A stretch of 64,000 bases of DNA, taken from assembly GCA_017305665.1 (NCBI GenBank), contig JAFKKH010000025.1, positions 1 to 64,000 of the forward strand. The letters run 5' to 3'. Position numbers and translations under genes: made by a program. The notes under the pieces are model-generated. The model worked only from the letters and a program-made list of their open reading frames with translations. It made no database searches and was not told the origin of the DNA. This document shows, one piece after another, positions 1-64,000 of the stretch (positions are counted from its first letter, which is position 1; each line of letters starts with the position of its first letter). Origin of the DNA: Hyphomicrobiales bacterium. GTDB lineage: Bacteria > Pseudomonadota > Alphaproteobacteria > Rhizobiales > Xanthobacteraceae.

Positions 1-194
1 GGATCCAGCAGCAGGTCGACCCGCTCGCGCGCCAGCATCTTGCCCCGCGCCACGTGCCGCTTCCGCGACGCCTCCCCGCCCCCGCCCGCAACCCCCGCAA
101 GCCTGTCGCGCAACTCATCAACAAGCGCCCGCATCGCCTCCGCATTGCGCAAAAACTCAGGCGACGTGACATCAACTCCAGAACGAAGTGGCAT
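1..194 (-). CDS. acyl-CoA carboxylase carboxyltransferase (beta) subunit, N-terminal part, cut by window edge
   Basis: Only the first 64 codons are present; the gene runs off the left edge. The translation starts [20 protein letters not shown] and continues through a Gly-rich stretch into [19 protein letters not shown]. That is the usual opening of biotin-dependent carboxyltransferase beta subunits of the methylcrotonyl-CoA and propionyl-CoA type, where an R-x-R-H-x-A-R-G-K motif precedes the R-x-R-x-D-x-L-L-D-P motif. These enzymes transfer CO2 from biotin to a short acyl-CoA in the cytosol (leucine or odd-chain catabolism). The methylcrotonyl type (mccB) is slightly favoured by the MPLRS start, but the substrate cannot be decided from this piece. 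An in-frame ATG at 236 would add 14 residues; neither start has a strong ribosome site. Confidence 0.62.
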
Positions 195-377
195 GACAGT
201 CCAGGCTGGTTGGCGAGCACGGAGAACCCGGCTCATGGTCTCGGCTTAGGGTGCCCCGCCATCGCGGGCAAGGTCAACCTTCGTTCAGCGACAGCCACGC
301 GTCGCGTGCGGACATGACCGTTCATCCGGTCACTCCGGATCACGAACGGCAACGGGGTACGGATTCAATAAGGACAG

Positions 378-683
378 CTAGTGCGTCCAGGGCTCGCTGC
401 GACGAAACGCAAAGTTGTCAGCGTAGGCGACCTGCCTCACCGTCTTCACCTTCGGTTCGTCCACCTGATAGGCGATGCCTTCACGCTCGCAATAGGCGAT
501 CGCATCTTCCTTGGTCTCAAAGCGCAGGGTGAGCTGCTGCTTCATGTCGCCCGAACTGGTCCAACCCATCAGGGGCTCGATGATCCGCGCCTGCTCGGGC
601 TCGTAGTCGAGCTGCCATTCCCGGGTCTTGGCTGCCCCCGACTGCATGGCGTTTTTGGCGGGCTTGAAGATTCGTGCTGTCAT
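378..683 (-). CDS. ETC complex I subunit (NDUFS4/18-kDa-like)
   Basis: A 101-residue protein of the family named for the eukaryotic 18-kDa NADH dehydrogenase accessory subunit (NDUFS4). In alphaproteobacteria it is a supernumerary complex I subunit on the matrix-like (cytoplasmic) arm. Family landmarks are visible: the opening TARIFKPAKNAMQSG, the W-x-L-x-[YF]-E block (WQLDYEPEQAR, about residues 23-33), the MGWTSSGDM motif near 39-47 and the AIAYCEREG segment near 62-70. Length is normal for the bacterial form. It stands alone, not next to a nuo operon, as is common. Start is ATG at 683 with a weak ribosome site. Confidence 0.88.
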   Translation of the reverse strand: MTARIFKPAKNAMQSGAAKTREWQLDYEPEQARIIEPLMGWTSSGDMKQQLTLRFETKEDAIAYCEREGIAYQVDEPKVKTVRQVAYADNFAFRRSEPWTH

Positions 684-840
684 GAATTGTTGTGACCTGC
701 TGCTATGCGATCTCGTGCCAATCTGGTGAAATCGGGCGCCACCGGATAGATTCGCCTGTCAGGAATTTGATCAGCGAATCCGCCGGCAGGCGGCTTTATT
801 TCCCGATTTGGGTATAATCTTTATGTCGCGGCATGACAAT

Positions 841-917
841 CTAGTGGTCCGATTCTAACATTCGCATCCCGTTTCAGTGAACCCTTCTTGCGAAAGTCAG
901 AACCGAAGGACCACTAG
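841..917. repeat. CTAGTG-ended palindromic intergenic repeat (copy 1)
   Basis: An imperfect 77-bp palindrome whose ends are CTAGTGGTCC and GGACCACTAG. The inner arms contain GATTCTAACATTCGCA on the left and TGCGAAAGTCAGAACC on the right. The sequence resembles the palindrome at 55563-55638 (CTAGTGTCCCGATTCCGAAG arm), so both probably belong to one small mobile-repeat family. It lies upstream of the opgC-like gene. No coding potential was found inside. Confidence 0.7.
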
Positions 918-930
918 TAAATATAAGTTT

Positions 931-957
931 CTAGTGGCGTTTTGAATTCGACATTCC
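931..957 (+). repeat. possible solo half of the CTAGTG repeat
   Basis: Immediately after copy 1 a second CTAGTGG end occurs, followed by TTTGAATTCGACATTC, which loosely matches the left arm of the palindrome at 841 (CTAGTGG, then ATTC, then ACATTCGC). No matching right arm is seen. It may be a decayed or truncated copy. Confidence 0.35.
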
Positions 958-1057
958 CCTCCGGGACGCGCGGCCAGGTGGGTCGCGAATGTCAAGTTCA
1001 CTCTACTGGGCAAGCATCAGGCATTCTCGAGATTCAGCCAGTCACGAAACGAGCCCC

Positions 1058-2236
1058 ATGGAAATTCACGCAATCCTTCCCCCCAAAGGCCGCGATCTCA
1101 GGCTGGATTTCTTTCGCGGCATCGCCAACTGGGCGATCTTCCTGGACCATATTCCCGACAACGCCGTGAACTGGATCACGACCCGAAATTGGGGCTTCAG
1201 CGATGCCGCCGACCTGTTCGTCTTCATTTCCGGATACACGGCTTCCTTCGTCTACGCCAAGATGATGCTGGATCGCGGCTTTATCGTCGGCGCCACCCGG
1301 CTGACCAAGCGGGTCTGGCAGCTCTATGTCGCCCACATCATCCTGTTCGTGATCTACATCGTTGCGATCGGCTATGTCGCCCAGCGTTACAACGATCCCG
1401 ACATCATCAACGAGTTCAACGTCGCCGGACTCGTGGACAATCCGATCGAGACCTTGCGCCACGGGCTTTTGCTCAGCTTCAAGCCGCTCAATCTCGACGT
1501 GCTGCCGCTTTACATTGTGCTGATGGCGTTTTTCCCGCCGGTGCTGTGGATGATGCTGCGCAAGCCGGACCTGACGATGCTCGGGTCGCTCGCGCTTTAC
1601 TTCGCCGCCCGCCAGTTCGGCTGGAATCTGCACGGCTACCCGGCCGGCGAATGGTACTTCAATCCGTTCTGCTGGCAGTTGCTGTTCATGTTCGGCGCCT
1701 GGTTCGCGCTTGGCGGCGCACGGGAGTCGCGCTCGATTATCAACTCGCCGTGGCTGTTATACCTCGGCTTCGCCTACCTGGTCTTTGCGCTGGTCATGAC
1801 CATGGCCGGCCGGTTCGACGCATTCGGCGACCTGTTTCCAAGGTGGCTGTACGACGCCTTCAATCCCAACGACAAGACCAACCTCGCCCCGTATCGCGTG
1901 CTTCACTTCGTCATCATCGCGTTTTTCGTCACGCGTTTTGTGCCTAGGGACTGGAGCTTGCTGGAATCGAAACTGCTCGAACCCATCATCAAATGCGGCC
2001 AGCAGTCGCTCGCAGTGTTCTGCGTCGGCGTGTTCCTGTCCTTCGTCGGCCACTTCACCTTGATGATGAGTTCGGGATCGTTCCTCTCGCAGCTTTTCGT
2101 CAGCATCGCGGGCATCGCGATCATGACGACCGTCGCTTACTACATCTCGTGGTCGAAAAAGCAGGACAAGCCACTGCCGAAGCCAACGGCGACCTCCACC
2201 CCGACCAAGGCCGCCCCGCCAAAGGCCGCCGAATAA
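1058..2236 (+). CDS. opgC: OpgC-like membrane acyltransferase
   Basis: A 392-residue polytopic membrane protein of the OpgC C-terminal family, which adds succinyl groups to periplasmic glucans. The diagnostic opening is present (GRDLRLDFFRGIANWAIFLD, then the PDNAVNWITTRNWGFSDAAD block and FVFISGYTASFVYAKM). About ten hydrophobic segments follow between residues 70 and 370, and the tail is Pro/Lys-rich and probably cytoplasmic. An upstream in-frame ATG at 989 would add 23 polar residues that do not fit the family, so 1058 is preferred. OpgC-type proteins in this order are variable and often of unproven substrate; other acylated sugars are possible. The gene is monocistronic; the next gene is convergent. 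Confidence 0.82.
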   Translation: MEIHAILPPKGRDLRLDFFRGIANWAIFLDHIPDNAVNWITTRNWGFSDAADLFVFISGYTASFVYAKMMLDRGFIVGATRLTKRVWQLYVAHIILFVIYIVAIGYVAQRYNDPDIINEFNVAGLVDNPIETLRHGLLLSFKPLNLDVLPLYIVLMAFFPPVLWMMLRKPDLTMLGSLALYFAARQFGWNLHGYPAGEWYFNPFCWQLLFMFGAWFALGGARESRSIINSPWLLYLGFAYLVFALVMTMAGRFDAFGDLFPRWLYDAFNPNDKTNLAPYRVLHFVIIAFFVTRFVPRDWSLLESKLLEPIIKCGQQSLAVFCVGVFLSFVGHFTLMMSSGSFLSQLFVSIAGIAIMTTVAYYISWSKKQDKPLPKPTATSTPTKAAPPKAAE

Positions 2237-2261
2237 TCCGCCGTCACCTCACAGCCGATCG

Positions 2262-4073
2262 TCAAGCCGGCCTGAGGTTCGACATCACGACGGCACCGAC
2301 GTCGGTATAGACGCCGACCAGTGGTCCGACGATCCTGTGCAGTCCATTCTTGGACACCAGCGTGTCGTGCAGCACGAGATGGTCGATGCCGGTGGTCAGG
2401 AAGCAGCGCATGGCATCGCGCGGCGTCTCCACGATCGGCTCACCCTTGATGTTGAAGGACGTGTTGATCAGCACGGGCACGCCGGTCAGCGCCTCGAACT
2501 CTTTCAGCAGCCGATAGAGCGTCGGATTGGTGCTTTCGCGCACGGTCTGCACCCGCGCCGTACCATCCACATGAACGATCGCCGGGATCCTGTCGCGCCA
2601 CTCCGGGCGAACCGGCTTGGCCATCAGCATGAAAGGCGAATCCCCCCTGCCCTCGAAGACCTCGTCGGCCCGCTCCTCAAGCACGATCGGCGCAAACGGA
2701 CGGAACGGCTGGCGATGCTTGACCCGGCTGTTGAGGATGTCCTTCATGTCGGGTTTTCGCGGATCGGCAATCAGGCTGCGATTACCGAGCGCCCGCGGAC
2801 CGAATTCGGAACGGCCCTGAAACCAGCCGATGACCTTCTGGTCGGCCAGCAGTTTTGCGGTCTCGGCATAGATATTTGAGCTCTTCACCGCCGTGGTCTG
2901 GACCTTGACCATCGAACGCTGGGTGGCGGTGCGGACGTCCTCATCGGAATAGCTGCGGCCGACATAGGCGTGCTCCATCACGAAACCCCGCTGCTGCTTC
3001 AGCACCTCGAGCCAGCCGTAATAGGCGCAGCCGATGGCAATGCCATCGTCGCCCGCCGCCGGTTGAATCCAGACGTTTTCGAATCCTGCCTCGCGCGCGA
3101 TGCGTCCGTTGGCCACGCAATTCAGCGCCACGCCGCCGGCGATGCAGAGGTTCTTGGCGCCGGTGGTTTCGCGAAGCCAGGCGGCGCGGGCCAGCAGCAC
3201 CTTTTCGGTGTCGTCCTGGACCCGCCAGGCCAGATCCTCCCAATGCCGCATGGAAGGACTGGTATCCCACTTCTCACCGGTATCGGCGATGTAAGGCCGG
3301 TTGAGTTCGGCGGTCCAGCGCGGGACCGTGAGATGATTGTCGGTAATGTCCATCAGCGACTTGATCTGCCCGTGGCGTCCGTACGGCGCGAGCCCCATCA
3401 GTTCGCCGCACTTGTTCCAGTCGCCGAACACATAGGTCGAGGCGCGGCTATAGAGCGCACCGAGACCGGGCATGTTGTAGAATTCGTCGCTGAAGAAGCC
3501 GCGATCCGGCTCCATCCAGATCTTCTTCAAGCATTCGAGCGTCTTGCCGCTGAAGCGATAGTAGCTCTCGGATTCCCGCGCCAGAGGCGACGCAGTATCG
3601 CCGTCCGGATAGGGTTCAGTGACGTCCGAGCGATAACTGCCGACGCCGTCGACGATCATGATCGCGCCATCCTCGAACGGGCTGACGGCGAAGGCGCTGT
3701 AAGCGTGCGCCAGATGATGGGAGATCGAAACGACCTTGCTGGATTGCGAGCGAAAATAAGGATGCACGGTCGCGTCCAGCCGCTCCTCGGCGGTCAGGAA
3801 CCCCGGCATGTCCTGATAGATCAACCGGTCTTCCATCTCCGGAACGGGCAGGATGTAGCAGTTGTGAACCACCAGATCGACATCGTCGAGCGTGATGCCT
3901 TCGGCATCGAGACAGTAGTCGATGACCTCCTTGTAAAATCCGCTGGCATGCTTGTCGCGCGTGATCCGTTCCTTGGCGATGGCGAACGCGACGGCGCCGT
4001 CCCGGAGCAGACACGCGCTCACATCATGATCGTAGGTATTGAGACCGAGAACATAGCTGTGCTGCTTGGACAT
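2262..4073 (-). CDS. carbamoyltransferase, NodU/CmcH family
   Basis: A 603-residue enzyme of the family that transfers a carbamoyl group from carbamoyl phosphate to a hydroxyl of an antibiotic, Nod factor or sugar. The start MSKQHSYVLGLNTYDHDVSA carries the conserved G-x-x-x-x-H-D-x-x-A motif. Further landmarks are SHHLAHAYSAF (metal-binding His pair, about 125-135), a Gly-rich GGVALNCVANGRI block (about 312-324), AAGDDGIAIG, and the C-terminal RSEFGPRALGNRSLIADPR and RVKHRQPFRPFAPIV motifs. Length is typical. Start at 4073 is chosen because AGAGG sits about four bases upstream; an ATG at 4091 lacks such a site. No nodulation genes are nearby, so a housekeeping or surface-sugar target is as likely as Nod factor. 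Confidence 0.85.
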   Translation of the reverse strand: MSKQHSYVLGLNTYDHDVSACLLRDGAVAFAIAKERITRDKHASGFYKEVIDYCLDAEGITLDDVDLVVHNCYILPVPEMEDRLIYQDMPGFLTAEERLDATVHPYFRSQSSKVVSISHHLAHAYSAFAVSPFEDGAIMIVDGVGSYRSDVTEPYPDGDTASPLARESESYYRFSGKTLECLKKIWMEPDRGFFSDEFYNMPGLGALYSRASTYVFGDWNKCGELMGLAPYGRHGQIKSLMDITDNHLTVPRWTAELNRPYIADTGEKWDTSPSMRHWEDLAWRVQDDTEKVLLARAAWLRETTGAKNLCIAGGVALNCVANGRIAREAGFENVWIQPAAGDDGIAIGCAYYGWLEVLKQQRGFVMEHAYVGRSYSDEDVRTATQRSMVKVQTTAVKSSNIYAETAKLLADQKVIGWFQGRSEFGPRALGNRSLIADPRKPDMKDILNSRVKHRQPFRPFAPIVLEERADEVFEGRGDSPFMLMAKPVRPEWRDRIPAIVHVDGTARVQTVRESTNPTLYRLLKEFEALTGVPVLINTSFNIKGEPIVETPRDAMRCFLTTGIDHLVLHDTLVSKNGLHRIVGPLVGVYTDVGAVVMSNLRPA

Positions 4074-4561
4074 GAACCTCTGCGAATGCATCTGGAGGGT
4101 TGTTGGAAGGACCGCTTATCTTGGGAACCGGATGATCCTTATGGCGAGGGTTGGGTTAACGGCACTCGATGGATGGACACCTTGCCGCTATGCGTCGCAC
4201 ACCTGAGAGATTAAGTTCACCGCCGCTGGAACGGCAAATGCCGCAGAAGCAAAACATGACCGTTTGCAACCGGAGCGATATGCCCAACGTCCACGGCAAC
4301 GCGCGGTTTCCTCTCATCATTCTAAACTTCCACCATAAGATTTGAACCCGAACGCGTTGCCCGCCGACAGTTGACCGAGCGTGAAGCCTGACCGTAGCCT
4401 TGGCCGACTGCACGTTCAAATTCTTGAATCTGTTATTGCCGTAGCAAGTATCCAAAACAGACCAAGCACCGAAGTGGACTGCCTTATATTCGCGACAATG
4501 CTCGTCCCGATATTGGGCTCTGCTCCAAGATGGCACTAACCAGAAATGGGAGATTCTCCTG
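4074..4561. other. divergent intergenic region
   Basis: About 490 bases between the carbamoyltransferase start (leftward) and the Gly/Arg-rich protein start (rightward). It must hold both promoters. It looks less GC-rich than its surroundings. No convincing coding frame, tRNA or palindrome was found. Confidence 0.5.
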
Positions 4562-4852
4562 ATGGCTCAGAGTAGTTCGAATGCGCGGCGCAGCGTCATC
4601 ACCCGCGTCCTGGCGGCGATGGCGATGGTCTGCGTGTATTTTATCGGCGTCGCCAGCGTGTCGTCGGTTCTGATCGCCGGATCCACGACGTCGGCGGAAG
4701 CCCGCGGCCGTGGCCGTGGTCGCGGCGGTGGTCGTGGCTGGGGTCGCGGACGCGGTCGTGGCTGGCATCGCGGTCGTGGTCGCGGCTGGGGCATCGTCGC
4801 TCCCGGCTGCTACTACAGCCCGCGCTGGGGTCGCGTGATCTGCCCATACTGA
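4562..4852 (+). CDS. small exported Gly/Arg-rich protein
   Basis: A 96-residue protein with an N-terminal hydrophobic segment (about residues 16-38, signal peptide or anchor, with a possible A-x-A cleavage near SAEARG). A striking tract of alternating Arg and Gly with a few Trp and His follows (about 48-77), then a short Cys/Tyr-containing tail (PGCYYSPRWGRVICPY). GGGAG lies about ten bases before the ATG, and a good terminator follows. Similar short Gly-Arg or His-rich exported proteins are frequent in Bradyrhizobium-like genomes; function unknown. The positive repeat could bind nucleic acid, polyphosphate or cell surface acid groups. Confidence 0.72.
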   Translation: MAQSSSNARRSVITRVLAAMAMVCVYFIGVASVSSVLIAGSTTSAEARGRGRGRGGGRGWGRGRGRGWHRGRGRGWGIVAPGCYYSPRWGRVICPY

Positions 4853-4878
4853 TCGCGTCGTCTCTTTCACGAATATTG

Positions 4879-4912
4879 AAGGGTGCGTTGGTCTCGCCGG
4901 CGCACCCTTTTC
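4879..4912 (+). terminator. rho-independent terminator
   Basis: GGGTGCG (4881-4887) pairs with CGCACCC (4901-4907), followed by TTTT. It is placed 27 bases after the stop codon of the Gly/Arg-rich protein. Confidence 0.8.
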
Positions 4913-5020
4913 GTCAGATGCAAAACGCTTTCAAGGCGACGCAGATTTCAAGTTAAATCCGATGCATCCCGGAAACCATTTCGCAGGACGACTCGGATAA
5001 TCAGCCGCCACCCGAACCTC

Positions 5021-5224
5021 ATGTTCAAGGCGGCGCGAATGCCGGAGTGGTTGCATCTGCTGGGAATCGGAATCGTCCTGGCAGGTTGCGGGTGGATCGG
5101 CTTTGTCCCTGCCAATTATCAGTGGTTCTGGACGCCACACGGCGATGATCTTGCCGTCATCATCATCGGACCGCGCAGACTCGCCGATGGCGATGCACGT
5201 GGCGCTCCGCCGCACGGCGCGTGA
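5021..5224 (+). CDS. small membrane/lipoprotein-like hypothetical protein
   Basis: A possible 67-residue protein with one hydrophobic helix (LHLLGIGIVLAGCGWIGFVPA) that contains a lipobox-like VLAGC. It is followed by YQWFWTPHGDD and a charged tail. The frame is open further upstream to 4883 but that part is Arg-rich and looks non-coding. ATG at 5042 is another possible start. No clear ribosome site is seen. Not recognised. Confidence 0.4.
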   Translation: MFKAARMPEWLHLLGIGIVLAGCGWIGFVPANYQWFWTPHGDDLAVIIIGPRRLADGDARGAPPHGA

Positions 5225-5288
5225 ACTGGCTTGATCGACAAATTTCTCGGGAAGAAGCGTCAAGACGACGCAGCAGATTTATCGGATA

Positions 5289-5365
5289 TGGTCGGGGCAG
5301 CTGGATTCGAACCAACGACCTGCAGTACCCAAAACTGCCGCGCTACCAGGCTGCGCTATACCCCG
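5289..5365 (-). tRNA. tRNA-Pro (TGG)
   Basis: A 77-base cloverleaf read leftwards. The acceptor stem CGGGGTA pairs with TGCCCCG, the anticodon stem GCAGT/ACTGC encloses loop TTTGGGT with anticodon TGG, the T-arm carries GGTTCGAATCC, and CCA is encoded. It lies 61 bases downstream of the DUF192 gene on the same strand. Confidence 0.95.
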
Positions 5366-5426
5366 ATCTGTAGGCAAGCGATGTGGTTACACGCTTCCGC
5401 CTGCCCCAGCAAGCCGCGCCCCGGGT

Positions 5427-5915
5427 TCAATGACCGTTGAAGAGTGGGTGCGCGACCCGGTCACCGGGGGCGATGCCGTATTTCTTCGCGGTTCCCGCGA
5501 TGACCTCGAGCACGCCCTTGGCCAGACCGCGCGAAGGAATGATCCGGGTCGAGAGCGGCTCGGTGTTCTCTGCGATCCGCATGATGCGGCCGTCCGGGCC
5601 GATGAAGATCATGTCGAGCGAGATATAGGTATTCTTCATCCACATCGAGACCTGCTGGGCCGGCGAAAAGTCGAACAGCATGCCCTGCCCGTCCGGTAAA
5701 TGCTTCCGATACATCAGCCCGGTGGTCTTCTCCTCCTCGGTCGTCGCCATCTCGACCGAAAACACCTTCACGCCGGATTTGGTCGCAATTTCCAGCGGCT
5801 GGAATTCGGCGGCGCGGACGCTCATTCCGCCCGGCGCAATCACACCGATCCATGAAACCAGCGCGAGCCACAGAGCGGCACGTAACGCCGCGAGACTTGC
5901 TTTTCGAAGAGACAT
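5427..5915 (-). CDS. DUF192 family exported protein
   Basis: A 162-residue protein with a signal peptide (about residues 1-36, ending near VRAAEF) and a single DUF192 domain. Family landmarks are TTEEEKTTGLMYRKHLPDGQGMLF (split here by convention), the MWMKNTYISLDMIFI core and ENTEPLSTRIIPS. The domain is a small periplasmic fold of unknown biochemical role. ATG at 5915 is preferred over an in-frame GTG at 5924. It follows the double cold-shock gene on the same strand, separated by about 205 bases, with tRNA-Pro next downstream. Confidence 0.85.
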   Translation of the reverse strand: MSLRKASLAALRAALWLALVSWIGVIAPGGMSVRAAEFQPLEIATKSGVKVFSVEMATTEEEKTTGLMYRKHLPDGQGMLFDFSPAQQVSMWMKNTYISLDMIFIGPDGRIMRIAENTEPLSTRIIPSRGLAKGVLEVIAGTAKKYGIAPGDRVAHPLFNGH

Positions 5916-6121
5916 TCCAATCACCTGCCGGAGACGAGGGCATCTGCCAATAGACCGGCCCGCCGGCCGCGGTACATAGCGGACCGGGGCTCAACCCGCA
6001 AAACACGATTTCCGGAAAGGTCAGGTTCTGGAGACGCCAAGCCGAACAACGACGGCGAACGCGCGGCAATGAGGCACGGGCAAGTCGCCAAGACGCGACC
6101 GAATAAATCGCCCGAGCCCAA

Positions 6122-6787
6122 TCAGTGCGAGGACAGTCCCGGCGTGCCGTTCTCCGGCTGAATTTCGGCGGCCATCATGCCCTTGGAGCCCGGCCCATAG
6201 CGGACCAGCACGTACTGACCGGGACGAAGCTCCGTCATACCGAAGCGGCGTAGCGTTTCCATATGGACGAAAATATCCGGCGTACCCTCGCCGCACGTCA
6301 AAAACCCGAATCCGCGCAAGCGGTTGAACCACTTGACCTGGGCCCGCTCGAGTCCGCTGGTCGGCGTAACGCTGACATGGGTCCGCGGCGGCAGCATCTG
6401 TGCAGGATGGATCGCGGTGGATTCATCCATCGAGACGACCCGGAAGGCCTGATAGCCCTTGGCGCGCTGCACGCACTCACACACTACGCGCGCACCTTCA
6501 TAGGCGGTCTGATGACCGTCGCGGCGGAGAACCGTCACGTGCAGGAGCACGTCGGGCCAGCCATTGTCGGGAATGATGAAACCGTAGCCCTTTGACGCGT
6601 CAAACCATTTGATGACGCCACTGATCTCGACAAGGTTCGCCGCAGCGTCATCCAGTCCCGCAAACGGATCAATCCCGGACTCGCGATCCACCGCGCCGGA
6701 AAAATCCTTCGGACCAAGCTTGCTTGCTCCAGCCCCGCTTCCCGCCGGACCGCCAAATTTCTTGGACTCGAAACCGTCCGACCCCAT
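6122..6787 (-). CDS. protein with two cold-shock domains
   Basis: A 221-residue cytoplasmic nucleic-acid-binding protein. The first cold-shock domain is at about 57-120 (GVIKWFDASKGYGFIIPD and VLLHVTVLRRDG). The second is at about 146-208 (AQVKWFNRLRGFGFLTCGEG and DIFVHMETLRRFG). The RNP1-like K-G-[YF]-G-F-I and RNP2-like [VI]-[LF]-[LV]-H-[VM] strands are visible in both. The N-terminal 50 residues are Gly/Ser-rich and disordered. Tandem cold-shock proteins of this type are typical of Rhizobiales and may act as RNA chaperones. ATG 6787 is chosen; an in-frame GTG at 6802 is possible. Confidence 0.88.
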   Translation of the reverse strand: MGSDGFESKKFGGPAGSGAGASKLGPKDFSGAVDRESGIDPFAGLDDAAANLVEISGVIKWFDASKGYGFIIPDNGWPDVLLHVTVLRRDGHQTAYEGARVVCECVQRAKGYQAFRVVSMDESTAIHPAQMLPPRTHVSVTPTSGLERAQVKWFNRLRGFGFLTCGEGTPDIFVHMETLRRFGMTELRPGQYVLVRYGPGSKGMMAAEIQPENGTPGLSSH

Positions 6788-6983
6788 GACCCCGGACCCC
6801 ACTCATCACCACGGCCTATCGTCTCTGCGACAGGACCATTCACGGGCTCATCGATGACAGTTCATGACGCCGCCGCGCGAATCTCACGAATCAAAAGATA
6901 ACACTCTCGACTGCACGGCAAAGATAAAAAACAAATTTACCGCGAGCTATGAACAGCCTTGCACCCACCGGATCACTTTCTGT

Positions 6984-7745
6984 TCAATTACCGACGAACG
7001 GCCCGAGAGTCTCGCCGATATCATGCCGGATCACGAGATCGGCGATATCGTCCTGTTCGGTAGGCTCGTTGTTGATGATCACGAGCTTCGCACCGCAATT
7101 CCGGGCCATCACCGGGAACCCGGCGGCGGGCCAGACCACGAGAGACGATCCGATGGCGAGAAACAGATCGCAATGCTGCGCAAGTTCGGTCGCCTGCCGC
7201 ATCGCACCCTCCGGCATCGATTGACCGAACGAGATCGTCGCGGTCTTCACCGGCTGATCGCATTCGAGACAAGATGGCGCGACGCCGGATTCATCGAACT
7301 GCTTCTTCGCCCAGACAAGATCGTAGGACCGGTCGCATCCGATGCAGCGTGCATAGGTGGTGTTGCCGTGAAGTTCGACGACGTGATCGGCGGCAAACCC
7401 TGAATCCTGATGCAGATTGTCAATGTTCTGGGTGATGACGGCCGGAATTTTGCCCACCTTGTAGAGCGCGGCAAGCGCCCGATGGCCTCGCCCCGGTTTC
7501 GCGGCCGCGAAAACCGGCTCCATGGCTAGACGGCGCCGCCATGACTCATCGCGCGCATCCTGGCTGGCGACAAACTCATCGTACGGGATCGGCCGGTTGC
7601 GCGTCCAGAGGCCGCCGGGCGACCGAAAATCCGGGATGCCACACTCCGTGGAAATGCCGGCACCGGTAAACGGCACGATGGTAGCCGCCGCTGCGATCAT
7701 GTCGCCAAGCTGTTCCACTCCCGTGCGGAGATCCATTGCGATCAT
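6984..7745 (-). CDS. Sir2-family NAD-dependent protein deacylase
   Basis: A 253-residue sirtuin that removes acyl groups from protein lysines with NAD as co-substrate. Visible motifs are the Rossmann NAD loop GAGISTECGIPDFRSPGG (about residues 26-43), the catalytic TQNIDNLHQDSG with ELHG, a zinc pair CIGC and CLEC, the SFGQSMPEG loop and the GSSLVVWPAAGFP motif. The length matches class III bacterial sirtuins. The frame extends to 7865, but the start at 7745 (GGGACA about six bases upstream) gives the family's normal N-terminus. Confidence 0.92.
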   Translation of the reverse strand: MIAMDLRTGVEQLGDMIAAAATIVPFTGAGISTECGIPDFRSPGGLWTRNRPIPYDEFVASQDARDESWRRRLAMEPVFAAAKPGRGHRALAALYKVGKIPAVITQNIDNLHQDSGFAADHVVELHGNTTYARCIGCDRSYDLVWAKKQFDESGVAPSCLECDQPVKTATISFGQSMPEGAMRQATELAQHCDLFLAIGSSLVVWPAAGFPVMARNCGAKLVIINNEPTEQDDIADLVIRHDIGETLGPFVGN

Positions 7746-8115
7746 GCGAACTGTCCCGATTGATCGCATGACGTTACCGGCTGACCGATGATCTGCGCAA
7801 GACGCGCGGCGCAAACGACAGACCGCGTTCGACTGGTACGCAGGAGCCGGCCGCGACTGGAACACAACTCCCGGATTCGCTCGGACGCTTTTTCCGACTG
7901 CAAGATGGCGCCATTGCCGGCAACAACGCGCGAGATCTTATCCACTGCGAAGCGTGAATGGCTCCTCCGCAGCGCGATCGATTGACGAACGTTTCGTGCT
8001 TTGTTGAAATCGTATTCGGTTCTGCAAGCGAATGCAGCGACGCCTCGCGAAAAACTTGATGTCACGCGTGGTCGAGTTGTTCAGAACCCAGGCGCAAATG
8101 CCGGAGGATACCGCG

Positions 8116-8310
8116 ATGCCCCCCGAACAACGGCAGACACGGCCAGAAGACAGGCTGGCAAGGGAGCGAGCCGACATCGCGCGCCGCGTCGCCAATTTCA
8201 GGGCGCATCAGGCCAAGCTCGAACAGGAACGCGACGCCTACTACAAGTCGGTTCGCGCAAAAATCAGCAGAACGCTCGGCGCATCGCGGACGACAGAAAC
8301 GTCCAAGTAG
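8116..8310 (+). CDS. small coiled-coil hypothetical protein
   Basis: A 64-residue charged protein (MPPEQRQTRPEDRLARERAD...) predicted to be one long amphipathic helix (RVANFRAHQAKLEQERDAYY). GGAGG lies about eight bases before the ATG, which decides this start over ATGs at 8032 and 8098. A terminator follows. Function not recognised. Confidence 0.6.
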   Translation: MPPEQRQTRPEDRLARERADIARRVANFRAHQAKLEQERDAYYKSVRAKISRTLGASRTTETSK

Positions 8311-8373
8311 CGGATAGCTTCGAGCGAAGAAGAACTCTCCGGGCAGGTTTGGAATCGATACGGTCTGGAATTG

Positions 8374-8404
8374 AAAAGTCCCGGAGAGGAACCCCGGGAC
8401 TTTC
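8374..8404. terminator. bidirectional terminator
   Basis: AAAGTCCCGG (8375-8384) pairs with CCGGGACTTT (8394-8403). It lies between the convergent genes ending at 8310 and 8431. Confidence 0.75.
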
Positions 8405-8430
8405 GATAACGTCAGATCATGCGTTTCGCA

Positions 8431-8730
8431 CTACCAGTGATGACGCCAGTGACGATGGTGCCAATGCCGGTACCGATACGGCCCGCCGTAGTAGGCGTAC
8501 GGTCCGCCGTAATAGGCCGGTCCATAGTACGGCCGGTAATAGCGCGGGCCACCATAGTAGCCGTAAGGTCCGTAATAGGAGCTCGCGGCGGCACCCGCGG
8601 CGAGTGCACCCACGGCAAGACCGATGCCAAGACCCGGGCCGATTCCGCGGGCCTGAGCCGGCGCAGGTGCGGCTACCACGGCCGCGCCCATGGCCGCGAC
8701 GGTCGCAAGCGTGATTGCTGTCTTTTTCAT
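8431..8730 (-). CDS. small exported Gly/Tyr/His-rich protein
   Basis: A 99-residue protein with a clean Sec signal peptide (MKKTAITLATVAAMGAAVVA, cleavage near AQARG) and a small-residue hydrophobic stretch (GIGLAVGALAAGAAAS, glycine-zipper like). The mature tail is built of Tyr-Gly-Gly-Pro and Tyr-Tyr units, ending in a His/Trp/Arg cluster (HWHHRHWRHHW). GAGGAC lies before the ATG. This low-complexity type is common in Bradyrhizobium relatives; the His tail may bind metal. Function unknown. Confidence 0.8.
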   Translation of the reverse strand: MKKTAITLATVAAMGAAVVAAPAPAQARGIGPGLGIGLAVGALAAGAAASSYYGPYGYYGGPRYYRPYYGPAYYGGPYAYYGGPYRYRHWHHRHWRHHW

Positions 8731-8859
8731 GTGTCTGTCCTCTCACGAAGCATCGCCTAGTTAACGCGGGTGATTTTGTTTGGTTGCAAAAAATGTCGCA
8801 GGTCGGTTCCATTCCGGCGGAATGTCCTTGCGTCGATCATAGGATTAATCATCAAATTT

Positions 8860-8975
8860 CTTTTGCGCCGCCCGGAACGATATTCAGGCAACCGAATTGA
8901 TGATTCGAGCGAGCAGCATCGCTCAAGTCCCCGAGTTGAAAGCCCCGTCTCTCCCCCCGGCGGGGCTTTCCTTTT
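8860..8975 (+). ncRNA. possible small RNA ending in a strong terminator
   Basis: GAAAGCCCCG (8938-8947) pairs with CGGGGCTTTC (8961-8970), followed by CTTTT. This is a good rightward terminator, but no rightward protein gene precedes it. The 70-100 bases upstream could therefore be a small RNA; the 5' end given is a guess. No Rfam family was recognised. Confidence 0.3.
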
Positions 8976-9011
8976 GTAGGTTTGCATGTCGCCTGCCAAA
9001 GAGAGTTTGGG

Positions 9012-9144
9012 TTAGCGCGCAAACAGGGAAATCAGGAACGCCAGCACAAGACCACCGACGAGCCCGGCGATGAAGATCACCTTCCGGCTTGTCGTTCTCA
9101 GAATGATCTCGCCACCGCGCGCCTTGTCGGCCTTCGCGTACCAT
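9012..9144 (-). pseudogene. frameshifted small membrane protein
   Basis: Read leftwards, one frame gives YAKADKARGGEIILRTTSRK and then a membrane helix (VIFIAGLVGGLVLAFLISLFAR) to a stop at 9012. This is the pattern of short conserved Rhizobiales membrane peptides. No start codon exists in that frame after the upstream stop. ATG at 9144 lies immediately before but one base out of frame (ATG-G-TAC). A one-base insertion would explain this; otherwise a non-canonical start is needed. No ribosome site precedes the ATG. Confidence 0.35.
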
Positions 9145-9313
9145 GCGGGTTAAATGTCGCGCATGGGCATCGTTCCGCGGTTTCGCGGTTAAATCGGATC
9201 AGGCGCAACTATCCACTTGTCGCCTGCCCTTGCGCGCGCTTTGCTGCTATCCGACATCCGCCACCGGCGCCAACCGCCAAACTCAAATCCCGGATCACAG
9301 GGAGACAACGAAC

Positions 9314-9763
9314 ATGCGATACCTCCACACCATGCTGCGCGTGCGCAATCTGGATGCCGCGCTGAAATTCTATCAGGACGCGCTGGGCTTGAAGGAGGTC
9401 CGCCGCGTCGACAACGACAAGGCGAAATTCACGCTGCTGTTTCTGTGCGCGCCCGAAGACGAAGGTCTGCTCAAGCAGTCCAAGGGGCGCGGCGCGCCGC
9501 TGGTCGAACTCACCTACAACTGGGACGAGGAAAAATACGGCGAGGATCGCTATTTCGGCCACCTCGCCTACGAGGTCGACGATATCTATGCGACCTGCGA
9601 CCGGCTGATGAAGCTCGGTATCACCATCAACCGCCCGCCACGCGACGGCCAGATGGCGTTCGTCCGCTCACCCGACCTCCACTCGATCGAGCTTTTGCAG
9701 AAGGGCGATCCCAAACCGCCGGCCGAGCCGTGGAGCTCGATGCCGAACACCGGCCACTGGTGA
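9314..9763 (+). CDS. gloA: lactoylglutathione lyase (glyoxalase I)
   Basis: A 149-residue VOC-fold enzyme that isomerises the hemithioacetal of methylglyoxal and glutathione to S-lactoylglutathione in the cytosol. The start MRYLHTMLRVRNLDAALKFY carries the metal His5 and the F-Y family motif. VELTYNWDEEKYGED supplies the second metal ligand, GHLAYEVDDIYATCDRL the third, and SIELLQ the fourth Glu. GGGAGA sits about eight bases before ATG 9314. The next gene overlaps its stop codon, suggesting coupling. Confidence 0.92.
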   Translation: MRYLHTMLRVRNLDAALKFYQDALGLKEVRRVDNDKAKFTLLFLCAPEDEGLLKQSKGRGAPLVELTYNWDEEKYGEDRYFGHLAYEVDDIYATCDRLMKLGITINRPPRDGQMAFVRSPDLHSIELLQKGDPKPPAEPWSSMPNTGHW

Positions 9764-9978
9764 GGTACAATTTCTTTGTGCATCGTCATCATCCGGCTTA
9801 CCGGCTGGTGACGATGGCCGGACAGCCTTTCCCCTCCGGCACCAGCGAATCCGACTGGCGTCAGACGCGGACGCGCGACGCCGATGATGTCAACGCCGAG
9901 GTGCGCGAGGCGATCGCGCGCGACGGCTATTCGCTATTCCAGATCGGCCTGTCGCTGTCCGATCTGCCGAAGCCCTGA
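9760..9978 (+). CDS. small hypothetical protein coupled to gloA
   Basis: A 72-residue frame beginning with GTG that overlaps the gloA stop by four bases (GTGA), a usual translational-coupling junction. The protein (VRYNFFVHRHHPAYRLVTMA...) is mixed alpha/beta in appearance and ends in SLFQIGLSLSDLPKP. ATG at 9813 is a later alternative. Not recognised; the in-frame overlap and codon use support it being real. Confidence 0.5.
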   Translation: MRYNFFVHRHHPAYRLVTMAGQPFPSGTSESDWRQTRTRDADDVNAEVREAIARDGYSLFQIGLSLSDLPKP

Positions 9979-10060
9979 GCGGCGGCGTCCTGAACGACGA
10001 CAGGAACGATCGCAGACGGCCAGCGTTCTCTTTTCGAAGGTGGATTTCGAGGAGGCGAGG

Positions 10061-10141
10061 ATGGGACGCGGACTTCTACTATGGTTGCTGGGCGTACCGA
10101 TACCGGTGATCATCCTGCTGTGGCTATTTTTCGGCCACTGA
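10061..10141 (+). CDS. 26-residue single-helix membrane peptide
   Basis: MGRGLLLWLLGVPIPVIILL and a short WLFFGH end: one membrane helix broken by a PIP motif. A near-perfect ribosome site (GAGGAGGCGAGG) precedes the ATG, and a strong terminator follows 24 bases after the stop. Very short peptides of this pattern occur in many Rhizobiales. Function unknown. Confidence 0.68.
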   Translation: MGRGLLLWLLGVPIPVIILLWLFFGH

Positions 10142-10164
10142 CTATCGGTGACACACATCAATCA

Positions 10165-10189
10165 GGCCTCGCTTCGGCGGGGCTTTTTT
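10165..10189 (+). terminator. rho-independent terminator
   Basis: GCCTCGC (10166-10172), loop TTCG, GCGGGGC (10177-10183), then TTTTTT. It ends the gloA to small-membrane-peptide unit. Confidence 0.9.
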
Positions 10190-10297
10190 GCAAGCGTCGA
10201 CCATTCAATCCGCACCTATGTGACGCCGCCCCTATCCGCTTCCGCCGTTCCGCGATACATCCTCTCTCAACCAAGACCAGGGATCGGAGACTGCAGC

Positions 10298-10939
10298 GTG
10301 AGCAATGAGCAACCTTTTCAGATCTGGGGCCGCGCCAATTCGGTGAACGTGCAAAAAGTGCTGTGGTGCTGCCGCGAGCTCGACCTGCGCTATGAACGGA
10401 TCAATGCCGGCATGCAATTCGGCCGCAACCACGACGCCGATTATCTCGCGATGAACCCGAACGGGCGTATTCCGACGCTGGTCGATGGCGACTTCGTGCT
10501 CTGGGAAAGCAACTCGATCATGCGCTATCTCGTGCTCGAATACGGCGCCGGATCGCCGCTCTATCCAGCCGCGCCAAAACGGCGTGCCGCGATCGATCGC
10601 TGGCTGGACTGGACGCTCTCGACCGTGCAGCCGGTCGACCGTCCGGTGTTCTGGGGACTGGTGCGGACGCCGGCCGATCAGCGCGACATGAAAGCCTTGC
10701 AGCAGGCGGCCGATGCGGCGGGCGAGGTGTACGGGATGCTCGATGCCCACCTCGCGCGCCGGCGTTTCGTCGAGGGCGAGCAGTTTACGCTCGCCGATCT
10801 CGCGCTCGGCACATTCACGCGGCGCTGGCTCGGCGTCGAAGGCGTGACCAAGCCGAAGCAGCCCAATATCGAACGCTGGTTCGCGCAACTGGGAACGCGG
10901 CCGGGATTCCAGGAATTCGTGGCGCCGCCGATGAGCTGA
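10298..10939 (+). CDS. glutathione S-transferase family protein
   Basis: A 213-residue protein with an N-terminal thioredoxin-like domain (FQIWGRANSVNVQKVLWCCR, then NPNGRIPTLVDGDFVLWESN, the last giving the glutathione E-S pair) and an all-helical C-terminal domain (about 90-205) with the GEQFTLADLALG motif. The start GTG at 10298 has GGAG about eight bases upstream; the frame is open to 10148 without family support. Likely detoxification of electrophiles; substrate unknown. Confidence 0.9.
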   Translation: MSNEQPFQIWGRANSVNVQKVLWCCRELDLRYERINAGMQFGRNHDADYLAMNPNGRIPTLVDGDFVLWESNSIMRYLVLEYGAGSPLYPAAPKRRAAIDRWLDWTLSTVQPVDRPVFWGLVRTPADQRDMKALQQAADAAGEVYGMLDAHLARRRFVEGEQFTLADLALGTFTRRWLGVEGVTKPKQPNIERWFAQLGTRPGFQEFVAPPMS

Positions 10940-10962
10940 CCCGCCCTATACGACCCGGCACA

Positions 10963-11214
10963 TCAACGCCTGGCTCCGACGCCGACATCGATGCTGCCGC
11001 CGACGCGGACACAACTTGACGAACCCTCGACCCTGACAAAGCCTGGCCCGAATTCCGGACAGGATTTTTGCGCGGCCGGCTTGATCTTTTTCGCCGGCAG
11101 TTCGGTCTTGATATTACGGTCTGAGGCGTGCCAGTCGCGGGTTTGCGCCGACGCGGACGCACCGGCGACGGACAGACTGATCAGCATTCCACACAACAGT
11201 CGTCGCGCGATCAT
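10963..11214 (-). CDS. short exported protein with a porin-like N-terminal motif
   Basis: An 83-residue protein with a signal peptide (residues 1-23, cleavage after ASAQ). After a Lys/Pro linker comes CPEFGPGFVRVEGSSSCVRV, then GGSIDVGVGARR. The C-x4-G-x-G-[FY]-x8-9-C-[IV]-[KR]-[IV]-G-G pattern is the conserved beginning of rhizobial Porin_2 outer-membrane porins. Here the chain stops where the barrel should start. GGAGC precedes the ATG. It may be a free-standing relative rather than a broken porin, because signal, motif and stop are all in good order. Confidence 0.7.
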   Translation of the reverse strand: MIARRLLCGMLISLSVAGASASAQTRDWHASDRNIKTELPAKKIKPAAQKSCPEFGPGFVRVEGSSSCVRVGGSIDVGVGARR

Positions 11215-11514
11215 GGTTGAAGCTCCATAGACGATCGGACCTCAGCCGCCTATGAGCCTCTTTTGCATCGTTTTCCGGACCAGCGCGAGACCCCTTGCAT
11301 GCCGAGGCCAGACCTTCGCGCAGCGGCGCCCGGAAGGGAGAATGCTTGCCCCTCCGGGCAAACGCCACTATACGTTCCGCCGCTGACGCCGGTGCGGCTC
11401 GCTTCGCCCGGAGTTCCGTCTGATCAAATCCACATAAGATTTTGATTTGACGGATTTTATTTGCAGCAGACCCGAGACTGAAACGACAGCGCGAGTCGCG
11501 CGCTGAAAAGTTCA
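11215..11514. other. intergenic region upstream of tRNA-Glu
   Basis: About 300 bases. It contains one short hairpin (TTGCCC-CTCC-GGGCAA near 11345) without a T tract and an AT-rich patch at 11430-11465 that probably carries the tRNA promoter. No gene is seen. Confidence 0.45.
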
Positions 11515-11589
11515 GCTCCCTTCGTCTATCGGTTAGGACGCCACCCTTTCACGGTGGAGAGAGCGGTTCGATTCCGCTAGGGAGCGCCA
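11515..11589 (+). tRNA. tRNA-Glu (TTC), integration target
   Basis: A 75-base cloverleaf. Acceptor GCTCCCT/AGGGAGC, anticodon stem CCACC/GGTGG with loop CTTTCAC (anticodon TTC), T-arm with GGTTCGATTCC, encoded CCA. Its 3' part from the anticodon stem is repeated, with a 5-base gap, at 22401-22443 on the far side of the mobile element. Confidence 0.96.
11542..11589 (+). repeat. attL (tRNA-Glu 3' half)
   Basis: Starts CACCCTTTCACGGTGGAGAG in the anticodon arm and runs to the encoded CCA. The functional tRNA lies at this end, so its 3' half beyond the crossover was probably brought by the element. Confidence 0.8.
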
Positions 11590-11625
11590 ACAAATTCAAC
11601 GACTTAGCAACTCGCCCGGACGTCA

Positions 11626-11645
11626 TGTCCAACAGATGTCCAATA
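11626..11645 (+). repeat. left integrase arm-type repeat candidate
   Basis: TGTCCAACAGATGTCCAATA, containing two TGTCCAA units 11 bases apart. An identical 20-base copy in the same orientation is at 22278-22297, so one copy lies just inside each end of the element. Confidence 0.6.
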
Positions 11646-11672
11646 AGCGAGCGTTTTCGGCGGTAGACACCC

Positions 11673-11834
11673 CTACTCTTCCGTAGGCAAGGCCACGCCG
11701 TTCTCTTTCGCCATGGCGAACACCTGCGCCTTCACGCGCTCGACGCTCTCCGCCAACTGACTAACGTCCACCACTAACGACATCAGAACGCGAGTGGTGA
11801 AATCGGGCTCGGCCTCTACGATCTTTTTCGACAC
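11673..11834 (-). CDS. small hypothetical protein of the island
   Basis: A 53-residue protein (VSKKIVEAEPDFTTRVLMSL...) ending AKENGVALPTEE, likely one or two helices. GTG at 11834 is chosen because GGAGAG lies about five bases upstream; the frame continues to 11897 without a ribosome site. It is the last gene of the island before the tRNA, beyond the csp terminator, and would need its own promoter. Not recognised. Confidence 0.5.
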   Translation of the reverse strand: MSKKIVEAEPDFTTRVLMSLVVDVSQLAESVERVKAQVFAMAKENGVALPTEE

Positions 11835-11999
11835 TTCGTCTCTCCTTCGGCCACCATGACCATGGCAAAAGCGTAGCCAAACAATCGTTGGTGGCAATCG
11901 GGAATAGGTTCAATTGATTTCTACCGAAGTATATCGTAAGTTACTGATATTGCAGGGGTTCGTTGACAAACTGCAGCGACGTAGTAAAGTCGTACAAAG

Positions 12000-12021
12000 A
12001 AAAACCCCGGCGTCACCGGGG
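12000..12021 (-). terminator. terminator of the capsid operon
   Basis: Read leftwards: CCCCGG, loop, CCGGGG then TTTTTCTTTG. It is placed about 145 bases after the cold-shock gene. Its GGGGTTTTTCTTTG end is repeated on the opposite strand at 20410-20438. Confidence 0.75.
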
Positions 12022-12164
12022 CTTTCTCTGCGGCATCGCCGCGTCTCTTCGCCATCAACCCGCCGCGTTAAGGAGACCACGGCAGGAATGTTGGGATGGA
12101 CGCAACGGCTCTTACGCCCATCCCCACCGCGGTCCGTCTCGCTAAAGCAGACCGCAGCGATCTC

Positions 12165-12365
12165 TTATTCAACAAGCTCAACCCGACGTGCGACCGGCCT
12201 GCCGTCTCGTTCGCCGACTTCGTACCGAACCGGATCAGCATCGAACGGGATGTAGGTGCCCGCGCAGCCGCGAAAGTGAATGAAGACGTCTGGTCCGCCG
12301 TCGTCCGGGGTAATGAAACCCCAACCTTTCTCGCGCTGCCAGAATTTGATCGTACCGGTCTGCAT
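12165..12365 (-). CDS. cold-shock domain protein of the island
   Basis: A 66-residue single cold-shock domain: [20 protein letters not shown] with RNP1-like KGWGFI, then [20 protein letters not shown] with the RNP2-like VFIHF, ending RRVELVE. AAGGAG lies ten bases upstream inside the portal gene, and the ATG shares its A with the portal stop codon (TGATG), so it is translated with the capsid operon. It is quite unlike the host double cold-shock protein at 6122. Likely an RNA chaperone or anti-structure factor for late mRNA; it could instead bind single-stranded DNA. Confidence 0.85.
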
Positions 12366-13438
12366 CACGCCGGCTCCTTCGATGACCAGTCGAGCATGGC
12401 GAGCGCGCCCTTGGCGTCGACTCCGGCATCCTTCGCCATGGCGAGGCCCTGAATAAGCGTGGCAAAGGCGCGGGCCGATCCGCCGGCGTCGAATGCCTGC
12501 GACGGTCCCATGGTGTCGATCGTCACAGCGTCGCCCAGCTTTTCGCTGGCTTCCTCGGCCAGCAGTTCCGCCAAGGGCTGCAACGTCCATTGCGCCAGGT
12601 GCCGCTGTGCTTCGCGCGTCTGCGGTCCTGTAGCCGCACTGGCGAACAGGCTCGGCAGGACACCATAGGCGGCGAAGATCGAAGCCTGTGCCGCTTCCAG
12701 GGTTTCCTTGGCCAGCGACTTTTCAAGGTCTGGTGTCAGGTCCGATGGGCGCCAGTCGGCTTGCGGTGCCGGTCCGCCCGCGGCAGTGACCGTAACGCTT
12801 TCGCGTAACAGCACGCGACCCCGACGCCCAATGAACGACGATGCGATAGTGGTGTTATCGACCTCGGGATTTTCCGGCATCGGCACGACCTGCGAACCGA
12901 GCGGCGCGTTCTGGAACACTTCGCCCAAGGCGGATTCGACCGCATGAAGCATCCCGGCCGAAAGGCTGGCGGTGCGGAGCGGTGACACGCCGAGCCATGG
13001 CGCCGCCGGATCGGCATTGATCCGAACGTGCAGGACTTCGCCAGCGAGCGCCGTCATGCTGCGGCCGCCACCGGCTTCCGGAATGGAAAGGCGGTACGCG
13101 ATCGGCTCGCTGTTCCGGGTGCGCGTGTCCCAATCGCTTGCTGGCACCAAGGCGTCGCCGTCGATCAGCGCCACGAATTCACCGCGCAACGCCAGCGAGC
13201 GACCAAGCATCGCCATCGTTCGACGGTCCAGAAGGTCGGTCCCGTCGACTTGGGCCAAGGCGAAGCCGTTTTGCCAAAGCCCGACACAAGACGACACCGT
13301 TCCGGTCAATTCGCCAAGGCCAGTGCGGCCCTGAATGTAGCTTTCCCGAAAGCGCATTACTTCCGCAGTGAACCCTGTGCCGGCGCTTCTCTTCTCGACA
13401 GCAGGCGCGGTGCGGCGAAAAAGATCGAGGATCCCCAT
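12365..13438 (-). CDS. phage portal protein (HK97 type)
   Basis: A 357-residue portal, the dodecameric ring at the capsid vertex through which DNA passes. It starts [20 protein letters not shown] and shows the family order: [14 protein letters not shown], an [14 protein letters not shown] helix, the wing/stem region with [20 protein letters not shown] (the typical H-[VI]-[RK]-x-N-x-x-x-x-x-x-G-x-S-P motif), [10 protein letters not shown], and a C-terminal crown. AGGAAGG lies seven bases before ATG 13438. The chain is slightly short for HK97 portals (about 380-420). Confidence 0.88.
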
Positions 13439-13440
13439 AA

Positions 13441-13971
13441 TCAAACCTTCCTGTACGCGCGCAGCAAGTCGGCAGCGCCGCTGTTCTGCATCGCTTGCGC
13501 CATCCACGATTCCGATCGGCGCGTGGCAATCGAAATAGAACCGGCCGAAAGCGATTCCGAAGTGGCGCCCGGCGTGCCGGTCTTTGCGGAGAGATAGCCA
13601 GCGAGACGTTTGACCGCTTCCCAAACAATGTCGGGAACGGTCGGCGCAGGCGAACCGCCGCCAACTGTTCCGACGAAGCGATAAGGACCACAGCCGGTCA
13701 GCACGTAACCGCCGAGCGGCGATGCATCAGGCGTGCAATCGTCCCAGCCCGCACCGTTCCAGATTTCGACGGTGGAAATGGTCGCCGGTTTCAACGGCGG
13801 CACCCATTCGCCCGGTCCCTCGACAATCCATGTGACGTCGCGCGAGGTGTAACGCGAAGCGATGTAGGATTCGACGCGCTGCCACGCGATATCGTTGAGC
13901 AAGCTCCCCGTATAGGTCGCCGTGGTCGGATACGAGGAAGGCGCGGCTTCGGCTTGTTTGATGATTTCCAT
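13441..13971 (-). CDS. gp6-like head-tail connector protein
   Basis: A 176-residue protein of the HK97 gp6-like adaptor type that docks on the portal after packaging. Evidence: position between protease and portal, the helical C-terminal end with WMAQAMQNSGAADLLRAYRK (the N-S-G-A-x-x-L-L-x-x-Y-R ending is typical), and an aromatic-rich central beta part (VEIWNGAGWDDCTP). A GGAGGTGAC ribosome site directly precedes the ATG. Family call is from position and C-terminal motif only. Confidence 0.68.
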   Translation of the reverse strand: MEIIKQAEAAPSSYPTTATYTGSLLNDIAWQRVESYIASRYTSRDVTWIVEGPGEWVPPLKPATISTVEIWNGAGWDDCTPDASPLGGYVLTGCGPYRFVGTVGGGSPAPTVPDIVWEAVKRLAGYLSAKTGTPGATSESLSAGSISIATRRSESWMAQAMQNSGAADLLRAYRKV

Positions 13972-13972
13972 G

Positions 13973-14668
13973 TCACCTCCAGCGCAGCGCGGCAGGCATC
14001 GCGCGCTTGATCGTCTGGTCGCTATCCGGCGGGACCAGAATTCCGTTTTTCCAAACCCAACCGGCAGCCTTCTTTTCCTCGTCGGTCTTGGGTTCGTCGT
14101 CAGACTTGTCCGATGAAATGTCGGTCTCTTTGTAAGCCGGCCGCGTCACGATCGAGAGTTCGTAAAGCAGGGCTTGGAAGATCGTTCGAATCCGCGCGTT
14201 GAACATGCCGCGCGCCGGATCGTGACCTTCGTCCGTGTAGATTTCCGGTTTCGCTACGCGGCGCGGCGGAGGCAGCCGAAAGCCGGGCGAGATGCCATAG
14301 GCCAAACCGGAATCGATTTGAGCAAGCACGTCCTGGCCGTAACTCGTTTCCGCAATCTCTGGCGAAATGTCCGCTTCGAACGTCAGAGCTTCGGCGGTAT
14401 CGGTCAGCCGCAATGAATTGGTCAGCTTGGACGCAAGCGGACGATTGAAGTCGTGACCGACAAGCAGATGAATTTCCTTGTCCGGTGCGTTGACGCGAAA
14501 CGCGAACGCCTTCGGCGCAAACTCTTCCTTTTGCGGACGGCCACCCTTGCGACCGCCATCCGAAAGAACAGCGCGCTTTTTGTAGGGGAAGCGACCCCGG
14601 AGCCGGCGCCGCCCTTTTGAGGCGGCGCGCAACTCTAGTTCGCCGATACCGATGGCGAATTCATCCAT
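13973..14668 (-). CDS. HK97-family prohead protease
   Basis: A 231-residue serine protease (S78-like) that trims capsid scaffold during head maturation. Visible motifs: EFAPKAFAF in place of E-x-F-x-x-G-A-F, the catalytic His in LLVGHDFNRPLASK, and the YELSIVTRPAYKETD strand that carries the catalytic Ser. A Lys/Asp-rich tail follows from about residue 185. Its ATG shares one base with the capsid stop codon (TAATG). Confidence 0.88.
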   Translation of the reverse strand: MDEFAIGIGELELRAASKGRRRLRGRFPYKKRAVLSDGGRKGGRPQKEEFAPKAFAFRVNAPDKEIHLLVGHDFNRPLASKLTNSLRLTDTAEALTFEADISPEIAETSYGQDVLAQIDSGLAYGISPGFRLPPPRRVAKPEIYTDEGHDPARGMFNARIRTIFQALLYELSIVTRPAYKETDISSDKSDDEPKTDEEKKAAGWVWKNGILVPPDSDQTIKRAMPAALRWR

Positions 14669-15927
14669 TACTGGATGCCGGTCAGAATCTGAAGCTGTTC
14701 CGCACGCGACACCGTTACATCCATGGTTGCCAGTGCAGTCAGCCGCAGACCACCCGATGCCGCGTCGCTGTAGATATCGCGGATCAGATCGATAGCGCCC
14801 CAGGTGCCGACGAAGATCGGCGCAACACCGCCGACGGTCGTGGTCAGCAGCGCCTTGGACGCCAGCGGCGAACCGCTGGGGGCAGCGAGCGCGTTGCTGG
14901 AAAGCACGACGTTGCCGACGTTGGAGACCAGCTTATCCCACTGCGAAATCGCGGTGCCGGTGAACACGTCATCGTCCATGTCGTCATACAGTTCCGGCCG
15001 CAGCAGCAGATTGATCGAACCGGGACCAGTCGCAGCGTTCGCGACCATGAAGCGGGTCACCGCCGCACGGAACGCAGCCCAGCTTGCAGCCGCACCGATC
15101 GCAGTCGACGTGATGCCATACGGACTCGGCGAACCCGATTTCATCACGCCCGTCGGCTCGCCCGACGAACCGGAGCCCTGAAACACCGCCTTGTCCATGC
15201 CGACCGCCAAGCAGCCATTCATGTCGCGGCGGACAGCCTGCTCGAGCGCATCGCCGCTCTGCTTGAGTGCCTTGCGGGTGATCTTCATCTGGATGCCGTA
15301 AGTGTTATCCGGCGCCAGCGAGCGGTTGGCGGTCGAATACGCGGTCGGCCCAGCAACGGCGCCGGTCTCAGACGAAGCCCAACCACCGGTAACGGCCGAG
15401 TTGGTGATCGGATATTCGTTGGTGCCCTGCGCGATGTTCACGAAGGAGGCGCCCATCTTGCTCGCAACCGAATCCGCAAAGATGCGGTCGATGATCGGTG
15501 CGGTGCTGACCGGATCGGGCGTGCCCGATGCAATGGTTTCGCCGGCACGAATTTCCAGCGCTGCATACGGAATCGGGATGCCGCGGTAACCACCCTGCGA
15601 ACGCAGTTCCTCGATGACTTCGGCGGTCGCGCCGTCGATCTTCGCACCTTCGTCCAGATGCAGAGCGACCTGGCGCAACTCGAATTTACCGATCAGGTCG
15701 GCAAATTCCTTGTCGGAACGGCCTTCCAACTCGGCGCCGGCTTCCTTGCGTTCAGTGTCCTCGACAATGAGGGCCGCGCGATACTTCGACTCGTTGGACC
15801 GATATTCCAGGTCCATCGAATCCATCGAACGCTGTTCGTCTTCGGTCAGATCGGACTTGCCAACAAGACCGGCAAGGGCTTCGCGGATTTGCGACTGACG
15901 TCGCTGGATCGTTACACTGGTAAGCAT
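14668..15927 (-). CDS. HK97-fold major capsid protein
   Basis: A 419-residue capsid precursor. Residues about 1-110 form a charged coiled coil (EALAGLVGKSDLTEDEQRSM...), the expected scaffolding delta domain. The mature fold follows: PVSTAPIIDRIFADSVASKM, WASSETGAVAGPTAYSTANR, the long spine helix with KITRKALKQSGDALEQAVRR, GSGSSGEPTGVMKSG and the C-terminal IFVGTWGAIDLIRDIYSDAA. AAGGAG lies six bases before ATG 15927; the frame is open to 16044 but that part overlaps the HNH gene. Confidence 0.93.
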   Translation of the reverse strand: MLTSVTIQRRQSQIREALAGLVGKSDLTEDEQRSMDSMDLEYRSNESKYRAALIVEDTERKEAGAELEGRSDKEFADLIGKFELRQVALHLDEGAKIDGATAEVIEELRSQGGYRGIPIPYAALEIRAGETIASGTPDPVSTAPIIDRIFADSVASKMGASFVNIAQGTNEYPITNSAVTGGWASSETGAVAGPTAYSTANRSLAPDNTYGIQMKITRKALKQSGDALEQAVRRDMNGCLAVGMDKAVFQGSGSSGEPTGVMKSGSPSPYGITSTAIGAAASWAAFRAAVTRFMVANAATGPGSINLLLRPELYDDMDDDVFTGTAISQWDKLVSNVGNVVLSSNALAAPSGSPLASKALLTTTVGGVAPIFVGTWGAIDLIRDIYSDAASGGLRLTALATMDVTVSRAEQLQILTGIQ

Positions 15928-16259
15928 AGAGACTCCTTCGGTTGGGGTTTCGCCATCGTGGCGAGCAAATCGCGCCACGCGGCGCGAGCTGGTGAGAGTT
16001 CGTTTCCGAACCCGCATTCCTTTTTGGTCTCTGCCGAATGGCACGCCTTACAAAGCGTGAGCAGATTCCCAAGGTCGTAAGCCAATTCCGGCGCATCCTT
16101 CACGCGCTTGACGTGATGAACTTCAAGCGGACCGGGCGCGCCACAGTGCCGGCATTTGAATCCGTCGCGGCGCTTCGCTGCCAGTCGCACAGATTTCCAG
16201 CGTACCGATCGAATAACCTTCGCCGAGTGCGCGTCGTATTCCTGGCGCTTCACAGCCAA
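15912..16259 (-). CDS. HNH endonuclease (packaging-associated)
   Basis: A 115-residue HNH nuclease with zinc knuckle CRHCGAPG and core LEVHHVKRVKDAPELAYDLG, NLLTLCKACHSAET. Small HNH proteins next to terminase in HK97-type phages and in capsid-forming satellites stimulate terminase cleavage at cos sites. It overlaps terL by 10 bases upstream and the capsid gene by 16 bases downstream, so it is embedded in the head operon. Confidence 0.9.
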   Translation of the reverse strand: MAVKRQEYDAHSAKVIRSVRWKSVRLAAKRRDGFKCRHCGAPGPLEVHHVKRVKDAPELAYDLGNLLTLCKACHSAETKKECGFGNELSPARAAWRDLLATMAKPQPKESLCLPV

Positions 16260-17764
16260 ACCGGCGCCCTCGCTTTACGAGCAGGCTGCGCCAGCATCCG
16301 CGCGCCTTGCGCGACGGCAAGCACGCTGGCAGACGCGGCATCGATGCGCCCCAGGCTGCGGGCCTTCGCTAATTTGATATTGTTCGCGGGATCGCGGAGA
16401 CACACGGCGTCGGCAAATGCCGATCGCAGCAGCAGCGATGGCGATGCCTTCACCTTGCCGTCAAAGCACGCGCGACGAAAACGGTCGCAATCTTCGTTGC
16501 CATCTTTGAAGCCGAAACCGCGCCACACGATCGGAACGCGAATGCCGGCGGCGTCGATCGCCTGTCCGAGTTCGGCTTGCTTGTAGCGGTCCATGCAAAG
16601 CGCGGCGATGCGTTCACCTTCGACATGGCGCATGACTTCCGACAGCCAAGGCGCGACGGGAACGGTCTGCGCTCCAAGCGTGGACAATTCGCCACGGCTC
16701 GCCATGTCGTTGTAGCGCGCGCCAACACCGTCAGCCGCGCCGCGGTCGGTCAGATTCGGGAATGATGGAAACCAGCCAAGGCATTCGAGCCGGCCGGTCG
16801 AAGGCCAGAAGAACGCCGCAGCGGTCATGGACGCCGAACCGCCAAGGTCGATTCCGATGACGCATTGCCCGTCGCGCGGCGGTAGTTCGTCCATCTCGCA
16901 ACTCAGCCATTCGTCGACCGTCAGCAATAGGTCGCGCGTCTCGCCGGAAATGCGTTCGTTTCGATTGTAAAGCCGGAACGTCGTCAGCGAATTGCCACCG
17001 CGGGCAATCGCGCGGCGCGCTTGCGCCTGCAACCATTCGATATTCGAACCGATGCCGCACAACGCGCCCGGATTTGCGATCAGCAGAGAGTCCAGATCGT
17101 CAGCCGGCAGTCCCGGCGCCGGCCGATGCTCTTGCCGATAGACGCCTTCCTGTTCCTCATCCAGCCATTTGCTGAACGGGTGCGCGTCGTCAGGTGCGCT
17201 CGTCGAAATAATCAGGGCGCGACCGCCACGCTTGCCACTGCCGGACAGCAGCGCGTGTTCCAGTTCGTCGCCCTTGTCGCGCGCCCAATGGCCGCGTTCG
17301 TCCAAGATCGTGAGTGTAGGTGCGCCACCGAGCGCGGATTTGCCGTCAGCCGCGAGGCAGCGCAGCAGATGCACGCCGTTGGTGTCCTCGTATTCGATTT
17401 CCAGTCGGGGCGCGCGGCGGAACGTCAGCCGCTTCTGCACGTCCTCGGGCAGGTAGCGCGAATAGCCGGCAACGAAATTCCAGACCAGCCGCGCCTGGTC
17501 GCGCGTGCGGGCGCCAACCGGAATTTCCCGGTTTGGCTGCGTGTCGCCGATCTCGCCGAGCAGTTCGCCAAGGGCGAGGCCAGACGAAAGAGCGGTCTTC
17601 GCGTTACCGCGGCCGATCGACAGCGCGGCGACCGAAACGCCGGACGCCAATGCGCCAGTTACGAATTGCTTTTGGAACGGAGCGACCTTGAGCGACTTGC
17701 CGGCTAACGGTCCCTCGGGGATTTTCAGCGTTTGAAGGAAGCGAATGGCCTTCTTGGCGTTCAA
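16250..17764 (-). CDS. terL: terminase large subunit
   Basis: A 504-residue packaging motor and nuclease. The ATPase half has a Walker-A-like RGNAKT (in SIGRGNAKTALSSGLALGEL, near residues 50-55) and a Walker B LTILDERGHW. The nuclease half begins with IGIDLGGSASMTAAAFFWP and has LCMDRYKQAELGQAIDAAG near the end. The first usable start in the frame is TTG at 17764, with no ATG or GTG between it and the upstream in-frame stop; the ribosome site is poor. GNAKT instead of the common GNGK[ST] is a mild departure. Confidence 0.87.
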   Translation of the reverse strand: MNAKKAIRFLQTLKIPEGPLAGKSLKVAPFQKQFVTGALASGVSVAALSIGRGNAKTALSSGLALGELLGEIGDTQPNREIPVGARTRDQARLVWNFVAGYSRYLPEDVQKRLTFRRAPRLEIEYEDTNGVHLLRCLAADGKSALGGAPTLTILDERGHWARDKGDELEHALLSGSGKRGGRALIISTSAPDDAHPFSKWLDEEQEGVYRQEHRPAPGLPADDLDSLLIANPGALCGIGSNIEWLQAQARRAIARGGNSLTTFRLYNRNERISGETRDLLLTVDEWLSCEMDELPPRDGQCVIGIDLGGSASMTAAAFFWPSTGRLECLGWFPSFPNLTDRGAADGVGARYNDMASRGELSTLGAQTVPVAPWLSEVMRHVEGERIAALCMDRYKQAELGQAIDAAGIRVPIVWRGFGFKDGNEDCDRFRRACFDGKVKASPSLLLRSAFADAVCLRDPANNIKLAKARSLGRIDAASASVLAVAQGARMLAQPARKARAPVWL

Positions 17765-17855
17765 GCGGCACCGCCAAGGCTGCGAGCGCGAGAGGAAAAG
17801 TCCCCCCCTCCGACGTTCCCCCCTAAATCAAATCGGGGTATTGGGACCATTCCGC

Positions 17856-18209
17856 TCACTTGCGCGCCTGGATGACGTAGGCAGTGCCAGCGGGATCGAT
17901 CGACGTTGATATGATCGTGTAGGTCACGCCATTGACGACGAGGCGATCGCTTGTGCTTGGCTCAATGTCGATAGATGACGTGAGCACGAACGCTTTGCGG
18001 TCGGTCTGCAGGATCAGCGTGCCGTCGACGTCGTGCGCGCTGTAATCATCGACCCAGCCGGTGCAGTCGTGGTCAACCCATGTGGTCGTCGGGTTGAACG
18101 GGTCATCATCGGACTCGAGATGCTGGACCGTCAGTGCGTAGGGCAGATCGGCAGCGACCAGTGCGTCGGTCAGGCGGGTGGCAAGCGTGCCATCGGTAAG
18201 AATAGACAT
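17856..18209 (-). CDS. phage head-joining-like hypothetical protein
   Basis: A 117-residue, mostly beta protein (MSILTDGTLATRLTDALVAA...) with GTLILQTDRKAFVLTSSIDI and DRLVVNGVTYTIISTSIDPA. The pattern of a beta barrel ending in a V-N-G-x-x-Y-x-I strand resembles phage head-tail joining and tail-completion proteins. It is first in the head cluster, where a small terminase would be expected, but it lacks a helix-turn-helix. Assignment is by appearance and context. Confidence 0.5.
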   Translation of the reverse strand: MSILTDGTLATRLTDALVAADLPYALTVQHLESDDDPFNPTTTWVDHDCTGWVDDYSAHDVDGTLILQTDRKAFVLTSSIDIEPSTSDRLVVNGVTYTIISTSIDPAGTAYVIQARK

Positions 18210-18296
18210 ATGACCATTATCCTACTACAGGACTATCATCCTGTCAATAGGACTGCGGTCTACCGCCGCCGTATTCGGCTGCAATTATGGGTTTGC

Positions 18297-18400
18297 ACTG
18301 TAGCGTAGCCGTAGCAAAAGCGTAGCAAGCTACACATTGCTACACGCCCACAAGCGTAGCGTAGTGTAGCACCACCCTATAGGGGTGCTACACTGCTACG
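18297..18400. repeat. GTAGC/GCTAC iteron-like cluster, candidate replication origin
   Basis: Six GTAGC units (starting near 18300, 18305, 18311, 18322, 18356, 18366) and four GCTAC units on the other strand (near 18329, 18339, 18387, 18395) are packed in about 100 bases just downstream of the primase/helicase gene. A perfect 10-bp stem, GTGTAGCACC (18364-18373) with GGTGCTACAC (18384-18393), covers the rep stop codon. Satellite and plasmid origins are often iteron clusters next to rep. Confidence 0.5.
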
Positions 18401-20373
18401 GGGCCAAGCTCAGTTGGTGGTGGAAACAGGTTGACCAACGGCGTCAGCGCCCGTGCTGGTCGAACGGCGATCATGCCATCCAAAGCATGGATGCAGCCCT
18501 TACGCGCCAGCCCATCGTGGATGCGGCTATACGTGGCCCGCGGGTTCGCGTCGTCGTCCTTGATGACGCCTTCACGGTGCAGTCTCTCGCGCCAAGCGTC
18601 AGCCGATGCCCTGCCGCCGGAACCGTTTTCCCGAATGACGTTCTCGAGCGCGCGCATGGCGTTCGTTTCGCGGTCGGTCAGTTTCTTACGCGCCTTCGCC
18701 TCTTTTACCGCAGGCGTCTTGGAGAGAATGAACGCCGTGACGGGGTCGCCATCTTCGTCGCGCCCAAGGTGGACAACCTGACCAGCAAACGAGACCAGTT
18801 CGCCCTCCTCCTGATCGTTCGCCTTGGTGACGGTCGCGGTCTTGACCGCATCGCCGGTAATCTGCACTGCCAGGTCAACGTCACCTTCGCGGGCATTGCT
18901 GCCGCGCTCGCCGCGGGTCGTATCTTTGCCGGTATGACCGATGCCGGCGATATGGACGTTTAACCGTTCATGAATCAGCCGCAGATGTGCCGCCGCTTGG
19001 TTCTGATCCTTCGCGGCGTTCTCGTCGCCACCGCCGGCCGCAATTCCCTTATTGTAGGTATCGAGCACAATCAGGCCAACGGGAACGCCGAATGCCTTGG
19101 CCGCGCGCTCCACGATGGAAACAATCAAATCCACGCATTGCGGATTGAGCAGGTCGACCAATTTCGGAACAACGGCGATCGGCAACCCATGCAGGTCGTC
19201 GCGCATCTTATATGCCGCAAGGCGGCGCTTTGCCTGCCCGGACCGCTCAAACGCGAAATAGACGACGCCGCAGCATGTCTTAATCCGATGCCCACGCCAG
19301 TCGATGCCAGCAGCCGCATGAACGGCGATATCCGTTATCAACGCCGATTTAAGTGAACCGGGTTCGCCGAACCACGTTGAATTCTCGCCCAACGCCATGA
19401 CGCCTTTATGCAGCCAGACCTTGGGCGCCGACGTCGCGCAGTCATCGAATAGCGTAAATGGCGTGGACAGAGTTGCCCCGGCCTTTGCGGCGATTTCGGC
19501 AACGGCAGCACCAAACATGTCATCGACCGTCATCGCCGGGTATTTGATACCGTCCTTTAGGCCGTTGTGGATGGCCTTGAGGTTGTTGGCGCTGTCGTCC
19601 CACCCGGCGTCCTCGCACGCCGCTTTCAGTTCATCGTGCGCGACATCGTACCCGAGTTCGCCGTTGCCGACGTAGCGCCCGACTCGCAGGGCGATATCGA
19701 ATATCCCGTTATTGACGCCACCAAGCTCCAGCTTGAGGATGTCCGCGCACGCCTGTTTTAATACCCGATCGGCGTGCAGACCTTCCGCAGGTCGAAAGTC
19801 TCTTGGCGCTTCGCGCGCCGTGCCGACACGCTCCAAATGTTCATCACGCTTCCGCCATGCCGGCCGCAGGATATCACCATCGCAAAGCATCTCGTTGCCA
19901 AGCCATTCATACGGACCAGCCTTCTTACCGGGTTGTTTCTTCGGATTGGTGAAGATGCTCGGCGGGCACATCGCGTTGGCGTTGCCTACCAGCAGATCGC
20001 CCCAACCGGTTTCCTTCATTCTCAGAGACTTCAATCCGGTGGCGTCGTTCAGACGAAACCATATGTGAGTGCCGCCCGATGGCGTCGCAACGTGAGCCGC
20101 TGGCAGGGCGAAGCCCGTAAGTTCCTGAAACCACGCTTTCGCGATCTCTTGCTTGCCGGCCTCGATGTCCATGACCGCCAAGCGCGATGCGCCGGGGTGC
20201 AGACCGATGTTATTACCGCTCGCGATCCAAACCGGCCAGACTGTCGGGTCCGACGTATGACGGTTCTGCCACTCGTCGCCGATCGGGTTCTTATCGCCTT
20301 TATGTACCTCGTGCAGAGCGAGTTGATTGTGTTCGGCAAAGTCGAGAAAGCCACTTGATATTGTGGTCATCAT
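18388..20373 (-). CDS. bifunctional primase/polymerase-helicase replication protein
   Basis: A 661-residue replication initiator-like protein. The N-terminal part (about 1-190) is a Prim-Pol domain: NIGLHPGASRLAVMDIEAGK (metal Asp), HVATPSGGTHIWFRL (the H-x-x-T-P-S-G-G-x-H motif). The centre is a RepA/RecA-like ATPase with P-loop variant FGEPGSLKSALITD (about 335), Walker B GLIVLDTYNKGIAAGGGDEN, and IAGIGHTGKDTTRGERGSNA. The C-terminal region is helical, perhaps winged helix. This fusion is typical of satellites and small phages. Two adjacent ATGs start the gene. Confidence 0.87.
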   Translation of the reverse strand: MMTTISSGFLDFAEHNQLALHEVHKGDKNPIGDEWQNRHTSDPTVWPVWIASGNNIGLHPGASRLAVMDIEAGKQEIAKAWFQELTGFALPAAHVATPSGGTHIWFRLNDATGLKSLRMKETGWGDLLVGNANAMCPPSIFTNPKKQPGKKAGPYEWLGNEMLCDGDILRPAWRKRDEHLERVGTAREAPRDFRPAEGLHADRVLKQACADILKLELGGVNNGIFDIALRVGRYVGNGELGYDVAHDELKAACEDAGWDDSANNLKAIHNGLKDGIKYPAMTVDDMFGAAVAEIAAKAGATLSTPFTLFDDCATSAPKVWLHKGVMALGENSTWFGEPGSLKSALITDIAVHAAAGIDWRGHRIKTCCGVVYFAFERSGQAKRRLAAYKMRDDLHGLPIAVVPKLVDLLNPQCVDLIVSIVERAAKAFGVPVGLIVLDTYNKGIAAGGGDENAAKDQNQAAAHLRLIHERLNVHIAGIGHTGKDTTRGERGSNAREGDVDLAVQITGDAVKTATVTKANDQEEGELVSFAGQVVHLGRDEDGDPVTAFILSKTPAVKEAKARKKLTDRETNAMRALENVIRENGSGGRASADAWRERLHREGVIKDDDANPRATYSRIHDGLARKGCIHALDGMIAVRPARALTPLVNLFPPPTELGPVAV

Positions 20374-20407
20374 GTAATAGGATACTCTCCGTTGATTGAG
20401 TGCATTG

Positions 20408-20436
20408 AGCCCCGCCGGCCAGGGCGGGGTTTTTCT
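20408..20436 (+). terminator. rightward terminator inside the leftward island operon
   Basis: CCCCGCC (20410-20416) pairs with GGCGGGG (20423-20429), followed by TTTTTCTTTG. It lies between two leftward genes (stop at 20440, start at 20373), so the T tract points against them. Read leftwards it has no T tract. Confidence 0.6.
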
Positions 20437-20439
20437 TTG

Positions 20440-20640
20440 TCAGACGGGAAGCGGCTGATACGCCGCAGTCGGCGGAATGAGTCCGCGAGCGTGTTTCAAT
20501 CGATCGATGTTGGCCCGCACTCGATCGAAGCCGTCCTGCCACTGAGGAATTGACGACAGCTTGCCCGCTGGGAATTTCGCGGCGTGATCGATCAATTCGG
20601 CTTCCAAGGCTTTGATGTGATCGTCGAGAATCTTCCTCAT
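20440..20640 (-). CDS. small helical hypothetical protein of the island
   Basis: A 66-residue protein (MRKILDDHIKALEAELIDHA...) with two amphipathic helices and an aromatic C-terminus. Its ATG overlaps the stop of the AlpA-like gene by four bases (ATGA), so the two are co-translated. Not recognised; perhaps an accessory regulator or a partner of rep. Confidence 0.7.
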   Translation of the reverse strand: MRKILDDHIKALEAELIDHAAKFPAGKLSSIPQWQDGFDRVRANIDRLKHARGLIPPTAAYQPLPV

Positions 20641-20813
20641 GCCGCGGCCTGCGTCCGCTTCGCCAACCACTGGCGTGCCGCTTCCTCTGAAATGCGAACG
20701 TGCCTGCCGATCTTGAACGTCTCCGGCGCGTCGTTCTGTTTCTGCAACAAATAAAATCCACCGCGGCTAATGCGGTGTGCTTCGCAAAATTCCTGAATCG
20801 TCAGACTTCCCAA
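20637..20813 (-). CDS. AlpA-like helix-turn-helix regulator/excisionase
   Basis: A 58-residue winged-helix DNA-binding protein: GSLTIQEFCEAHRISRGGFY (helix-turn-helix), then LLQKQNDAPETFKIGRHVRI (wing) and SEEAARQWLAKRTQ. This is the MerR/Xis-like fold of AlpA regulators, the usual activators of satellite induction and excision. TTG at 20813 is chosen because AAGGAG lies about eight bases upstream; an in-frame TTG at 20837 has no ribosome site. Confidence 0.8.
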   Translation of the reverse strand: MGSLTIQEFCEAHRISRGGFYLLQKQNDAPETFKIGRHVRISEEAARQWLAKRTQAAA

Positions 20814-20918
20814 GGTAGTTCTCCTTTCATGACGCAAAAATTCCCGCCGTTGCCTTTCCCAAGGCGCGAGCGGGGTGCGGTGCCGTCTTGGCGCCGACTT
20901 CGATTTTCGAGTGTGCGA

Positions 20919-20947
20919 ACCTTACTACGTTCAGGGGCGTTTGTCAA
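20919..20947 (-). promoter_or_regulatory. candidate promoter of the alpA-rep operon
   Basis: Leftward TTGACA (20947-20942), 17-base spacer, TAAGGT (20924-20919). It is about 105 bases upstream of the AlpA-like start, in the AT-rich gap between int and alpA. Confidence 0.5.
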
Positions 20948-20979
20948 CAACCCGTTGATTTTACTGATGTTTTGTCAAC
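20942..20979. promoter_or_regulatory. repeated TTGTCAAC operator-like sites
   Basis: TTTGTCAAC occurs at 20940-20948 and 20971-20979. The first copy forms the inverted pair GTCAAC-AACCC-GTTGAT with the following bases. The repeats cover the -35 element of the candidate alpA promoter and may bind the AlpA-like protein, the integrase or a host repressor. Confidence 0.42.
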
Positions 20980-21023
20980 CTATAATTACAAGGTGACAAG
21001 TAACCGCTTGATCCAGTTGATGC

Positions 21024-22259
21024 TTATGAAAAACGCGGTGCGTTCGCGCGAATGGCGTCGGCGACGAACGACGGCGCGAGGTGCGCGTAGTGCTGCTCCG
21101 TTATGCGCGTGGTCGTATGCCCAAGCTGGCGGGCCACGATCTGAAGCGACACGCCGCGCATGACAGCGTGCGACGCCCAAGAATGCCGCAGGGCATGGAA
21201 GTTAATCGCCGGCTCGATCTTGGCAGTCTTGCACGCATTTTTCAGCGGATCCTTTTGGTGATCCCGCTGCCATGGTGCACCGTTCTCCTTGACGAGCAGC
21301 GTGTCCGCTGGCGATCGATCCTTCGCGATCTGGCCGATATAGGCGGCACCTTCGGGCGTCAAAACGACATGCCGCGGTTTGCCGCTCTTGCTTTCGCGAA
21401 TATGCAGCGTGCCACTGTCGGCATTAAAATCTTCAACACGCAAAGCGATCAGTTCGCCGTAGCGGCATCCCGTCTCCAGCGCCACGCGCACAAGGGCCTG
21501 TAGCGTCGGCGAGCAGGCTTCCAATAGACGCTGAATTTCATCCATCGAAAGGTAGCGAATGCGGGCAGTGTCGACGCTCTCAAATGGCGTCACACGGCGC
21601 CAAGCGGCATCCGATGGCACCTTGCCATCGCGCCACGCCATGTTGAGCGCGGCTTTAAGCGTCGTCAGAATTCGGTTTGCCGTCGACTTGCGGCGCCGGT
21701 CGCTCTCAGGATGCGTCTGACTCTTGAATCGCTGGCGTCGGCCTGCCTTTGTACGGATGCGCGCGGGCGCCTTCGCCACGTCGGCGTGCCATCGTTCGAT
21801 CTGCTCCTTGGTTAGCTTGGCGACTTCGATGTTGCCGAAAGCGGGCAGGATAAAAGCCTCGGCGGCGTAACGCCCTTCCCGGCCGGATTTCGTCTTGGTC
21901 TCGAGGTATTCTAGATAGGTCACCATGGCATCCGCCACGTTCAGCGGTTTGGCGACTCCTGCCTCGCTATGCGCGTAGTCCACCATACGCTTGCGAGCGA
22001 GCGTCTGCGCCTGTTTCCAATCGAGGAGGACGACGCCATCGGCGTCGCCGAAATCATCGGCGGTGGCGAGCGTTTCGGTTTTATAGGACTGATCGCCACT
22101 GTAGAGCCGCAGCACCCACTTTCCAGCGCCCGATATTGGGCGCCGATAGCCGATGTGCAGACCAGGCTCTAACGCCCGCCAATAGGGCTTTCCTCGCGCT
22201 TTCAGCCGCGATCGCGCGGTGCGCGTGTCCAATATGCTGTCTCGGATTGTGCGTGCCAT
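21024..22259 (-). CDS. int: tyrosine recombinase/integrase
   Basis: A 411-residue site-specific recombinase for tRNA-Glu integration. An N-terminal arm-binding part is followed by a SAM-like core-binding domain (about 105-205, with LTKEQIERWHADVAKAPARI) and the catalytic domain. There, Arg is in ALETGCRYGELIALRVEDF, then HALRHSWASHAV (H-x-x-R), LGHTTTRITEQHYAHL with the second His and the nucleophile Tyr. ATG 22259 is preferred; upstream extension to 22295 would run into the right arm-type repeat. Confidence 0.93.
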   Translation of the reverse strand: MARTIRDSILDTRTARSRLKARGKPYWRALEPGLHIGYRRPISGAGKWVLRLYSGDQSYKTETLATADDFGDADGVVLLDWKQAQTLARKRMVDYAHSEAGVAKPLNVADAMVTYLEYLETKTKSGREGRYAAEAFILPAFGNIEVAKLTKEQIERWHADVAKAPARIRTKAGRRQRFKSQTHPESDRRRKSTANRILTTLKAALNMAWRDGKVPSDAAWRRVTPFESVDTARIRYLSMDEIQRLLEACSPTLQALVRVALETGCRYGELIALRVEDFNADSGTLHIRESKSGKPRHVVLTPEGAAYIGQIAKDRSPADTLLVKENGAPWQRDHQKDPLKNACKTAKIEPAINFHALRHSWASHAVMRGVSLQIVARQLGHTTTRITEQHYAHLAPSFVADAIRANAPRFS

Positions 22260-22277
22260 GGGTGGAGAATGACACGG

Positions 22278-22297
22278 TGTCCAACAGATGTCCAATA
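22278..22297 (+). repeat. right integrase arm-type repeat candidate
   Basis: An exact copy of the 20-base repeat at 11626-11645, same orientation, placed 19 bases upstream of the integrase start. Besides recombination, integrase binding here could repress int. Confidence 0.6.
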
Positions 22298-22400
22298 TCC
22301 ATGGATAGACGCCCGTTTACGACCATATGCGCAAGTGACGTAAGATATTGAGAAATATCACTTGGAGGTTTCGCCAGTGGACGCCCCTAGACGAATTTAA

Positions 22401-22443
22401 CACCCTTTCACGGTGGAGAGAGCGATTCCGCTAGGGAGCGCCA
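22401..22443 (+). repeat. attR (decayed tRNA-Glu 3' half)
   Basis: Identical to the tRNA-Glu anticodon arm for 24 bases (CACCCTTTCACGGTGGAGAG...), then missing five bases of the T-arm, then identical for 19 bases to the CCA end. This marks the right boundary. Confidence 0.88.
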
Positions 22444-22718
22444 CTGCCGATAAATTTTCCAATAATTTCAGCTCACTAGCGTCCGAATTGGCCCTATACG
22501 CTGATCGGCATTATGCCAACAAAAGGCTATTGCGGAAAACGACGCGGGGCCAACATCGCGCGCGCTGCGCGTGGCGTGGGGACGGCTGGATGCCGTCAGG
22601 GCCCTGCTTGGCTTTGCTGCAACTCTCGCATATCTGTGGACCCTATAATGAAGATTACTGAGCAAAGCCGACGTTGCCAAACCCGGCGGCTGGTTGAATT
22701 GGGGCTGAAGGGTAAGAA

Positions 22719-23051
22719 GTGAACAATCGCCGCATCAGCATTGCAGCGCTGGCTGCGGTGGTTGCTGTGTTCGCGTTGGGGACCGCCAATGCAGGCGTAA
22801 TCGACGACGCGAAAGAGTCAGTCCGGCATCACCTCATAATTCCGAGCTCTGCAAAATTCGATAACCTGCACCAACGGGGCGATTACATTTGCGGCACCGT
22901 CACCGCCAAAACCACTGAAGGTGAGTACGCGACCCCGAAGGTCATGATCTACAATACGAAGACGCAGCTTTCGACGATCGTGGATGGATCAGAAATTTCC
23001 AAGTTGATGACCGACACGATGAAGCGGGATCTTGATCATGCGTGTTCTTGA
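22719..23051 (+). CDS. small exported hypothetical protein
   Basis: A 110-residue protein with a Sec signal peptide (MNNRRISIAALAAVVAVFAL, cleavage after ANA). The mature domain contains DDAKESVRHHLIIPSSAKFD and a Cys pair (ICGTV and the C-terminal HACS), consistent with one disulfide. The start is GTG with a GA-rich leader (AAGGGTAAGAA). It is the first host gene right of the island. Not recognised. Confidence 0.7.
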   Translation: MNNRRISIAALAAVVAVFALGTANAGVIDDAKESVRHHLIIPSSAKFDNLHQRGDYICGTVTAKTTEGEYATPKVMIYNTKTQLSTIVDGSEISKLMTDTMKRDLDHACS

Positions 23052-23162
23052 CCGGTTGGCGTCAGGATGATCGTCGCCTGCTACGACAGCGGAAATGCGG
23101 TTTCGATAACTGCGCGGCCCTCGTCGTTCGATCCTCGATGATCGAGGCGCAGTCCAAAAGCG

Positions 23163-23195
23163 AAAACCCGGCAAGTCCACGACCTGCCGGGCGTT
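23163..23195. terminator. bidirectional terminator
   Basis: CCCGGCA (23167-23173) pairs with TGCCGGG (23185-23191), with AAAA before and TTT after. It lies between the convergent genes ending at 23051 and 23214. Confidence 0.75.
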
Positions 23196-23213
23196 TCGCA
23201 AATATGCGTGGGT

Positions 23214-23414
23214 TCAGATGGCGATGGCCACGGCTCCCAGGATAACTTCGAGTACGGTCCCACCGACGAGCTGTCCAAACGAATTGCCGGCACCGGCAGT
23301 GGTCCCGTTCTGGGGTGGATTGGGTCCAGTACTGGGGAGGTGCATCATCCCGCCTGAAACGGCATCGAGTTGATCTTCGGATAGAAACTTAATCTCGTTG
23401 ATCTGCGTATTCAT
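23214..23414 (-). CDS. double-glycine leader bacteriocin/RiPP-like precursor peptide
   Basis: A 66-residue peptide. The leader MNTQINEIKFLSEDQLDAVS-GG has the classical L-[ST]-x-x-[EQ]-L-x-x-[VI]-[SA]-G-G signature recognised by peptidase-containing ABC exporters. The predicted mature part begins MMHLPSTGPNPPQ, continues NGTTAGAGNSFGQLVGG, and ends in a hydrophobic helix (VLEVILGAVAIAI). It has no Cys, so lanthionine or disulfide bridges are not possible. GGAGATAAAC precedes the ATG. No exporter, immunity or modification gene is adjacent, so it would depend on a distant exporter. Secreted peptide or quorum signal are alternatives to bacteriocin. Confidence 0.68.
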   Translation of the reverse strand: MNTQINEIKFLSEDQLDAVSGGMMHLPSTGPNPPQNGTTAGAGNSFGQLVGGTVLEVILGAVAIAI

Positions 23415-23471
23415 GTTTATCTCCATGTTCAAACGACGCACTTCGCGCCGTCTAGCGAGCATGGACAGCAC

Positions 23472-23796
23472 CGGCCCATATTGATGTGAGATAGATCACC
23501 AAGATAATTTTTGGGATCGCTCCTGCTAACTTTCTTAGCGTGGTCATCTGTGAAGCTGCCTGCTTCAGGCCGCGCGGCCTCAAGCCAACACCCTCCTCGT
23601 CTTCACCCTATGCCGCCCTCCTGTCGCCCGAATCGGAATCGCTCATTGCGTGGCCGAAAACTCACACTTCGGCATCGTCCTTGGCGGCTCGGCGATCCCA
23701 AGACACTCTCAGCCGGGCCGTCTTTTCGCATATTCTGCCAATTGCGGCGTTACCGCTTCAGTCCATTCCGCTAGAGTTGGGGTTGAAGAAACAAAG
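23472..23796. other. divergent intergenic region
   Basis: About 325 bases. Apart from the CRP-like palindrome at 23485-23500 nothing definite is seen. A rightward frame from 23650 is open but reads as non-coding until ATG 23797. Confidence 0.45.
23485..23500. promoter_or_regulatory. CRP/FNR-superfamily-like binding site
   Basis: TGTGAGATAGATCACC fits the CRP consensus TGTGA-N6-TCACA in nine of ten arm bases. It lies about 78 bases upstream of the RiPP-like precursor start, a usual activator distance. The surrounding TTGATGTGAG...ATCACCAA also resembles FixK/FNR boxes loosely. Confidence 0.48.
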
Positions 23797-24111
23797 ATGA
23801 CCGATCTGCGCGAAGAACGAGTTTTCTGGCGCGAAAGCTTCTACGGCGAAAGGTTCGATTTTAGATCAAGAATTATGTTCTGGCGTTTCGACGCCTGTCT
23901 GTTTGTGAATTGCACACTTCTGATGGATGATGAAACCGACCAACTTGCCTTCACTGGCTGCATTTTCAAAGATTGCAACGTTGATCGTATCGACGCGGAT
24001 GAATCCCGCGGGATTGTCTCACGTGATAACTTTTTCGATCGGCCCATCGCAGAGAGGAAGGCTGATTTTGAGCGACGCCTAACCGAGGCCCTGAGTCGTC
24101 GTCGAACTTGA
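23797..24111 (+). CDS. hypothetical protein with pentapeptide-like pattern
   Basis: A 104-residue protein (MTDLREERVFWRESFYGERF...). The middle has F/C at roughly five-residue spacing (FDFRSRIMFWRFDACLFVNC, LAFTGCIFKDCNVDRI), resembling a short pentapeptide-repeat or right-handed beta helix. The C-terminus is a charged helix. The ribosome site is only GAAG. No operon partner. Not confidently assigned. Confidence 0.5.
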   Translation: MTDLREERVFWRESFYGERFDFRSRIMFWRFDACLFVNCTLLMDDETDQLAFTGCIFKDCNVDRIDADESRGIVSRDNFFDRPIAERKADFERRLTEALSRRRT

Positions 24112-24457
24112 CGTGTCCTGTCACAGCCTTAAGCCGCTCACCTCAGCACCCGCCGAAATGGGTTGGTCAGAGAGCATAGCCTACGCCGCCATCCGCTCGC
24201 CCGACTTCGGATTCTCGCGGTATCACCTCTCCCAATCGACGGCCGGCGGACGTACGACGTTTTCCCGGAAGTCTCCCCTCCGAAGCTGCCATGCGCCGCA
24301 CCCATCATTAACCTTCAATTAACCAGAATCCGGCGAGCCTGACCGGAACCTGCCTCGCTTGCTCGCCGTCATTCGTATGCGGCGGATGAGCGAGTGTTGG
24401 CTCTCTCGTTCTTTTTCGCGGCTTAGAATGCGCCGCCGCGGGCGTGAGGAGGTTTTG
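24112..24457. other. intergenic region
   Basis: About 345 bases between two rightward hypothetical genes. An AT-rich patch (TTAACCTTCAATTAACCAGA near 24308) may be part of a promoter. No gene, RNA or repeat was recognised. Confidence 0.4.
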
Positions 24458-24760
24458 ATGGCAGACAACGACAGCACGATCGCGTGGCACCGCGCCCAGT
24501 TGAAGAAGCATCGCGAAGCCCTGCGCGATATCGAGGTCCGCCGCTTCCGCTTCGGCGAGGCCGCAGGATCGAAGGCTCGCGCCGAGATCCGGCATATCGC
24601 TGCGGAACTGCGGCGCAAGATCACGGCCTCGGAGCGTGTCATCGGCGCCTACGAGAAGCGCACCCGCCGTCCGCTCGCGACTGACTATCGCAGCCTTGCC
24701 AGCGTTTGCTGGGGCAACTGGGACAGTGCGCCCTGCAACGGGGCCACGGCCCGCGGCTGA
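24458..24760 (+). CDS. hypothetical helical protein
   Basis: A 100-residue protein, strongly helical and basic (AWHRAQLKKHREALRDIEVR, then KARAEIRHIAAELRRKITAS, VIGAYEKRTRRPL). A good GAGGAGG ribosome site lies seven bases before the ATG. The C-terminal 25 residues look irregular. Not recognised; coiled-coil type. Confidence 0.6.
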   Translation: MADNDSTIAWHRAQLKKHREALRDIEVRRFRFGEAAGSKARAEIRHIAAELRRKITASERVIGAYEKRTRRPLATDYRSLASVCWGNWDSAPCNGATARG

Positions 24761-24987
24761 TCGCCGGCGACACCACCTCGAATTGATATGACTCGCCGAA
24801 CGACAAAGTGATATCTTGCGCGGCGTGTTACGTGGCGTTGCGAACGGCGCGTGGTTCCGTTCCGTACGGTATCGGCCGACCGCTGCCCTTGATCCGAATC
24901 AGGCATACTTCTTGCTGGCCTTCGCGGCGATTCCTTTTGTTGCGCAGTTGCGCGTAAGCATTTGAGACCCTTTAATATTCGGCTCCC

Positions 24988-26019
24988 ATGAATCTCCTCG
25001 AAACCCTCCCGACGGTTATCGGCGCAGCGGCGATTGCGCCCGCGCTGCTGCTGCTGTGGCTGGTGATCGCAGCCGACGAACGGCCGGGCCCGCCCGCCAT
25101 GGTCTGGGCGGCTTTCGTGCTGGGCGCCGCCAGCGTGTCGCTGCTGGGACTGGCTCGCCTGCCATTCGCATCGATGGCGAGTGTGACCGAGCCGCCGTGG
25201 CTCGCTTTGCTTCTGCGGTCGGTATTCGGCATCGCGGCGCCTGAGGAACTGGTGAAGATCGCGGCCATCGCCGCGATAGCCTCGATGCGCCGCAAGCCCG
25301 CCGATCCCATGGACACTGTCGTATATGGCGCCGCAGCCGGGCTCGGCTTCGCAGCTTATGAAAACCTCGCCTACCTGATGCAGCACGCCGATATCTGGCG
25401 TTCGCTCGCCGTGCTGCGCAGCGTACTCACTGTTCCCTTCCATGGCGCACTCGGCGTCATCGCCGGCGCCTATATCGCGATTGCGCGATCCGGCACTGCG
25501 CTCGGTGCGCATCGCCACGCCCGCGACTGGGCTCGCATCCGCAACCGGATAGCGATCTTCGCCGTGCCGATCGCAGTCCATGCGAGTTTCGACACGCCGC
25601 TGCTTGCGCTTCAGCAGAGTCCGGACCTGAGCGGGTTTGATGCGTTCGTGCTGGAGGCGGCCACGATGCTGGTCGGGTTCGGCACCATTTTGTTTGCCGC
25701 CTATCTCGTGCGCCGCGTCGGCGCGCATCATGCGCCCCGCAGCGAGACTTCGCGCGAGCGCATCCGCAACCTGCGCAGCATGTGGGCGCTGCTGCTTGCC
25801 GGCGGCGGTGCGAGTTTTCTCGGCACCGCTTTCATCCTCTCCTCGATCCATCGCTGGATGACCAATACGGACAAGCACGTCGCGACCTATCTGGCGCCGG
25901 TCGGGATTGTCGCGATCGTCATCGGGATGGGGCTGTTGATCATGACATCGGCGGTCTACGTGCTGGGCCGCAACCGCCTGCAGATGAGCAGTGCTGAACT
26001 GCCGGCGAGCCCCAACTGA
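24988..26019 (+). CDS. PrsW-family glutamic-type intramembrane protease
   Basis: A 343-residue polytopic membrane protein. The conserved PrsW motifs are present: E-E-x-x-K in FGIAAPEELVKIAAIAAIAS (about residues 83-92), G-x-x-x-G-x-x-F-A-x-x-E-N in GAAAGLGFAAYENLAYL, P-F-H in VPFHGALGVIAGAY, and a late His in IAVHASFDTPLLAL. PrsW-type enzymes cut anti-sigma factors or membrane proteins in stress signalling. No sigma/anti-sigma pair is adjacent, so the substrate is unknown. Confidence 0.82.
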   Translation: MNLLETLPTVIGAAAIAPALLLLWLVIAADERPGPPAMVWAAFVLGAASVSLLGLARLPFASMASVTEPPWLALLLRSVFGIAAPEELVKIAAIAAIASMRRKPADPMDTVVYGAAAGLGFAAYENLAYLMQHADIWRSLAVLRSVLTVPFHGALGVIAGAYIAIARSGTALGAHRHARDWARIRNRIAIFAVPIAVHASFDTPLLALQQSPDLSGFDAFVLEAATMLVGFGTILFAAYLVRRVGAHHAPRSETSRERIRNLRSMWALLLAGGGASFLGTAFILSSIHRWMTNTDKHVATYLAPVGIVAIVIGMGLLIMTSAVYVLGRNRLQMSSAELPASPN

Positions 26020-26219
26020 GCGCAACCAGGTCCGGTTGGTCGGAGCCTGTCGCCGCGGATAGCGGTAATTAACGGCCGGTTAGCTTCAAACGATTAGATT
26101 TACTTGAAATTTGATCGTCTACGAATCTTTCCAAACCGCTCCTGGCTCCGAGCGTCCACAACCGACAAGACCAGCCCGCTGCTGGCCCCGCTCTGCCAGA
26201 CAACCCAAAAGCAGAGCCG

Positions 26220-27959
26220 ATGCCCCGCTGGACCCAATCCCTTGCCGTTCGAATTTTTGCGATCGTCGGTGTGCTCACCGCGGTCTCGACCGTGCTGGCG
26301 ATACTCGTCATCTATTCGAACATCGCCGGCCGGACCCGGACCGAGCAACTCGATGTCGCCCGCATGAATACCGCGCGGGTCGAGAAGCTCAACGCTCTGG
26401 TTTACGCGGTGGTGATGGAATCGCGCGGGGTCTACATGTCGGACAAACCTGACGTGCTGGAAAAATACGCCAAGGGCATGGAGAAGTTTCTCGGCGAGAT
26501 GGCCCACGTCGTGAACGACTGGGAAGCCACGGTCACCGATTCCGATCGCGCGGCATTCGCCGTCTTCAAGACGAATTTCCACCAGTTCGATACCCTGCGG
26601 CGCGAACTTGCCAATGCCGGCCGGGCCAAGGGCATGATGGCCGCGCGCGAAATCGGCGACAACGACGCCAACCGTTCCACACGCAAGAAATTCAACGCAT
26701 CGATCGACAACCTGGCCAAGATCTATCGCGACCACGCCAACCAGCTTTATCGGAATATCGACAGCGCCAACCGTCGTAACCTGATGACAGTGGGTGGTGC
26801 GCTGCTCGTGGTACTGACGACCACGATCCTGGGCTTCCTGTTCATTTCGCGGTCGATCACCCGCCCGGTCGGCGCCATGACGCAAGCGATGCAACAGCTT
26901 GCCGACGGTGATCTCGATGCACGGGTGCCGAACGGCACCGGTCACGACGAGATCAGCCGCATGGCCGACGCGTTGGGTGTGTTCAAGACCAATATGATCG
27001 AGCGACAGCGGCTTGAGGTCCTCGCCAAAGACGACGCCGCGGCGCGCTCGGCCTTCGACCAGCGGCTGGATACCTTGCTCGACGGCTTCAAGAGCTCGGC
27101 GCAGAACGTGCTCGACACCAGCGCCGATCACATGGCGAAGCTTCGTGACGGCTCGCAAGCGCTGGCGGGATTGGCCGAATCCGCCTCAGAGAAGGCATCC
27201 TCGACCACCAGCGCCACGGAAACCACCGCCCATAACGTGCAAACGGTTGCCCAAGCCGCCGAAGCCCTGCTCACCTCCACCGAGGAAATCCATACGCAAG
27301 TGTCGAACGCCGCCGAGATCGTCGCGCAAACCGCATCGAGCACCGAGACGTCTGCGCAGGAAATCGCCTCCCTCGCCGCCGCCGGTCAGAAAATCGGCGA
27401 CATTGTCGGCTTGATCCAGACCATCGCGGCGCAAACCAACATGCTGGCGCTGAACGCGACCATCGAAGCTGCCCGCGCCGGTGATGCCGGGCGGGGTTTC
27501 GCTGTCGTGGCGCAGGAGGTCAAGCAACTGGCGGCGCAGACTTCCAACGCGACCGAGGAGATCAGCAAGCAAGTCGCCGAAATTCAGAACTCGACCGCTG
27601 GCGCCGTCACATCGGTCCGCAACATCGCGGAGCGGATGCACGACGTCGACGAACTGACGAAAAGCATTTCCGACCTCGTGGCTCGTCAGAGCGTTGCAAC
27701 GCGCGAGATATCCGCGCATGCCCAGGCGTCAGCGAGCGGCACCGAGGCTCTTACCAGCAACGTCGCCGGCGTCCACCGCGTCGTCAGCGAGACCACGGCC
27801 AATGCCAGCGAGGTACTGGCCACATCGGAAGATCTATTCCGATCGAACACCCGGCTGGCCGACGATCTCAACGGCTTCCTGCACACGCTACGCACCGGAT
27901 TGCTGGATCGTCACGCCCGTTCTGGTGCTGCCGACATGCCCGCGGCCAAGGCGTCCTGA
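26220..27959 (+). CDS. methyl-accepting chemotaxis protein
   Basis: A 579-residue chemoreceptor. Membrane helix 1 is at about 8-32, a periplasmic helical sensor at 33-183, membrane helix 2 at 186-208 (LMTVGGALLVVLTTTILGFL), HAMP at about 209-263, and the cytoplasmic signalling coiled coil to about 560. The hairpin tip is recognisable at about 395-440 (IQTIAAQTNMLALNATIEAA, RAGDAGRGFAVVAQEVKQLA). No CheR-docking pentapeptide is seen at the C-terminus. The ligand is unknown. Confidence 0.93.
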   Translation: MPRWTQSLAVRIFAIVGVLTAVSTVLAILVIYSNIAGRTRTEQLDVARMNTARVEKLNALVYAVVMESRGVYMSDKPDVLEKYAKGMEKFLGEMAHVVNDWEATVTDSDRAAFAVFKTNFHQFDTLRRELANAGRAKGMMAAREIGDNDANRSTRKKFNASIDNLAKIYRDHANQLYRNIDSANRRNLMTVGGALLVVLTTTILGFLFISRSITRPVGAMTQAMQQLADGDLDARVPNGTGHDEISRMADALGVFKTNMIERQRLEVLAKDDAAARSAFDQRLDTLLDGFKSSAQNVLDTSADHMAKLRDGSQALAGLAESASEKASSTTSATETTAHNVQTVAQAAEALLTSTEEIHTQVSNAAEIVAQTASSTETSAQEIASLAAAGQKIGDIVGLIQTIAAQTNMLALNATIEAARAGDAGRGFAVVAQEVKQLAAQTSNATEEISKQVAEIQNSTAGAVTSVRNIAERMHDVDELTKSISDLVARQSVATREISAHAQASASGTEALTSNVAGVHRVVSETTANASEVLATSEDLFRSNTRLADDLNGFLHTLRTGLLDRHARSGAADMPAAKAS

Positions 27960-28102
27960 CGGCCTCCGCCGCGATAACTCGCCGAGAGGTCATGCGCTTT
28001 CGCAACGGCACCGGTGCGCGAGGCCTCTTGCCACGCCCGTAGCTCCGGGAGTTAGACTGTCTCCCCGCCTTCGGGCAACGGCCGCCGACCAGGAGACCAG
28101 CC

Positions 28103-28681
28103 ATGACCCTGCCGTCCCAGGATATCGAGCGCCTCCAATCGAAAATGAGCGCCGCGGTCCGCGAGCACTGGAAGGCCTTTCTGTTCGAAGGCATCCTGTT
28201 GGTGGTCCTCGGGCTCGCCGCAATGATCGTGCCGCCGCTGGCGAGCCTCGCGGTTACGATTTTTCTCGGCTGGATGTTTCTTGTCTGTGGCGTCGTCGGG
28301 CTCATCGTGACGTTCTGGGCGCGGCAGATGCCGGGCTTCTGGTGGTCGCTGATCTCGGCCGCGCTGGCATTGCTGGCCGGCATGGTGCTGCTGTTTCGGC
28401 CGGTCCAGGGCACCCTGACGCTGACCATCGTGGTCGGCGCCTATTTTCTGGCCGAGGGCGTCGCCACCATCATGTATGCGCTGGAGCATCGCCGCGAACT
28501 GTCGCAGCGCTGGGGCTGGATGCTGACCGCGGGCTTGATGGACATTATCGTCGCCGGCATCATCATTGCCGGGCTGCCGGGCTCGGCGCTATGGGCGATC
28601 GGGCTTCTGGTCGGCATCAACCTGATGTTCGGTGGCGCCACGCTGATCGCCATGGCGCTCGCAGCAAGAAACCCCAAATAG
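28103..28681 (+). CDS. HdeD-family membrane protein (DUF308)
   Basis: A 192-residue inner-membrane protein with six hydrophobic helices in three pairs, the HdeD/DUF308 repeat pattern (each unit ends in a G-[WY]-x-F-[LI]-[VA]-x-G segment, e.g. FLGWMFLVCGVVGLIVTF). HdeD is linked to acid resistance in Escherichia coli; its role here is unproven. AGGAG lies nine bases upstream of the ATG. Confidence 0.85.
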   Translation: MTLPSQDIERLQSKMSAAVREHWKAFLFEGILLVVLGLAAMIVPPLASLAVTIFLGWMFLVCGVVGLIVTFWARQMPGFWWSLISAALALLAGMVLLFRPVQGTLTLTIVVGAYFLAEGVATIMYALEHRRELSQRWGWMLTAGLMDIIVAGIIIAGLPGSALWAIGLLVGINLMFGGATLIAMALAARNPK

Positions 28682-28712
28682 GTTGCCCGAGCAGGTACCC
28701 AAGCAGGATACG

Positions 28713-28970
28713 TTAGCAGCCGCGGCAAATGCTCTTGATCTTGCGATCGAGCGCGGCCTCCGCAGGGTCGACGCCGAGCGGCTTGCTGGACTGCTCATCC
28801 GGAACGTCGCTACGGCGCGGCTGACGGTGACCGATCGGCGCGCTGTTGGTGTATCGCGAGGAATTGGCCGCGCCCGAATCCGACGATCCGCTTTTCGTTC
28901 CGGATTGCGCCATCGCGACCGGTGCACCGATCAGAGCCAGGAATGCCACGGCGGTGATGATCTTGCCCAT
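28713..28970 (-). CDS. small exported hypothetical protein
   Basis: An 85-residue protein with a signal peptide (MGKIITAVAFLALIGAPVAM, cleavage after MAQ), a Ser/Gly-rich linker and a charged C-terminal part (SSKPLGVDPAEAALDRKIKS) ending in ICRGC. The two terminal Cys could bind metal or form a disulfide. GAGGAG precedes the ATG. Not recognised. Confidence 0.65.
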   Translation of the reverse strand: MGKIITAVAFLALIGAPVAMAQSGTKSGSSDSGAANSSRYTNSAPIGHRQPRRSDVPDEQSSKPLGVDPAEAALDRKIKSICRGC

Positions 28971-29058
28971 CTCGCTCCTCCAATTCCGTTCAGAGACGTC
29001 TTTCATTCGAGAACGTTCCGGAATGTCCGGCGTTCCAGTTCTGCGTCAAGCCGATGAA

Positions 29059-30156
29059 CTACGGCAGCGGGGGATAAAGATGAACCTCGCCGCAGTAGTC
29101 GACGATACGATAACGCGATTCCTGCTGTTGTTCACGTTCCCGAGACAAATTGGCGCGCGACAGATAATCCGGCCCCACTGGGGCTTTGCCGTGGCCACCC
29201 GGGATGTCGAGCACGTAATCCGGCTGACACAATCCGGACACACGTCCGCGCAGCGCGCGCATCAGGGCCTGCCCCTCATCCAGCGTAGTCCGCAAATGCG
29301 CGGTACCCGGCGCCAGATCGCCGTGATGAAGATAGTACGGCTTGATGCGGCATTCGACGAAGCCACGCATCAACGCCTCCAGCGTCGCGGCATCGTCATT
29401 GACGCCACGCAGCAGCACCGACTGGCTGACCATTGGAATTCCAGTGTCGGCAATCCGCGCACAGGCTGCCCTCGCGGCAGGCGTCAGTTCGCGCGGATGA
29501 TTGGCATGCACCGCGAGCCACGTGGTCGCATCCGGTACCTTCAGGGCGTCCACCATATCCGCGCTGATGCGCGAGGGATCCGCGACCGGCACGCGCGTAT
29601 GAATGCGAACGATCTTGACGTGATCGATCGCCGCGAGATCGGCCATGATCTCGGCGAGCCGCCGCGGCGACAGCATCAAGGGATCGCCGCCGGTCAGGAT
29701 CACCTCCCAGATCTCGGGGTGCGAGCGGATGTAGTCGAGCGCGGCTGTGATCGCCGGCTTCGACAGTGCGGTGTCCTTACCGGGCCCGACCATCTCGCGG
29801 CGGAAGCAGAACCGGCAGTAGACGGCGCAAACGTGAACGAGCTTGAGCAGCACCCTGTCGGGATAGCGATGCACGATCCCGTCCACCGGCGAATGCGCGT
29901 GGTCGCCGATCGGATCGGCGCGCTCGCCGGGTTGCGCGATCAATTCTTCGGCGCTTGGAATGTATTGCCGTGCGATCGGATCGTTCGGGTCGTTCCGATC
30001 GATCAGGTCGGTCACGTCAGGCGTCACCGCGACAGCATAACGCGCGGCGACGCGGGTGAGATCGGCGAGAGCAGACGCCGGCGCCAGACCATGCGCGATC
30101 AACTCTTCCGGCTGCCGCAGCGTCGCAACGGCTGTTCTGTTCGCCTGTCCGCTCAT
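29059..30156 (-). CDS. epmB: EF-P beta-lysylation radical SAM protein / lysine 2,3-aminomutase
   Basis: A 365-residue radical SAM, PLP-dependent mutase that converts lysine to beta-lysine. The iron-sulfur motif C-x3-C-x2-C is in HVCAVYCRFCFRRE (Cys110, 114, 117). GGDPLMLSPRRL, RIHTRVPVADPSRI and QSVLLRGVNDD are family landmarks, and PGGHGKAPVGPDY carries the PLP lysine. It overlaps epmA by four bases (ATGA), and efp lies just beyond on the other strand, which makes the EF-P modification role nearly certain. Confidence 0.93.
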   Translation of the reverse strand: MSGQANRTAVATLRQPEELIAHGLAPASALADLTRVAARYAVAVTPDVTDLIDRNDPNDPIARQYIPSAEELIAQPGERADPIGDHAHSPVDGIVHRYPDRVLLKLVHVCAVYCRFCFRREMVGPGKDTALSKPAITAALDYIRSHPEIWEVILTGGDPLMLSPRRLAEIMADLAAIDHVKIVRIHTRVPVADPSRISADMVDALKVPDATTWLAVHANHPRELTPAARAACARIADTGIPMVSQSVLLRGVNDDAATLEALMRGFVECRIKPYYLHHGDLAPGTAHLRTTLDEGQALMRALRGRVSGLCQPDYVLDIPGGHGKAPVGPDYLSRANLSREREQQQESRYRIVDYCGEVHLYPPLP

Positions 30157-31196
30157 ACGTCCTCCGCAGGCGGCGTCCATACCACCTGATCGATCCGCGA
30201 CGCGCCGCTCGCCAGCATCACCAGCCGGTCGAACCCCAGCGCCACCCCGCTTGCTTCCGGCATCGCGCCGACCGCCGCAAGGAAATCCTCATCGAGCGGA
30301 TAACGTTCACCGTAGCGGCTCTGTTTCTCATCCATCGCCCGCGCAAAACGGATGCGCTGTTCGGCGGCGTCGGTCAACTCGCCAAACCCGTTCGCAAGCT
30401 CGACCCCGCAAGCGTAGACTTCGAAGCGCTCGGCAACCCGGCTGTCGGCCGAATTGAGCCGCGCCAGCGCGGCCTCCGGCGCCGGGTATTCGTACAACAC
30501 CGTCAGCCGCCCGTTACCAAGTTGCGGCTCGACGTGCTCGACCAGCACCTTGCTGAAAATATCCGACCAGGTGTCGTCGTCCGTGACTCGCACCCGCTCC
30601 TTCGCGGCCGCGGCAAGCGCCGTGCGATCGCCCTCGCCGGCCACGATGGTCTTTAGCAGATCGATCCCGGCGTAGCGGTCGAACGCAGCCGCAACCGTCA
30701 GCAGTTCCGGCTCGGCGAAGGGATCGGCGTGGCGGCTGCGAAACGAGAACGAGCTGAGGCCGGTCGCCTGTGCCGCGTGTGCGATCACCACCACGCAATC
30801 GGCCATGATGGCGTCGTAGGATGCGCCCGCGCGATACCACTCCAGCATGGTGAACTCGGGCAGATGCAGGTCGCCGCGCTCGCGATCCCTGAACACCCGT
30901 GCGAATTCGACCACCTTGGGCTCACCGGCCGCCAGCAGCTTCTTGCAGGCGAATTCCGGGGAGGTGCGCATGTAGCGCGTGGCGCGGTCCCCGGCCGGGG
31001 TAGTCAACGAGGTCCGCGGCGCATGGAGATGGGTCTCGTTGCCGGGCGATACCTGCAGAATGCCGGTTTCCACCTCGACAAAGCCCTGTTCGTCGAACCA
31101 GGCCCGCAAACTCCGGATAACCGCGTTCCGCGCCTGCAGGAACGGCCTCCGGTCGGCGTGCCGAGCCCGGTCCCACCAGGGTGAAATCCGATCCAT
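30153..31196 (-). CDS. epmA: EF-P lysine ligase (GenX/PoxA)
   Basis: A 347-residue paralogue of the lysyl-tRNA synthetase catalytic core that attaches beta-lysine to EF-P. Class II motifs: motif 2 in EFARVFRDRERGDLHLPEFT, MLEWYRAG, and motif 3 in GVALGFDRLVMLASG; the anticodon-binding domain is missing, as expected for EpmA. ATG 31196 has GAGGAG five bases upstream; the ATG at 31218-31220 (frame extension) does not. Confidence 0.94.
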   Translation of the reverse strand: MDRISPWWDRARHADRRPFLQARNAVIRSLRAWFDEQGFVEVETGILQVSPGNETHLHAPRTSLTTPAGDRATRYMRTSPEFACKKLLAAGEPKVVEFARVFRDRERGDLHLPEFTMLEWYRAGASYDAIMADCVVVIAHAAQATGLSSFSFRSRHADPFAEPELLTVAAAFDRYAGIDLLKTIVAGEGDRTALAAAAKERVRVTDDDTWSDIFSKVLVEHVEPQLGNGRLTVLYEYPAPEAALARLNSADSRVAERFEVYACGVELANGFGELTDAAEQRIRFARAMDEKQSRYGERYPLDEDFLAAVGAMPEASGVALGFDRLVMLASGASRIDQVVWTPPAEDV

Positions 31197-31333
31197 CCGC
31201 TCCTCAGTAAATGGCCGCATTGGGCCGCAAAACGCTGGCGTTGGCGCGCCAAATCAGTATGTTGCAGCCCGAAATCGCCGCTTCGGCCCTGGGATGTCCC
31301 CGGCCCCTACCCCGAACTTTAGGAAACACAGCT

Positions 31334-31900
31334 TTGAGAGTCATCGCCAGTTCTATTCGCAAAGGGAACGTCATCGAGCAAGACGGCAAGCTCTATGTCG
31401 TCCTGTCGGCGGAAAACATCCATCCGGGCAAGGGAACGCCGGTCAGCCAGATCGAAATGCGGCGGATCAGCGACGGTGTGAAGATTTCGGAACGCTACAA
31501 GACCACCGACCAGGTCGAGCGCGCCACCATCGAGGACCACAACTTCACCTACCTCTATGAAGATGGCGACGGGTTCCACTTCATGAATGCCGAGACCTAC
31601 GATCAGGTCCAGGTGCCGAAGGACATCATCGGCAACGCAGCGCCTTACCTGCAGGAAAACATGGTGGTGAAGCTGTCGCTGCACGAGATGGTGCCGGTGT
31701 CGATCACGCTGCCGCAGCGTGTCACCCTCGAGGTCGTCGAAACCGAACCCGTGACCAAGGGACAGACGGCCTCCTCGTCCTACAAGCCCGCGATGCTCTC
31801 GAATGGCATCCGCACCGGCGTGCCGCCGCACGTCTCCACCGGAACCCGGATCGTGGTGATGACGGAAGACGGTTCCTACGTCGAACGCGCCAAGGATTGA
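31334..31900 (+). CDS. efp: translation elongation factor P
   Basis: A 188-residue tRNA-shaped factor that rescues ribosomes stalled on polyproline. Three beta-barrel domains are visible; the tip loop [10 protein letters not shown] carries Lys33, the target of EpmA/EpmB. The C-terminal signature is [20 protein letters not shown]. The start is TTG at 31334 (TTG-AGA-GTC-ATC-GCC) with AGGA about nine bases upstream; it gives exactly the family N-terminus, and no ATG is available there. Confidence 0.96.
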
Positions 31901-31934
31901 CGCCAACAACGACGCCGGAAGCGGGGCTACGCAT

Positions 31935-33644
31935 GTGAAACTGACGATTCGCGGCAGCAGTCCCCTCCGGTTCGTCAGACGCGCGGCAGCGGTGTGCCTG
32001 ATGCTCGCGGCCGCGACCGGCGGTGCTGCGGCGGACGAATTCAAGACTCCGGGTATTTCGGTCGCCCGGGTCGAATGGCGGACTGTTCTCGACCAGATCA
32101 AGTCCGAAATCCGGGCATGGCCGAATATCGCCGACCGCTTCACCTTCAACACACGACGCCTGTTGCCGCCATCGGATCCGCGCACCATGCCGGCACTGAT
32201 GCAGCTCAATGCGGTCACGCTGCCGATCTTTACGAGCATCAACCAGAGTCCGGTGCCGGTGCTGCTGCCGTTCGACACCGGCATGTATCTCAGCGCGCAC
32301 GAATCCGGCACGCCTGACAGTCTGAAGCTCTCGCATTACCAGGCGGGCTTTCAGCCGGCCGAGGTTTTTAGCGCGGGTCAGTCCGGCTACGATGCAGAAT
32401 TCGCGCTGGCGCCCGGCGCCAGCGATATGCCCCAACTGACCTACACCAAACCGGTCGAAGTCCAGATCACCGGCTCGATCCTGACCTATGACATCGATGA
32501 TCCCACGAACGGCAAAGGCGAGCCGGTAAGAGCACTGGCGGCACAGTTCCCCGACCTTCACCGCACCATCCGTGAGGGGTACGTTCGCTACGCCTTCACA
32601 CGCTTCGGTGTCCCTTACGTGGTTTCGATCCAGTGCCTCGACAGCGTGCCCCGCGCCAAGCGGCTCGCCTGCCGCGAAGCATCCGTTGTGGCTGAGCGGT
32701 TTCTGAAGGCGCTGCGCGTGGCCGGCGGACGGCCGTCGCGGGCTCGCATGAACATCGCGCCCGATGTCGTAGTGCGTCCGGAAAAACCGGCGCCCGATTT
32801 CACTTACCGGCCGCCGGGCGACATCATCGCGAACAGCGGCTATCGCGGTCAGGGTGGCCGGCCCGACTGGACGGTCTATTCCCAGATCCGCTTTCCGCTC
32901 GAGCAGGCGCCGGCCTACGCGAACTCGCAATCGTTCCTGAACTGGGGTGACTGCTTTCATCGCGGCCGCATCCCGCCGCCCCACGCCAAGGGCGCGGCCT
33001 ATCATTGCAAGTCCAGCAACAAGCCACTGGTGTTCGACGAGTCCGCGACCGAAAACTATTCCTATCCCTGGCAGGACAATTTTTGCGAGGCACGCGACTT
33101 CAACGTCGGACAATGCCCTGCCGGATCGGGCCATCAGGGCCAGGACATCCGGCCAGCGACCTGCACGCTTCGCAATGAAGGCGCCGACCGCTGCATCCCC
33201 AACCGTTATGCGGTCGTTGCCGTGCGCGACGGCGTGATCATTCGCTCGCCAAAGCAGCAGGCGGTTACGTTGCTCGTGAACACCCGCAACGAGCACATCC
33301 GCTTTCGCTACATGCACATGAATCCGGCGCAACTGGACGAAGACGGCATCCTCAACGACCGCCGCGTCAGCGAGGGTGAGAAGATCGGCCTGGTCTCGAA
33401 CTACATGGACTATCCCGGCGGCACCACGGCGCACCTGCACTTCGACGTGCAGGTGTTCACGCGCGACGGCTGGCTGTGGGTCAATCCCTACGTCACCCTG
33501 ATCTCGGCCTATGAACGCCTGATCGGCGGGCGCGGCCGCGAGGTCACGTCAGAGCCAGCGGCCGCACAGCCCAAGCCGCAACCGCAGGATCCGACCCACC
33601 CGGAGAAACCTGCCGAAGGCGGCGGCGGCGAGAACGACGACTAA
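31935..33644 (+). CDS. exported M23-family metallopeptidase
   Basis: A 569-residue protein with a signal peptide (about 1-33, LMLAAATGGAAA) and a LytM-type peptidase domain near the C-terminus (about 380-520). Zinc ligands: H-x-x-x-D in GHQGQDIRPA and H-x-H in AHLHFDVQV. The tail is Pro/Gln/Gly-rich. It probably cuts peptidoglycan cross-bridges. Four Cys around the domain (FCEARDFNVGQC, TCTL, RCIP) may form disulfides. GTG start, weak ribosome site. Confidence 0.85.
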   Translation: MKLTIRGSSPLRFVRRAAAVCLMLAAATGGAAADEFKTPGISVARVEWRTVLDQIKSEIRAWPNIADRFTFNTRRLLPPSDPRTMPALMQLNAVTLPIFTSINQSPVPVLLPFDTGMYLSAHESGTPDSLKLSHYQAGFQPAEVFSAGQSGYDAEFALAPGASDMPQLTYTKPVEVQITGSILTYDIDDPTNGKGEPVRALAAQFPDLHRTIREGYVRYAFTRFGVPYVVSIQCLDSVPRAKRLACREASVVAERFLKALRVAGGRPSRARMNIAPDVVVRPEKPAPDFTYRPPGDIIANSGYRGQGGRPDWTVYSQIRFPLEQAPAYANSQSFLNWGDCFHRGRIPPPHAKGAAYHCKSSNKPLVFDESATENYSYPWQDNFCEARDFNVGQCPAGSGHQGQDIRPATCTLRNEGADRCIPNRYAVVAVRDGVIIRSPKQQAVTLLVNTRNEHIRFRYMHMNPAQLDEDGILNDRRVSEGEKIGLVSNYMDYPGGTTAHLHFDVQVFTRDGWLWVNPYVTLISAYERLIGGRGREVTSEPAAAQPKPQPQDPTHPEKPAEGGGGENDD

Positions 33645-33661
33645 GCCCGCCTTCGCGACGT

Positions 33662-34150
33662 TCAGGAGGCTGCGGCCTGCGATTTCTTTTGTCGCGCCTG
33701 CGGCGTCCAGCGATAGGCGACGCCGAACCTGTTCCAGACGTTGATGACGGCGACCGCCGAGCTCAGATAGGCGAGTTCGCTCTCGGAGAATTCCGCCCGC
33801 GCGCCGTTATAGACATCGTCATCGACGCCGTGTCCGAGCGTCGTCAGCGATTCAGTCCAGGCCAGAGCGGCGCGTTCGCGATCCGAGAAGACCGGCGCCT
33901 CGCGCCACACGGCCAGTAGGTTCAGCTTGTCGGCGGGAACGCCGAGCGTCTCCGCCGTGAGGATATGATACTGCACGCAGAACGCGCAGCCGTTGATCTG
34001 CGACGCGCGGATCTTGATCAATTCCAGCAACGACTTGTCGAGACCGGCCTTCGCCGCGATTTGCGACAGCGCCTGCACGGCGGCGTTGACCTCGGGCACG
34101 ACGCCCTTGAAGTCCTGCCACTCGAGCCGTGCACCCTGATATTTCGACAT
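33662..34150 (-). CDS. AhpD-like carboxymuconolactone decarboxylase family protein
   Basis: A 162-residue helical protein. The redox motif is C-x-x-C with His, INGCAFCVQYHILTAETLG (about residues 57-75), with E-R-A-A-L-A-W-T-E-S-L in the following helix, as in AhpD-like alkyl hydroperoxidases. ATG 34150 has GGAGCG upstream. It is divergent from a MarR regulator and shares a palindromic operator with it, so it is probably a peroxide or electrophile response enzyme. Confidence 0.88.
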   Translation of the reverse strand: MSKYQGARLEWQDFKGVVPEVNAAVQALSQIAAKAGLDKSLLELIKIRASQINGCAFCVQYHILTAETLGVPADKLNLLAVWREAPVFSDRERAALAWTESLTTLGHGVDDDVYNGARAEFSESELAYLSSAVAVINVWNRFGVAYRWTPQARQKKSQAAAS

Positions 34151-34173
34151 CGCCAAACGCTCCAATTCTTATT

Positions 34174-34210
34174 ATATAAGACGTCTGATATATTATAAGA
34201 GGTCTTATAT
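34174..34210. promoter_or_regulatory. MarR-type palindromic operator
   Basis: ATATAAGAC (34174-34182) and GTCTTATAT (34202-34210) form a 9-bp inverted repeat. Each arm is itself near-palindromic (AGACGTCT at 34179-34186, AGAGGTCT at 34198-34205; centres 19 bases apart). The right arm overlaps the marR start codon, so binding would block both divergent genes. Confidence 0.65.
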
Positions 34211-34778
34211 GCGGCGCAAGACGAGCAGGCAGATGGAACCCGCATCACGCCGCAAGAAGCCGGCGCGTCGCAAAACGCCAAAACGGCGTCCTGCAAAAAA
34301 TCCGGCGACGATCCGTCCAGCCGTCCCGCCGCCGCCCGGCCATGGCAAGCGCGGCGAAAGCGGTTACCTTGCCTATCTGCTGCGGCAAGCCCAGGCGGCA
34401 ACGCGCCTGACCATGGAGCGCGCGCTCGGCGAACTCGGTGTCACGCCGCCGCAGTTCGTGGTGCTGACCATGCTGAAGGCCTATCCCGGATTGTCCGGCG
34501 CGGATCTCGCGCGCGTTGCGCTGCTGACGCCGCAAACGGTCGGCGTGATCATCCGCAACCTCGAACGCGATGGCGCAATCCGGAAAGCACCTCACCCGGT
34601 GCACGGCCGCGTATTGCAATGGAGCCTCACCCGCCGCGGGGCGACGCTGCTCGGCAAATGCCGCCGCCGCGCGATGGCGGTGGAACGCCGGCTCGGCGCC
34701 AGCCTGACCCCGCGCGCCGCCACGACCATCCGCCGCTGGCTCGCCCGGATTGCGCTGGAACTGGGCGACGCGAGCTAA
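34209..34778 (+). CDS. MarR-family transcriptional regulator
   Basis: A 189-residue dimeric winged-helix regulator. A basic, probably disordered N-terminus (about 1-48, Lys/Arg/Pro-rich) precedes the MarR domain: ALGELGVTPPQFVVLTMLKA, the helix-turn-helix LSGADLARVALLTPQTVGVI, and a wing with HGRVLQWSLTRRG. AAGAGG lies seven bases before the ATG, inside the operator. It probably represses itself and the divergent AhpD-like gene; no Cys near the sensor region except C157-like positions was noted. Confidence 0.88.
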   Translation: MRRKTSRQMEPASRRKKPARRKTPKRRPAKNPATIRPAVPPPPGHGKRGESGYLAYLLRQAQAATRLTMERALGELGVTPPQFVVLTMLKAYPGLSGADLARVALLTPQTVGVIIRNLERDGAIRKAPHPVHGRVLQWSLTRRGATLLGKCRRRAMAVERRLGASLTPRAATTIRRWLARIALELGDAS

Positions 34779-34855
34779 GGCCCCAGCGCCGCTGACGGGT
34801 TCCCGCGACGCAATGGCCTTTGCCGCCGGACACGCCCCTCCGTTAAGCTAACGGC

Positions 34856-36082
34856 ATGACGCACTTCGATTCCCGAACCCGCATCAGCCGCCGCCATACG
34901 CTGCATTTGCTCGGCGCTGCGGCCATTCTGGCACCCTTCCCGTCGCTTGCCGCAGCTCCGGCCGGCTTCGATCAATGGCGCGACAAGTTCCGCGCCCGTG
35001 CGATGGCGAAAGGCATCTCCGAAAAGACCTGGACCCGCTGCATGGGCCGGGTCGAGCCGGACATGAGCGTGTTCAAGCAACTGCGCAGCCAGCCGGAGTT
35101 TCACGAAAAGCTCTGGCAATACATCAACCGCCGCGTCTCTGACTGGCGGATCATCGCGGGCAAGGAAGCGCTACGAAAGAACCAGGCGGTGTTCGCGCGG
35201 ATCGAGCGCGATTTCGGCGTCGAGCGCGGCACACTGCTGGCGTTGTGGGGTGTGGAGTCCGCGTTCGGCGATCCGCTGGTGCAGAAGAACCACATGCGTC
35301 CGGTGTTTCCTTCGCTCGCCGCGCTCGCCTGGCACGAGCCGCGCCGACGCAGCTACTGGGAAGCCGAGCTGATCAACGCGCTGCGCATCGTCGACAAGGG
35401 CTGGAGCACGCCCGAGGAAATGCGCGGCTCATGGGCCGGCGCCATGGGGCACACCCAATGGATGCCCGAGGTGTGGCTGCATGTCGGCATGGACTATGAT
35501 GGCGACGGCCGGGTGTCGCCATTCGGAAAACCTGACGACGCGCTGGGTTCGACCGCGCGCTACCTGATTAACCGCGGAAAATATCATCGCGGCGAGCATT
35601 GGGGTTACGAGGTGCGCGCACCCAATGGCAACACCGGCGGCAGCCGCAGCTATGCCGCATGGGCGAGCGCCGGCGTGCATCGCGCCGACGGCAAGCCGTT
35701 TCCGCAGCCGAATGCCTCGGCAAAGCTCTGGATTCCGGAACCTGGTGGCCCCGCATTCCTGCTGGGCCCGAATTTCTACGCCGTGCGCAGCTACAACCCA
35801 TCGATGAACTACGCGCTGGCGATCTGCCATCTCGGCGACCGGATTCTTGGGGGCCCGCCCTTCCTGCAACCCTTCCCCGGATCGGAGCGCGCGCTCACGC
35901 TCGCCGAGGTGAAGGAGGTGCAGACGCGCCTGACCAAGGCTGGCTTCGACACCGGCGGCACCGATGGCCGCGTGGGCAACGACACCATGAAGGCGGTGAA
36001 GGGTTTTCAGGCGCGCGTCGGATTGCAGCCGGACGGCTATGCGGGCCTGAAGGTGTTGGCGAAGCTGAGAGAGCGATCGTAG
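34856..36082 (+). CDS. lytic murein transglycosylase (MltB-like, SLT_2) with PG-binding domain
   Basis: A 408-residue periplasmic enzyme. The N-terminus has a twin-arginine-like signal (ISRRHTLHLLGAAAILAPFP). The SLT_2 domain spans about 38-335, with catalytic Glu in LLALWGVESAFGDP, the GSWAGAMGHTQWMPEVWL motif and DYDGDGRVSP. A C-terminal PG_binding_1 domain (about 345-405, VKEVQTRLTKAGFDTGGTDG, TMKAVKGFQARVGLQPDGYA) anchors it to peptidoglycan. It cleaves glycan strands with anhydro-product formation. Confidence 0.92.
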   Translation: MTHFDSRTRISRRHTLHLLGAAAILAPFPSLAAAPAGFDQWRDKFRARAMAKGISEKTWTRCMGRVEPDMSVFKQLRSQPEFHEKLWQYINRRVSDWRIIAGKEALRKNQAVFARIERDFGVERGTLLALWGVESAFGDPLVQKNHMRPVFPSLAALAWHEPRRRSYWEAELINALRIVDKGWSTPEEMRGSWAGAMGHTQWMPEVWLHVGMDYDGDGRVSPFGKPDDALGSTARYLINRGKYHRGEHWGYEVRAPNGNTGGSRSYAAWASAGVHRADGKPFPQPNASAKLWIPEPGGPAFLLGPNFYAVRSYNPSMNYALAICHLGDRILGGPPFLQPFPGSERALTLAEVKEVQTRLTKAGFDTGGTDGRVGNDTMKAVKGFQARVGLQPDGYAGLKVLAKLRERS

Positions 36083-36102
36083 CGCCTCGCGAGAACCAAC
36101 AT

Positions 36103-37944
36103 CTAGCGAATGGTCGCCGGCCCCGGGTCGGGCGCTGCGACGTCCATCACGCGCAACTGCACGCGCTCGGAACCTTGCCAACGATCCACGGCGAGCGATC
36201 CCGCAACGTGCACGACCTGTCCGCGCATCTGCGCGAGCGCGTGACCGAGCGGCTGGCCGATGGCGCGGAATGCGATGCCGTTGACGATGGCGCCATCGCC
36301 GGACTTGAAGCGCAACCGCAGGTGCGCCTGCCCAACCTCGTCGGCATAGACGAGCTGATGCGACGGCAGCGCCACCACGGGCTCCGGGTTGCCGGCGCCG
36401 AACGGTCCGGCGCGATTGAGCGTCGCCACGAACTCCGGCGTCACCGCGCGCGCGCTGACCGCGCCATCGACGAAAAGCTCCCGCACATGACGTGACTGCG
36501 CAACATCGGCGGCCAGCATGTTTTCCATGTAGGCCCGGAATTCCGCCAACCGCTCCTTGCGCAAGGTGACGCCCGCCGCCATGGCATGACCGCCGCCCTT
36601 CATCAGCACGCCATCGGTCACGGCTTGCCGCACCGCCTTGCCGAGATCGACCCCGCCGATGGAGCGGCCGGAACCGGTGCCGATGCCGCCGGGTTCAAGC
36701 GCAACCACGAAGGCGGGCCGAGAAAATTTGTCCTTCAACCGCGACGCGACGAGGCCGACGACGCCGGGATGCCATCCTTCCGACGCGGTGACGATGACGG
36801 AGCCCTTATCCTCGAGGCCAAGCGAGGCCAGCGCCTCGGCCTCCGCCTGCGCTTCGGCGGCCTGCTCGATGACGCGACGCTCGGCGTTGAGCCGATCGAG
36901 CTCGGCGGCGATCCGCGCGGCCTCGGAGACATCGCCCTCCAGCAAGAGCCGCACGCCGAGATCGGCACGCCCGATCCGGCCGCCGGCGTTGATGCGCGGC
37001 CCCAGCATGAAGCCGAGGTGCCAGGCTTCCGGCGGGCCGTTCAGCCGCGCGACATCCATCAGCGCGGTGTGACCGATGTGATCGCGGCGGCGCAGCGCGA
37101 TCAGTCCCTTGGCCACGAAGGCGCGGTTAAGGCCGGTCAGCGGCGCGACATCGGCGACGGTGCCGAGCGCAACGTGATGCAGCATGCCGAGAAGATCGGG
37201 CTCCGGCCGTTCGCCGGTCCAGAAGCCGCGCTGGCGCAATTCGCGGTTCAGGGCGACCAGCGTCACCAGCACGAGGCCGACCGCGGCGAGGTGTCCGAGC
37301 CCGGAGAGATCGTCGGGGCGGTTCGGATTCACCAGCGCTTCGACATCAGGCAGATCGTCGCCGCACTGGTGATGATCGATCACCACGACCGACATCCCCT
37401 GCCGCTTCGCGACCGCCAGCGGCTCGAGGCTGGTGGTGCCGCAATCCACCGTCACCAGCAGCGTTGCGCCCTTGGCAGCGAGCGCATTGATGGCATCGAC
37501 GTTCGGACCGTAACCTTCAAAGATGCGGTCGGGAATATGGATCAGCGGATCGAGCTCACAATGGCGCAGATGCCAGGCGAGCAGCGCCGCCGAGGTCGCA
37601 CCGTCAACGTCGTAGTCACCGAAGATCGCGACCTTTTCGCCGCGTGTGGCCGCGTCGGCAAGCCGCTTCGCAGCCGCCTCCATCTGCGTCACGGTAAAGG
37701 GATCGGGCATCATCCGGCGGATGGTTGGATCCAGAAAGTCCGGCACCGCGTCGATGTCGATGCCGCGGCCGGCAATCACCCGCGCCAGCATCTCCGGCAA
37801 TTGATGGCGCTGCGCGATCGCGAGCGCCCGCGCCGCGCCGCGCGCATCGAGTCGATCACGCCACAACCGGCCGGTCGCGGAATGCGAGACACCGAGAAAG
37901 GCAGGAAGCGTTTCGGCCGGCAATGCGGAGGCGGGCAAGGTCAT
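36103..37944 (-). CDS. recJ: single-stranded-DNA-specific exonuclease RecJ
   Basis: A 613-residue 5'-3' exonuclease of RecF-pathway recombination and mismatch repair. DHH-family motifs: KVAIFGDYDVDGATSAALLA (motif I-II), VTVDCGTTS, VVVIDHHQCGDDLPD (DHH), and in the DHHA1 part LKDKFSRPAFVV with GGGHAMAAGVTL. An OB-like domain follows. ATG 37944 gives the family N-terminus. It is last in a minus-strand cluster beginning with an aminotransferase and hom; such a hom-glpX-recJ neighbourhood is common in Rhizobiales. Confidence 0.96.
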   Translation of the reverse strand: MTLPASALPAETLPAFLGVSHSATGRLWRDRLDARGAARALAIAQRHQLPEMLARVIAGRGIDIDAVPDFLDPTIRRMMPDPFTVTQMEAAAKRLADAATRGEKVAIFGDYDVDGATSAALLAWHLRHCELDPLIHIPDRIFEGYGPNVDAINALAAKGATLLVTVDCGTTSLEPLAVAKRQGMSVVVIDHHQCGDDLPDVEALVNPNRPDDLSGLGHLAAVGLVLVTLVALNRELRQRGFWTGERPEPDLLGMLHHVALGTVADVAPLTGLNRAFVAKGLIALRRRDHIGHTALMDVARLNGPPEAWHLGFMLGPRINAGGRIGRADLGVRLLLEGDVSEAARIAAELDRLNAERRVIEQAAEAQAEAEALASLGLEDKGSVIVTASEGWHPGVVGLVASRLKDKFSRPAFVVALEPGGIGTGSGRSIGGVDLGKAVRQAVTDGVLMKGGGHAMAAGVTLRKERLAEFRAYMENMLAADVAQSRHVRELFVDGAVSARAVTPEFVATLNRAGPFGAGNPEPVVALPSHQLVYADEVGQAHLRLRFKSGDGAIVNGIAFRAIGQPLGHALAQMRGQVVHVAGSLAVDRWQGSERVQLRVMDVAAPDPGPATIR

Positions 37945-38062
37945 GGTGCGGAGATAAGCATGAAGCTCGCTTCGGGCAAACAGCTCCGAAGGCAAGCCGC
38001 AGCGTCCGCATCATTCCGAGAGCCGCCATCCATGACGGCAACTTCGAATGACAGCAGCAGCC

Positions 38063-38782
38063 TCAGCAGCCCAGCCGGTCGGCGATCTCACCGAAATCGG
38101 CGCCCATGACATCCCACTCAACGTCGGCCTTGAAATCCTTTTTCTGCAGCGGGCCGTATTCGGTCGGGCGTGGCACAAAGCCGGTCTTGAGGCCAAAACT
38201 GCGCGCGGCCCGCAGGTCGTCGTTATGCGCGGCGACCAGCATTACCCCTTCCGGCGGCAGGTTGAGAAGTCGCGCGGCACCGAGATAGGCTTCACGATCC
38301 GGCTTGTAATGCTCGAACAGCTCGGCGCTCATCACCAGATCCCATGGCAGGCCGGCATTCTTCGCCATCCGCGTCAGCAGGCCGACGTTGCCGTTCGACA
38401 GGGTGCCAATGATGAACTTCGTCTTCAACCGCGTCAGGCCGGCGACGACATCCGGCCACGGCTTCAGCCGGTGCCAACCCTTCGTCATGTAGTCGAGATC
38501 GTCATCGTTCAGCCCCTTGATGCCGAACTGCGCCACCAGCTTTTCCAGCGACGCGCGGTGCAGCATATCGAGCATCTTGAAACCGGCGGCCGGATTCTTG
38601 CGCACCTCGTCCATCGACGGCTTATAGGCCTGCCGCCACGCGTCGACCAATCCAGCCCAATCTCCGCTCACGCCACGCTTGGCCGACCATGCGGTGAAAT
38701 CCGCAATCAGACTGGAACGCCAGTCGACGACCGTGCCGAACACGTCAAATACCAGGGCTTTTACATTCGAAAGATCGGGCAT
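38063..38782 (-). CDS. haloacid dehalogenase, type II
   Basis: A 239-residue HAD-superfamily protein. Motif I nucleophile Asp in KALVFDVFGTVVDWR, motif II Ser in IGTLSNGNVGLL, Lys in HYKPDREAYLGAARLL, and motif IV DD region in VAAHNDDLRAARSFGLKTGF. These match L-2-haloacid dehalogenases. GGAG six bases before ATG 38782 decides this start over 38794. Substrate is probably a small organic acid; phosphatase activity cannot be excluded. Confidence 0.88.
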   Translation of the reverse strand: MPDLSNVKALVFDVFGTVVDWRSSLIADFTAWSAKRGVSGDWAGLVDAWRQAYKPSMDEVRKNPAAGFKMLDMLHRASLEKLVAQFGIKGLNDDDLDYMTKGWHRLKPWPDVVAGLTRLKTKFIIGTLSNGNVGLLTRMAKNAGLPWDLVMSAELFEHYKPDREAYLGAARLLNLPPEGVMLVAAHNDDLRAARSFGLKTGFVPRPTEYGPLQKKDFKADVEWDVMGADFGEIADRLGC

Positions 38783-38815
38783 GCGCAACTCCATGGAACG
38801 TCGTTCGGCGATACG

Positions 38816-39271
38816 TCAGATCATCCTGCGATACTGGATGAACCCGAGATTGTCAGCGACCTTGTCGTAGAGCAAGCGCGCCTGCGCATTGGTCTCGTGC
38901 GTCAGCCAATAGACGCGGTTGGCGCCCGCGAGGCGCGCTTTCTCGCACACCGCCTCGATCAGCACGCGACCGGCGCCGAGTCCACGCGCGCCATCAGCCA
39001 CGAACAGGTCCTCAAGGTAACAGTACCAGTTCGGCGCCCAGGTCGAACGATGAAAGAGATAGTGAGCGAATCCGGTGAGCTTGTCGTCCGCATAGGCGCC
39101 GAGGATGAAGATCGGCTCGGCCGGATCGTGCAGCCGCTGCCAGGTGACATCGCTGACGTTGTGCGGCAGCACGGTCTTGTAGAACGTCAGATAGCCGTCC
39201 CAGAGCGGATCCCACGCCGCGCGCTCGTCCTCACCGACAGGCCTGACGACGAGTTCGCGGGGCTCGGGCAT
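38816..39271 (-). CDS. GNAT-family N-acetyltransferase
   Basis: A 151-residue acetyl-CoA-dependent acyltransferase. Motif A is CYLEDLFVADGARGLGAGRV (R-G-x-G-x-[GA] acetyl-CoA loop), and VYWLTHETNAQARLLYDKVA is the usual Y-[DE]-K-[VL] ending. It begins three bases after glpX stops, so it is co-transcribed. Acceptor unknown. Confidence 0.9.
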   Translation of the reverse strand: MPEPRELVVRPVGEDERAAWDPLWDGYLTFYKTVLPHNVSDVTWQRLHDPAEPIFILGAYADDKLTGFAHYLFHRSTWAPNWYCYLEDLFVADGARGLGAGRVLIEAVCEKARLAGANRVYWLTHETNAQARLLYDKVADNLGFIQYRRMI

Positions 39272-39274
39272 GGC

Positions 39275-40270
39275 TCAATCCAGATGGAATTTGTCCAGTT
39301 GCCGGTGCTCAGCCTGAATCCGCCGCACGGTGCCGGTCACCGAACGCATCACCACCGTCTCGGTCTCGATCACATCCTTGCGGAACAGGACACCGGACAA
39401 CAACGATCCGGTCGTCACGCCGGTGGCGGCGAACAGGCAGTCGCCCCGCACCATGTCGTCGATCTCGTATTTCTTCTTGGCGTCCTTGATGCCCATCTTC
39501 AGAGTGCGCTCGCGCAGCGCTTCACTGTCGATGATCAACCGGGTCTGCATCTGGCCGCCGATGCAGCGCAACGCCGCCGCCGACAGCACGCCTTCCGGTG
39601 CGCCGCCGCTGCCGAAATAGATGTCGATGCCGGTGCGCGGCTCCGCCGTGTGGATGACGCCGGCGACGTCACCGTCGCTGATCAGGCTGACGGCGGCACC
39701 GAGCTTGCGGATCGCGGCAATCTTCGTCGCGTGCCGGGGCCGGTCGAGCAGGATGGCGGTGATCTCCGAGGGTTTGACGCCCTTGGCCTTGGCGAGATTG
39801 ATGATGTTCTCTTCGACCGGCGCGTCGAGATCGACGGTTCCCTTCGGATAGCCCGGGCCGATCGCGATCTTCTCCATGTAGCAATCCGGCGCGTGCAGCA
39901 GCGTTCCGCCGTCGGCCATCGCGATGGTGGCGATGGCGCCGGGCATGTTCTTGGCGCACAGGACCGTTCCCTCGAGCGGATCGACCGCGATATCGACCTT
40001 CGGCCCCTGCTTGCTGCCGACCTGCTCGCCGATGAACAGCATCGGCGCTTCGTCGATCTCGCCCTCGCCGATCACAACGGTGCCGTCGATCGGCAGCTTG
40101 TTGAGCTCGCGTCGCATGGCATCGACCGCCGCCTGGTCGGAGGCCTTCTCCATTCCACGCCCGCGCAGACGCGCCGCCGATACGGCCGCCCGTTCAGTCA
40201 CGCGCACGATTTCGAGCGTCAGGATGCGCTCAAGCAACTGTTGCGGCGGAACGGAAATATCCATCGACAT
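39275..40270 (-). CDS. glpX: fructose-1,6-bisphosphatase, class II
   Basis: A 331-residue phosphatase for gluconeogenesis and the Calvin cycle. Metal and substrate motifs: GEGEIDEAPMLFIGE, VDIAVDPLEGTVLCAKNMPG, GIDIYFGSGGAPEGVLSAAA and CLFAATGVTTGSLLSGV. GAGGAG lies upstream. It follows hom by 57 bases in the same operon; some GlpX enzymes in this group also accept sedoheptulose bisphosphate. Confidence 0.96.
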   Translation of the reverse strand: MSMDISVPPQQLLERILTLEIVRVTERAAVSAARLRGRGMEKASDQAAVDAMRRELNKLPIDGTVVIGEGEIDEAPMLFIGEQVGSKQGPKVDIAVDPLEGTVLCAKNMPGAIATIAMADGGTLLHAPDCYMEKIAIGPGYPKGTVDLDAPVEENIINLAKAKGVKPSEITAILLDRPRHATKIAAIRKLGAAVSLISDGDVAGVIHTAEPRTGIDIYFGSGGAPEGVLSAAALRCIGGQMQTRLIIDSEALRERTLKMGIKDAKKKYEIDDMVRGDCLFAATGVTTGSLLSGVLFRKDVIETETVVMRSVTGTVRRIQAEHRQLDKFHLD

Positions 40271-40327
40271 CGTCTCAACTCCTCAAGAACATGGCGGGCG
40301 GGCCAACGCGTCCGCGCGCGGTTTCGT

Positions 40328-41650
40328 TCAATTCTTCTCGATGCGGATGACCTGCGGTCGTCCGGTGATCACCTTGTCCGCCTGCACTGCATGCAGCGCC
40401 CGACGGACCGCGTCCTCGCTGGTCGCGTAGGTAATCAGAATCACCGGGACCGGCGAAGCCGATTTCCCGGTATCTGCCATGTCGATCTTGCCATTGGGAT
40501 GACGCTGAACGATCGATTCAATGGAAATCTTCTGTTCTGCGAGCCGGGTCGCAATGGTCGCCGCGGTGCCGGCGAGATCGCGCGCCATCAGGCGGATGTA
40601 GTAACCACCCTCGTGACGCTCCATCGGCGCCTTTTTCGTCGCGCGCAGTCGCGCCGCAGGCCGTCCGAACGGCAGCGAGCGGATGCCACGCGCGACATCG
40701 GCGATATCGGCGACAACCGCAGATGCGGTGGCCGCACCGCCGGCGCCGGGACCGACCAGCGTGATCGGCGGAATGCCCTCGCCGTCGATCGTCACCGCGT
40801 TGGTGACGCCCATCACCTGCGCGATCGACGACGTTTTGGGCACCATGGTCGGATGCACGCGCTGTTCGATGCCCTTCGCGGTCCGCACGGCGACGCCGAG
40901 CAGTTTGACGCGATAGCCGAGCTCTTCGGCGGCGCGCAGATCCTCCGGCGCAATCGATGAGATGCCTTCGACATAGACGGCGTTCTGCGCCACGCGCGTG
41001 CCGAAGGCGAGGCTCGCCAGGATCGAAAGTTTCTGCGCGGTATCATGACCGTCGACATCGAACGACGGATTGGCTTCGGCATAGCCGAGGCGCTGTGCAT
41101 CCTTCAAACACTCCGCAAACGACAGACCCTCCTGTTCCATACGGGTCAGGATGTAATTGCAGGTGCCGTTGAGAATGCCGTAGACGCGATTGATCGTGGT
41201 GCCCGCAAGCCCTTCGCGCAGCGTCTTGACGACGGGGATGGCGGCACCGACAGCAGCTTCGTAGTTCAGTGCACCGCCATGCTGTTCGGCGAGACCGGCC
41301 AACCGCAAGCCATGTTTGGCGATCAGCGCCTTGTTCGCCGTCACCACCGACTTGCCCGATTTCAACGCAGCTTCGATCGCGGACAGCGCCGGATCGCCGA
41401 CGCCGCCCATCAATTCGACGAAGCAATCGATGTCGGGATCGTTCGCGAGCGCCAACGGATTTTTGGCCCAGGTCACGCCGCGCAGATCGAGGCCGCGCTT
41501 CTTGATCTTGGAACGCGCGGTGACGGCGACGACACGAACGCCGCGACCGCAACGCGCCGACAGCGTCCTGCTCTGCTGCTCGATGAGACGGACGACCTCG
41601 GCTCCCACAGTGCCGAGCCCCGCGATGCCCACTTTCAGTGGTGCGACCAT
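40328..41650 (-). CDS. hom: homoserine dehydrogenase
   Basis: A 440-residue enzyme that reduces aspartate semialdehyde to homoserine (methionine/threonine branch). NAD(P)-binding KVGIAGLGTVGAEVVRLI at the N-terminus, KSVVTANKALIAKHG, the catalytic region GGALNYEAAVGAAIPVVKTL and GILNGTCNYILTRM, then FDVDGHDTAQKLSILASLAF. A C-terminal ACT domain (about 355-440, HEGGYYIRLMARDLAGTAAT) implies feedback control by an amino acid. It follows the aminotransferase by 76 bases. Confidence 0.96.
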   Translation of the reverse strand: MVAPLKVGIAGLGTVGAEVVRLIEQQSRTLSARCGRGVRVVAVTARSKIKKRGLDLRGVTWAKNPLALANDPDIDCFVELMGGVGDPALSAIEAALKSGKSVVTANKALIAKHGLRLAGLAEQHGGALNYEAAVGAAIPVVKTLREGLAGTTINRVYGILNGTCNYILTRMEQEGLSFAECLKDAQRLGYAEANPSFDVDGHDTAQKLSILASLAFGTRVAQNAVYVEGISSIAPEDLRAAEELGYRVKLLGVAVRTAKGIEQRVHPTMVPKTSSIAQVMGVTNAVTIDGEGIPPITLVGPGAGGAATASAVVADIADVARGIRSLPFGRPAARLRATKKAPMERHEGGYYIRLMARDLAGTAATIATRLAEQKISIESIVQRHPNGKIDMADTGKSASPVPVILITYATSEDAVRRALHAVQADKVITGRPQVIRIEKN

Positions 41651-41726
41651 ATCAGAAAAACCTGCTGGAAGACTGATGTTGCAAGGCATGATCCGGCCCG
41701 AAGGCCGGATGCCGTTCTGACGTTGC

Positions 41727-42944
41727 CTATCGCCGATTGGCGAGAGGAACCACGTTGTGCAACGTTTCGATGCCGCTTTCAAGGAAGTGGCGCACGCCGC
41801 GGGCGGCCTGACGGATTCTCTGCTCGTTTTCCACCATGGCGATGCGAACATAGCCCTCGCCATGCTCGCCGAAACCGACACCCGGCGAGACCACAACGCC
41901 CGATTTCTCGACCATCAAGGTAGCGAACTGCATGCTGCCGATCTCGCGGAACTTTTCCGGCAGCGGCGCCCATGCGAACATCGAGGCCTGCGGCGGCGGA
42001 ATCACCCATCCGGCGCGGCCGAAGGATTCCACCAGCGTATCGCGCCGCTTGCGATAGGTGTCGCGCATCTCGCGGATGCAATCGTCGGGACCGTTCAGCG
42101 CCGCGGTCGCGGCCACCTGCACCGGCGTGAACGCGCCGTAGTCGAGATAGGATTTGACCCGCGCCAGCGCCGCGATGATGCGTTCGTTGCCGACAGCGAA
42201 ACCCATGCGCCATCCGGCCATGGAGAACGTCTTCGACATCGAGGTGAATTCGACGGTGACATCGATCGCGCCCGGCACCTGCAGCACCGACGGCGGCGGA
42301 TTGCCGTCGAAATAGACTTCGGAATAGGCGAGATCGGACAGGATGAAGATCTCGTGCTTCTTCGCGAAGGCCACGAGATCCTTGTAGAAGTCGAGGCTCG
42401 CGACCTGCGCCGTCGGGTTCGACGGATAGCAGACGATCAGAGCGATCGGCTTCGGAATGGAATGGATGATCGCGCGTTCGCAGGAGGCGAAGAAATCCGG
42501 CGTCGGCTCTGATGGCACCGAGCGGATCACGCCGCCCGCCATCAGGAAGCCGAAGGCATGGATCGGATAGCTCGGGTTCGGGCATATCACGACATCGCCC
42601 GGCGCGGTGATCGCCTGCGCGACGTTGGCAAAACCTTCCTTGGAGCCGAGCGTGGCGACGATCTGCGTCTCCGGGTTGAGCTTCACCCCGAAGCGCCGGG
42701 CATAATAACCAGCCTGCGCCTTGCGCAAGCCGGTGATGCCGCGCGACGCCGAGTACCGGTCGGTCTTAGGCTTGCCCAGGGTTTCCTTGAGCTTCTCGAT
42801 CACATGAGGCGGCGTCGGCAGATCCGGGTTGCCCATGCCGAGGTCGATGATATCGGCTCCGGCGTTCCGTGCGGCCGCCTTGGCGCGATTGACTTGTTCG
42901 AACACGTAAGGCGGCAGACGGCGGATACGATAAAATTCTTCCAT
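41727..42944 (-). CDS. PLP-dependent aminotransferase (AlaC/LL-DAP aminotransferase-like)
   Basis: A 405-residue class I/II aminotransferase. PLP lysine in EFTSMSKTFSMAGWRMGFAV (S-K-x-x-x-M-x-G-x-R), Asn/Asp/Tyr ligands in ICYPSNPTAQVA (I-V-C-Y-P-S-N-P-T) and FILSDLAYSEVYFDG, and Arg for carboxylate in YVRIAMVENEQRI. The opening MEEFYRIRRLPPYVFEQVNR is that of AlaC-like enzymes adjacent to hom in alphaproteobacteria. It may make alanine, aspartate or methionine-pathway intermediates. GGAGCCAGGA precedes the ATG. Confidence 0.9.
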   Translation of the reverse strand: MEEFYRIRRLPPYVFEQVNRAKAAARNAGADIIDLGMGNPDLPTPPHVIEKLKETLGKPKTDRYSASRGITGLRKAQAGYYARRFGVKLNPETQIVATLGSKEGFANVAQAITAPGDVVICPNPSYPIHAFGFLMAGGVIRSVPSEPTPDFFASCERAIIHSIPKPIALIVCYPSNPTAQVASLDFYKDLVAFAKKHEIFILSDLAYSEVYFDGNPPPSVLQVPGAIDVTVEFTSMSKTFSMAGWRMGFAVGNERIIAALARVKSYLDYGAFTPVQVAATAALNGPDDCIREMRDTYRKRRDTLVESFGRAGWVIPPPQASMFAWAPLPEKFREIGSMQFATLMVEKSGVVVSPGVGFGEHGEGYVRIAMVENEQRIRQAARGVRHFLESGIETLHNVVPLANRR

Positions 42945-43028
42945 GGGTCCTGGCTCCGGGCCGGATTTTGACGGGTTGAGGGGCACATTGCCTCGATGAA
43001 GCCAGCGCGACTTCACCAAAATAATGCG

Positions 43029-43057
43029 TAGATTCAAAAGCTTAATATAGATTCAAA
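43029..43057. promoter_or_regulatory. tandem TAGATTCAAA repeats upstream of the aminotransferase-hom operon
   Basis: TAGATTCAAA occurs exactly at 43029-43038 and again at 43048-43057, 19 bases apart, in an AT-rich patch 85-113 bases upstream of the start codon. It looks like a tandem regulator site overlapping the promoter. Confidence 0.45.
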
Positions 43058-43185
43058 CACGAATGCTCCGGCGGTTTCAGCCGATCTGGCGCAACCTTGG
43101 GCTTGAATCATGCCCTTTTTAGCACGGACGCCCTGCTCCGCCAGCAATTCGCGTGTTTTTGGCGCGGATTAGCGCGAACGAGGTT

Positions 43186-43485
43186 CTATCGCGCGGTCGT
43201 CGGCTGGGCCTGGTGATCGCGGGCCGCGATCAGTTCCTTTTCGACTTTGGCCTGCTCGGCAGGATCCATGGCCGCCTCTTCCCTCGGCGCGGGCAGGTCA
43301 TGCACCGCCGGATAGGCTGACGCCTCGGCAGGCCGCTCTGGCGCATCCGATGGCGTGCCGAACGACAAGTCCGCGATCGAGGTCGAGCAGCCGGCAAGCA
43401 ACAGCGACAGCGTAACGACCGCGGCGGCTCCCACCACCACGTTACGCACACGTCCCTGTAATGCACTGGTTGCCGATACTGCCAC
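43186..43485 (-). CDS. small lipoprotein
   Basis: A 99-residue protein with a lipoprotein signal (RNVVVGAAAVVTLSLLLAGC, lipobox L-A-G-C near residue 34). The mature part is Pro/Glu/Ala-rich and probably disordered (DAPERPAEASAYPAVHDLPA, helical end AEQAKVEKELIAARD). GTG at 43485 has GAGG five bases upstream; an in-frame ATG at 43527 is the alternative. Function unknown. Confidence 0.65.
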   Translation of the reverse strand: MAVSATSALQGRVRNVVVGAAAVVTLSLLLAGCSTSIADLSFGTPSDAPERPAEASAYPAVHDLPAPREEAAMDPAEQAKVEKELIAARDHQAQPTTAR

Positions 43486-43771
43486 GTCGCCTCGTCCGAA
43501 CTTGCGGCACGATGATGCTTCTTTCATCGGACCGGGCCGCACCGTTTAAAGCTATTATCGTTCCAAACCATTAAGGCTGCCATCGCGAGAAAACATTAAG
43601 ACGGCGCCACTACAAGCGACCTATCGGGGCTCAAGTATGACCTTACCAAGGTGTTTTACCGCACCGCAACACATGGAAACCGACAGCGCTCACGGAATTA
43701 TGCCATGATGGGTGCCCCCTGTGGCAACGTGCGTCACGGGATTTTCGAAAGAAGCTCTTAAGTATACGGCC

Positions 43772-45577
43772 ATGAGTGAACTTCCGATCCAGACCAAACC
43801 CACCGCCCAGTTCAATCCGGAAACGTTCGCGATGAACTTTGCGCGCGCGATGGAAAACAGCGGCCGGGCGCTGGCCGCCTATCTCAAGCCGCGTGAAAAT
43901 GCCGAGCCGCACGACAAGCCGCCGAATGAGCTCTCCGAACTGATCAAGACGTTCAGCGCAGTCGCCGAATACTGGCTGTCGGACCAGACGCGCGCCACTG
44001 AATTGCAGGCAAAGCTCGGCAAAGCCTATCTCGACCTGTGGGGCAACGCTGCGCGCCGTCTTTCCGGTGAAACGACCGAGCCGACAATCGCTCCGGCGCC
44101 GCGCGACAAGCGCTTTGCAGATCCCGAATGGAAGACCAATCAATTCTTCGACTTCTTCATGCAGGCCTACCTGCTGACGACGAAGTGGGCGAACGAACTG
44201 GTGCGCGACGCCGAAGGTCTCGATCCGCACACCCGCAAGAAGGCGGAATTCTACGTCACGCAGATCACCAATGCGATCGCGCCCTCGAATTTCGTGATGA
44301 CCAATCCGGAGGTGCTGCGGGAAACGCTGTCGTCCAATGCCGATAATCTCGCGCGCGGCATGAAGATGCTGGCGGAAGACATCGAGGCCGGCAACGGCGT
44401 GCTGCGCATCCGCCAGTCCGACTCTGCCAACCTTGCGGTCGGCGTCAACATGGCGACGACGCCCGGCAAGGTGATCTACCAGAACGACCTGATGCAGTTG
44501 ATCCAGTATTCGCCGACCACGGAGAATGTGCTGCGCACGCCGCTCCTGATCGTGCCGCCGTGGATCAACAAGTTCTACATCCTCGATCTGAAACCGGAGA
44601 AATCCTACATCAAGTGGTGCGTCGATCAGGGCATCACCGTGTTCGTGATCTCCTGGGTCAACCCCGACAAGCGGCTCGGGGAAAAGACGTTCGATGATTA
44701 CATGAAGGAAGGCCCGCTGGCCGCGATGGACGCCATCGAGAAGGCCACCGGCGAAATGAAGGTGCACACCGCCGGTTATTGCGTCGGCGGAACCCTGCTC
44801 GCGACTACGCTTGCGTGGCTCGCCGAAAAGCGCCGCGTGCGCGTAACGTCGGCGACGTTCTTCGCAGCACAGGTCGACTTCACCCACGCCGGCGATCTCC
44901 TGGTGTTCGTCGACGAGGACCAGATTTCCACACTCGAACGCGACATGAACCAAGCCGGCGTACTTGAAGGCAGCAAGATGGCAATGGCCTTCAACATGCT
45001 GCGCTCCAACGACCTGATCTGGTCCTACGTCGTCAACAACTACCTCAAGGGCAAGATGCCGCCCGCGTTCGATCTGCTGCACTGGAATTCGGACGCGACG
45101 CGGATGCCCGCTGCCAACCATTCCTACTACCTGCGCAACTGCTATCTGGAAAACCGCCTCTCGACCGGCTCGATGGTACTCGACAACACCCTGCTCGACC
45201 TCTCGAAGGTGAAGGTTCCGATCTATAATCTCGCCACCCGCGAGGATCACATCGCACCGGCGGAATCGGTGCTGTACGGATCGCAGTTCTTCGGCGGTCC
45301 GGTGCGCTATGTGCTGTCCGGATCGGGCCACATCGCCGGCGTGGTCAATCCACCGTCGCTCGGCAAGTATCAATACTGGACCAACGACAACATCCGCGAC
45401 ACCACGCTCGCCGACTGGATGAAGGGCGCGCAGGAGCACAAGGGCTCGTGGTGGCCGGACTGGCATACCTGGCTAAAGGACATCGACGCCGAGGAAGTCC
45501 CGGCCCGCGAGGTCGGCAGCGCCGCGCTGCCGCCGCTCGAGGACGCGCCAGGCAGTTACGTCCGCATTCGCGCGTAG
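43772..45577 (+). CDS. phaC: class I poly(3-hydroxyalkanoate) synthase
   Basis: A 601-residue polymerase of hydroxyacyl-CoA into storage granules. The N-terminal PhaC_N region has [20 protein letters not shown] and [20 protein letters not shown]. The alpha/beta-hydrolase core has the lipase-like box G-Y-C-V-G-G (nucleophile Cys337), the catalytic Asp in [13 protein letters not shown] and His in [13 protein letters not shown]. Length is that of class I enzymes. No phasin or phaR is next to it here. Confidence 0.96.
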
Positions 45578-45745
45578 CCGGCTGCGGTAATCGTCGTCGA
45601 GCTTCGGCAGGCGAAGCGGGCAAGTTGGATTTCCCGTTGCAAATCTTCGTCACCGCATTGGCGGCGTCATGGCGACCGTCTATGCTTCGCTCCTGCCGCA
45701 CGTCCCTGCGGGGACGGCCATGCCAATCTCGACGGAGGGGCTCTC

Positions 45746-46144
45746 ATGACGCGCGAATTGTTCTGGCTGACCTGCACCGTGATCCTGACCGGACTGTTGT
45801 GGGTGCCCTACGTGCTCAACCGCTGTCAGGTCCGCGGCCTCGGTGGCGCGATGGCCAATCCGTCGCGGGGCGACAAGCCGCACGCGGAATGGGCCAACCG
45901 GCTGATGTTCGCGCATGACAACGCGGTCGAAAATCTCGTGATCTTCGCGCCGCTGGTGCTGATCCTGAATGCGATCGACTACTCCAGCAAATGGACGGTG
46001 CTCGCTTGCGTGGTCTACTTCTGGGCGCGCGTCGCACACCTGATCGTCTACACCATGGGACTGCCGGTGTTCCGAACGCTGGCTTTCACGGTTGGCTTCC
46101 TCGCGCAGGCCGTGCTGGCGCTGGCGATCTTCCACGTGTTTTGA
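45746..46144 (+). CDS. MAPEG-family membrane protein
   Basis: A 132-residue protein with four membrane helices of the membrane-associated eicosanoid/glutathione metabolism type. Landmarks are RGLGGAMANPSRGD, HDNAVENLVIFAPLVLILNA (the conserved A-x-x-N-x-x-E-x-x-x-x-F helix) and VYFWARVAHLIVYTMGLPVF (R-x-x-[HY]). GGAGGGG precedes the ATG region. Catalytic activity unproven. Confidence 0.85.
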   Translation: MTRELFWLTCTVILTGLLWVPYVLNRCQVRGLGGAMANPSRGDKPHAEWANRLMFAHDNAVENLVIFAPLVLILNAIDYSSKWTVLACVVYFWARVAHLIVYTMGLPVFRTLAFTVGFLAQAVLALAIFHVF

Positions 46145-46157
46145 AGCGCAGTCGTAG

Positions 46158-46181
46158 ATGCCCGGGCTAGAGCCCGGGCAT
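46158..46181. terminator. perfect GC palindrome, terminator-like repeat
   Basis: ATGCCCGGGCT (46158-46168) and AGCCCGGGCAT (46171-46181) form a strong hairpin between the convergent MAPEG and argC genes. No T tract follows. A related GATGCCCGG hairpin lies at 63304-63324, so it is probably also a dispersed repeat. Confidence 0.55.
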
Positions 46182-46193
46182 GACGGTACACAA

Positions 46194-47192
46194 CTAGTCC
46201 AGCCCGGTATCCGGCAGCCCGAGCATCAACCGCATGTTCTGCACAGCCGCGCCCGATGCGCCCTTGCCGAGATTGTCCAGCCGCGCGACCAGTACGGTCT
46301 GCCGATGCTTGTCGCTGGCGAAGACATAGAGCTCGAGCTTGTTACTGCCGTTCAACGCCTCTGGCTCAAGCCTCCCGCTCTTCACCACCGCACCGTCGAG
46401 CGGCATCACCGACACATAGGTGCTGCCGGCGTAACGCTTGGCCAGCGCGGCATGAAGCGCAGCACCGTCGGGCTTGCCCGGCAGCGTGTCGAGATGCAGC
46501 GGCACCGACACCAGCATGCCCTGCCGGTAGTCGCCGACCGACGGCACGAAGATCGGCCGCCGCGCGAGGCCCGCATACTTCTGCGTCTCGGGCAGATGCT
46601 TGTGCTCAAAGCCGAGGCCGTAAAGCTCGAACGACGGCGCGGTGCCATTCTCGAAGCTCTCGATCATCGACTTGCCGCCGCCGGAATAGCCGCTCACCGC
46701 ATTGATGGTGACGGGATAGTCCTGCGGGACCAGTCCGGCATCGACCAGCGGTCGCAGCAGCGCGATCGATCCGGTCGGATAGCAACCAGGATTCGCAACC
46801 TTCAGCGCGGCGCGGATTTTGTCCGCCTGATCGGCGGCGAGCTCCGGAAAGCCGTAGGTCCAGTCCGGCGCAACGCGAAACGCCGTCGAGGCATCCAGCA
46901 CTTTCGGTGCGTCCGCGCCCATGCCGTCTATCAATGCAACGGTTTCCTTCGCGGCATCGTCGGGCAAGCAGAGGATCACGAGATCGACCTCGGCCATCAG
47001 CGCCTTCTTGGCCACCGGATCCTTGCGCTTGTCATCAGCGAGACCCTTCACGGCGACGTCGTCCTGCCGGTCAAGCCGTTCGCGGATCTCGAGCCCGGTA
47101 GTGCCGGACGCACCATCGACAAACACCGTCGGCTTCGCGGCGGTCTTGCCGACCGGAGCCTGCGCTTTGGATTTTGTGTCAGCGACAGTCAT
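46194..47192 (-). CDS. argC: N-acetyl-gamma-glutamyl-phosphate reductase (type 2)
   Basis: A 332-residue NADPH enzyme of arginine synthesis. NADP loop VFVDGASGTTGLEIRERL, catalytic Cys in KVANPGCYPTGSIALLRPL, and INAVSGYSGGGKSMIESFE. An N-terminal extension of about 20 polar residues is present. It overlaps paiB by four bases (ATGA), so the two are co-translated. Confidence 0.95.
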   Translation of the reverse strand: MTVADTKSKAQAPVGKTAAKPTVFVDGASGTTGLEIRERLDRQDDVAVKGLADDKRKDPVAKKALMAEVDLVILCLPDDAAKETVALIDGMGADAPKVLDASTAFRVAPDWTYGFPELAADQADKIRAALKVANPGCYPTGSIALLRPLVDAGLVPQDYPVTINAVSGYSGGGKSMIESFENGTAPSFELYGLGFEHKHLPETQKYAGLARRPIFVPSVGDYRQGMLVSVPLHLDTLPGKPDGAALHAALAKRYAGSTYVSVMPLDGAVVKSGRLEPEALNGSNKLELYVFASDKHRQTVLVARLDNLGKGASGAAVQNMRLMLGLPDTGLD

Positions 47193-47872
47193 GACGTTGT
47201 CCTTGCTTCCGCGGGGTTGCCCCCGGAGGTTTGCGACTTGTAGTCCAACTCCGGCCGTTGCGCGACCATCAGTTGCCCGATCGTCTGCGCGGCCGGATCA
47301 GCTTGCCGCGCCATGGCATTGGCGATCGCCGCAAAGTCGGCTTCCGACTTGTGCTGGTTGAGCTTGAAGCTGCCTTCGATGTCTTGCACCGTCATGACAA
47401 GACCCACGATCGCCTTCTTCATCGCGTCAAGCCTGCCCGCGGTCATCTTGGATGATTTCCATGGCGGCTTCGGCGCAAGCCGGTTCTCGAATTTGGCGCT
47501 GAGGTCATCGACATGCGCGCCGAGCTCGACCTCCGTCATGGTCCGCACCGATCCCGTCAGGTGCACGGCTTGATAGAGCCAGGTCGGCACCTGATCCGGC
47601 GACACGTACCAGTCGGGTGAGACATAGGCGTCCGCGCCCATCACCGCCATCAGCCACGATGCGCGACCGTCGGCCAGTTTCGCCAGCGGGTTGTGACGCG
47701 CGACATGGAACGCCAGCCGCGGCGTGCCGTCCGCGGCATGATCGATCACGAACGGCAGCGCCGAGGCGATCGGCTTGCTGCCATCCCACGCGCAGACCGT
47801 GCCGAAACCGCGCGTCTCGGCGAACGCAAGGCTCGCGGCGCGGTCGGACTTGAACAGAGGCGGCGTATACAT
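47189..47872 (-). CDS. PaiB-like FMN-binding protein
   Basis: A 227-residue split-barrel flavin-binding protein of the PaiB type, first described as a negative regulator of sporulation and protease genes in Bacillus. The start MYTPPLFKSDRAASLAFAET, the LPFVIDHAADG and LAFHVARHNPLAKL blocks, and WYVSPDQVPTWLYQAVHLTG are family landmarks; KLNQHKSEADF is near the end. CAGGAG lies before the ATG. Its role in Proteobacteria is unclear. Confidence 0.9.
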   Translation of the reverse strand: MYTPPLFKSDRAASLAFAETRGFGTVCAWDGSKPIASALPFVIDHAADGTPRLAFHVARHNPLAKLADGRASWLMAVMGADAYVSPDWYVSPDQVPTWLYQAVHLTGSVRTMTEVELGAHVDDLSAKFENRLAPKPPWKSSKMTAGRLDAMKKAIVGLVMTVQDIEGSFKLNQHKSEADFAAIANAMARQADPAAQTIGQLMVAQRPELDYKSQTSGGNPAEARTTS

Positions 47873-48081
47873 CGCAAACTCCTGAAACGTGAAAGGAGCC
47901 GTCAGATCGTACCGCGATTTTTTGGAAAAAGCGCCGCGGGAGCGATCCGGCGGCAGGGGCTGTTATCTCAAGCGCGAACAACCGCCCATACCGCGAAAGC
48001 GCGGCGGCGGCGGGCAACGGTGATGGTCGCGGTCTTGATCATGCGCGCGATATAGGGCCGCCGGTTCCGCGCGTCAACATC

Positions 48082-48110
48082 AAACAAAGAGGCCGCCCAC
48101 AGGCGGCCCC
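48082..48110 (-). terminator. rho-independent terminator
   Basis: Read leftwards: GGCCGCC, loop TGTG, GGCGGCC then TCTTTGTTTG. It lies about 25 bases after the stop of the metallo-hydrolase gene. Confidence 0.75.
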
Positions 48111-48134
48111 TCATGACAGCAAGATGAACTGCGA

Positions 48135-49121
48135 TCAGATGGTCGGATTCCAGGCCGCCGGGATCAGCCGATAGCCGGTGCCGTTCTTCTCCACATGGCC
48201 GATCGACGGGAACTGGAAGTGGAAGCCGACCACTGTCGCCTTCTCCGCAGCCGCCATGTCGAGGAATTTGTGCCGGGTCTTGGCGGCGAGGTCGGGTTCG
48301 GCGTCATACATCACGTGCCAGTCCGGATTGATCAGGAAGAATTCCGGAATGTTGGTCACGTCTGACTGGATCAGGATTTTCGAATTGCCCGACGTCAGCC
48401 AGAACGAGGTATGGCCGGGCGTATGACCGGGCGTCCCGATCGAGTGGATGCCGGGAACGACTTCCTTATCCCAGTCGTAGCGCGTGATCTTCGACTCGAT
48501 TCCCGCGAACGCCTTCTTCACCACGGCGAAGTAGTTCTTCATCATCGGATTGGAGTCGGCCTTGGCCGCGTTCTCCGCGTTGGTCCAGAAATTCCAGTCC
48601 ACCGCCGGCGCCATGATCTCGGCGTTGGGAAATGCCATGCTGCCGTCAGCGGCGCGGATACCATTGATGTGGTCCGGATGCAGATGCGACAGCAACACGA
48701 TGTCGACCGATTTCGGGTCCACGCCGGAAGCGACGAGGTTCTGCAGCGTATTGCCGACAGCGCCCTTGGTTGGTCCCTGATTGGCGATGCCGTTGCCGGT
48801 ATCGATCAGCACGAGTTTGGAGCCGGTGTTGATGAGTTGCGGATTGAACGGCACCGTCACCATGCCGTCGGGCATGTAAGCGGCAGCGGCAGCCTCGCGC
48901 GCTTTTTCCTTCGGCACGTTGCGCACGAAGGTATCCGGCATCGGGAAGCTGCGGGCGCCGTCGTTGATCGATGTGCACTCGAAGCTGCCGACCTTGTAGC
49001 GATAGATTCCCGCAACCTGCTTGTTGGTGGCAGGTGCTTCCGCCCTGGCAGCGCCGTTGAAAAGCGGAGCGGTCGCGATCGCCGCGGCTCCAGCCAAAAC
49101 GTGACGTCGTGAGATGTCCAT
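48135..49121 (-). CDS. Tat-exported metallo-beta-lactamase-fold hydrolase
   Basis: A 328-residue zinc hydrolase. Twin-arginine signal MDISRRHVLAGAAAIATAPL. Zinc motif VLLSHLHPDHINGIRAADG (H-x-H-x-D-H), later His in IGTPGHTPGHTSFWL, Asp in LIQSDVTNI and a final His in TVVGFHFQFPSIGHVEKNG. AAGGAGGACTCACC precedes the ATG. This clade includes lactonases (quorum quenching) and other periplasmic esterases; substrate unknown. Confidence 0.9.
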   Translation of the reverse strand: MDISRRHVLAGAAAIATAPLFNGAARAEAPATNKQVAGIYRYKVGSFECTSINDGARSFPMPDTFVRNVPKEKAREAAAAAYMPDGMVTVPFNPQLINTGSKLVLIDTGNGIANQGPTKGAVGNTLQNLVASGVDPKSVDIVLLSHLHPDHINGIRAADGSMAFPNAEIMAPAVDWNFWTNAENAAKADSNPMMKNYFAVVKKAFAGIESKITRYDWDKEVVPGIHSIGTPGHTPGHTSFWLTSGNSKILIQSDVTNIPEFFLINPDWHVMYDAEPDLAAKTRHKFLDMAAAEKATVVGFHFQFPSIGHVEKNGTGYRLIPAAWNPTI

Positions 49122-49320
49122 GGTGAGTCCTCCTTGATAAAGCGTTTGCCGTTCTGCGGATCGGCCGCTTCGTCTTCGTTATCGGCGGCTATTTTTAACA
49201 GCGTTTTGATCGCGAGGCGATCACAACGACACGACCGATCATGGTTGCGCATTGTGCGGCTGCAGCGAAGAACCCCAGTTGCGATAGCTTATTCCGTGTT
49301 CGTCTGCGCGCTGAACCGCT

Positions 49321-49851
49321 TTAAACCACGCGCCAGATCCATTCGATGATCTGCGAGATCACGTCACCGAATAACAACAACACGCCCGACCAGATCAGCG
49401 CTGAAATCCAGTTCGCAATCTGAAATCGCCAGTGCGGCATTTCGAAAATGCCGGCGGCAAGTGGCACCGTGGCGCGCAGCGGTCCGAAGAACCGCCCGAT
49501 ATAGATCGAGGGAACGCCCCACTTTTGCACGAAGGTTTCGCCACGCGGCAGCAGGTCGGGATAGCGCGACAACGGCCATATCTCGGCGACACGGTCCTTG
49601 AACTTGAAGCCGAACCAGTAGGACAGCCAGTCGCCGAGCGCCGCACCGATGCCGCCCGCGATCCAGACCGGCCAGAAACTCGCGTCGCTTGCGCCGAGCA
49701 GCGCGCCGATCGCGATCAGGATGCTCCAGGCCGGGATCAGCAGCGAGATGAAAGCCAGCGACTCGCCGAAGGCGAGCAGGAACACGACGGGAGCGGCCCA
49801 GACTTGATGATCGCGCACGAAGTCGATCAGGTCGCGTGCGAAGCCTTCCAT
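49321..49851 (-). CDS. DedA-family membrane protein
   Basis: A 176-residue polytopic protein of the DedA/SNARE-associated family, which acts in lipid (undecaprenyl phosphate or phosphatidylethanolamine) flipping. Landmarks: FLLAFGESLAFISLLIPAWS, GGIGAALGDWLSYWFGFKFK and FVQKWGVPSIYIGRFFGPLR (the G-R-F-x-[GP]-x-R motif) followed by VPLAAGIFEMPHWRF. GAGGTGGA precedes ATG 49851, which fixes the start. Confidence 0.9.
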   Translation of the reverse strand: MEGFARDLIDFVRDHQVWAAPVVFLLAFGESLAFISLLIPAWSILIAIGALLGASDASFWPVWIAGGIGAALGDWLSYWFGFKFKDRVAEIWPLSRYPDLLPRGETFVQKWGVPSIYIGRFFGPLRATVPLAAGIFEMPHWRFQIANWISALIWSGVLLLFGDVISQIIEWIWRVV

Positions 49852-50032
49852 TCCACCTCTCGCCGGACTCTCGCAAACGGCGCCGCGTTGAACCTTTTCC
49901 GCCGGCCAGGAGACCCACGCCGACAGGTAAGCCGGCCCGTCCGGCGACTTCAAGTCACAAGACGCGGACCGTGCGAAGACCCACTTCACACCACGGTTTG
50001 CCGATCCAGCCAAGAGACCAGGGGGACATGAG

Positions 50033-50401
50033 ATGATCGGATCATTGATGATGTGCGTGAGTGTCGTCATCCTGCTGGCGGGCATGCTCGCCGGCATCGT
50101 CATGGGCGCTCAGCAGAACTTCGTGCTGGCGCCGGCCCATGCCCACCTTAACCTGGTCGGCGGCGTACTACTGTTCCTGTTCGGCCTGTATTACCGGGTC
50201 ATTCCGGCCGCGGGTCGCATGACGCTGGCCCGCATCCAGGGCTGGCTGCACATCGTCGGCGCTGTGCTGTTTCCTGCTGGCATCGCCCTGGTACTGCTCA
50301 ACGGTCCGGCCTACACTGCCGCGCCTATCGTCGGCTCGCTGATCGTCATCGCCGCCATGGCGCTGTTCGTGATTGTGGTCTTCCGCACCCGCGCGGCCTG
50401 A
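50033..50401 (+). CDS. four-helix membrane protein with oxidase-like HAHLN motif
   Basis: A 122-residue protein with four membrane helices. The motif APAHAHLNLVGGVLLFLFGL in helix 2 resembles the H-A-H-x-[NQ]-x-x-G segment of cbb3-type oxidase subunit I and of small relatives, and a second His is in GWLHIVGAVLFPAGIAL. It may bind haem. Only one oxidase-type repeat is present, so it is not a respiratory oxidase subunit. GGGG-rich leader precedes ATG. Confidence 0.7.
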   Translation: MIGSLMMCVSVVILLAGMLAGIVMGAQQNFVLAPAHAHLNLVGGVLLFLFGLYYRVIPAAGRMTLARIQGWLHIVGAVLFPAGIALVLLNGPAYTAAPIVGSLIVIAAMALFVIVVFRTRAA

Positions 50402-50533
50402 TCATCCTTCCCGACAACGGCCGGGCACCCTTTGCGGAACGGGTCGTCCGGTCACATTTCCAGCCCCATCCATGGCATAGTCAGGGCAATCGATTCGCTC
50501 GCGCGGAATCCTGCGCGCAATGTTTGAAGAGCT

Positions 50534-52591
50534 ATGTCCAAATCACTGAAATCGAACGCTAAAACGAAATCATCTGACGACCTGTTTGCATCCCCCGAGG
50601 CGAAGGGCCGAGCGCCGGCCCGCGCCGCCAGCCGCGCCTCGGGCGCCGAGGCCGACTACACCGCCGCCGACATCGAGGTGCTGGAGGGCCTGGAGCCGGT
50701 CCGCCGCCGACCCGGCATGTACATCGGCGGCACGGACGAGAAGGCGCTGCATCACCTGTTCGCAGAAGTGATCGACAACTGTATGGACGAGGCGCTGGCC
50801 GGGCACGCCACCTTCATCAACGTCGAACTGACCGCCGACGGCTTCCTGACCGTGACCGACAACGGGCGCGGCATCCCGGTCGATCCGCATCCGAAATTCC
50901 CGAAGAAGTCGGCGCTCGAAGTCATCATGTGCACGCTGCATTCGGGCGGCAAGTTCGACTCCAAGGTTTACGAAACCTCCGGCGGCCTGCACGGCGTCGG
51001 CGTGTCCGTGGTGAATGCCCTCTCCTCGCGGCTCGAAGTGGAAGTCGCGCGCAGCCAGAAGCTCTACAAGATGACGTTCGAGCGCGGCCACCCCAAGGGC
51101 AAGCTCGAGGACCTCGGCAAGATCAACAATCGCCGCGGCACCACCATCCGCTTTAAGCCGGACACCGACATCTTCGGCGCCAAGGCCGCGTTCAAGCCGC
51201 AGCGCCTGTTCAAGATGACGCGGTCAAAAGCCTATCTGTTCGGCGGCGTCGAAATCCGCTGGCATTGCGCGCCCGAACTGCTCAAGGGGCTCGAGGATGT
51301 GCCGCCGGAAGCAACCTTCCACTTTCCCGGCGGATTGAAGGACTATCTTGGGGCTGCGATCCACACCGATACGCTGGTGCATCCCGACATCTTCTCCGGA
51401 AAGTCCGGACGCAACGGCGCCCATGGCGCGTGCGAATGGGCGGTGGCATGGACCGCCGATGCCGACGGTTTTCTGTCGTCCTACTGCAACACGGTGCCGA
51501 CGCCCGACGGCGGCACCCACGAGTCCGGCATGCGCAGCGCACTGCTGCGCGGCCTGAAGGATCACGCCGAGCGCGTCGGCCAGGGCAAGCGAGCTGCGCC
51601 GATCACCTCGGAAGATGTGATGGTCGGCGCCGCTGTTATGCTGTCCGTGTTCGTGCGCGAACCGGAATTCCAGGGCCAGACCAAGGACCGCCTCGCCACC
51701 GCCGAAGCGCAGAAGATCGTCGAGCAGGCCATCAAGGACCCGTTCGACCATTGGCTGTCCGGCAACCCGGTGCAGGCCAACAAACTGCTCGATTTCGTCA
51801 TCGAACGCGCCGACGAACGGCTGCGCCGCAGGGCCGAAAAGGAAACCTCGCGCAAGAGCGCGGTCAAGAAACTGCGCCTGCCCGGCAAGCTCGCGGACTG
51901 CACCAACAGCGCGACCGATGGTTCCGAACTGTTCATCGTCGAGGGTGACTCGGCCGGCGGCAGCGCCAAGCAGGCGCGCGACCGCAAGACCCAGGCCGTG
52001 CTGCCCTTGCGCGGCAAGATCCTCAACGTCGCCTCCGCAACCAAGGACAAGCTCGTTGCGAACGCCCAGCTCGCTGACTTGATCCAGGCGCTCGGCTGCG
52101 GCACCGGCACCAACTATCGCGAAGAGGACCTGCGCTATTCGCGGGTCATCATCATGACCGACGCCGACGTCGACGGCGCGCACATCGCCTCGCTGCTGAT
52201 CACGTTCTTCTATCGCCAGATGCAGAAACTGATCGACGAGGGACATCTCTACCTCGCGGTGCCGCCGCTCTATCGCCTGACCCACGGCAGCAAGACGGTT
52301 TACGCCCGCGACGACGCGCACAAGGAGCAACTGCTCAAGAGTGAATTCAACGCCAACGCCAAGGTCGATGTCGGCCGCTTCAAAGGCCTCGGCGAGATGA
52401 TGCCGGCGCAGCTCAAGGAAACCACCATGGATCCGACGAAGCGCACCATGCTGCGCGTGGTGCTGCTGCCCGAGGAACGCGAAGGCACCGCCGACAGCGT
52501 CGAACGGCTCATGGGCACCAAGGCCGAGGCGCGCTTCGCGTTCATCTCCGACAAGGCCGAATTCGCCAGCGAGGATTTGCTGGACGTGTGA
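50534..52591 (+). CDS. parE: DNA topoisomerase IV subunit B
   Basis: A 685-residue ATPase subunit of the decatenase. GHKL ATPase: EVIDNCMDEALAGHATFINV, VTDNGRGIPVDPHPK and TSGGLHGVGVSVVNALSSRL. TOPRIM: IVEGDSAGGSAKQARDRKTQ (about residue 468) and MTDADVDGAHIASLLITFFY (about 540). The C-terminal GKR-like RFKGLGEMMPAQLKETTMDP is typical. The short N-terminal extension and absence of a GyrB insertion favour ParE over GyrB. Confidence 0.95.
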   Translation: MSKSLKSNAKTKSSDDLFASPEAKGRAPARAASRASGAEADYTAADIEVLEGLEPVRRRPGMYIGGTDEKALHHLFAEVIDNCMDEALAGHATFINVELTADGFLTVTDNGRGIPVDPHPKFPKKSALEVIMCTLHSGGKFDSKVYETSGGLHGVGVSVVNALSSRLEVEVARSQKLYKMTFERGHPKGKLEDLGKINNRRGTTIRFKPDTDIFGAKAAFKPQRLFKMTRSKAYLFGGVEIRWHCAPELLKGLEDVPPEATFHFPGGLKDYLGAAIHTDTLVHPDIFSGKSGRNGAHGACEWAVAWTADADGFLSSYCNTVPTPDGGTHESGMRSALLRGLKDHAERVGQGKRAAPITSEDVMVGAAVMLSVFVREPEFQGQTKDRLATAEAQKIVEQAIKDPFDHWLSGNPVQANKLLDFVIERADERLRRRAEKETSRKSAVKKLRLPGKLADCTNSATDGSELFIVEGDSAGGSAKQARDRKTQAVLPLRGKILNVASATKDKLVANAQLADLIQALGCGTGTNYREEDLRYSRVIIMTDADVDGAHIASLLITFFYRQMQKLIDEGHLYLAVPPLYRLTHGSKTVYARDDAHKEQLLKSEFNANAKVDVGRFKGLGEMMPAQLKETTMDPTKRTMLRVVLLPEEREGTADSVERLMGTKAEARFAFISDKAEFASEDLLDV

Positions 52592-52645
52592 CCCAAGCCG
52601 CGGCGCTTCGTCGGCGGTGAAAAATATCCGGAGCACCGCCCGACC

Positions 52646-52834
52646 ATGAGAACAGCTCTCCTCGTCCTCGGTCTGCTCGCACTTCTGACCGGCCTTGTCT
52701 GGATCGGTCAGGGCACCGGCGTGTTCCCCTATCCCGCCTCGAGCTTCATGATCCGGCAGACGCCATGGGTGTATTACGGCGGCGCGCTGGCGATTGCCGG
52801 GGTATTGGTGCTCCTGCTGTCGCGGCGCATGTAA
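52646..52834 (+). CDS. small two-helix membrane protein
   Basis: A 62-residue protein with two hydrophobic helices (LLVLGLLALLTGLVWIGQGT and YYGGALAIAGVLVLLLS) joined by a Pro/Ser linker containing SSFMIRQTPWVYYG. This pattern is a conserved small membrane protein in Bradyrhizobium relatives. It is 54 bases after parE on the same strand. Function unknown. Confidence 0.7.
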   Translation: MRTALLVLGLLALLTGLVWIGQGTGVFPYPASSFMIRQTPWVYYGGALAIAGVLVLLLSRRM

Positions 52835-52915
52835 TCCTGACAAATTTTGACACTGGCGCCCCGACCCGATCCATCAACAATATCGGGCATTAACAAGAAC
52901 AATGGGAGGCCTGCC

Positions 52916-53308
52916 ATGGAACGCTATTACCTCGTCGCCATCGTCACGCTGGTCGGCGGACTGGTCGTGTTCGGAATGGCGCTCACCGTGTCGCGGCTTC
53001 ACGCCAAGACTGGAATCCTAGCGCCTGTGATGACCGGCGATCCACGGCTCGAACGCGCCTTCCGTGCGCACCTGAACACGGTCGAGTGGATTCCGGTCTT
53101 TCTACCGGCGATGTGGCTGTTCGCGATTTACTGGAGCCCTACCTGGGCCGCTGCGCTCGGCGCGCTCTGGCTGCTCGGGCGCATCATCTACTTCGTCGGT
53201 TATATTTCGGACCCCGCCAAACGGTTTCCAGGCTTCTTCATCCAGTCCACCGCGGCCTTCGTACTGTTGCTCGGCGCGCTCGGGCGCATAATCTATCTCG
53301 CCGTCTGA
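52916..53308 (+). CDS. MAPEG-family membrane protein
   Basis: A 130-residue four-helix protein (MERYYLVAIVTLVGGLVVFG). MAPEG pattern: DPRLERAFRAHLNTVEWIPV (the R-A-x-x-N-x-x-E helix) and LLGRIIYFVGYISDPAKR (G-R-x-x-Y). GGGAGG lies about eight bases before ATG 52916. It is a second, divergent MAPEG member beside the one at 45746. Confidence 0.86.
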   Translation: MERYYLVAIVTLVGGLVVFGMALTVSRLHAKTGILAPVMTGDPRLERAFRAHLNTVEWIPVFLPAMWLFAIYWSPTWAAALGALWLLGRIIYFVGYISDPAKRFPGFFIQSTAAFVLLLGALGRIIYLAV

Positions 53309-53373
53309 TGGCCGGCACGGACCCACCGTGCATTCCCTATCTGCAACCACATAATCCTGGAATGGACAGAACC

Positions 53374-54141
53374 ATGACTCATGCCTTCGATCTCTCGGGG
53401 AAAGTCGCCATCGTCACCGGCGGCAACGGCGGCATCGGGCTCGGCATGGCGCGCGGAATGGCCGAAGCCGGCGCCGCCGTCGCCGTGGTCGGCCGCAACG
53501 CCGAAAAGTCGCGGGCCGCGGTCGACGACCTGACCAAACGCGGCGCGAAGGCGATCGCCATTGCCTGCGATGTCACCGACGCCAACGCCGTGACCAGCAT
53601 GGTCGCGCAGACGACGAAGGCATTCGGGCGTGTCGACATCCTCGTTAACAATGCCGGCATGAGCATCCGCAAGCCGCCGCATGTGTTGAGTCTGGCGGAA
53701 TGGGAGACGGTGATGACAACCAACCTCACCAGCGCCTTCCTGTGCTCGCAGGCGGCTTACCTGGCCATGAAGGCGGCAGGCGGCGGCAAGGTCATCAACA
53801 TCGGCTCGATGCTGTCGATCTTCGGCACCAGTTTTGCGCCGGTCTATGCGGCGAGCAAAGGCGGCATCGTGCAGTTCACGAAGTCCTGCGCGGTGGCGTG
53901 GGCGCCCGACAACATCCAGGTCAACGCCATCCTGCCCGGCTGGATCGACACCGAGTTGACCAAGGCAGCGCGTGCGCAGGTCGATGGCCTGCACGACAAG
54001 GTGCTGGCGCGTACACCGGCCGCACGCTGGGGCCACATCGACGATTTCGCCGGCATCGCCGCGTTCCTCGCCTCGCCCGCATCGGACTTCGTCACAGGCA
54101 CGGCGATTCCGGTCGACGGCGGATTTTCGATCATGGGGTAA
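53374..54141 (+). CDS. short-chain dehydrogenase/reductase
   Basis: A 255-residue Rossmann oxidoreductase. Cofactor loop VAIVTGGNGGIGLGMARGMA, VNNAGM, catalytic Ser in NIGSMLSIFG and Tyr-x-x-x-Lys in YAASKGGIVQFTKS. The C-terminus TGTAIPVDGGFSIMG is typical. Closest in style to gluconate 5-dehydrogenase or 2-deoxygluconate 3-dehydrogenases. ATG at 53362 is an alternative start. Confidence 0.92.
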   Translation: MTHAFDLSGKVAIVTGGNGGIGLGMARGMAEAGAAVAVVGRNAEKSRAAVDDLTKRGAKAIAIACDVTDANAVTSMVAQTTKAFGRVDILVNNAGMSIRKPPHVLSLAEWETVMTTNLTSAFLCSQAAYLAMKAAGGGKVINIGSMLSIFGTSFAPVYAASKGGIVQFTKSCAVAWAPDNIQVNAILPGWIDTELTKAARAQVDGLHDKVLARTPAARWGHIDDFAGIAAFLASPASDFVTGTAIPVDGGFSIMG

Positions 54142-54186
54142 CGCTGGATGCGCCGGGTCATCTGCGCAAAGACGCGCTTTGCGCTT

Positions 54187-55452
54187 TCAGTTTGTGGACG
54201 GGGACGCCTCCGGCGACTGCACATGCTCCGGTCGCACGCCGACCGCGATGAAGCGCGCAGTCAACCCCTGCAGGAACGGCACCGCGCTGACAAGGCGGAT
54301 CGGCCACGGCGGTCGCAGCGGCGCATTGCCGGGCTTCAGCGCGGCGCGGACAATATTGTTCTGCACGAACACCTGCATGGCTTGCGTCATCCGCATCGGA
54401 AATTCGCGGCGGCGCTGCACCGCTGAAAGATCATCCTCGCTGACCGGACCGTGCGCTAGTTTTGCCGCCAGCAGATTGGCCGCAGCGACGGCATCCTGCA
54501 CCGCGATGTTGACCCCGACGCCGCCGACCGGCGACATCGCGTGCGCGGCGTCGCCGATGCATAACAAGCCCGGCCGCATCCACTGCTTGAGCCGGTTGAC
54601 CGCGACCGTGAGCAGCTTCACGTCGTCCCAGCTTTTCACGTCCGCGATGCCGGACCGCAGCGTCGGCGCCAAGGCGACGACGTCGGCGCGGAAAGCGTCG
54701 AGCCCCCGCGCCTTGATCTCATCGTAGTGTCCCTTGACGATGACGTAAGCGCATTGCCAATAGGTGCCGCGATCGAGCGTCACCATCATGCGGCCGCTCT
54801 CGATGCGGGCAAACACGCTTTCGGTCTCGGCGCCCTTGCCGACCCGAAACCAGAGCACGTCCATCGGAGCACCGATCTCCTCAACGTCGAGTCCTGCACT
54901 CGGGCGGACAACGGAATGCCGCCCGTCGCAGGCGACCGTGAGATCCGCCGTGATGTCGAGCGCGCCCTGCGCATCCTCGGCCTGAACGCCCACAATCTTG
55001 TCGCCGGATTGGATCAGTCCCGTCGCCTCGGTGCTCATCATCACCTTGAGGTTCGGAAAGCGATGTCCCTTGTCGCGCAAAAAATTGAGAAAATCCCACT
55101 GCGGCATGAAGGCGATGAAGGGATATTTGGCGCCGGTCCGGCTGACATCGGCGATCCGCAGTGGTGTCTTGCCGAAATAGCCGTCGAGTTTTTGCAGTTC
55201 ATCGTGTGGAATTTTGAGGAAGTCGCCGATCAGGCCGAGTTCGTCCATCACCTGCATGGTCGAGGGATGCACGGTGTCGCCGCGAAAGTCGCGAAAAAAG
55301 TCGGCATGTTTTTCAAGAACGATCGTATCGATCCCGGCGCGTCCCAGCAGATAGCCGAGCATCATGCCGGCGGGCCCACCGCCGACGACACAGCAGCGGG
55401 TCGATATCGAGCGACTGTCGGGCCGCGGTTCGCGCGAACTGCCTGCGTCCAT
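54187..55452 (-). CDS. FAD-dependent monooxygenase (PHBH fold)
   Basis: A 421-residue flavoprotein. N-terminal G-x-G-x-x-G in CCVVGGGPAGMMLGYLLGRA, the DG motif in VACDGRHSVVRPSAGL and the GD motif in LLCIGDAAHAMSPVGGVGVN. It hydroxylates small aromatic or polyketide-like substrates, or is a tRNA-independent UbiH-like relative; substrate unknown. AAGGA lies upstream. Upstream intergenic space holds two CTAGTG palindromes. Confidence 0.9.
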   Translation of the reverse strand: MDAGSSREPRPDSRSISTRCCVVGGGPAGMMLGYLLGRAGIDTIVLEKHADFFRDFRGDTVHPSTMQVMDELGLIGDFLKIPHDELQKLDGYFGKTPLRIADVSRTGAKYPFIAFMPQWDFLNFLRDKGHRFPNLKVMMSTEATGLIQSGDKIVGVQAEDAQGALDITADLTVACDGRHSVVRPSAGLDVEEIGAPMDVLWFRVGKGAETESVFARIESGRMMVTLDRGTYWQCAYVIVKGHYDEIKARGLDAFRADVVALAPTLRSGIADVKSWDDVKLLTVAVNRLKQWMRPGLLCIGDAAHAMSPVGGVGVNIAVQDAVAAANLLAAKLAHGPVSEDDLSAVQRRREFPMRMTQAMQVFVQNNIVRAALKPGNAPLRPPWPIRLVSAVPFLQGLTARFIAVGVRPEHVQSPEASPSTN

Positions 55453-55471
55453 CCGCGAAGTCCTTCGGAGG

Positions 55472-55549
55472 CTAGTGTGGTGGTTCAGAAGTCCGCTGCA
55501 TTATCGCAGCGAGTCAGTGAAGCGGACTTCTGAACCTAAACCACACTAG
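55472..55549. repeat. CTAGTG-ended palindromic repeat (copy 2, CTAGTGTGG type)
   Basis: A 78-bp palindrome with ends CTAGTGTGG and CCACACTAG and inner arms GGTTCAGAAGTCCGCT and AGCGGACTTCTGAACC. It would form one long hairpin. It shares the CTAGTG ends and size with the other two palindromes but not the inner sequence, so it is a second subfamily. Confidence 0.82.
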
Positions 55550-55562
55550 AATTATAAACTTG

Positions 55563-55638
55563 CCAGTGTCCCTTTGATTCCGAAGTTCGCATCAAAGGTT
55601 GTCGCAAGGACATGCGAACTTCGGAATCGGGACACTAG
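55563..55638. repeat. CTAGTG-ended palindromic repeat (copy 3, CTAGTGTCCC type)
   Basis: A 76-bp palindrome with arms GATTCCGAAGTTCGCAT (left, near 55577) and ATGCGAACTTCGGAATC (right, near 55612) and end GGGACACTAG. The left end reads CCAGTGTCCC, one base off. It starts 13 bases after copy 2. The right-end CTAG provides the TAG stop codon of the caspase-like gene. Confidence 0.82.
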
Positions 55639-57131
55639 CGCCGGAAACTCTTGATCTCCGATACGCTTCCATCCCGGTAAGTCAACTCGACCGACACCGA
55701 CTTGGTTGCGGGCGGCAACTTCAAATAGGGCAGCGCGTCGTGCGGAATGGCGCTGGGGTCGCGCGGGTCGCAGGCCGGCATCTTGAGCACCTGATCCGGC
55801 ACCGACGAGTCGATACCGATCCTCGCTTCGCGGATGGCGCAGCGATACGACATCAGATGGGTGTAGTAGACTAGAAGCCCGTTGAACTGGCGAAACGACA
55901 GCCAGCTCGTCGCGGTCATGTCGAGGATCTTCCGTTGATCGCGGATCAGCGCGGCTTCCGGATCGAAGCGGATCGGGAACGGCCCCCGCGGCTCGCCGTT
56001 GGCATCGACGTAGCGGATCTGGATCGTCGCCGCCGGTGCATCGGCGGCCAATTCGATGGCGGGATTGGGTATTCGCTTGCGGGTGCGCGGATCGAGCGTA
56101 TCCAGAAAACCGGTTTCCCTGAATGGACCGCTGTCGCCCATGCGCCAGGAAATCCCGAGCGCGGGATCGGCGATCGAAAACACCACGGTCCATCCGCCAT
56201 TGTGGCGTGAGAAATTCGCGATCGGCGCATTGACCGCTTCGTTCGACGGCGGCTTCAGCGGCGCAACCGGCGGCAGTGCCGCGACCTTCTGTTCTGGCAC
56301 CGTAGATGCCGCCTGCTGCTGACCTTTGGCCATGCCGTTCAAGAACACGTCGTCGACCATCTGGTCGAAATAGACCGGCACCTGCTTGTGGCGCACCGTT
56401 TGCGCCATTTCGCTCACCGTGCGGCGGGTGCGCTGCGCCACCTGCACCATGTTCTCGCCGGGCTGCAACAGTTCCTTCGCGAAGATGCGGGTGAACACCG
56501 AATTCGGGTTGCTGTCGTCGTTCGACAGGCGATCGAGCGCGGTCTGCCGTGGCCCGGCAGAGAATACCGAGAAAACACCTTCGGGTAGTTGCGTCATCGG
56601 CGCGAGACCTGCGCCGCCCGCGACAGCGCGGGTACCCTTGCGCTCGAACGGATTGTTGCGGCAGGCGTCGAACACCAGGATCGAGGTGCGCGCCTTCTTG
56701 TTCTGCAACCGCTCGACGATGCGGTCGGCGAGGATCGACGCGTCGCGAACCAACTCTTCCTGCCCTTCGGTCGCCGCGGGCACGTCGGTCGGCAGCAGAT
56801 AGTTCTGACCGGCGATCTCAAAGCCGTGACCGGCATAGAAGAAGAACGCCGTGTCGCCCGGTTCGATCTGCTGATCGAACGCAAGCAGCGTCTGACTGAA
56901 AGCCTGACGGGTCTGGTTCTCGGCAACCATGACGCTGAAGCCGAGTTGCCGCAGCGTGTCGCCCATGGTGCGGGCGTCGTTGACGGCCTTCTGAAGTTTC
57001 GGGACGTTCCTGTAGTCGTTGTTGCCGATCACCAGCGCGATACGCTTGGCGGCCTGTGCCGGGCTGGCGAGCATCAGAAGCGCGGACGCAATACCCAACA
57101 GCGCCGCGCGCCCGACCGAAATGCCCCTCAT
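55635..57131 (-). CDS. exported caspase-like (C14) peptidase
   Basis: A 498-residue orthocaspase-type protein. Signal peptide about 1-27 (cleavage after AQA). The p20-like domain (about 28-260) opens with RIALVIGNNDYRNVPKLQKA and has catalytic His102 in FFFYAGHGFEIAGQNYLLPT and Cys157 in ILVFDACRNNPF. A Pro-rich linker (about 315-335) precedes a C-terminal domain of unknown type (about 340-498). ATG 57131 is favoured; ATG 57152 is possible. The stop codon lies in the end of a CTAGTG palindrome, so the native C-terminus may have been altered. Confidence 0.9.
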   Translation of the reverse strand: MRGISVGRAALLGIASALLMLASPAQAAKRIALVIGNNDYRNVPKLQKAVNDARTMGDTLRQLGFSVMVAENQTRQAFSQTLLAFDQQIEPGDTAFFFYAGHGFEIAGQNYLLPTDVPAATEGQEELVRDASILADRIVERLQNKKARTSILVFDACRNNPFERKGTRAVAGGAGLAPMTQLPEGVFSVFSAGPRQTALDRLSNDDSNPNSVFTRIFAKELLQPGENMVQVAQRTRRTVSEMAQTVRHKQVPVYFDQMVDDVFLNGMAKGQQQAASTVPEQKVAALPPVAPLKPPSNEAVNAPIANFSRHNGGWTVVFSIADPALGISWRMGDSGPFRETGFLDTLDPRTRKRIPNPAIELAADAPAATIQIRYVDANGEPRGPFPIRFDPEAALIRDQRKILDMTATSWLSFRQFNGLLVYYTHLMSYRCAIREARIGIDSSVPDQVLKMPACDPRDPSAIPHDALPYLKLPPATKSVSVELTYRDGSVSEIKSFRR

Positions 57132-57143
57132 TCCAACTTTCCC

Positions 57144-57499
57144 ATATCCCATGTTTCGGCGGTCAACGTGCGCAATCGGACTATGCCATAGTCGGTAAAA
57201 TGCGTAGCGTGGTTCATCCCGGATGTCGGCTGTTCCTCCCCCCACGGAGGCCCTGAATCCCGCCCAAATTATCCAAAAACATTAAGGTTTTTCGGCATTT
57301 CGGCCGTTTCCTGCATTGACTTTGGCTGGTTCACCCCTATGTTCCGGCCAACGCGGCCCGGACCCGAACACGATTCCCCGGCGAGCCGCCCGTCAGCGTA
57401 AGTCAGAGCCCCCTTCGCTTTTCAAAGCACGCCGTTAAGGGGTTGAGCGCGACAGCCTTTTACCTTCGATGCCGAACGGCGGTTTCGACCAGAGGCTCA
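57144..57499. other. divergent intergenic region
   Basis: About 355 bases between the caspase-like gene (leftward) and rhlE (rightward). It holds the candidate rhlE promoter at 57316-57343 and an unusually long transcribed leader of about 150 bases, where cold-responsive RNA helicase genes often keep regulatory structure. No gene is seen. Confidence 0.5.
57316..57343 (+). promoter_or_regulatory. candidate rhlE promoter
   Basis: TTGACT (57316-57321), 16-base spacer, TATGTT (57338-57343). It lies about 157 bases upstream of the rhlE start codon. Confidence 0.5.
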
Positions 57500-58933
57500 A
57501 TGTCTTTTTCCCATCTCGGTTTGTCCGACAAGGTGCTCGCCGCTGTTGCGGCCGCAGGTTACACCGCCCCTACCCCCATTCAGGATCAGGCTATCCCGCA
57601 CGTTCTGGCCCGCCGCGATGTTCTCGGCATCGCCCAGACCGGCACCGGCAAGACCGCCGCCTTCGTCCTGCCCATGCTCACATTGCTCGAAAAGGGCCGC
57701 GCACGCGCCCGCATGCCACGCACGCTGATCCTCGAGCCGACCCGCGAACTCGCTGCTCAGGTCAAGGAACAGTTCGACAAATATGGTGTTGGCCAGAAGC
57801 TCAACGTGGCGCTGCTGATCGGCGGCGTCTCGTTCGGCGACCAGGACATGAAGCTGACACGCGGCGTCGACGTGCTGATCGCAACACCAGGCCGCCTGCT
57901 CGATCACACCGAACGCGGCGGACTGCTCCTCACCGGCGTCGAATTGCTGGTGATCGACGAAGCCGACCGCATGCTGGACATGGGCTTCATTCCCGACATC
58001 GAACGCATCTGCAAGCTGGTACCATTCACCCGGCAGACCCTGTTCTTCACCGCGACTATGCCGCCGGAAATTCGTCGCGTTACTGACCAGTTCCTGCACA
58101 ATCCGGAGAAGGTCGAAGTCTCGCGGCCGGCGACCACCGCCGCCACCGTCACCCAGGGCCAGGTCAGTTGCGGACGTGAGCCGCACGACAAACGCGAGAT
58201 GCTGCGCCATCTGCTCCGCGACGCCAAGGATCTCAAGAACGCGATCATCTTCTGCAATCGCAAGCGCGATGTGGCGATCGTCTACAAGTCGCTTCAGAAG
58301 CACGGCTTCGCCGTCTGCGCCCTGCACGGCGACATGGATCAGAGCGCGCGCATGGCCGCGCTCGACCAGTTCCGCAAAGGCGAACTGCCTCTGTTGGTCG
58401 CCTCCGACGTCGCCGCGCGCGGCCTCGACATTCCCGAAGTCAGCCACGTTTTCAATTTCGACGTGCCGCATCATCCGGATGATTACGTACATCGCATCGG
58501 CCGCACAGGCCGCGCCGGACGCACCGGCACCGCGATCACCATCGTCTGCCCCGCCGATTTCAAATCCCTCGCCGCAATCGAAAAGCTGACCGGCCAGGCC
58601 ATTCCGAAGACCGATCTTCCCGGCTACGAAGCGCCCGCCGATGGTGTCGATGCGGAATCCGCCGACGCAGCATCGGCCGAGCGGCCATCGCGATCGCGTC
58701 ACGGTCGCGACGGCAAGCGTGATGGGCGGAGACCGCGCCGCGAACCTCGCCGCTCCGGCGGCGATCGCCAGCGCCACGATGCGCCGGCAGCCGGCGCCCC
58801 GGTAGCAGCAGCGCCGCAGCAGCCACCGTCAATCGGACGCGCGCCCGCACCACGCCATGAGGCCATCTCCGAGCCGGGCGATCATTCCCACCTACCGGCT
58901 TTCCTGCTGCGCCCGATCCGCGCCCGCGTCTGA
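57500..58933 (+). CDS. rhlE: DEAD-box RNA helicase (RhlE type)
   Basis: A 477-residue ATP-dependent RNA helicase. Motifs in order: Q motif GYTAPTPIQDQAI, motif I AQTGTGKTAAF, Ia PTRELAAQV, II VIDEADRMLDMGF (DEAD), III SAT replaced by TAT in FFTATMPPEI, IV IIFCNRKRDV, V VASDVAARGLDIPEV and VI HRIGRTGRAGRTG. The C-terminal tail (about 400-477) is Arg/Pro/Ala-rich and disordered. AGAGG lies four bases before ATG 57500. Roles in ribosome assembly and cold adaptation are typical. Confidence 0.95.
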   Translation: MSFSHLGLSDKVLAAVAAAGYTAPTPIQDQAIPHVLARRDVLGIAQTGTGKTAAFVLPMLTLLEKGRARARMPRTLILEPTRELAAQVKEQFDKYGVGQKLNVALLIGGVSFGDQDMKLTRGVDVLIATPGRLLDHTERGGLLLTGVELLVIDEADRMLDMGFIPDIERICKLVPFTRQTLFFTATMPPEIRRVTDQFLHNPEKVEVSRPATTAATVTQGQVSCGREPHDKREMLRHLLRDAKDLKNAIIFCNRKRDVAIVYKSLQKHGFAVCALHGDMDQSARMAALDQFRKGELPLLVASDVAARGLDIPEVSHVFNFDVPHHPDDYVHRIGRTGRAGRTGTAITIVCPADFKSLAAIEKLTGQAIPKTDLPGYEAPADGVDAESADAASAERPSRSRHGRDGKRDGRRPRREPRRSGGDRQRHDAPAAGAPVAAAPQQPPSIGRAPAPRHEAISEPGDHSHLPAFLLRPIRARV

Positions 58934-59084
58934 CCACGCGAGCGCCGGTCACCTGCCCGGTTCACCCAATTAGAACCGTTTACCCCGCGTAAACTCTCTG
59001 CCGTTAGCCTGAAAGCAATATTCAAGGCTGAGATTATGCCGTTTGGGGCGATGACCTGTATGGGTCGTCGGCGGGGACGCAAAA

Positions 59085-60149
59085 GTGATTGGGCTGGACG
59101 AACATGAACGCACCATGGCGTTCGCGGAGGTGGCGCTCGGCCAAATCCGGTCGTTGCGGCAGACCGCGATTCCGCGCAACTACGAAATCTGGTACGTCTA
59201 CGCCACCGGCTACAACTCGTCCCTCAACAAGATCATCAACGAGACGCTGGCGCGCAACGGCAAGCTGACCGAAGCCGATCTCGAACAGATCTACGAAACC
59301 TATCTCTCCCAGATCAGGACCACCGACCGCATCGACAAGGTCGGCGCACGCGTCATCAACGAGATCGACGACGTGATGACCCTGATCACCGACGCCCTCG
59401 GTATGACCACCACCTTCGGCGACAGCCTGGCGGGTGCGACGGAGAGGCTGAACGCGGCCGATAACCGCGAGCAGGTCAAGGCGGTGATCGAAACGTTGGT
59501 GAAATCCACCCGCGAGATGCAGGAAACCAACAAGGCGCTGGAAGATCGTCTCGCGATCTCCAAGGTCGAGATCAACAACCTGCAGCAGAGTCTCGAAGCG
59601 ATCCGCGCCGAAAGCCTGACCGATCCACTCACCGGACTCGGTAACCGGAAATATTTCGACCGCGCCGTCGAGGATGCCGTGGCGCTGGCGATCAAGGAAG
59701 GCGGCCCGCTGTCGCTCCTGATGTTTGACATCGATCATTTCAAGTCGTTCAACGACAACTACGGCCATCTCACCGGCGATCAGGTGCTGCGGCTGGTGGC
59801 GATGTCGCTCAAGCAGACGATCAAGGGTCAGGACATCACCGCGCGCTATGGCGGTGAGGAATTCGCGGTGGTGTTGCCGAACACCGCCATGCGTCAGGCG
59901 CTGACGGTCGCCGATCACATCCGCCGCGCCGTGATGGCCAAGGAATTGAAGAAGAAGTCGACCGGCGAAATTCTCGGCCGTGTCACCATTTCGGTCGGCG
60001 TGTCGATCCTACGTCCCGGCGATACCACAGACTCGCTGATCGAGCGTGCCGACGCCTGCCTCTATGCAGCCAAGCGCAACGGCCGCAACCGCGTGATCTG
60101 CGAGGCCGATCCGGAATATTCAGCCGAAGTGCAGATTCAGGTGGCCTGA
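59085..60149 (+). CDS. diguanylate cyclase (GGDEF)
   Basis: A 354-residue cytoplasmic protein. The N-terminal 180 residues are helical with a coiled coil (about 135-180, ENREQVKAVIETLVKSTREM-like region) that probably drives dimerisation. The GGDEF domain (about 185-340) has DPLTGLGNRKYFDRAVE, DIDHFKSFNDNYGH and the active site RYGGEEFAVVLPNT. The inhibitory I-site R-x-x-D five residues upstream is KGQD, so product inhibition is probably absent. No membrane segment. The start is GTG with GGGGA upstream. Confidence 0.93.
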   Translation: MIGLDEHERTMAFAEVALGQIRSLRQTAIPRNYEIWYVYATGYNSSLNKIINETLARNGKLTEADLEQIYETYLSQIRTTDRIDKVGARVINEIDDVMTLITDALGMTTTFGDSLAGATERLNAADNREQVKAVIETLVKSTREMQETNKALEDRLAISKVEINNLQQSLEAIRAESLTDPLTGLGNRKYFDRAVEDAVALAIKEGGPLSLLMFDIDHFKSFNDNYGHLTGDQVLRLVAMSLKQTIKGQDITARYGGEEFAVVLPNTAMRQALTVADHIRRAVMAKELKKKSTGEILGRVTISVGVSILRPGDTTDSLIERADACLYAAKRNGRNRVICEADPEYSAEVQIQVA

Positions 60150-60598
60150 CGCGTCCGACGCTTTGACGCCGCGCGCTTCCCAACTGCTTTCTTCGTTGCT
60201 TTCCTTGGTGCAACCTTCTTGATCGCACGCTCCTTCGCCACGCGCGAGTTCGCCTTGCGTGGGGTCTTCGGCCTCTTCTTGAGCTTGGCACGCTGAGCCG
60301 CCGCCAGCGCGTCGCGTGCCCAAACGGCTAGCTCCTCCGGATCGTCATACAGCCGCTCCGGCACATGCCAGTACGACATCACCGTGACCGCCTTCTTGCT
60401 GGTCTCGTACTGAAAGGGTTTTGCGCCTTCGGCCTCGAACTGTGGAATGGTCAACTCGTCGGCGCGGAAGATCAGGCCTGCACGTAGCGCCATGGCGAAA
60501 TTGACGCCATCGACGGAAATGCCGAAGCCGGAAAACATTTTTCGCAACGTGACGGGGCCGAAGCTTGCGAAGAGGTCGAGAAGGAATTCGCGGTCCAT
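60137..60598 (-). CDS. TfoX N-terminal domain protein with basic tail
   Basis: A 153-residue protein. Residues 1-105 form the TfoX/Sxy N-terminal domain (FASFGPVTLRKMFSGFGISV, RAGLIFRADELTIPQFEAEG). The last 45 residues are Lys/Arg/Ala-rich (RKANSRVAKERAIKKVAPRK...), like histone H1-type tails, and could bind DNA. It is 19 bases downstream of sufA on the same strand and overlaps the 3' end of the diguanylate cyclase gene by 13 bases tail to tail. A competence role is not implied outside gammaproteobacteria. Confidence 0.85.
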   Translation of the reverse strand: MDREFLLDLFASFGPVTLRKMFSGFGISVDGVNFAMALRAGLIFRADELTIPQFEAEGAKPFQYETSKKAVTVMSYWHVPERLYDDPEELAVWARDALAAAQRAKLKKRPKTPRKANSRVAKERAIKKVAPRKATKKAVGKRAASKRRTRQAT

Positions 60599-60617
60599 CA
60601 CGCGGACCTGCCTGCGC

Positions 60618-61010
60618 CTAGCCGTCGATCTTCGCGGGCGTGAGCTGCACGGATTCACCGCAGCCGCACGCCGAGACCTGGTTCGGATTGTTGAAAATGA
60701 ACTGGGCCTGCATCTTGTCGGCCTTGTAGTCCATCTCGGTGCCGAGCAGGAACAGCACGGCCTTGGGATCGACCAGAACCTTGACGCCCTTGTCCTCGAC
60801 GACCTCGTCGGTCGGCTTGACGTCGTGGGCGTATTCGACGGTGTAGGACTGGCCGGCGCAGCCGCCGTTCTTGATGCCGACGCGCAAACCCACGATCTCC
60901 GAATCCGCTCGCGCCGAGAGTTCCTTCACGCGCGCGGCGGCCGCCTCGGTGAGGCGCATGACCTGCGGGCGGGGCCGCGGCTTCGGCTTGGAGACGTCAG
61001 CGGTGGTCAT
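60618..61010 (-). CDS. sufA: HesB/IscA-family Fe-S assembly protein
   Basis: A 130-residue A-type carrier that delivers Fe-S clusters. The three conserved Cys are visible: Cys51 in KNGGCAGQSYTVEY and Cys115/117 in QVSACGCGES. A 15-residue Pro/Lys extension precedes the domain. It lies downstream of sufS-sufT-VOC with a 148-base gap, so it may have its own promoter. Confidence 0.93.
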   Translation of the reverse strand: MTTADVSKPKPRPRPQVMRLTEAAAARVKELSARADSEIVGLRVGIKNGGCAGQSYTVEYAHDVKPTDEVVEDKGVKVLVDPKAVLFLLGTEMDYKADKMQAQFIFNNPNQVSACGCGESVQLTPAKIDG

Positions 61011-61158
61011 TTCAGTTGATCTCCTGTCGCTGTGCGGTCGCGACGCACCATCATGCCGTTAAAATAACAACGAATCTCTTGCTGTGAAGGGCTTACGCCC
61101 TGAATTCCGTTAGAACCTCTCCTGAGGCCTCGCGGCCCGGCCCTCGAATCATGCGTCG

Positions 61159-61572
61159 TCAGTAAATGGCCCAGACTCCCGGCGTCACCAGTTCCAGCAG
61201 GTGGTTGTCGGGATCGCGGAAATAGATGCTGCGGCCGCCGCGCGGCCAATCCGTCCGGCCCTCGATCGCAACACCCCGCTCCGTCAGGCGCGTCTCCCAG
61301 GCCGCAAGGTCACCAGCGGCAATAGAAAATGCCACATGGATCGGTCCGTTCCCATCGTGCGGCGGGATGGTACCGCCCGGCAGATGCACGGTCTCCAGCG
61401 TGGAGCCGCGGTGAAACAGCAACAATACGCTGCGGCCACCAACATCGAATGCGAGAAACCGCTGGTCGCCGGTCAGCCGCGAGAGCTCGAGCACGTCCTC
61501 GTAGAAAGCGCAGGCGCGTTCGAGGTCGTCGACGTAAAGCGCGGTCTCGATAACGCCGGACAGCTTCGGCAA
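61159..61572 (-). CDS. VOC-family (glyoxalase/bleomycin-resistance-like) protein
   Basis: A 137-residue protein with two VOC half-barrels: VIETALYVDDLERACAFYED and FLAFDVGGRSVLLLF, then HVAFSIAAGDLAAWETRLTE, and IYFRDPDNHLLELVTPGVW with the final metal Glu. It starts seven bases after sufT, inside the SUF operon. A metal-dependent lyase, dioxygenase or thiol transferase is possible; why it sits with Fe-S genes is unclear. Confidence 0.88.
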   Translation of the reverse strand: MPKLSGVIETALYVDDLERACAFYEDVLELSRLTGDQRFLAFDVGGRSVLLLFHRGSTLETVHLPGGTIPPHDGNGPIHVAFSIAAGDLAAWETRLTERGVAIEGRTDWPRGGRSIYFRDPDNHLLELVTPGVWAIY

Positions 61573-61579
61573 AATCAGA

Positions 61580-61975
61580 TCACCACATGTTGAGGACGAG
61601 GCGCGCCTCGTCGCTCATCCGATCCGGCGTCCAGGCCGGATCCCAGACGATGTTGACGTTGACCACACCGACACCCGGCACGCTCGCCACGGCGTTTTCC
61701 ACCATGGTCGGCAACTCCGCCGCGGCAGGACAGTTCGGCGTCGTCAGCGTCATCTCGACGTCGACGCCGCGATCGTCCTTGATGTCGACCTTGTAGATCA
61801 GCCCGAGTTCGTAGATATCGGCCGGGATTTCCGGATCGAACACGGTTTTCAGCGCGGCCACGATATCCGTGCCCATCCGCTCGGTCTCTTCCGGCGGCAG
61901 CGCCGAACTGGTCTGAACGTTTGCGACCTTGGGTTCGGCGGCGTCGGCCGCCTTGGCTTCAGCAGCATTACTCAT
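61580..61975 (-). CDS. sufT: SUF-system MIP18/DUF59 protein
   Basis: A 131-residue Fe-S maturation factor. A 30-residue Ala/Glu-rich N-terminus precedes the DUF59 domain: IVAALKTVFDPEIPADIYEL, GLIYKVDI, EMTLTTPNCPAAAELP with the conserved Cys, and NIVWDPAWTPDRMSDEARLV. It overlaps sufS by four bases. SufT-type proteins help load clusters into client enzymes. Confidence 0.93.
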   Translation of the reverse strand: MSNAAEAKAADAAEPKVANVQTSSALPPEETERMGTDIVAALKTVFDPEIPADIYELGLIYKVDIKDDRGVDVEMTLTTPNCPAAAELPTMVENAVASVPGVGVVNVNIVWDPAWTPDRMSDEARLVLNMW

Positions 61976-63216
61976 GCGAACAAATCCCGTGCCTTGATCA
62001 GTGCCTGCGCCAGGTGGTCGACTTCCTCGCGCGTATTATACATGCCGAACGACGCCCGGCAGGTCGCAGTGACGTTGAACCGCTCTAAAAGCGGCATCAC
62101 GCAATGGGTTCCGGCGCGCACCGCGATGCCGGAACGATCGATCACGGTGGCAACGTCGTGGGGATGCGCCCCCTTCATCTCGAACGAGATCACCGGCCCC
62201 TTGTCGCGCGCCGTGCCGATCACCCGCAGCGAATTGATCTCGCGCAGCCGCTGTTGCGCATAGACCAGAAGCTCGTGCTCGTGCGCCGCAATCCGCGCCT
62301 TGCCGATCGAATTGACATAATCGATGGCGGCGCCAAGACCGATCGCCTCGACGATCGCCGGCGTGCCCGCCTCGAACTTGTGCGGCGAATCGCCATAGGT
62401 GACCCAGTCCTTGGCCACCTCGCGGATCATCTCGCCGCCGCCGTTATACGGCCGCATCGATTCCAGAAGCGTGTGCTTCGCATAGAGCACACCGATCCCG
62501 GTCGGACCGTAGAGCTTGTGTCCGGTGAAAACGTAGAAATCGCAATCGATGTCCTGCACGTTGATGGCGAGATGCACCGCCGCCTGGCTGCCGTCGACCA
62601 GAACCGGGATACCGCGCGCATGCGCGAGCTTCACCACATCCTTGACCGGCACCACGGTGCCGAGCGCGTTCGACATCTGCGTCATGGCGACGAGCTTGGT
62701 CTTCGGCGTCAGCAGTTTCTCGAATTCGTCGATCAGGAAATTGCCTTCATCGTCCACCGGCGCCCACTTGATGACCGCGCCGTGGCGCTCGCGCAGGAAA
62801 TGCCAGGGCACGATGTTGGAGTGGTGCTCCATGATCGAGAGGACGATCTCGTCGCCCGCCTTGATGTTCGGTTCGCCCCAGGACGACGCCACGAGGTTGA
62901 TCGCCTCGGTGGCGTTGCGCGTGAAGACGATTTCTTCATTGCGTTTCGCATTGAGGAATTTCGCGACCTTGGCGCGGCCGCCCTCGTAAGCCTCGGTCGC
63001 GGCATTGGCGAGATAGTGCAGCCCGCGATGAACGTTGGCGTATTCGGTCTTGTAGGCCTCGGCCATGCGGTCGAGCACGGCGGTCGGCTTCTGCGCCGAC
63101 GCGGCGTTGTCGAGATAGACCAGCGGTTTGCCGTAGACCTGCATCGCCAGCGCCGGGAAATCCTCCCGCACGCGCATCACGTCATAGGAACCGTTGGCGA
63201 CCGCCGGATGGGTCAT
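61972..63216 (-). CDS. sufS: cysteine desulfurase SufS
   Basis: A 414-residue PLP enzyme that takes sulfur from cysteine for Fe-S assembly (group II). VYLDNAASAQKPTAVLDRMA at the start, the R-N-A-T-E-A-I-N-L-V block, the PLP Lys in FYVFTGHKLYGPTGIGVLYA (about residue 233) and the catalytic Cys in VTATCRASFGMYNTREEVDH (about 383). It lies between sufD and sufT. The 129-base gap to sufD contains two hairpin repeats. Confidence 0.95.
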   Translation of the reverse strand: MTHPAVANGSYDVMRVREDFPALAMQVYGKPLVYLDNAASAQKPTAVLDRMAEAYKTEYANVHRGLHYLANAATEAYEGGRAKVAKFLNAKRNEEIVFTRNATEAINLVASSWGEPNIKAGDEIVLSIMEHHSNIVPWHFLRERHGAVIKWAPVDDEGNFLIDEFEKLLTPKTKLVAMTQMSNALGTVVPVKDVVKLAHARGIPVLVDGSQAAVHLAINVQDIDCDFYVFTGHKLYGPTGIGVLYAKHTLLESMRPYNGGGEMIREVAKDWVTYGDSPHKFEAGTPAIVEAIGLGAAIDYVNSIGKARIAAHEHELLVYAQQRLREINSLRVIGTARDKGPVISFEMKGAHPHDVATVIDRSGIAVRAGTHCVMPLLERFNVTATCRASFGMYNTREEVDHLAQALIKARDLFA

Positions 63217-63230
63217 TTTCTTCTCTTCCT

Positions 63231-63337
63231 GTCATCCTTCGAGGCTCGCTTGCGCTCACTCCTCAGGATGACGCTATCAACCTGTTCTCCGTCATCCTGA
63301 GAGATGCCCGGCCAAAAGCCGGGCCGCAAAGGATGAC
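63231..63337. repeat. pair of GTCATCCT/AGGATGAC hairpin repeats inside the suf operon
   Basis: Two neighbouring units begin with GTCATCCT and end with AGGATGAC: 63231-63272 (arms GTCATCCTTCGAGG and CCTCAGGATGAC) and 63291-63337, which encloses a further stem GCCCGGC (63306-63312) with GCCGGGC (63318-63324). They fill the space between sufD and sufS. Dispersed elements of this kind are common in Bradyrhizobium-type genomes. Confidence 0.75.
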
Positions 63338-63345
63338 GGCAACCG

Positions 63346-64000
63346 TTAGCCCCGTGCCGCCAGCCAGCGCTCGGCGATTGCCACGACCGCATCGCGCAAG
63401 CCGTCGTCGGCGATGGACTCGATCGCCTCACCGACAAACGCCTGGATCAGCAGCGCCTGCGCTTCCTTCTCGGAAAGCCCCCGGGCACGCAGATAAAACA
63501 GAAGGCTCTCGTCGAGCGCGCCGATGGCCGCACCGTGGCCGCAGGTGACGTCGTCGGCGAAAATCTCGAGCTCGGGCTTGTTGTCGGCTTCCGCGTCGTC
63601 GGACAGCAGCAGCGCCCGCGTCATCATCTTGCCGTCGGTCTTTTGCGCATCGGGCCGCACGATGATCTTGCCCTGGAACACCGAGTGCGCGCGGTCATCG
63701 ACCACCGCGCGGAACACCTCGCGGCTCGTGCAGTTCGGAACGGCGTGATCGACCACCAGCGTCGTGTCGCCATGCTGCGACTCTTTCAGCAAGTTGACGC
63801 CATTGACGGAGAGATCGCTGCCCTCGCCGGCCAGCGTGATAAAGCCCTGATAACGGCTGACACGGCCGCCGCTGGTCAGGCCCAAGAAGTTGACCTTTGA
63901 CTTGGCGCCGACCGTCACAAGACCTGAAGAAATGTTGACCGCGTCGGTGGCATCATCCATCAGGCGGATATGAGCGACATCGGCCTCATCACCGATGGAG
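63346..64000 (-). CDS. sufD: Fe-S assembly protein SufD, C-terminal part
   Basis: The last 218 residues of SufD; the gene enters from the right edge. The right-handed beta-helix repeats are followed by the conserved C-terminal section KPELEIFADDVTCGHGAAIG, ALDESLLFYLRARGLSEKEA and QALLIQAFVGEAIESI, typical of SufB/SufD. It forms the SufBC2D scaffold with SufB and SufC, whose genes are expected just beyond the window. Confidence 0.94.
   Translation of the reverse strand, partial: SIGDEADVAHIRLMDDATDAVNISSGLVTVGAKSKVNFLGLTSGGRVSRYQGFITLAGEGSDLSVNGVNLLKESQHGDTTLVVDHAVPNCTSREVFRAVVDDRAHSVFQGKIIVRPDAQKTDGKMMTRALLLSDDAEADNKPELEIFADDVTCGHGAAIGALDESLLFYLRARGLSEKEAQALLIQAFVGEAIESIADDGLRDAVVAIAERWLAARG

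Follow-up and report, generated by a model that had tools for sequence, protein, structure and literature searches.

The locus analyzed here, part of a stretch of 64,000 nucleotides from a Hyphomicrobiales bacterium (the window), carries genes for a phage head beside a tRNA gene. It raises the question of whether this is what remains of a tailed prophage or an element that forms its own heads and travels on the tails of another phage.

Integration site and gene content

An intact tRNA-Glu (TTC) gene occupies 11515..11589 on the plus strand, and the 48 nt of its 3' end (11542-11589) form the left att copy. The right copy (22401..22443, plus strand) has 43 nt, with a 5-nt gap against the 48; the two are 89.6% identical over 48 alignment columns and lie 10,859 nt apart from start to start. 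They delimit a 10.9-kb island at 11542-22443, in agreement with a preliminary description of this DNA, which had taken a tRNA-Glu duplication as its boundaries. In a sister genome (G008) the left flank leads to tRNA-Glu and the right-flank segment follows about 0.9 kb further on, the island being absent. A 20-nt repeat with two copies of TGTCCAA was found at the left end (11626..11645) and, in identical form, near the right end (22278..22297), both on the plus strand. A fifth TGTCCAA lies at 22226, and all five copies in the island are confined to its ends and share a single orientation. Judged from their sequence, the 20-nt repeats are probably arm-type sites of the integrase.

All recognisable genes of the island lie on the minus strand, the single direction that had been described before. 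They begin with a tyrosine integrase (21024..22295; PF00589, 2e-30; start codon uncertain), which together with the specific chromosomal att site is a feature shared with cf-PICIs. Next come an AlpA/excisionase-like HTH protein (20637..20837; HTH_17 3e-5, below the Pfam cut-off; phrog_66 1.5e-3), a small ORF (20440..20670) with no family match and no homologue found in the loci searched, and a Pri-Rep-like replication protein combining Prim-Pol and AAA_25 primase/helicase domains (18388..20373; AAA_25 2e-22, Prim-Pol 4e-15). Homologues of the AlpA-like protein stand at the matching position in three relatives (L022, L024, L025), and the AlpA markers of PICMI include PF12728 (HTH_17) in the passage of PMC10803314 cited here.

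The head genes follow: head closure protein Hc1 (17856..18209; phrog_161 1e-18), terminase large subunit TerL (16250..17764; phrog_9 8e-55), an HNH endonuclease (15912..16259; PF01844 2e-10), an HK97-type major capsid protein (14668..15927; PF05065 2e-9), an S78 prohead protease (13973..14668; PF04586 1e-14), a gp6-like putative head-tail adaptor, here called 'conn' (13441..13971; weak fold match to the RcGTA neck), and a portal protein (12365..13438; phrog_12 3.5e-5). Read from their first start codons, the capsid and portal ORFs are too long, the longest capsid ORF reaching 16044, and the likely starts are 15927 and 13438. The capsid and protease genes overlap by 1 nt and terL and HNH by 10 nt, while HNH and capsid overlap by 16 nt provided that the conserved Met (15927) is the start of the capsid; with this proviso the earlier range of 1-16 bases in the head module is reproduced. 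A cold-shock-domain protein (12165..12365; phrog_729 3e-7; likely start 12365) comes next, with a similar gene at the equivalent place in one relative (L026). Most of the earlier gene list was recovered by profile; the evidence is weak for the AlpA-like protein, which falls below the cut-off, and for the connector, which has a fold match only. A small minus-strand ORF at 11673..11897, to which two relatives (L022 and L026) have homologues at the corresponding end, is an addition to that list.

The 13 island ORFs scanned with Pfam and PHROG profiles matched no family of tail, tape-measure, lysis or CI proteins, as the preliminary description had anticipated, and the same profiles gave no TerS match except an HNH-only match to phrog_4581. 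A TerS-like match was seen in one relative, L031.

Several familiar identities do not fit this content. The island has no tail module and is not an intact tailed prophage. Classical PICI and P4-like satellites have no capsid of their own and use helper heads, whereas the island encodes capsid, protease and portal. Gene transfer agents (GTAs) have tail genes and lack an integrase, while the island has an integrase and no tail match, and its own genome gave no GTA_TIM match.

Tail-less relatives and the possibility of decay

The island is one member of an alphaproteobacterial family of elements of about 10 kb that carry their own head and packaging motor without a recognisable tail. Relatives from several orders of alphaproteobacteria have retained the head module, of which the common part is terL-HNH-capsid-protease-(adaptor)-portal, without a tail block. 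The preliminary description had suggested a search for this gene order elsewhere, and had named as a counter-example relatives in which a tail module lies between the same two ends; the gene order was found, and the related loci had no tail block. Repeats at tRNA ends set the element ends in 21 of 27 loci, using tRNA genes for Glu, Ser, Asn, Cys, Arg and Met, and 19 of these 21 elements span 9,707-11,731 nt. Fourteen of the 21 end repeats are just 14-22 nt long (E 0.009 to 9e-6 per locus). Among the seven long ones (42-64 nt), five enclose 9.7-10.9 kb and the remaining two 6.6 and 13.7 kb. Every one of 20 viral contigs related by capsid is 14,058 bp or shorter. One contig of 9,848 bp (L125) has both ends inside the capsid gene, as expected of a circular or concatemeric copy; its ends do not overlap and about 24 capsid codons are missing.

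One alternative is a decaying prophage, still at its site of insertion, from which deletion removed the tail and lysis genes. Such a history would account for the lack of tail genes and for the right att copy being 5 nt short, and some relatives (L117, with broken frames, L019 and L074) are clearly decaying. However, elements without a tail turn up repeatedly across many genera, inserted at various tRNAs and varying little in length, and their gene order is unlike the order in the tailed phages examined. The head genes have open frames and show purifying selection: omega is about 0.09-0.37 for terL, capsid, protease, adaptor and portal over six comparisons, in which dS is mostly near or above 1. 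Integrases were excluded from this analysis because a neighbouring one may be caught by the profile instead. A tailed close relative was absent from the related loci and from 50,697 phage records, none of which had a capsid or portal close to the island's by tblastn, a comparison in line with a check proposed earlier. We reject decay from a prophage as very unlikely, given the purifying selection and the repeated occurrence of tail-less relatives that differ little in size. Most likely, the family spreads by borrowing the tails of helper phages.

HK97-like siphophages (HK97, mEp390) resemble the island in that its capsid is HK97 by family and their TerL is about 28% identical to its own; in these phages HNH and TerL serve cos-type packaging. 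They carry tails and lysis genes, and they were absent among the capsid and portal tblastn matches.

The regulatory and replication ends vary in the family, since the profiles used detect the AlpA-like protein in 4 of 54 loci and Prim-Pol in 13 of 54. One member (L039) has a holin-like protein. Non-core PHROG scans covered chosen coding-looking ORFs, with 25 of 43, 25 of 29 and 25 of 69 families listed, and rare tail-labelled matches may be unseen.

A candidate packaging motif and neck proteins

A conserved non-coding motif, GGTCCCAATACC (17837..17848, minus strand), lies upstream of terL in the gap between hc1 and terL (17765-17855). Among 32 elements that had been found by means other than the motif, 25 carry its consensus GGTSCCAATR no further than 150 nt upstream of terL, against 25 of 6,400 stretches drawn at random from these loci. 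A longer DNA pattern built from the motif matched 11 viral contigs, all 11 with a terL of the family just downstream; they represent seven distinct elements, all family members. The motif is a candidate cos or packaging-initiation site, and with it such elements can be sought in metagenomes from DNA alone.

The window has head-tail connectors, Hc1 by its phrog_161 match and the adaptor by a weak fold match and position. The protein 'conn' had no sequence family match in a profile search up to E 1. Its structure model (pLDDT 84.5) has its best PDB matches in Foldseek among neck chains of RcGTA and phage Milano (best E 1.4e-3, none at or below 0.001), and fold and position together hint at a head-tail adaptor. 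We considered whether the island takes its tails from a GTA of the host instead of a helper phage. Beyond the RcGTA neck as best match, 14 of 17 carrier genomes match the GTA family PF13547; but this family is about as common across the order (90 of 121 genomes), the window's own genome has no match to it, and the resemblance to the RcGTA neck is weak and involves a generic fold. Tails from a GTA are improbable on these counts, and a helper phage is the favoured source.

Two adaptor types exclude each other among 34 non-duplicate loci in which both adaptor places are readable: 25 have only 'conn', nine only the other type, and none has both or neither. A single origin of the second type was rejected on the TerL tree (p-AU 9e-7). 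Adaptor type has changed repeatedly on this tree, as expected for a neck matched to the tail of the helper, and these changes offer a natural experiment from which to learn what neck protein determines the tail source. In a prophage region (L076) with a tape-measure gene nearby, the island's closure family, phrog_161, has the adaptor on one side and the tail terminator on the other. Just 18 of these 34 elements yielded a closure protein, whichever its kind (14/25 with 'conn', 4/9 with the other type), so that a two-protein neck is not universal.

These numbers also bear on whether the island might be self-sufficient, with tail-less or simple-tailed particles or with tail genes hidden among small ORFs. 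The two small ORFs at 20440-20670 and 11673-11897 have no assigned function, a closure protein went undetected in 16 of the 34 elements, and one relative (L020) has an 86-aa protein labelled 'tail fiber'. Yet once the recognised genes are counted, 10.9 kb has no space left for a tube and a tape measure, and an adaptor of one type or the other, whose known role is on the path from portal to tail, is present in all 34. We give self-sufficiency little credence and retain dependence on a helper's tail.

Proposed life cycle and known satellites

The island is very probably a capsid-forming phage satellite. A lifestyle like that of cf-PICIs, as proposed in the preliminary description, is well supported by an anatomy of own head and no tail, read here from gene content. 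Growth of a helper siphophage would lead the AlpA-type regulator to switch the island on, and the island would then excise and replicate. The motif in front of terL may be where TerL and HNH cut the concatemers, with a single 10.9-kb unit filling a small T=3-sized head; the element size would fit such a shell (a capsid structure model with pLDDT 48 was left out of the analysis). The island's neck would accept a finished tail of the helper, which would also supply lysis, and the chimeric particle would bring the island into a new cell. One tape-measure family, tried as a sign of a resident helper, had no match in the island's own genome and matched 8 of 17 carrier genomes.

A further possibility is that the genes serve anti-phage defence or form domesticated particles for the host, the element itself not moving. 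The head genes have been maintained long, and satellites often carry defence genes. PADLOC, however, returned a single family, cold-shock, in one ORF among 49 selected non-core ORFs of ten elements, and mobility is indicated by the integrase, the att sites and the variety of tRNAs used, so that we regard this role as extremely improbable next to that of a mobile satellite.

In the passages of PMC10690885 and PMC10448857 cited here, cf-PICIs resemble the island in having their own capsid, head protease, portal, connectors, TerL and HNH, an AlpA-like gene (weak in the island), a primase/Rep gene and an integrase, with no tail found. Unlike them, the island family has alphaproteobacterial hosts, a closure gene before terL and two alternative adaptors, and TerS is unrecognised in the island, the comparison being one of described features. 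The island is also about 10.9 kb compared with a cf-PICI average of 14 kb (PMC10690885 or PMC10448857). The island family is a variant of the already known type of capsid-forming satellite, which it extends to a major class with soil, plant-associated and marine members; alphaproteobacteria are not listed among cf-PICI hosts in the cited passages, and no alphaproteobacterial cf-PICI was named in the titles or abstract openings from a literature search.

The cf-PISP satellite-plasmids of Vibrio likewise lack tail genes and have genes for the head, terminase, HNH and connector; they are described as episomal, with plasmid maintenance genes, another tyrosine recombinase and no integrase, whereas the island is integrated at a tRNA (PMC13230959). 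MulchRoom and MiniFlayer, satellites of Streptomyces phages, have their own head and packaging genes, and MulchRoom is thought to obtain its tail from a helper. These two have direct terminal repeats, virulent helpers and no recognised primase, in contrast to the Prim-Pol and tRNA integration of the island (PMC10690885).

More tentatively, tail-thief satellites may be found class-wide in alphaproteobacteria, with an origin independent of published cf-PICIs, TerS-free packaging initiated before terL, a T=3 head, helper change by swapping of a single neck protein, and an adaptor type that predicts the tail; as a whole this picture is possible and rather doubtful. Two records considered in search of a gammaproteobacterial cf-PICI for comparison were set aside: a Proteus record (L153) resembles a tailed prophage, judged from its ORF layout only, and the annotation of a Pusillimonas plasmid (L154) is phage-like, its head genes preceding a connector and further morphogenesis genes.

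Integration site and gene order

The preliminary description had the island bounded by a tRNA-Glu duplication, and these bounds are real: the tRNA-Glu (TTC) gene at the left end lies at 11515-11589 and a second copy of its 3' end, at 22401-22443, forms the right end, with a start-to-start distance of 10,859 nt between the two 3'-end copies. A 20-nt repeat with two TGTCCAA heptamers is present just inside each end (11626-11645 on the left, 22278-22297 on the right). Searching both strands, we found five TGTCCAA copies in the island, all near the ends and in a single orientation; the terminal copies match what would be expected of integrase arm-type sites. In sister genome G008 the left flank reaches tRNA-Glu, a right-flank segment lies about 0.9 kb further and the island is absent. 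In sister genome G005 (C1:1759608-1778156) the 3' end of tRNA-Glu is repeated about 18 kb away from the gene itself, which suggests another island at the same site. Outside the island, a small ORF at 23214-23471 (reverse strand) includes a LSEDQLDAVSGG stretch, which we take to resemble a double-glycine bacteriocin-type leader.

The tail-less gene order that was to be sought in relatives does recur: terL-HNH-capsid-protease-(adaptor)-portal is repeated across related loci, exceptions being cut or decayed loci (e.g. L018, L019, L074, L117), and a tail block is absent in those with the terL-to-portal order. The integrase gene occupies one of two places, the replication end or a point 2-3 kb past portal, and targets comprise tRNAs for Glu, Ser, Asn, Cys, Arg, Met and Leu. 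Of the distinct loci examined on chromosomes or chromids, 27 in all, 21 have a tRNA 3'-end copy at the far side; 19 of these span 9,707-11,731 nt, while L019 spans 6,585 and L155 13,731 nt, and L026 has an alternative possible end giving 11,437 nt. The end repeats of 14 of the 21 measure just 14-22 nt, with E-values per locus from 0.009 to 9e-6, and those of the other seven are long (42-64 nt; the window, L019, L022, L107, L109, L116 and L155), five of which span 9.7-10.9 kb. Ends were not set where no tRNA (L017, L018, L111, L156) or no end repeat (L021, L074) was found. The 6.6-kb L019 (5375-12013) is without protease and portal, and one of its genes matches a DNA topoisomerase PHROG; it may be a decayed or a more dependent form. 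L117, with broken frames in terL, capsid and portal, is a decaying copy.

Among 95 non-core ORFs from 21 loci, chosen by us as coding-looking, the families among the matches listed (25 per list) included replication, HTH, HNH and connector. These matches also contained one protein labelled tail fiber (86 aa, L020) and a single lysis-type match, a holin-like protein (L039, 11367-11672).

Distribution, selection and likeness to cf-PICIs

A capsid search of 150 related genomes gave matches at E<=0.001 in eight, own genome counted, with strong matches in five (own, G003, G015, G057 twice, and G077); the strong relatives outside the window are 57-79% identical. The GTDB collection contributed eight loci and IMG/VR 20 contigs (longest 14,058 bp). 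The capsid profile matched 16 of 297 genomes of the order (eight strongly, E below 1e-140, own included) and 11 of 398 Pseudomonadota (five strongly including own, all of the same class), and the portal profile matched four of 385 evenly drawn alphaproteobacteria including own; one of these four matches is weak and another falls on an incomplete gene. When 50,697 phage records were searched, portal and adaptor had no match, capsid had seven (21-26% identity) and TerL had 224, the best among the matches listed at about 28% identity. In the 47-row TerL tree, in which phages are thinly sampled, the 42 family rows form one group (support 100/100); the remaining five are tailed-phage-like (two rows) or belong to a second satellite-like lineage (three rows).

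Comparison of the window with L037, L022, L025, L030, L026 and L024 (L030 with some genes partial) gave omega values of 0.09-0.16 for terL, 0.18-0.24 for capsid, 0.19-0.37 for protease, 0.17-0.28 for adaptor, 0.09-0.24 for portal, 0.16-0.34 for HNH and 0.28-0.38 for closure (one comparison saturated; L030 without closure). All are approximate values, as most dS estimates are close to 1 or higher, but the head, neck and packaging genes are clearly maintained.

In the definition of PMC10690885, a cf-PICI has genes for capsid, protease, portal, connectors, TerL, TerS and HNH; AlpA, Pri-Rep and head-tail adapter genes join the list in PMC10448857. The main hosts and an average length of 14 kb are given in PMC10803314, and three capsid clades in PMC11389934. 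Compared by gene descriptions with these accounts, the island has most of the listed genes; for AlpA it has a weakly matching candidate, and for TerS no recognised match. Because most of the published features are present, we conclude that the island, likened by gene content, would work like a cf-PICI and may be one.

Adaptor and closure genes of the neck

No sequence family matched the connector gene (13441..13971, reverse strand). A structural model of its product (pLDDT 84.5) gave neck chains of RcGTA and phage Milano as the best matches, though weak ones, and we name the protein a head-tail adaptor from this fold match and its position. This window-type adaptor lies between protease and portal; a second type, phrog_442, is placed before terL. 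In 54 loci, duplicates and cut contigs counted, 37 had the window type, 16 phrog_442, none both and one neither (L018); among 34 non-duplicate loci readable at both places the counts were 25, 9, 0 and 0. On the TerL tree the adaptor type changed at least three to four times on well-supported branches, a scatter that recombination of TerL itself could also produce. Placing the phrog_442 type as a single clade was rejected (p-AU 9e-7). Two members with opposite adaptor types (L155 and L156) occur in the 1.58-Mb chromid of Pseudorhodobacter turbinis (NZ_CP039965.1).

The closure gene (Hc1, phrog_161; 17856..18209, reverse strand in the window) is found before terL in 14 of the 25 window-type loci, and a phrog_25-type closure after terL in four of the nine phrog_442 loci; closure and adaptor types were never crossed among readable loci. 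In the other 16 it may be missing, too divergent or helper-supplied. In prophage region L076, from a genome of the same order, phrog_161 is flanked by the adaptor and the tail terminator, and portal and tape-measure genes are further neighbours. This pattern would fit a neck matched to a helper's tail. The own genome, searched with PF10145 (tape measure) and PF13547 (GTA) only, matched neither. Use of GTA tails is not favoured.

Probable head size, a likely excised form and a candidate packaging site

HK97 packs 39,732 bp, the length of its record, into a T=7 shell. Scaling capacity as T^1.5 from HK97 gives about 11.1 kb at T=3 and 17 kb at T=4, so the usual 9.7-11.7 kb elements would suit a T=3 head; L155 (13.7 kb) falls outside this fit. 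In the 9,848-bp viral contig L125 (1-9848), both ends lie within the capsid gene, which lacks about 24 codons at the gap, and the gene order is circularly permuted, the integrase and replication sides being continuous with each other. L125 is probably a copy that was excised, as a circle or concatemer; it is a single case, and its layout could instead be an assembly effect.

A non-coding motif, GGTSCCAATR, lies 5' of terL in 24 of 29 elements of a first comparison. It occurs within 150 nt upstream of terL in 31 of 38 elements, known duplicates and cut contigs removed, and in 25 of 32 once those found through the motif are removed, against 25 of 6,400 random 150-nt stretches from the same loci, real sites among them. 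L019, L025, L044, L046, L110, L112 and L156 have none within 150 nt; in the last four a copy sits further off, 335-612 nt upstream. From the motif sites a longer pattern was derived, which matched 11 IMG/VR contigs, with the family terL just 3' in 11/11. L124, L126, L131, L132 and L134 are near-copies, so these represent seven elements, and since the pattern is long and family-derived, the result mainly says that no other IMG/VR contig type carries it. The core GGTSCCAATRCC gave four matches in the own genome and two for a reversed control, and by itself is therefore not specific. Because the motif adjoins the TerL and HNH genes, a cos or other packaging-initiation site is its likeliest role, and a promoter or regulator site is less likely.

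The motif is absent from the second, distant lineage (L027, L028, L118, L121, L122; capsid about 22-26% identical). These islands encode integrase, portal, protease and capsid. Repeats of a tRNA or tmRNA end (only 14 nt long in L027) delimit them at a spacing of about 10.1-11.0 kb, and the islands look like a further set of capsid-forming satellites.
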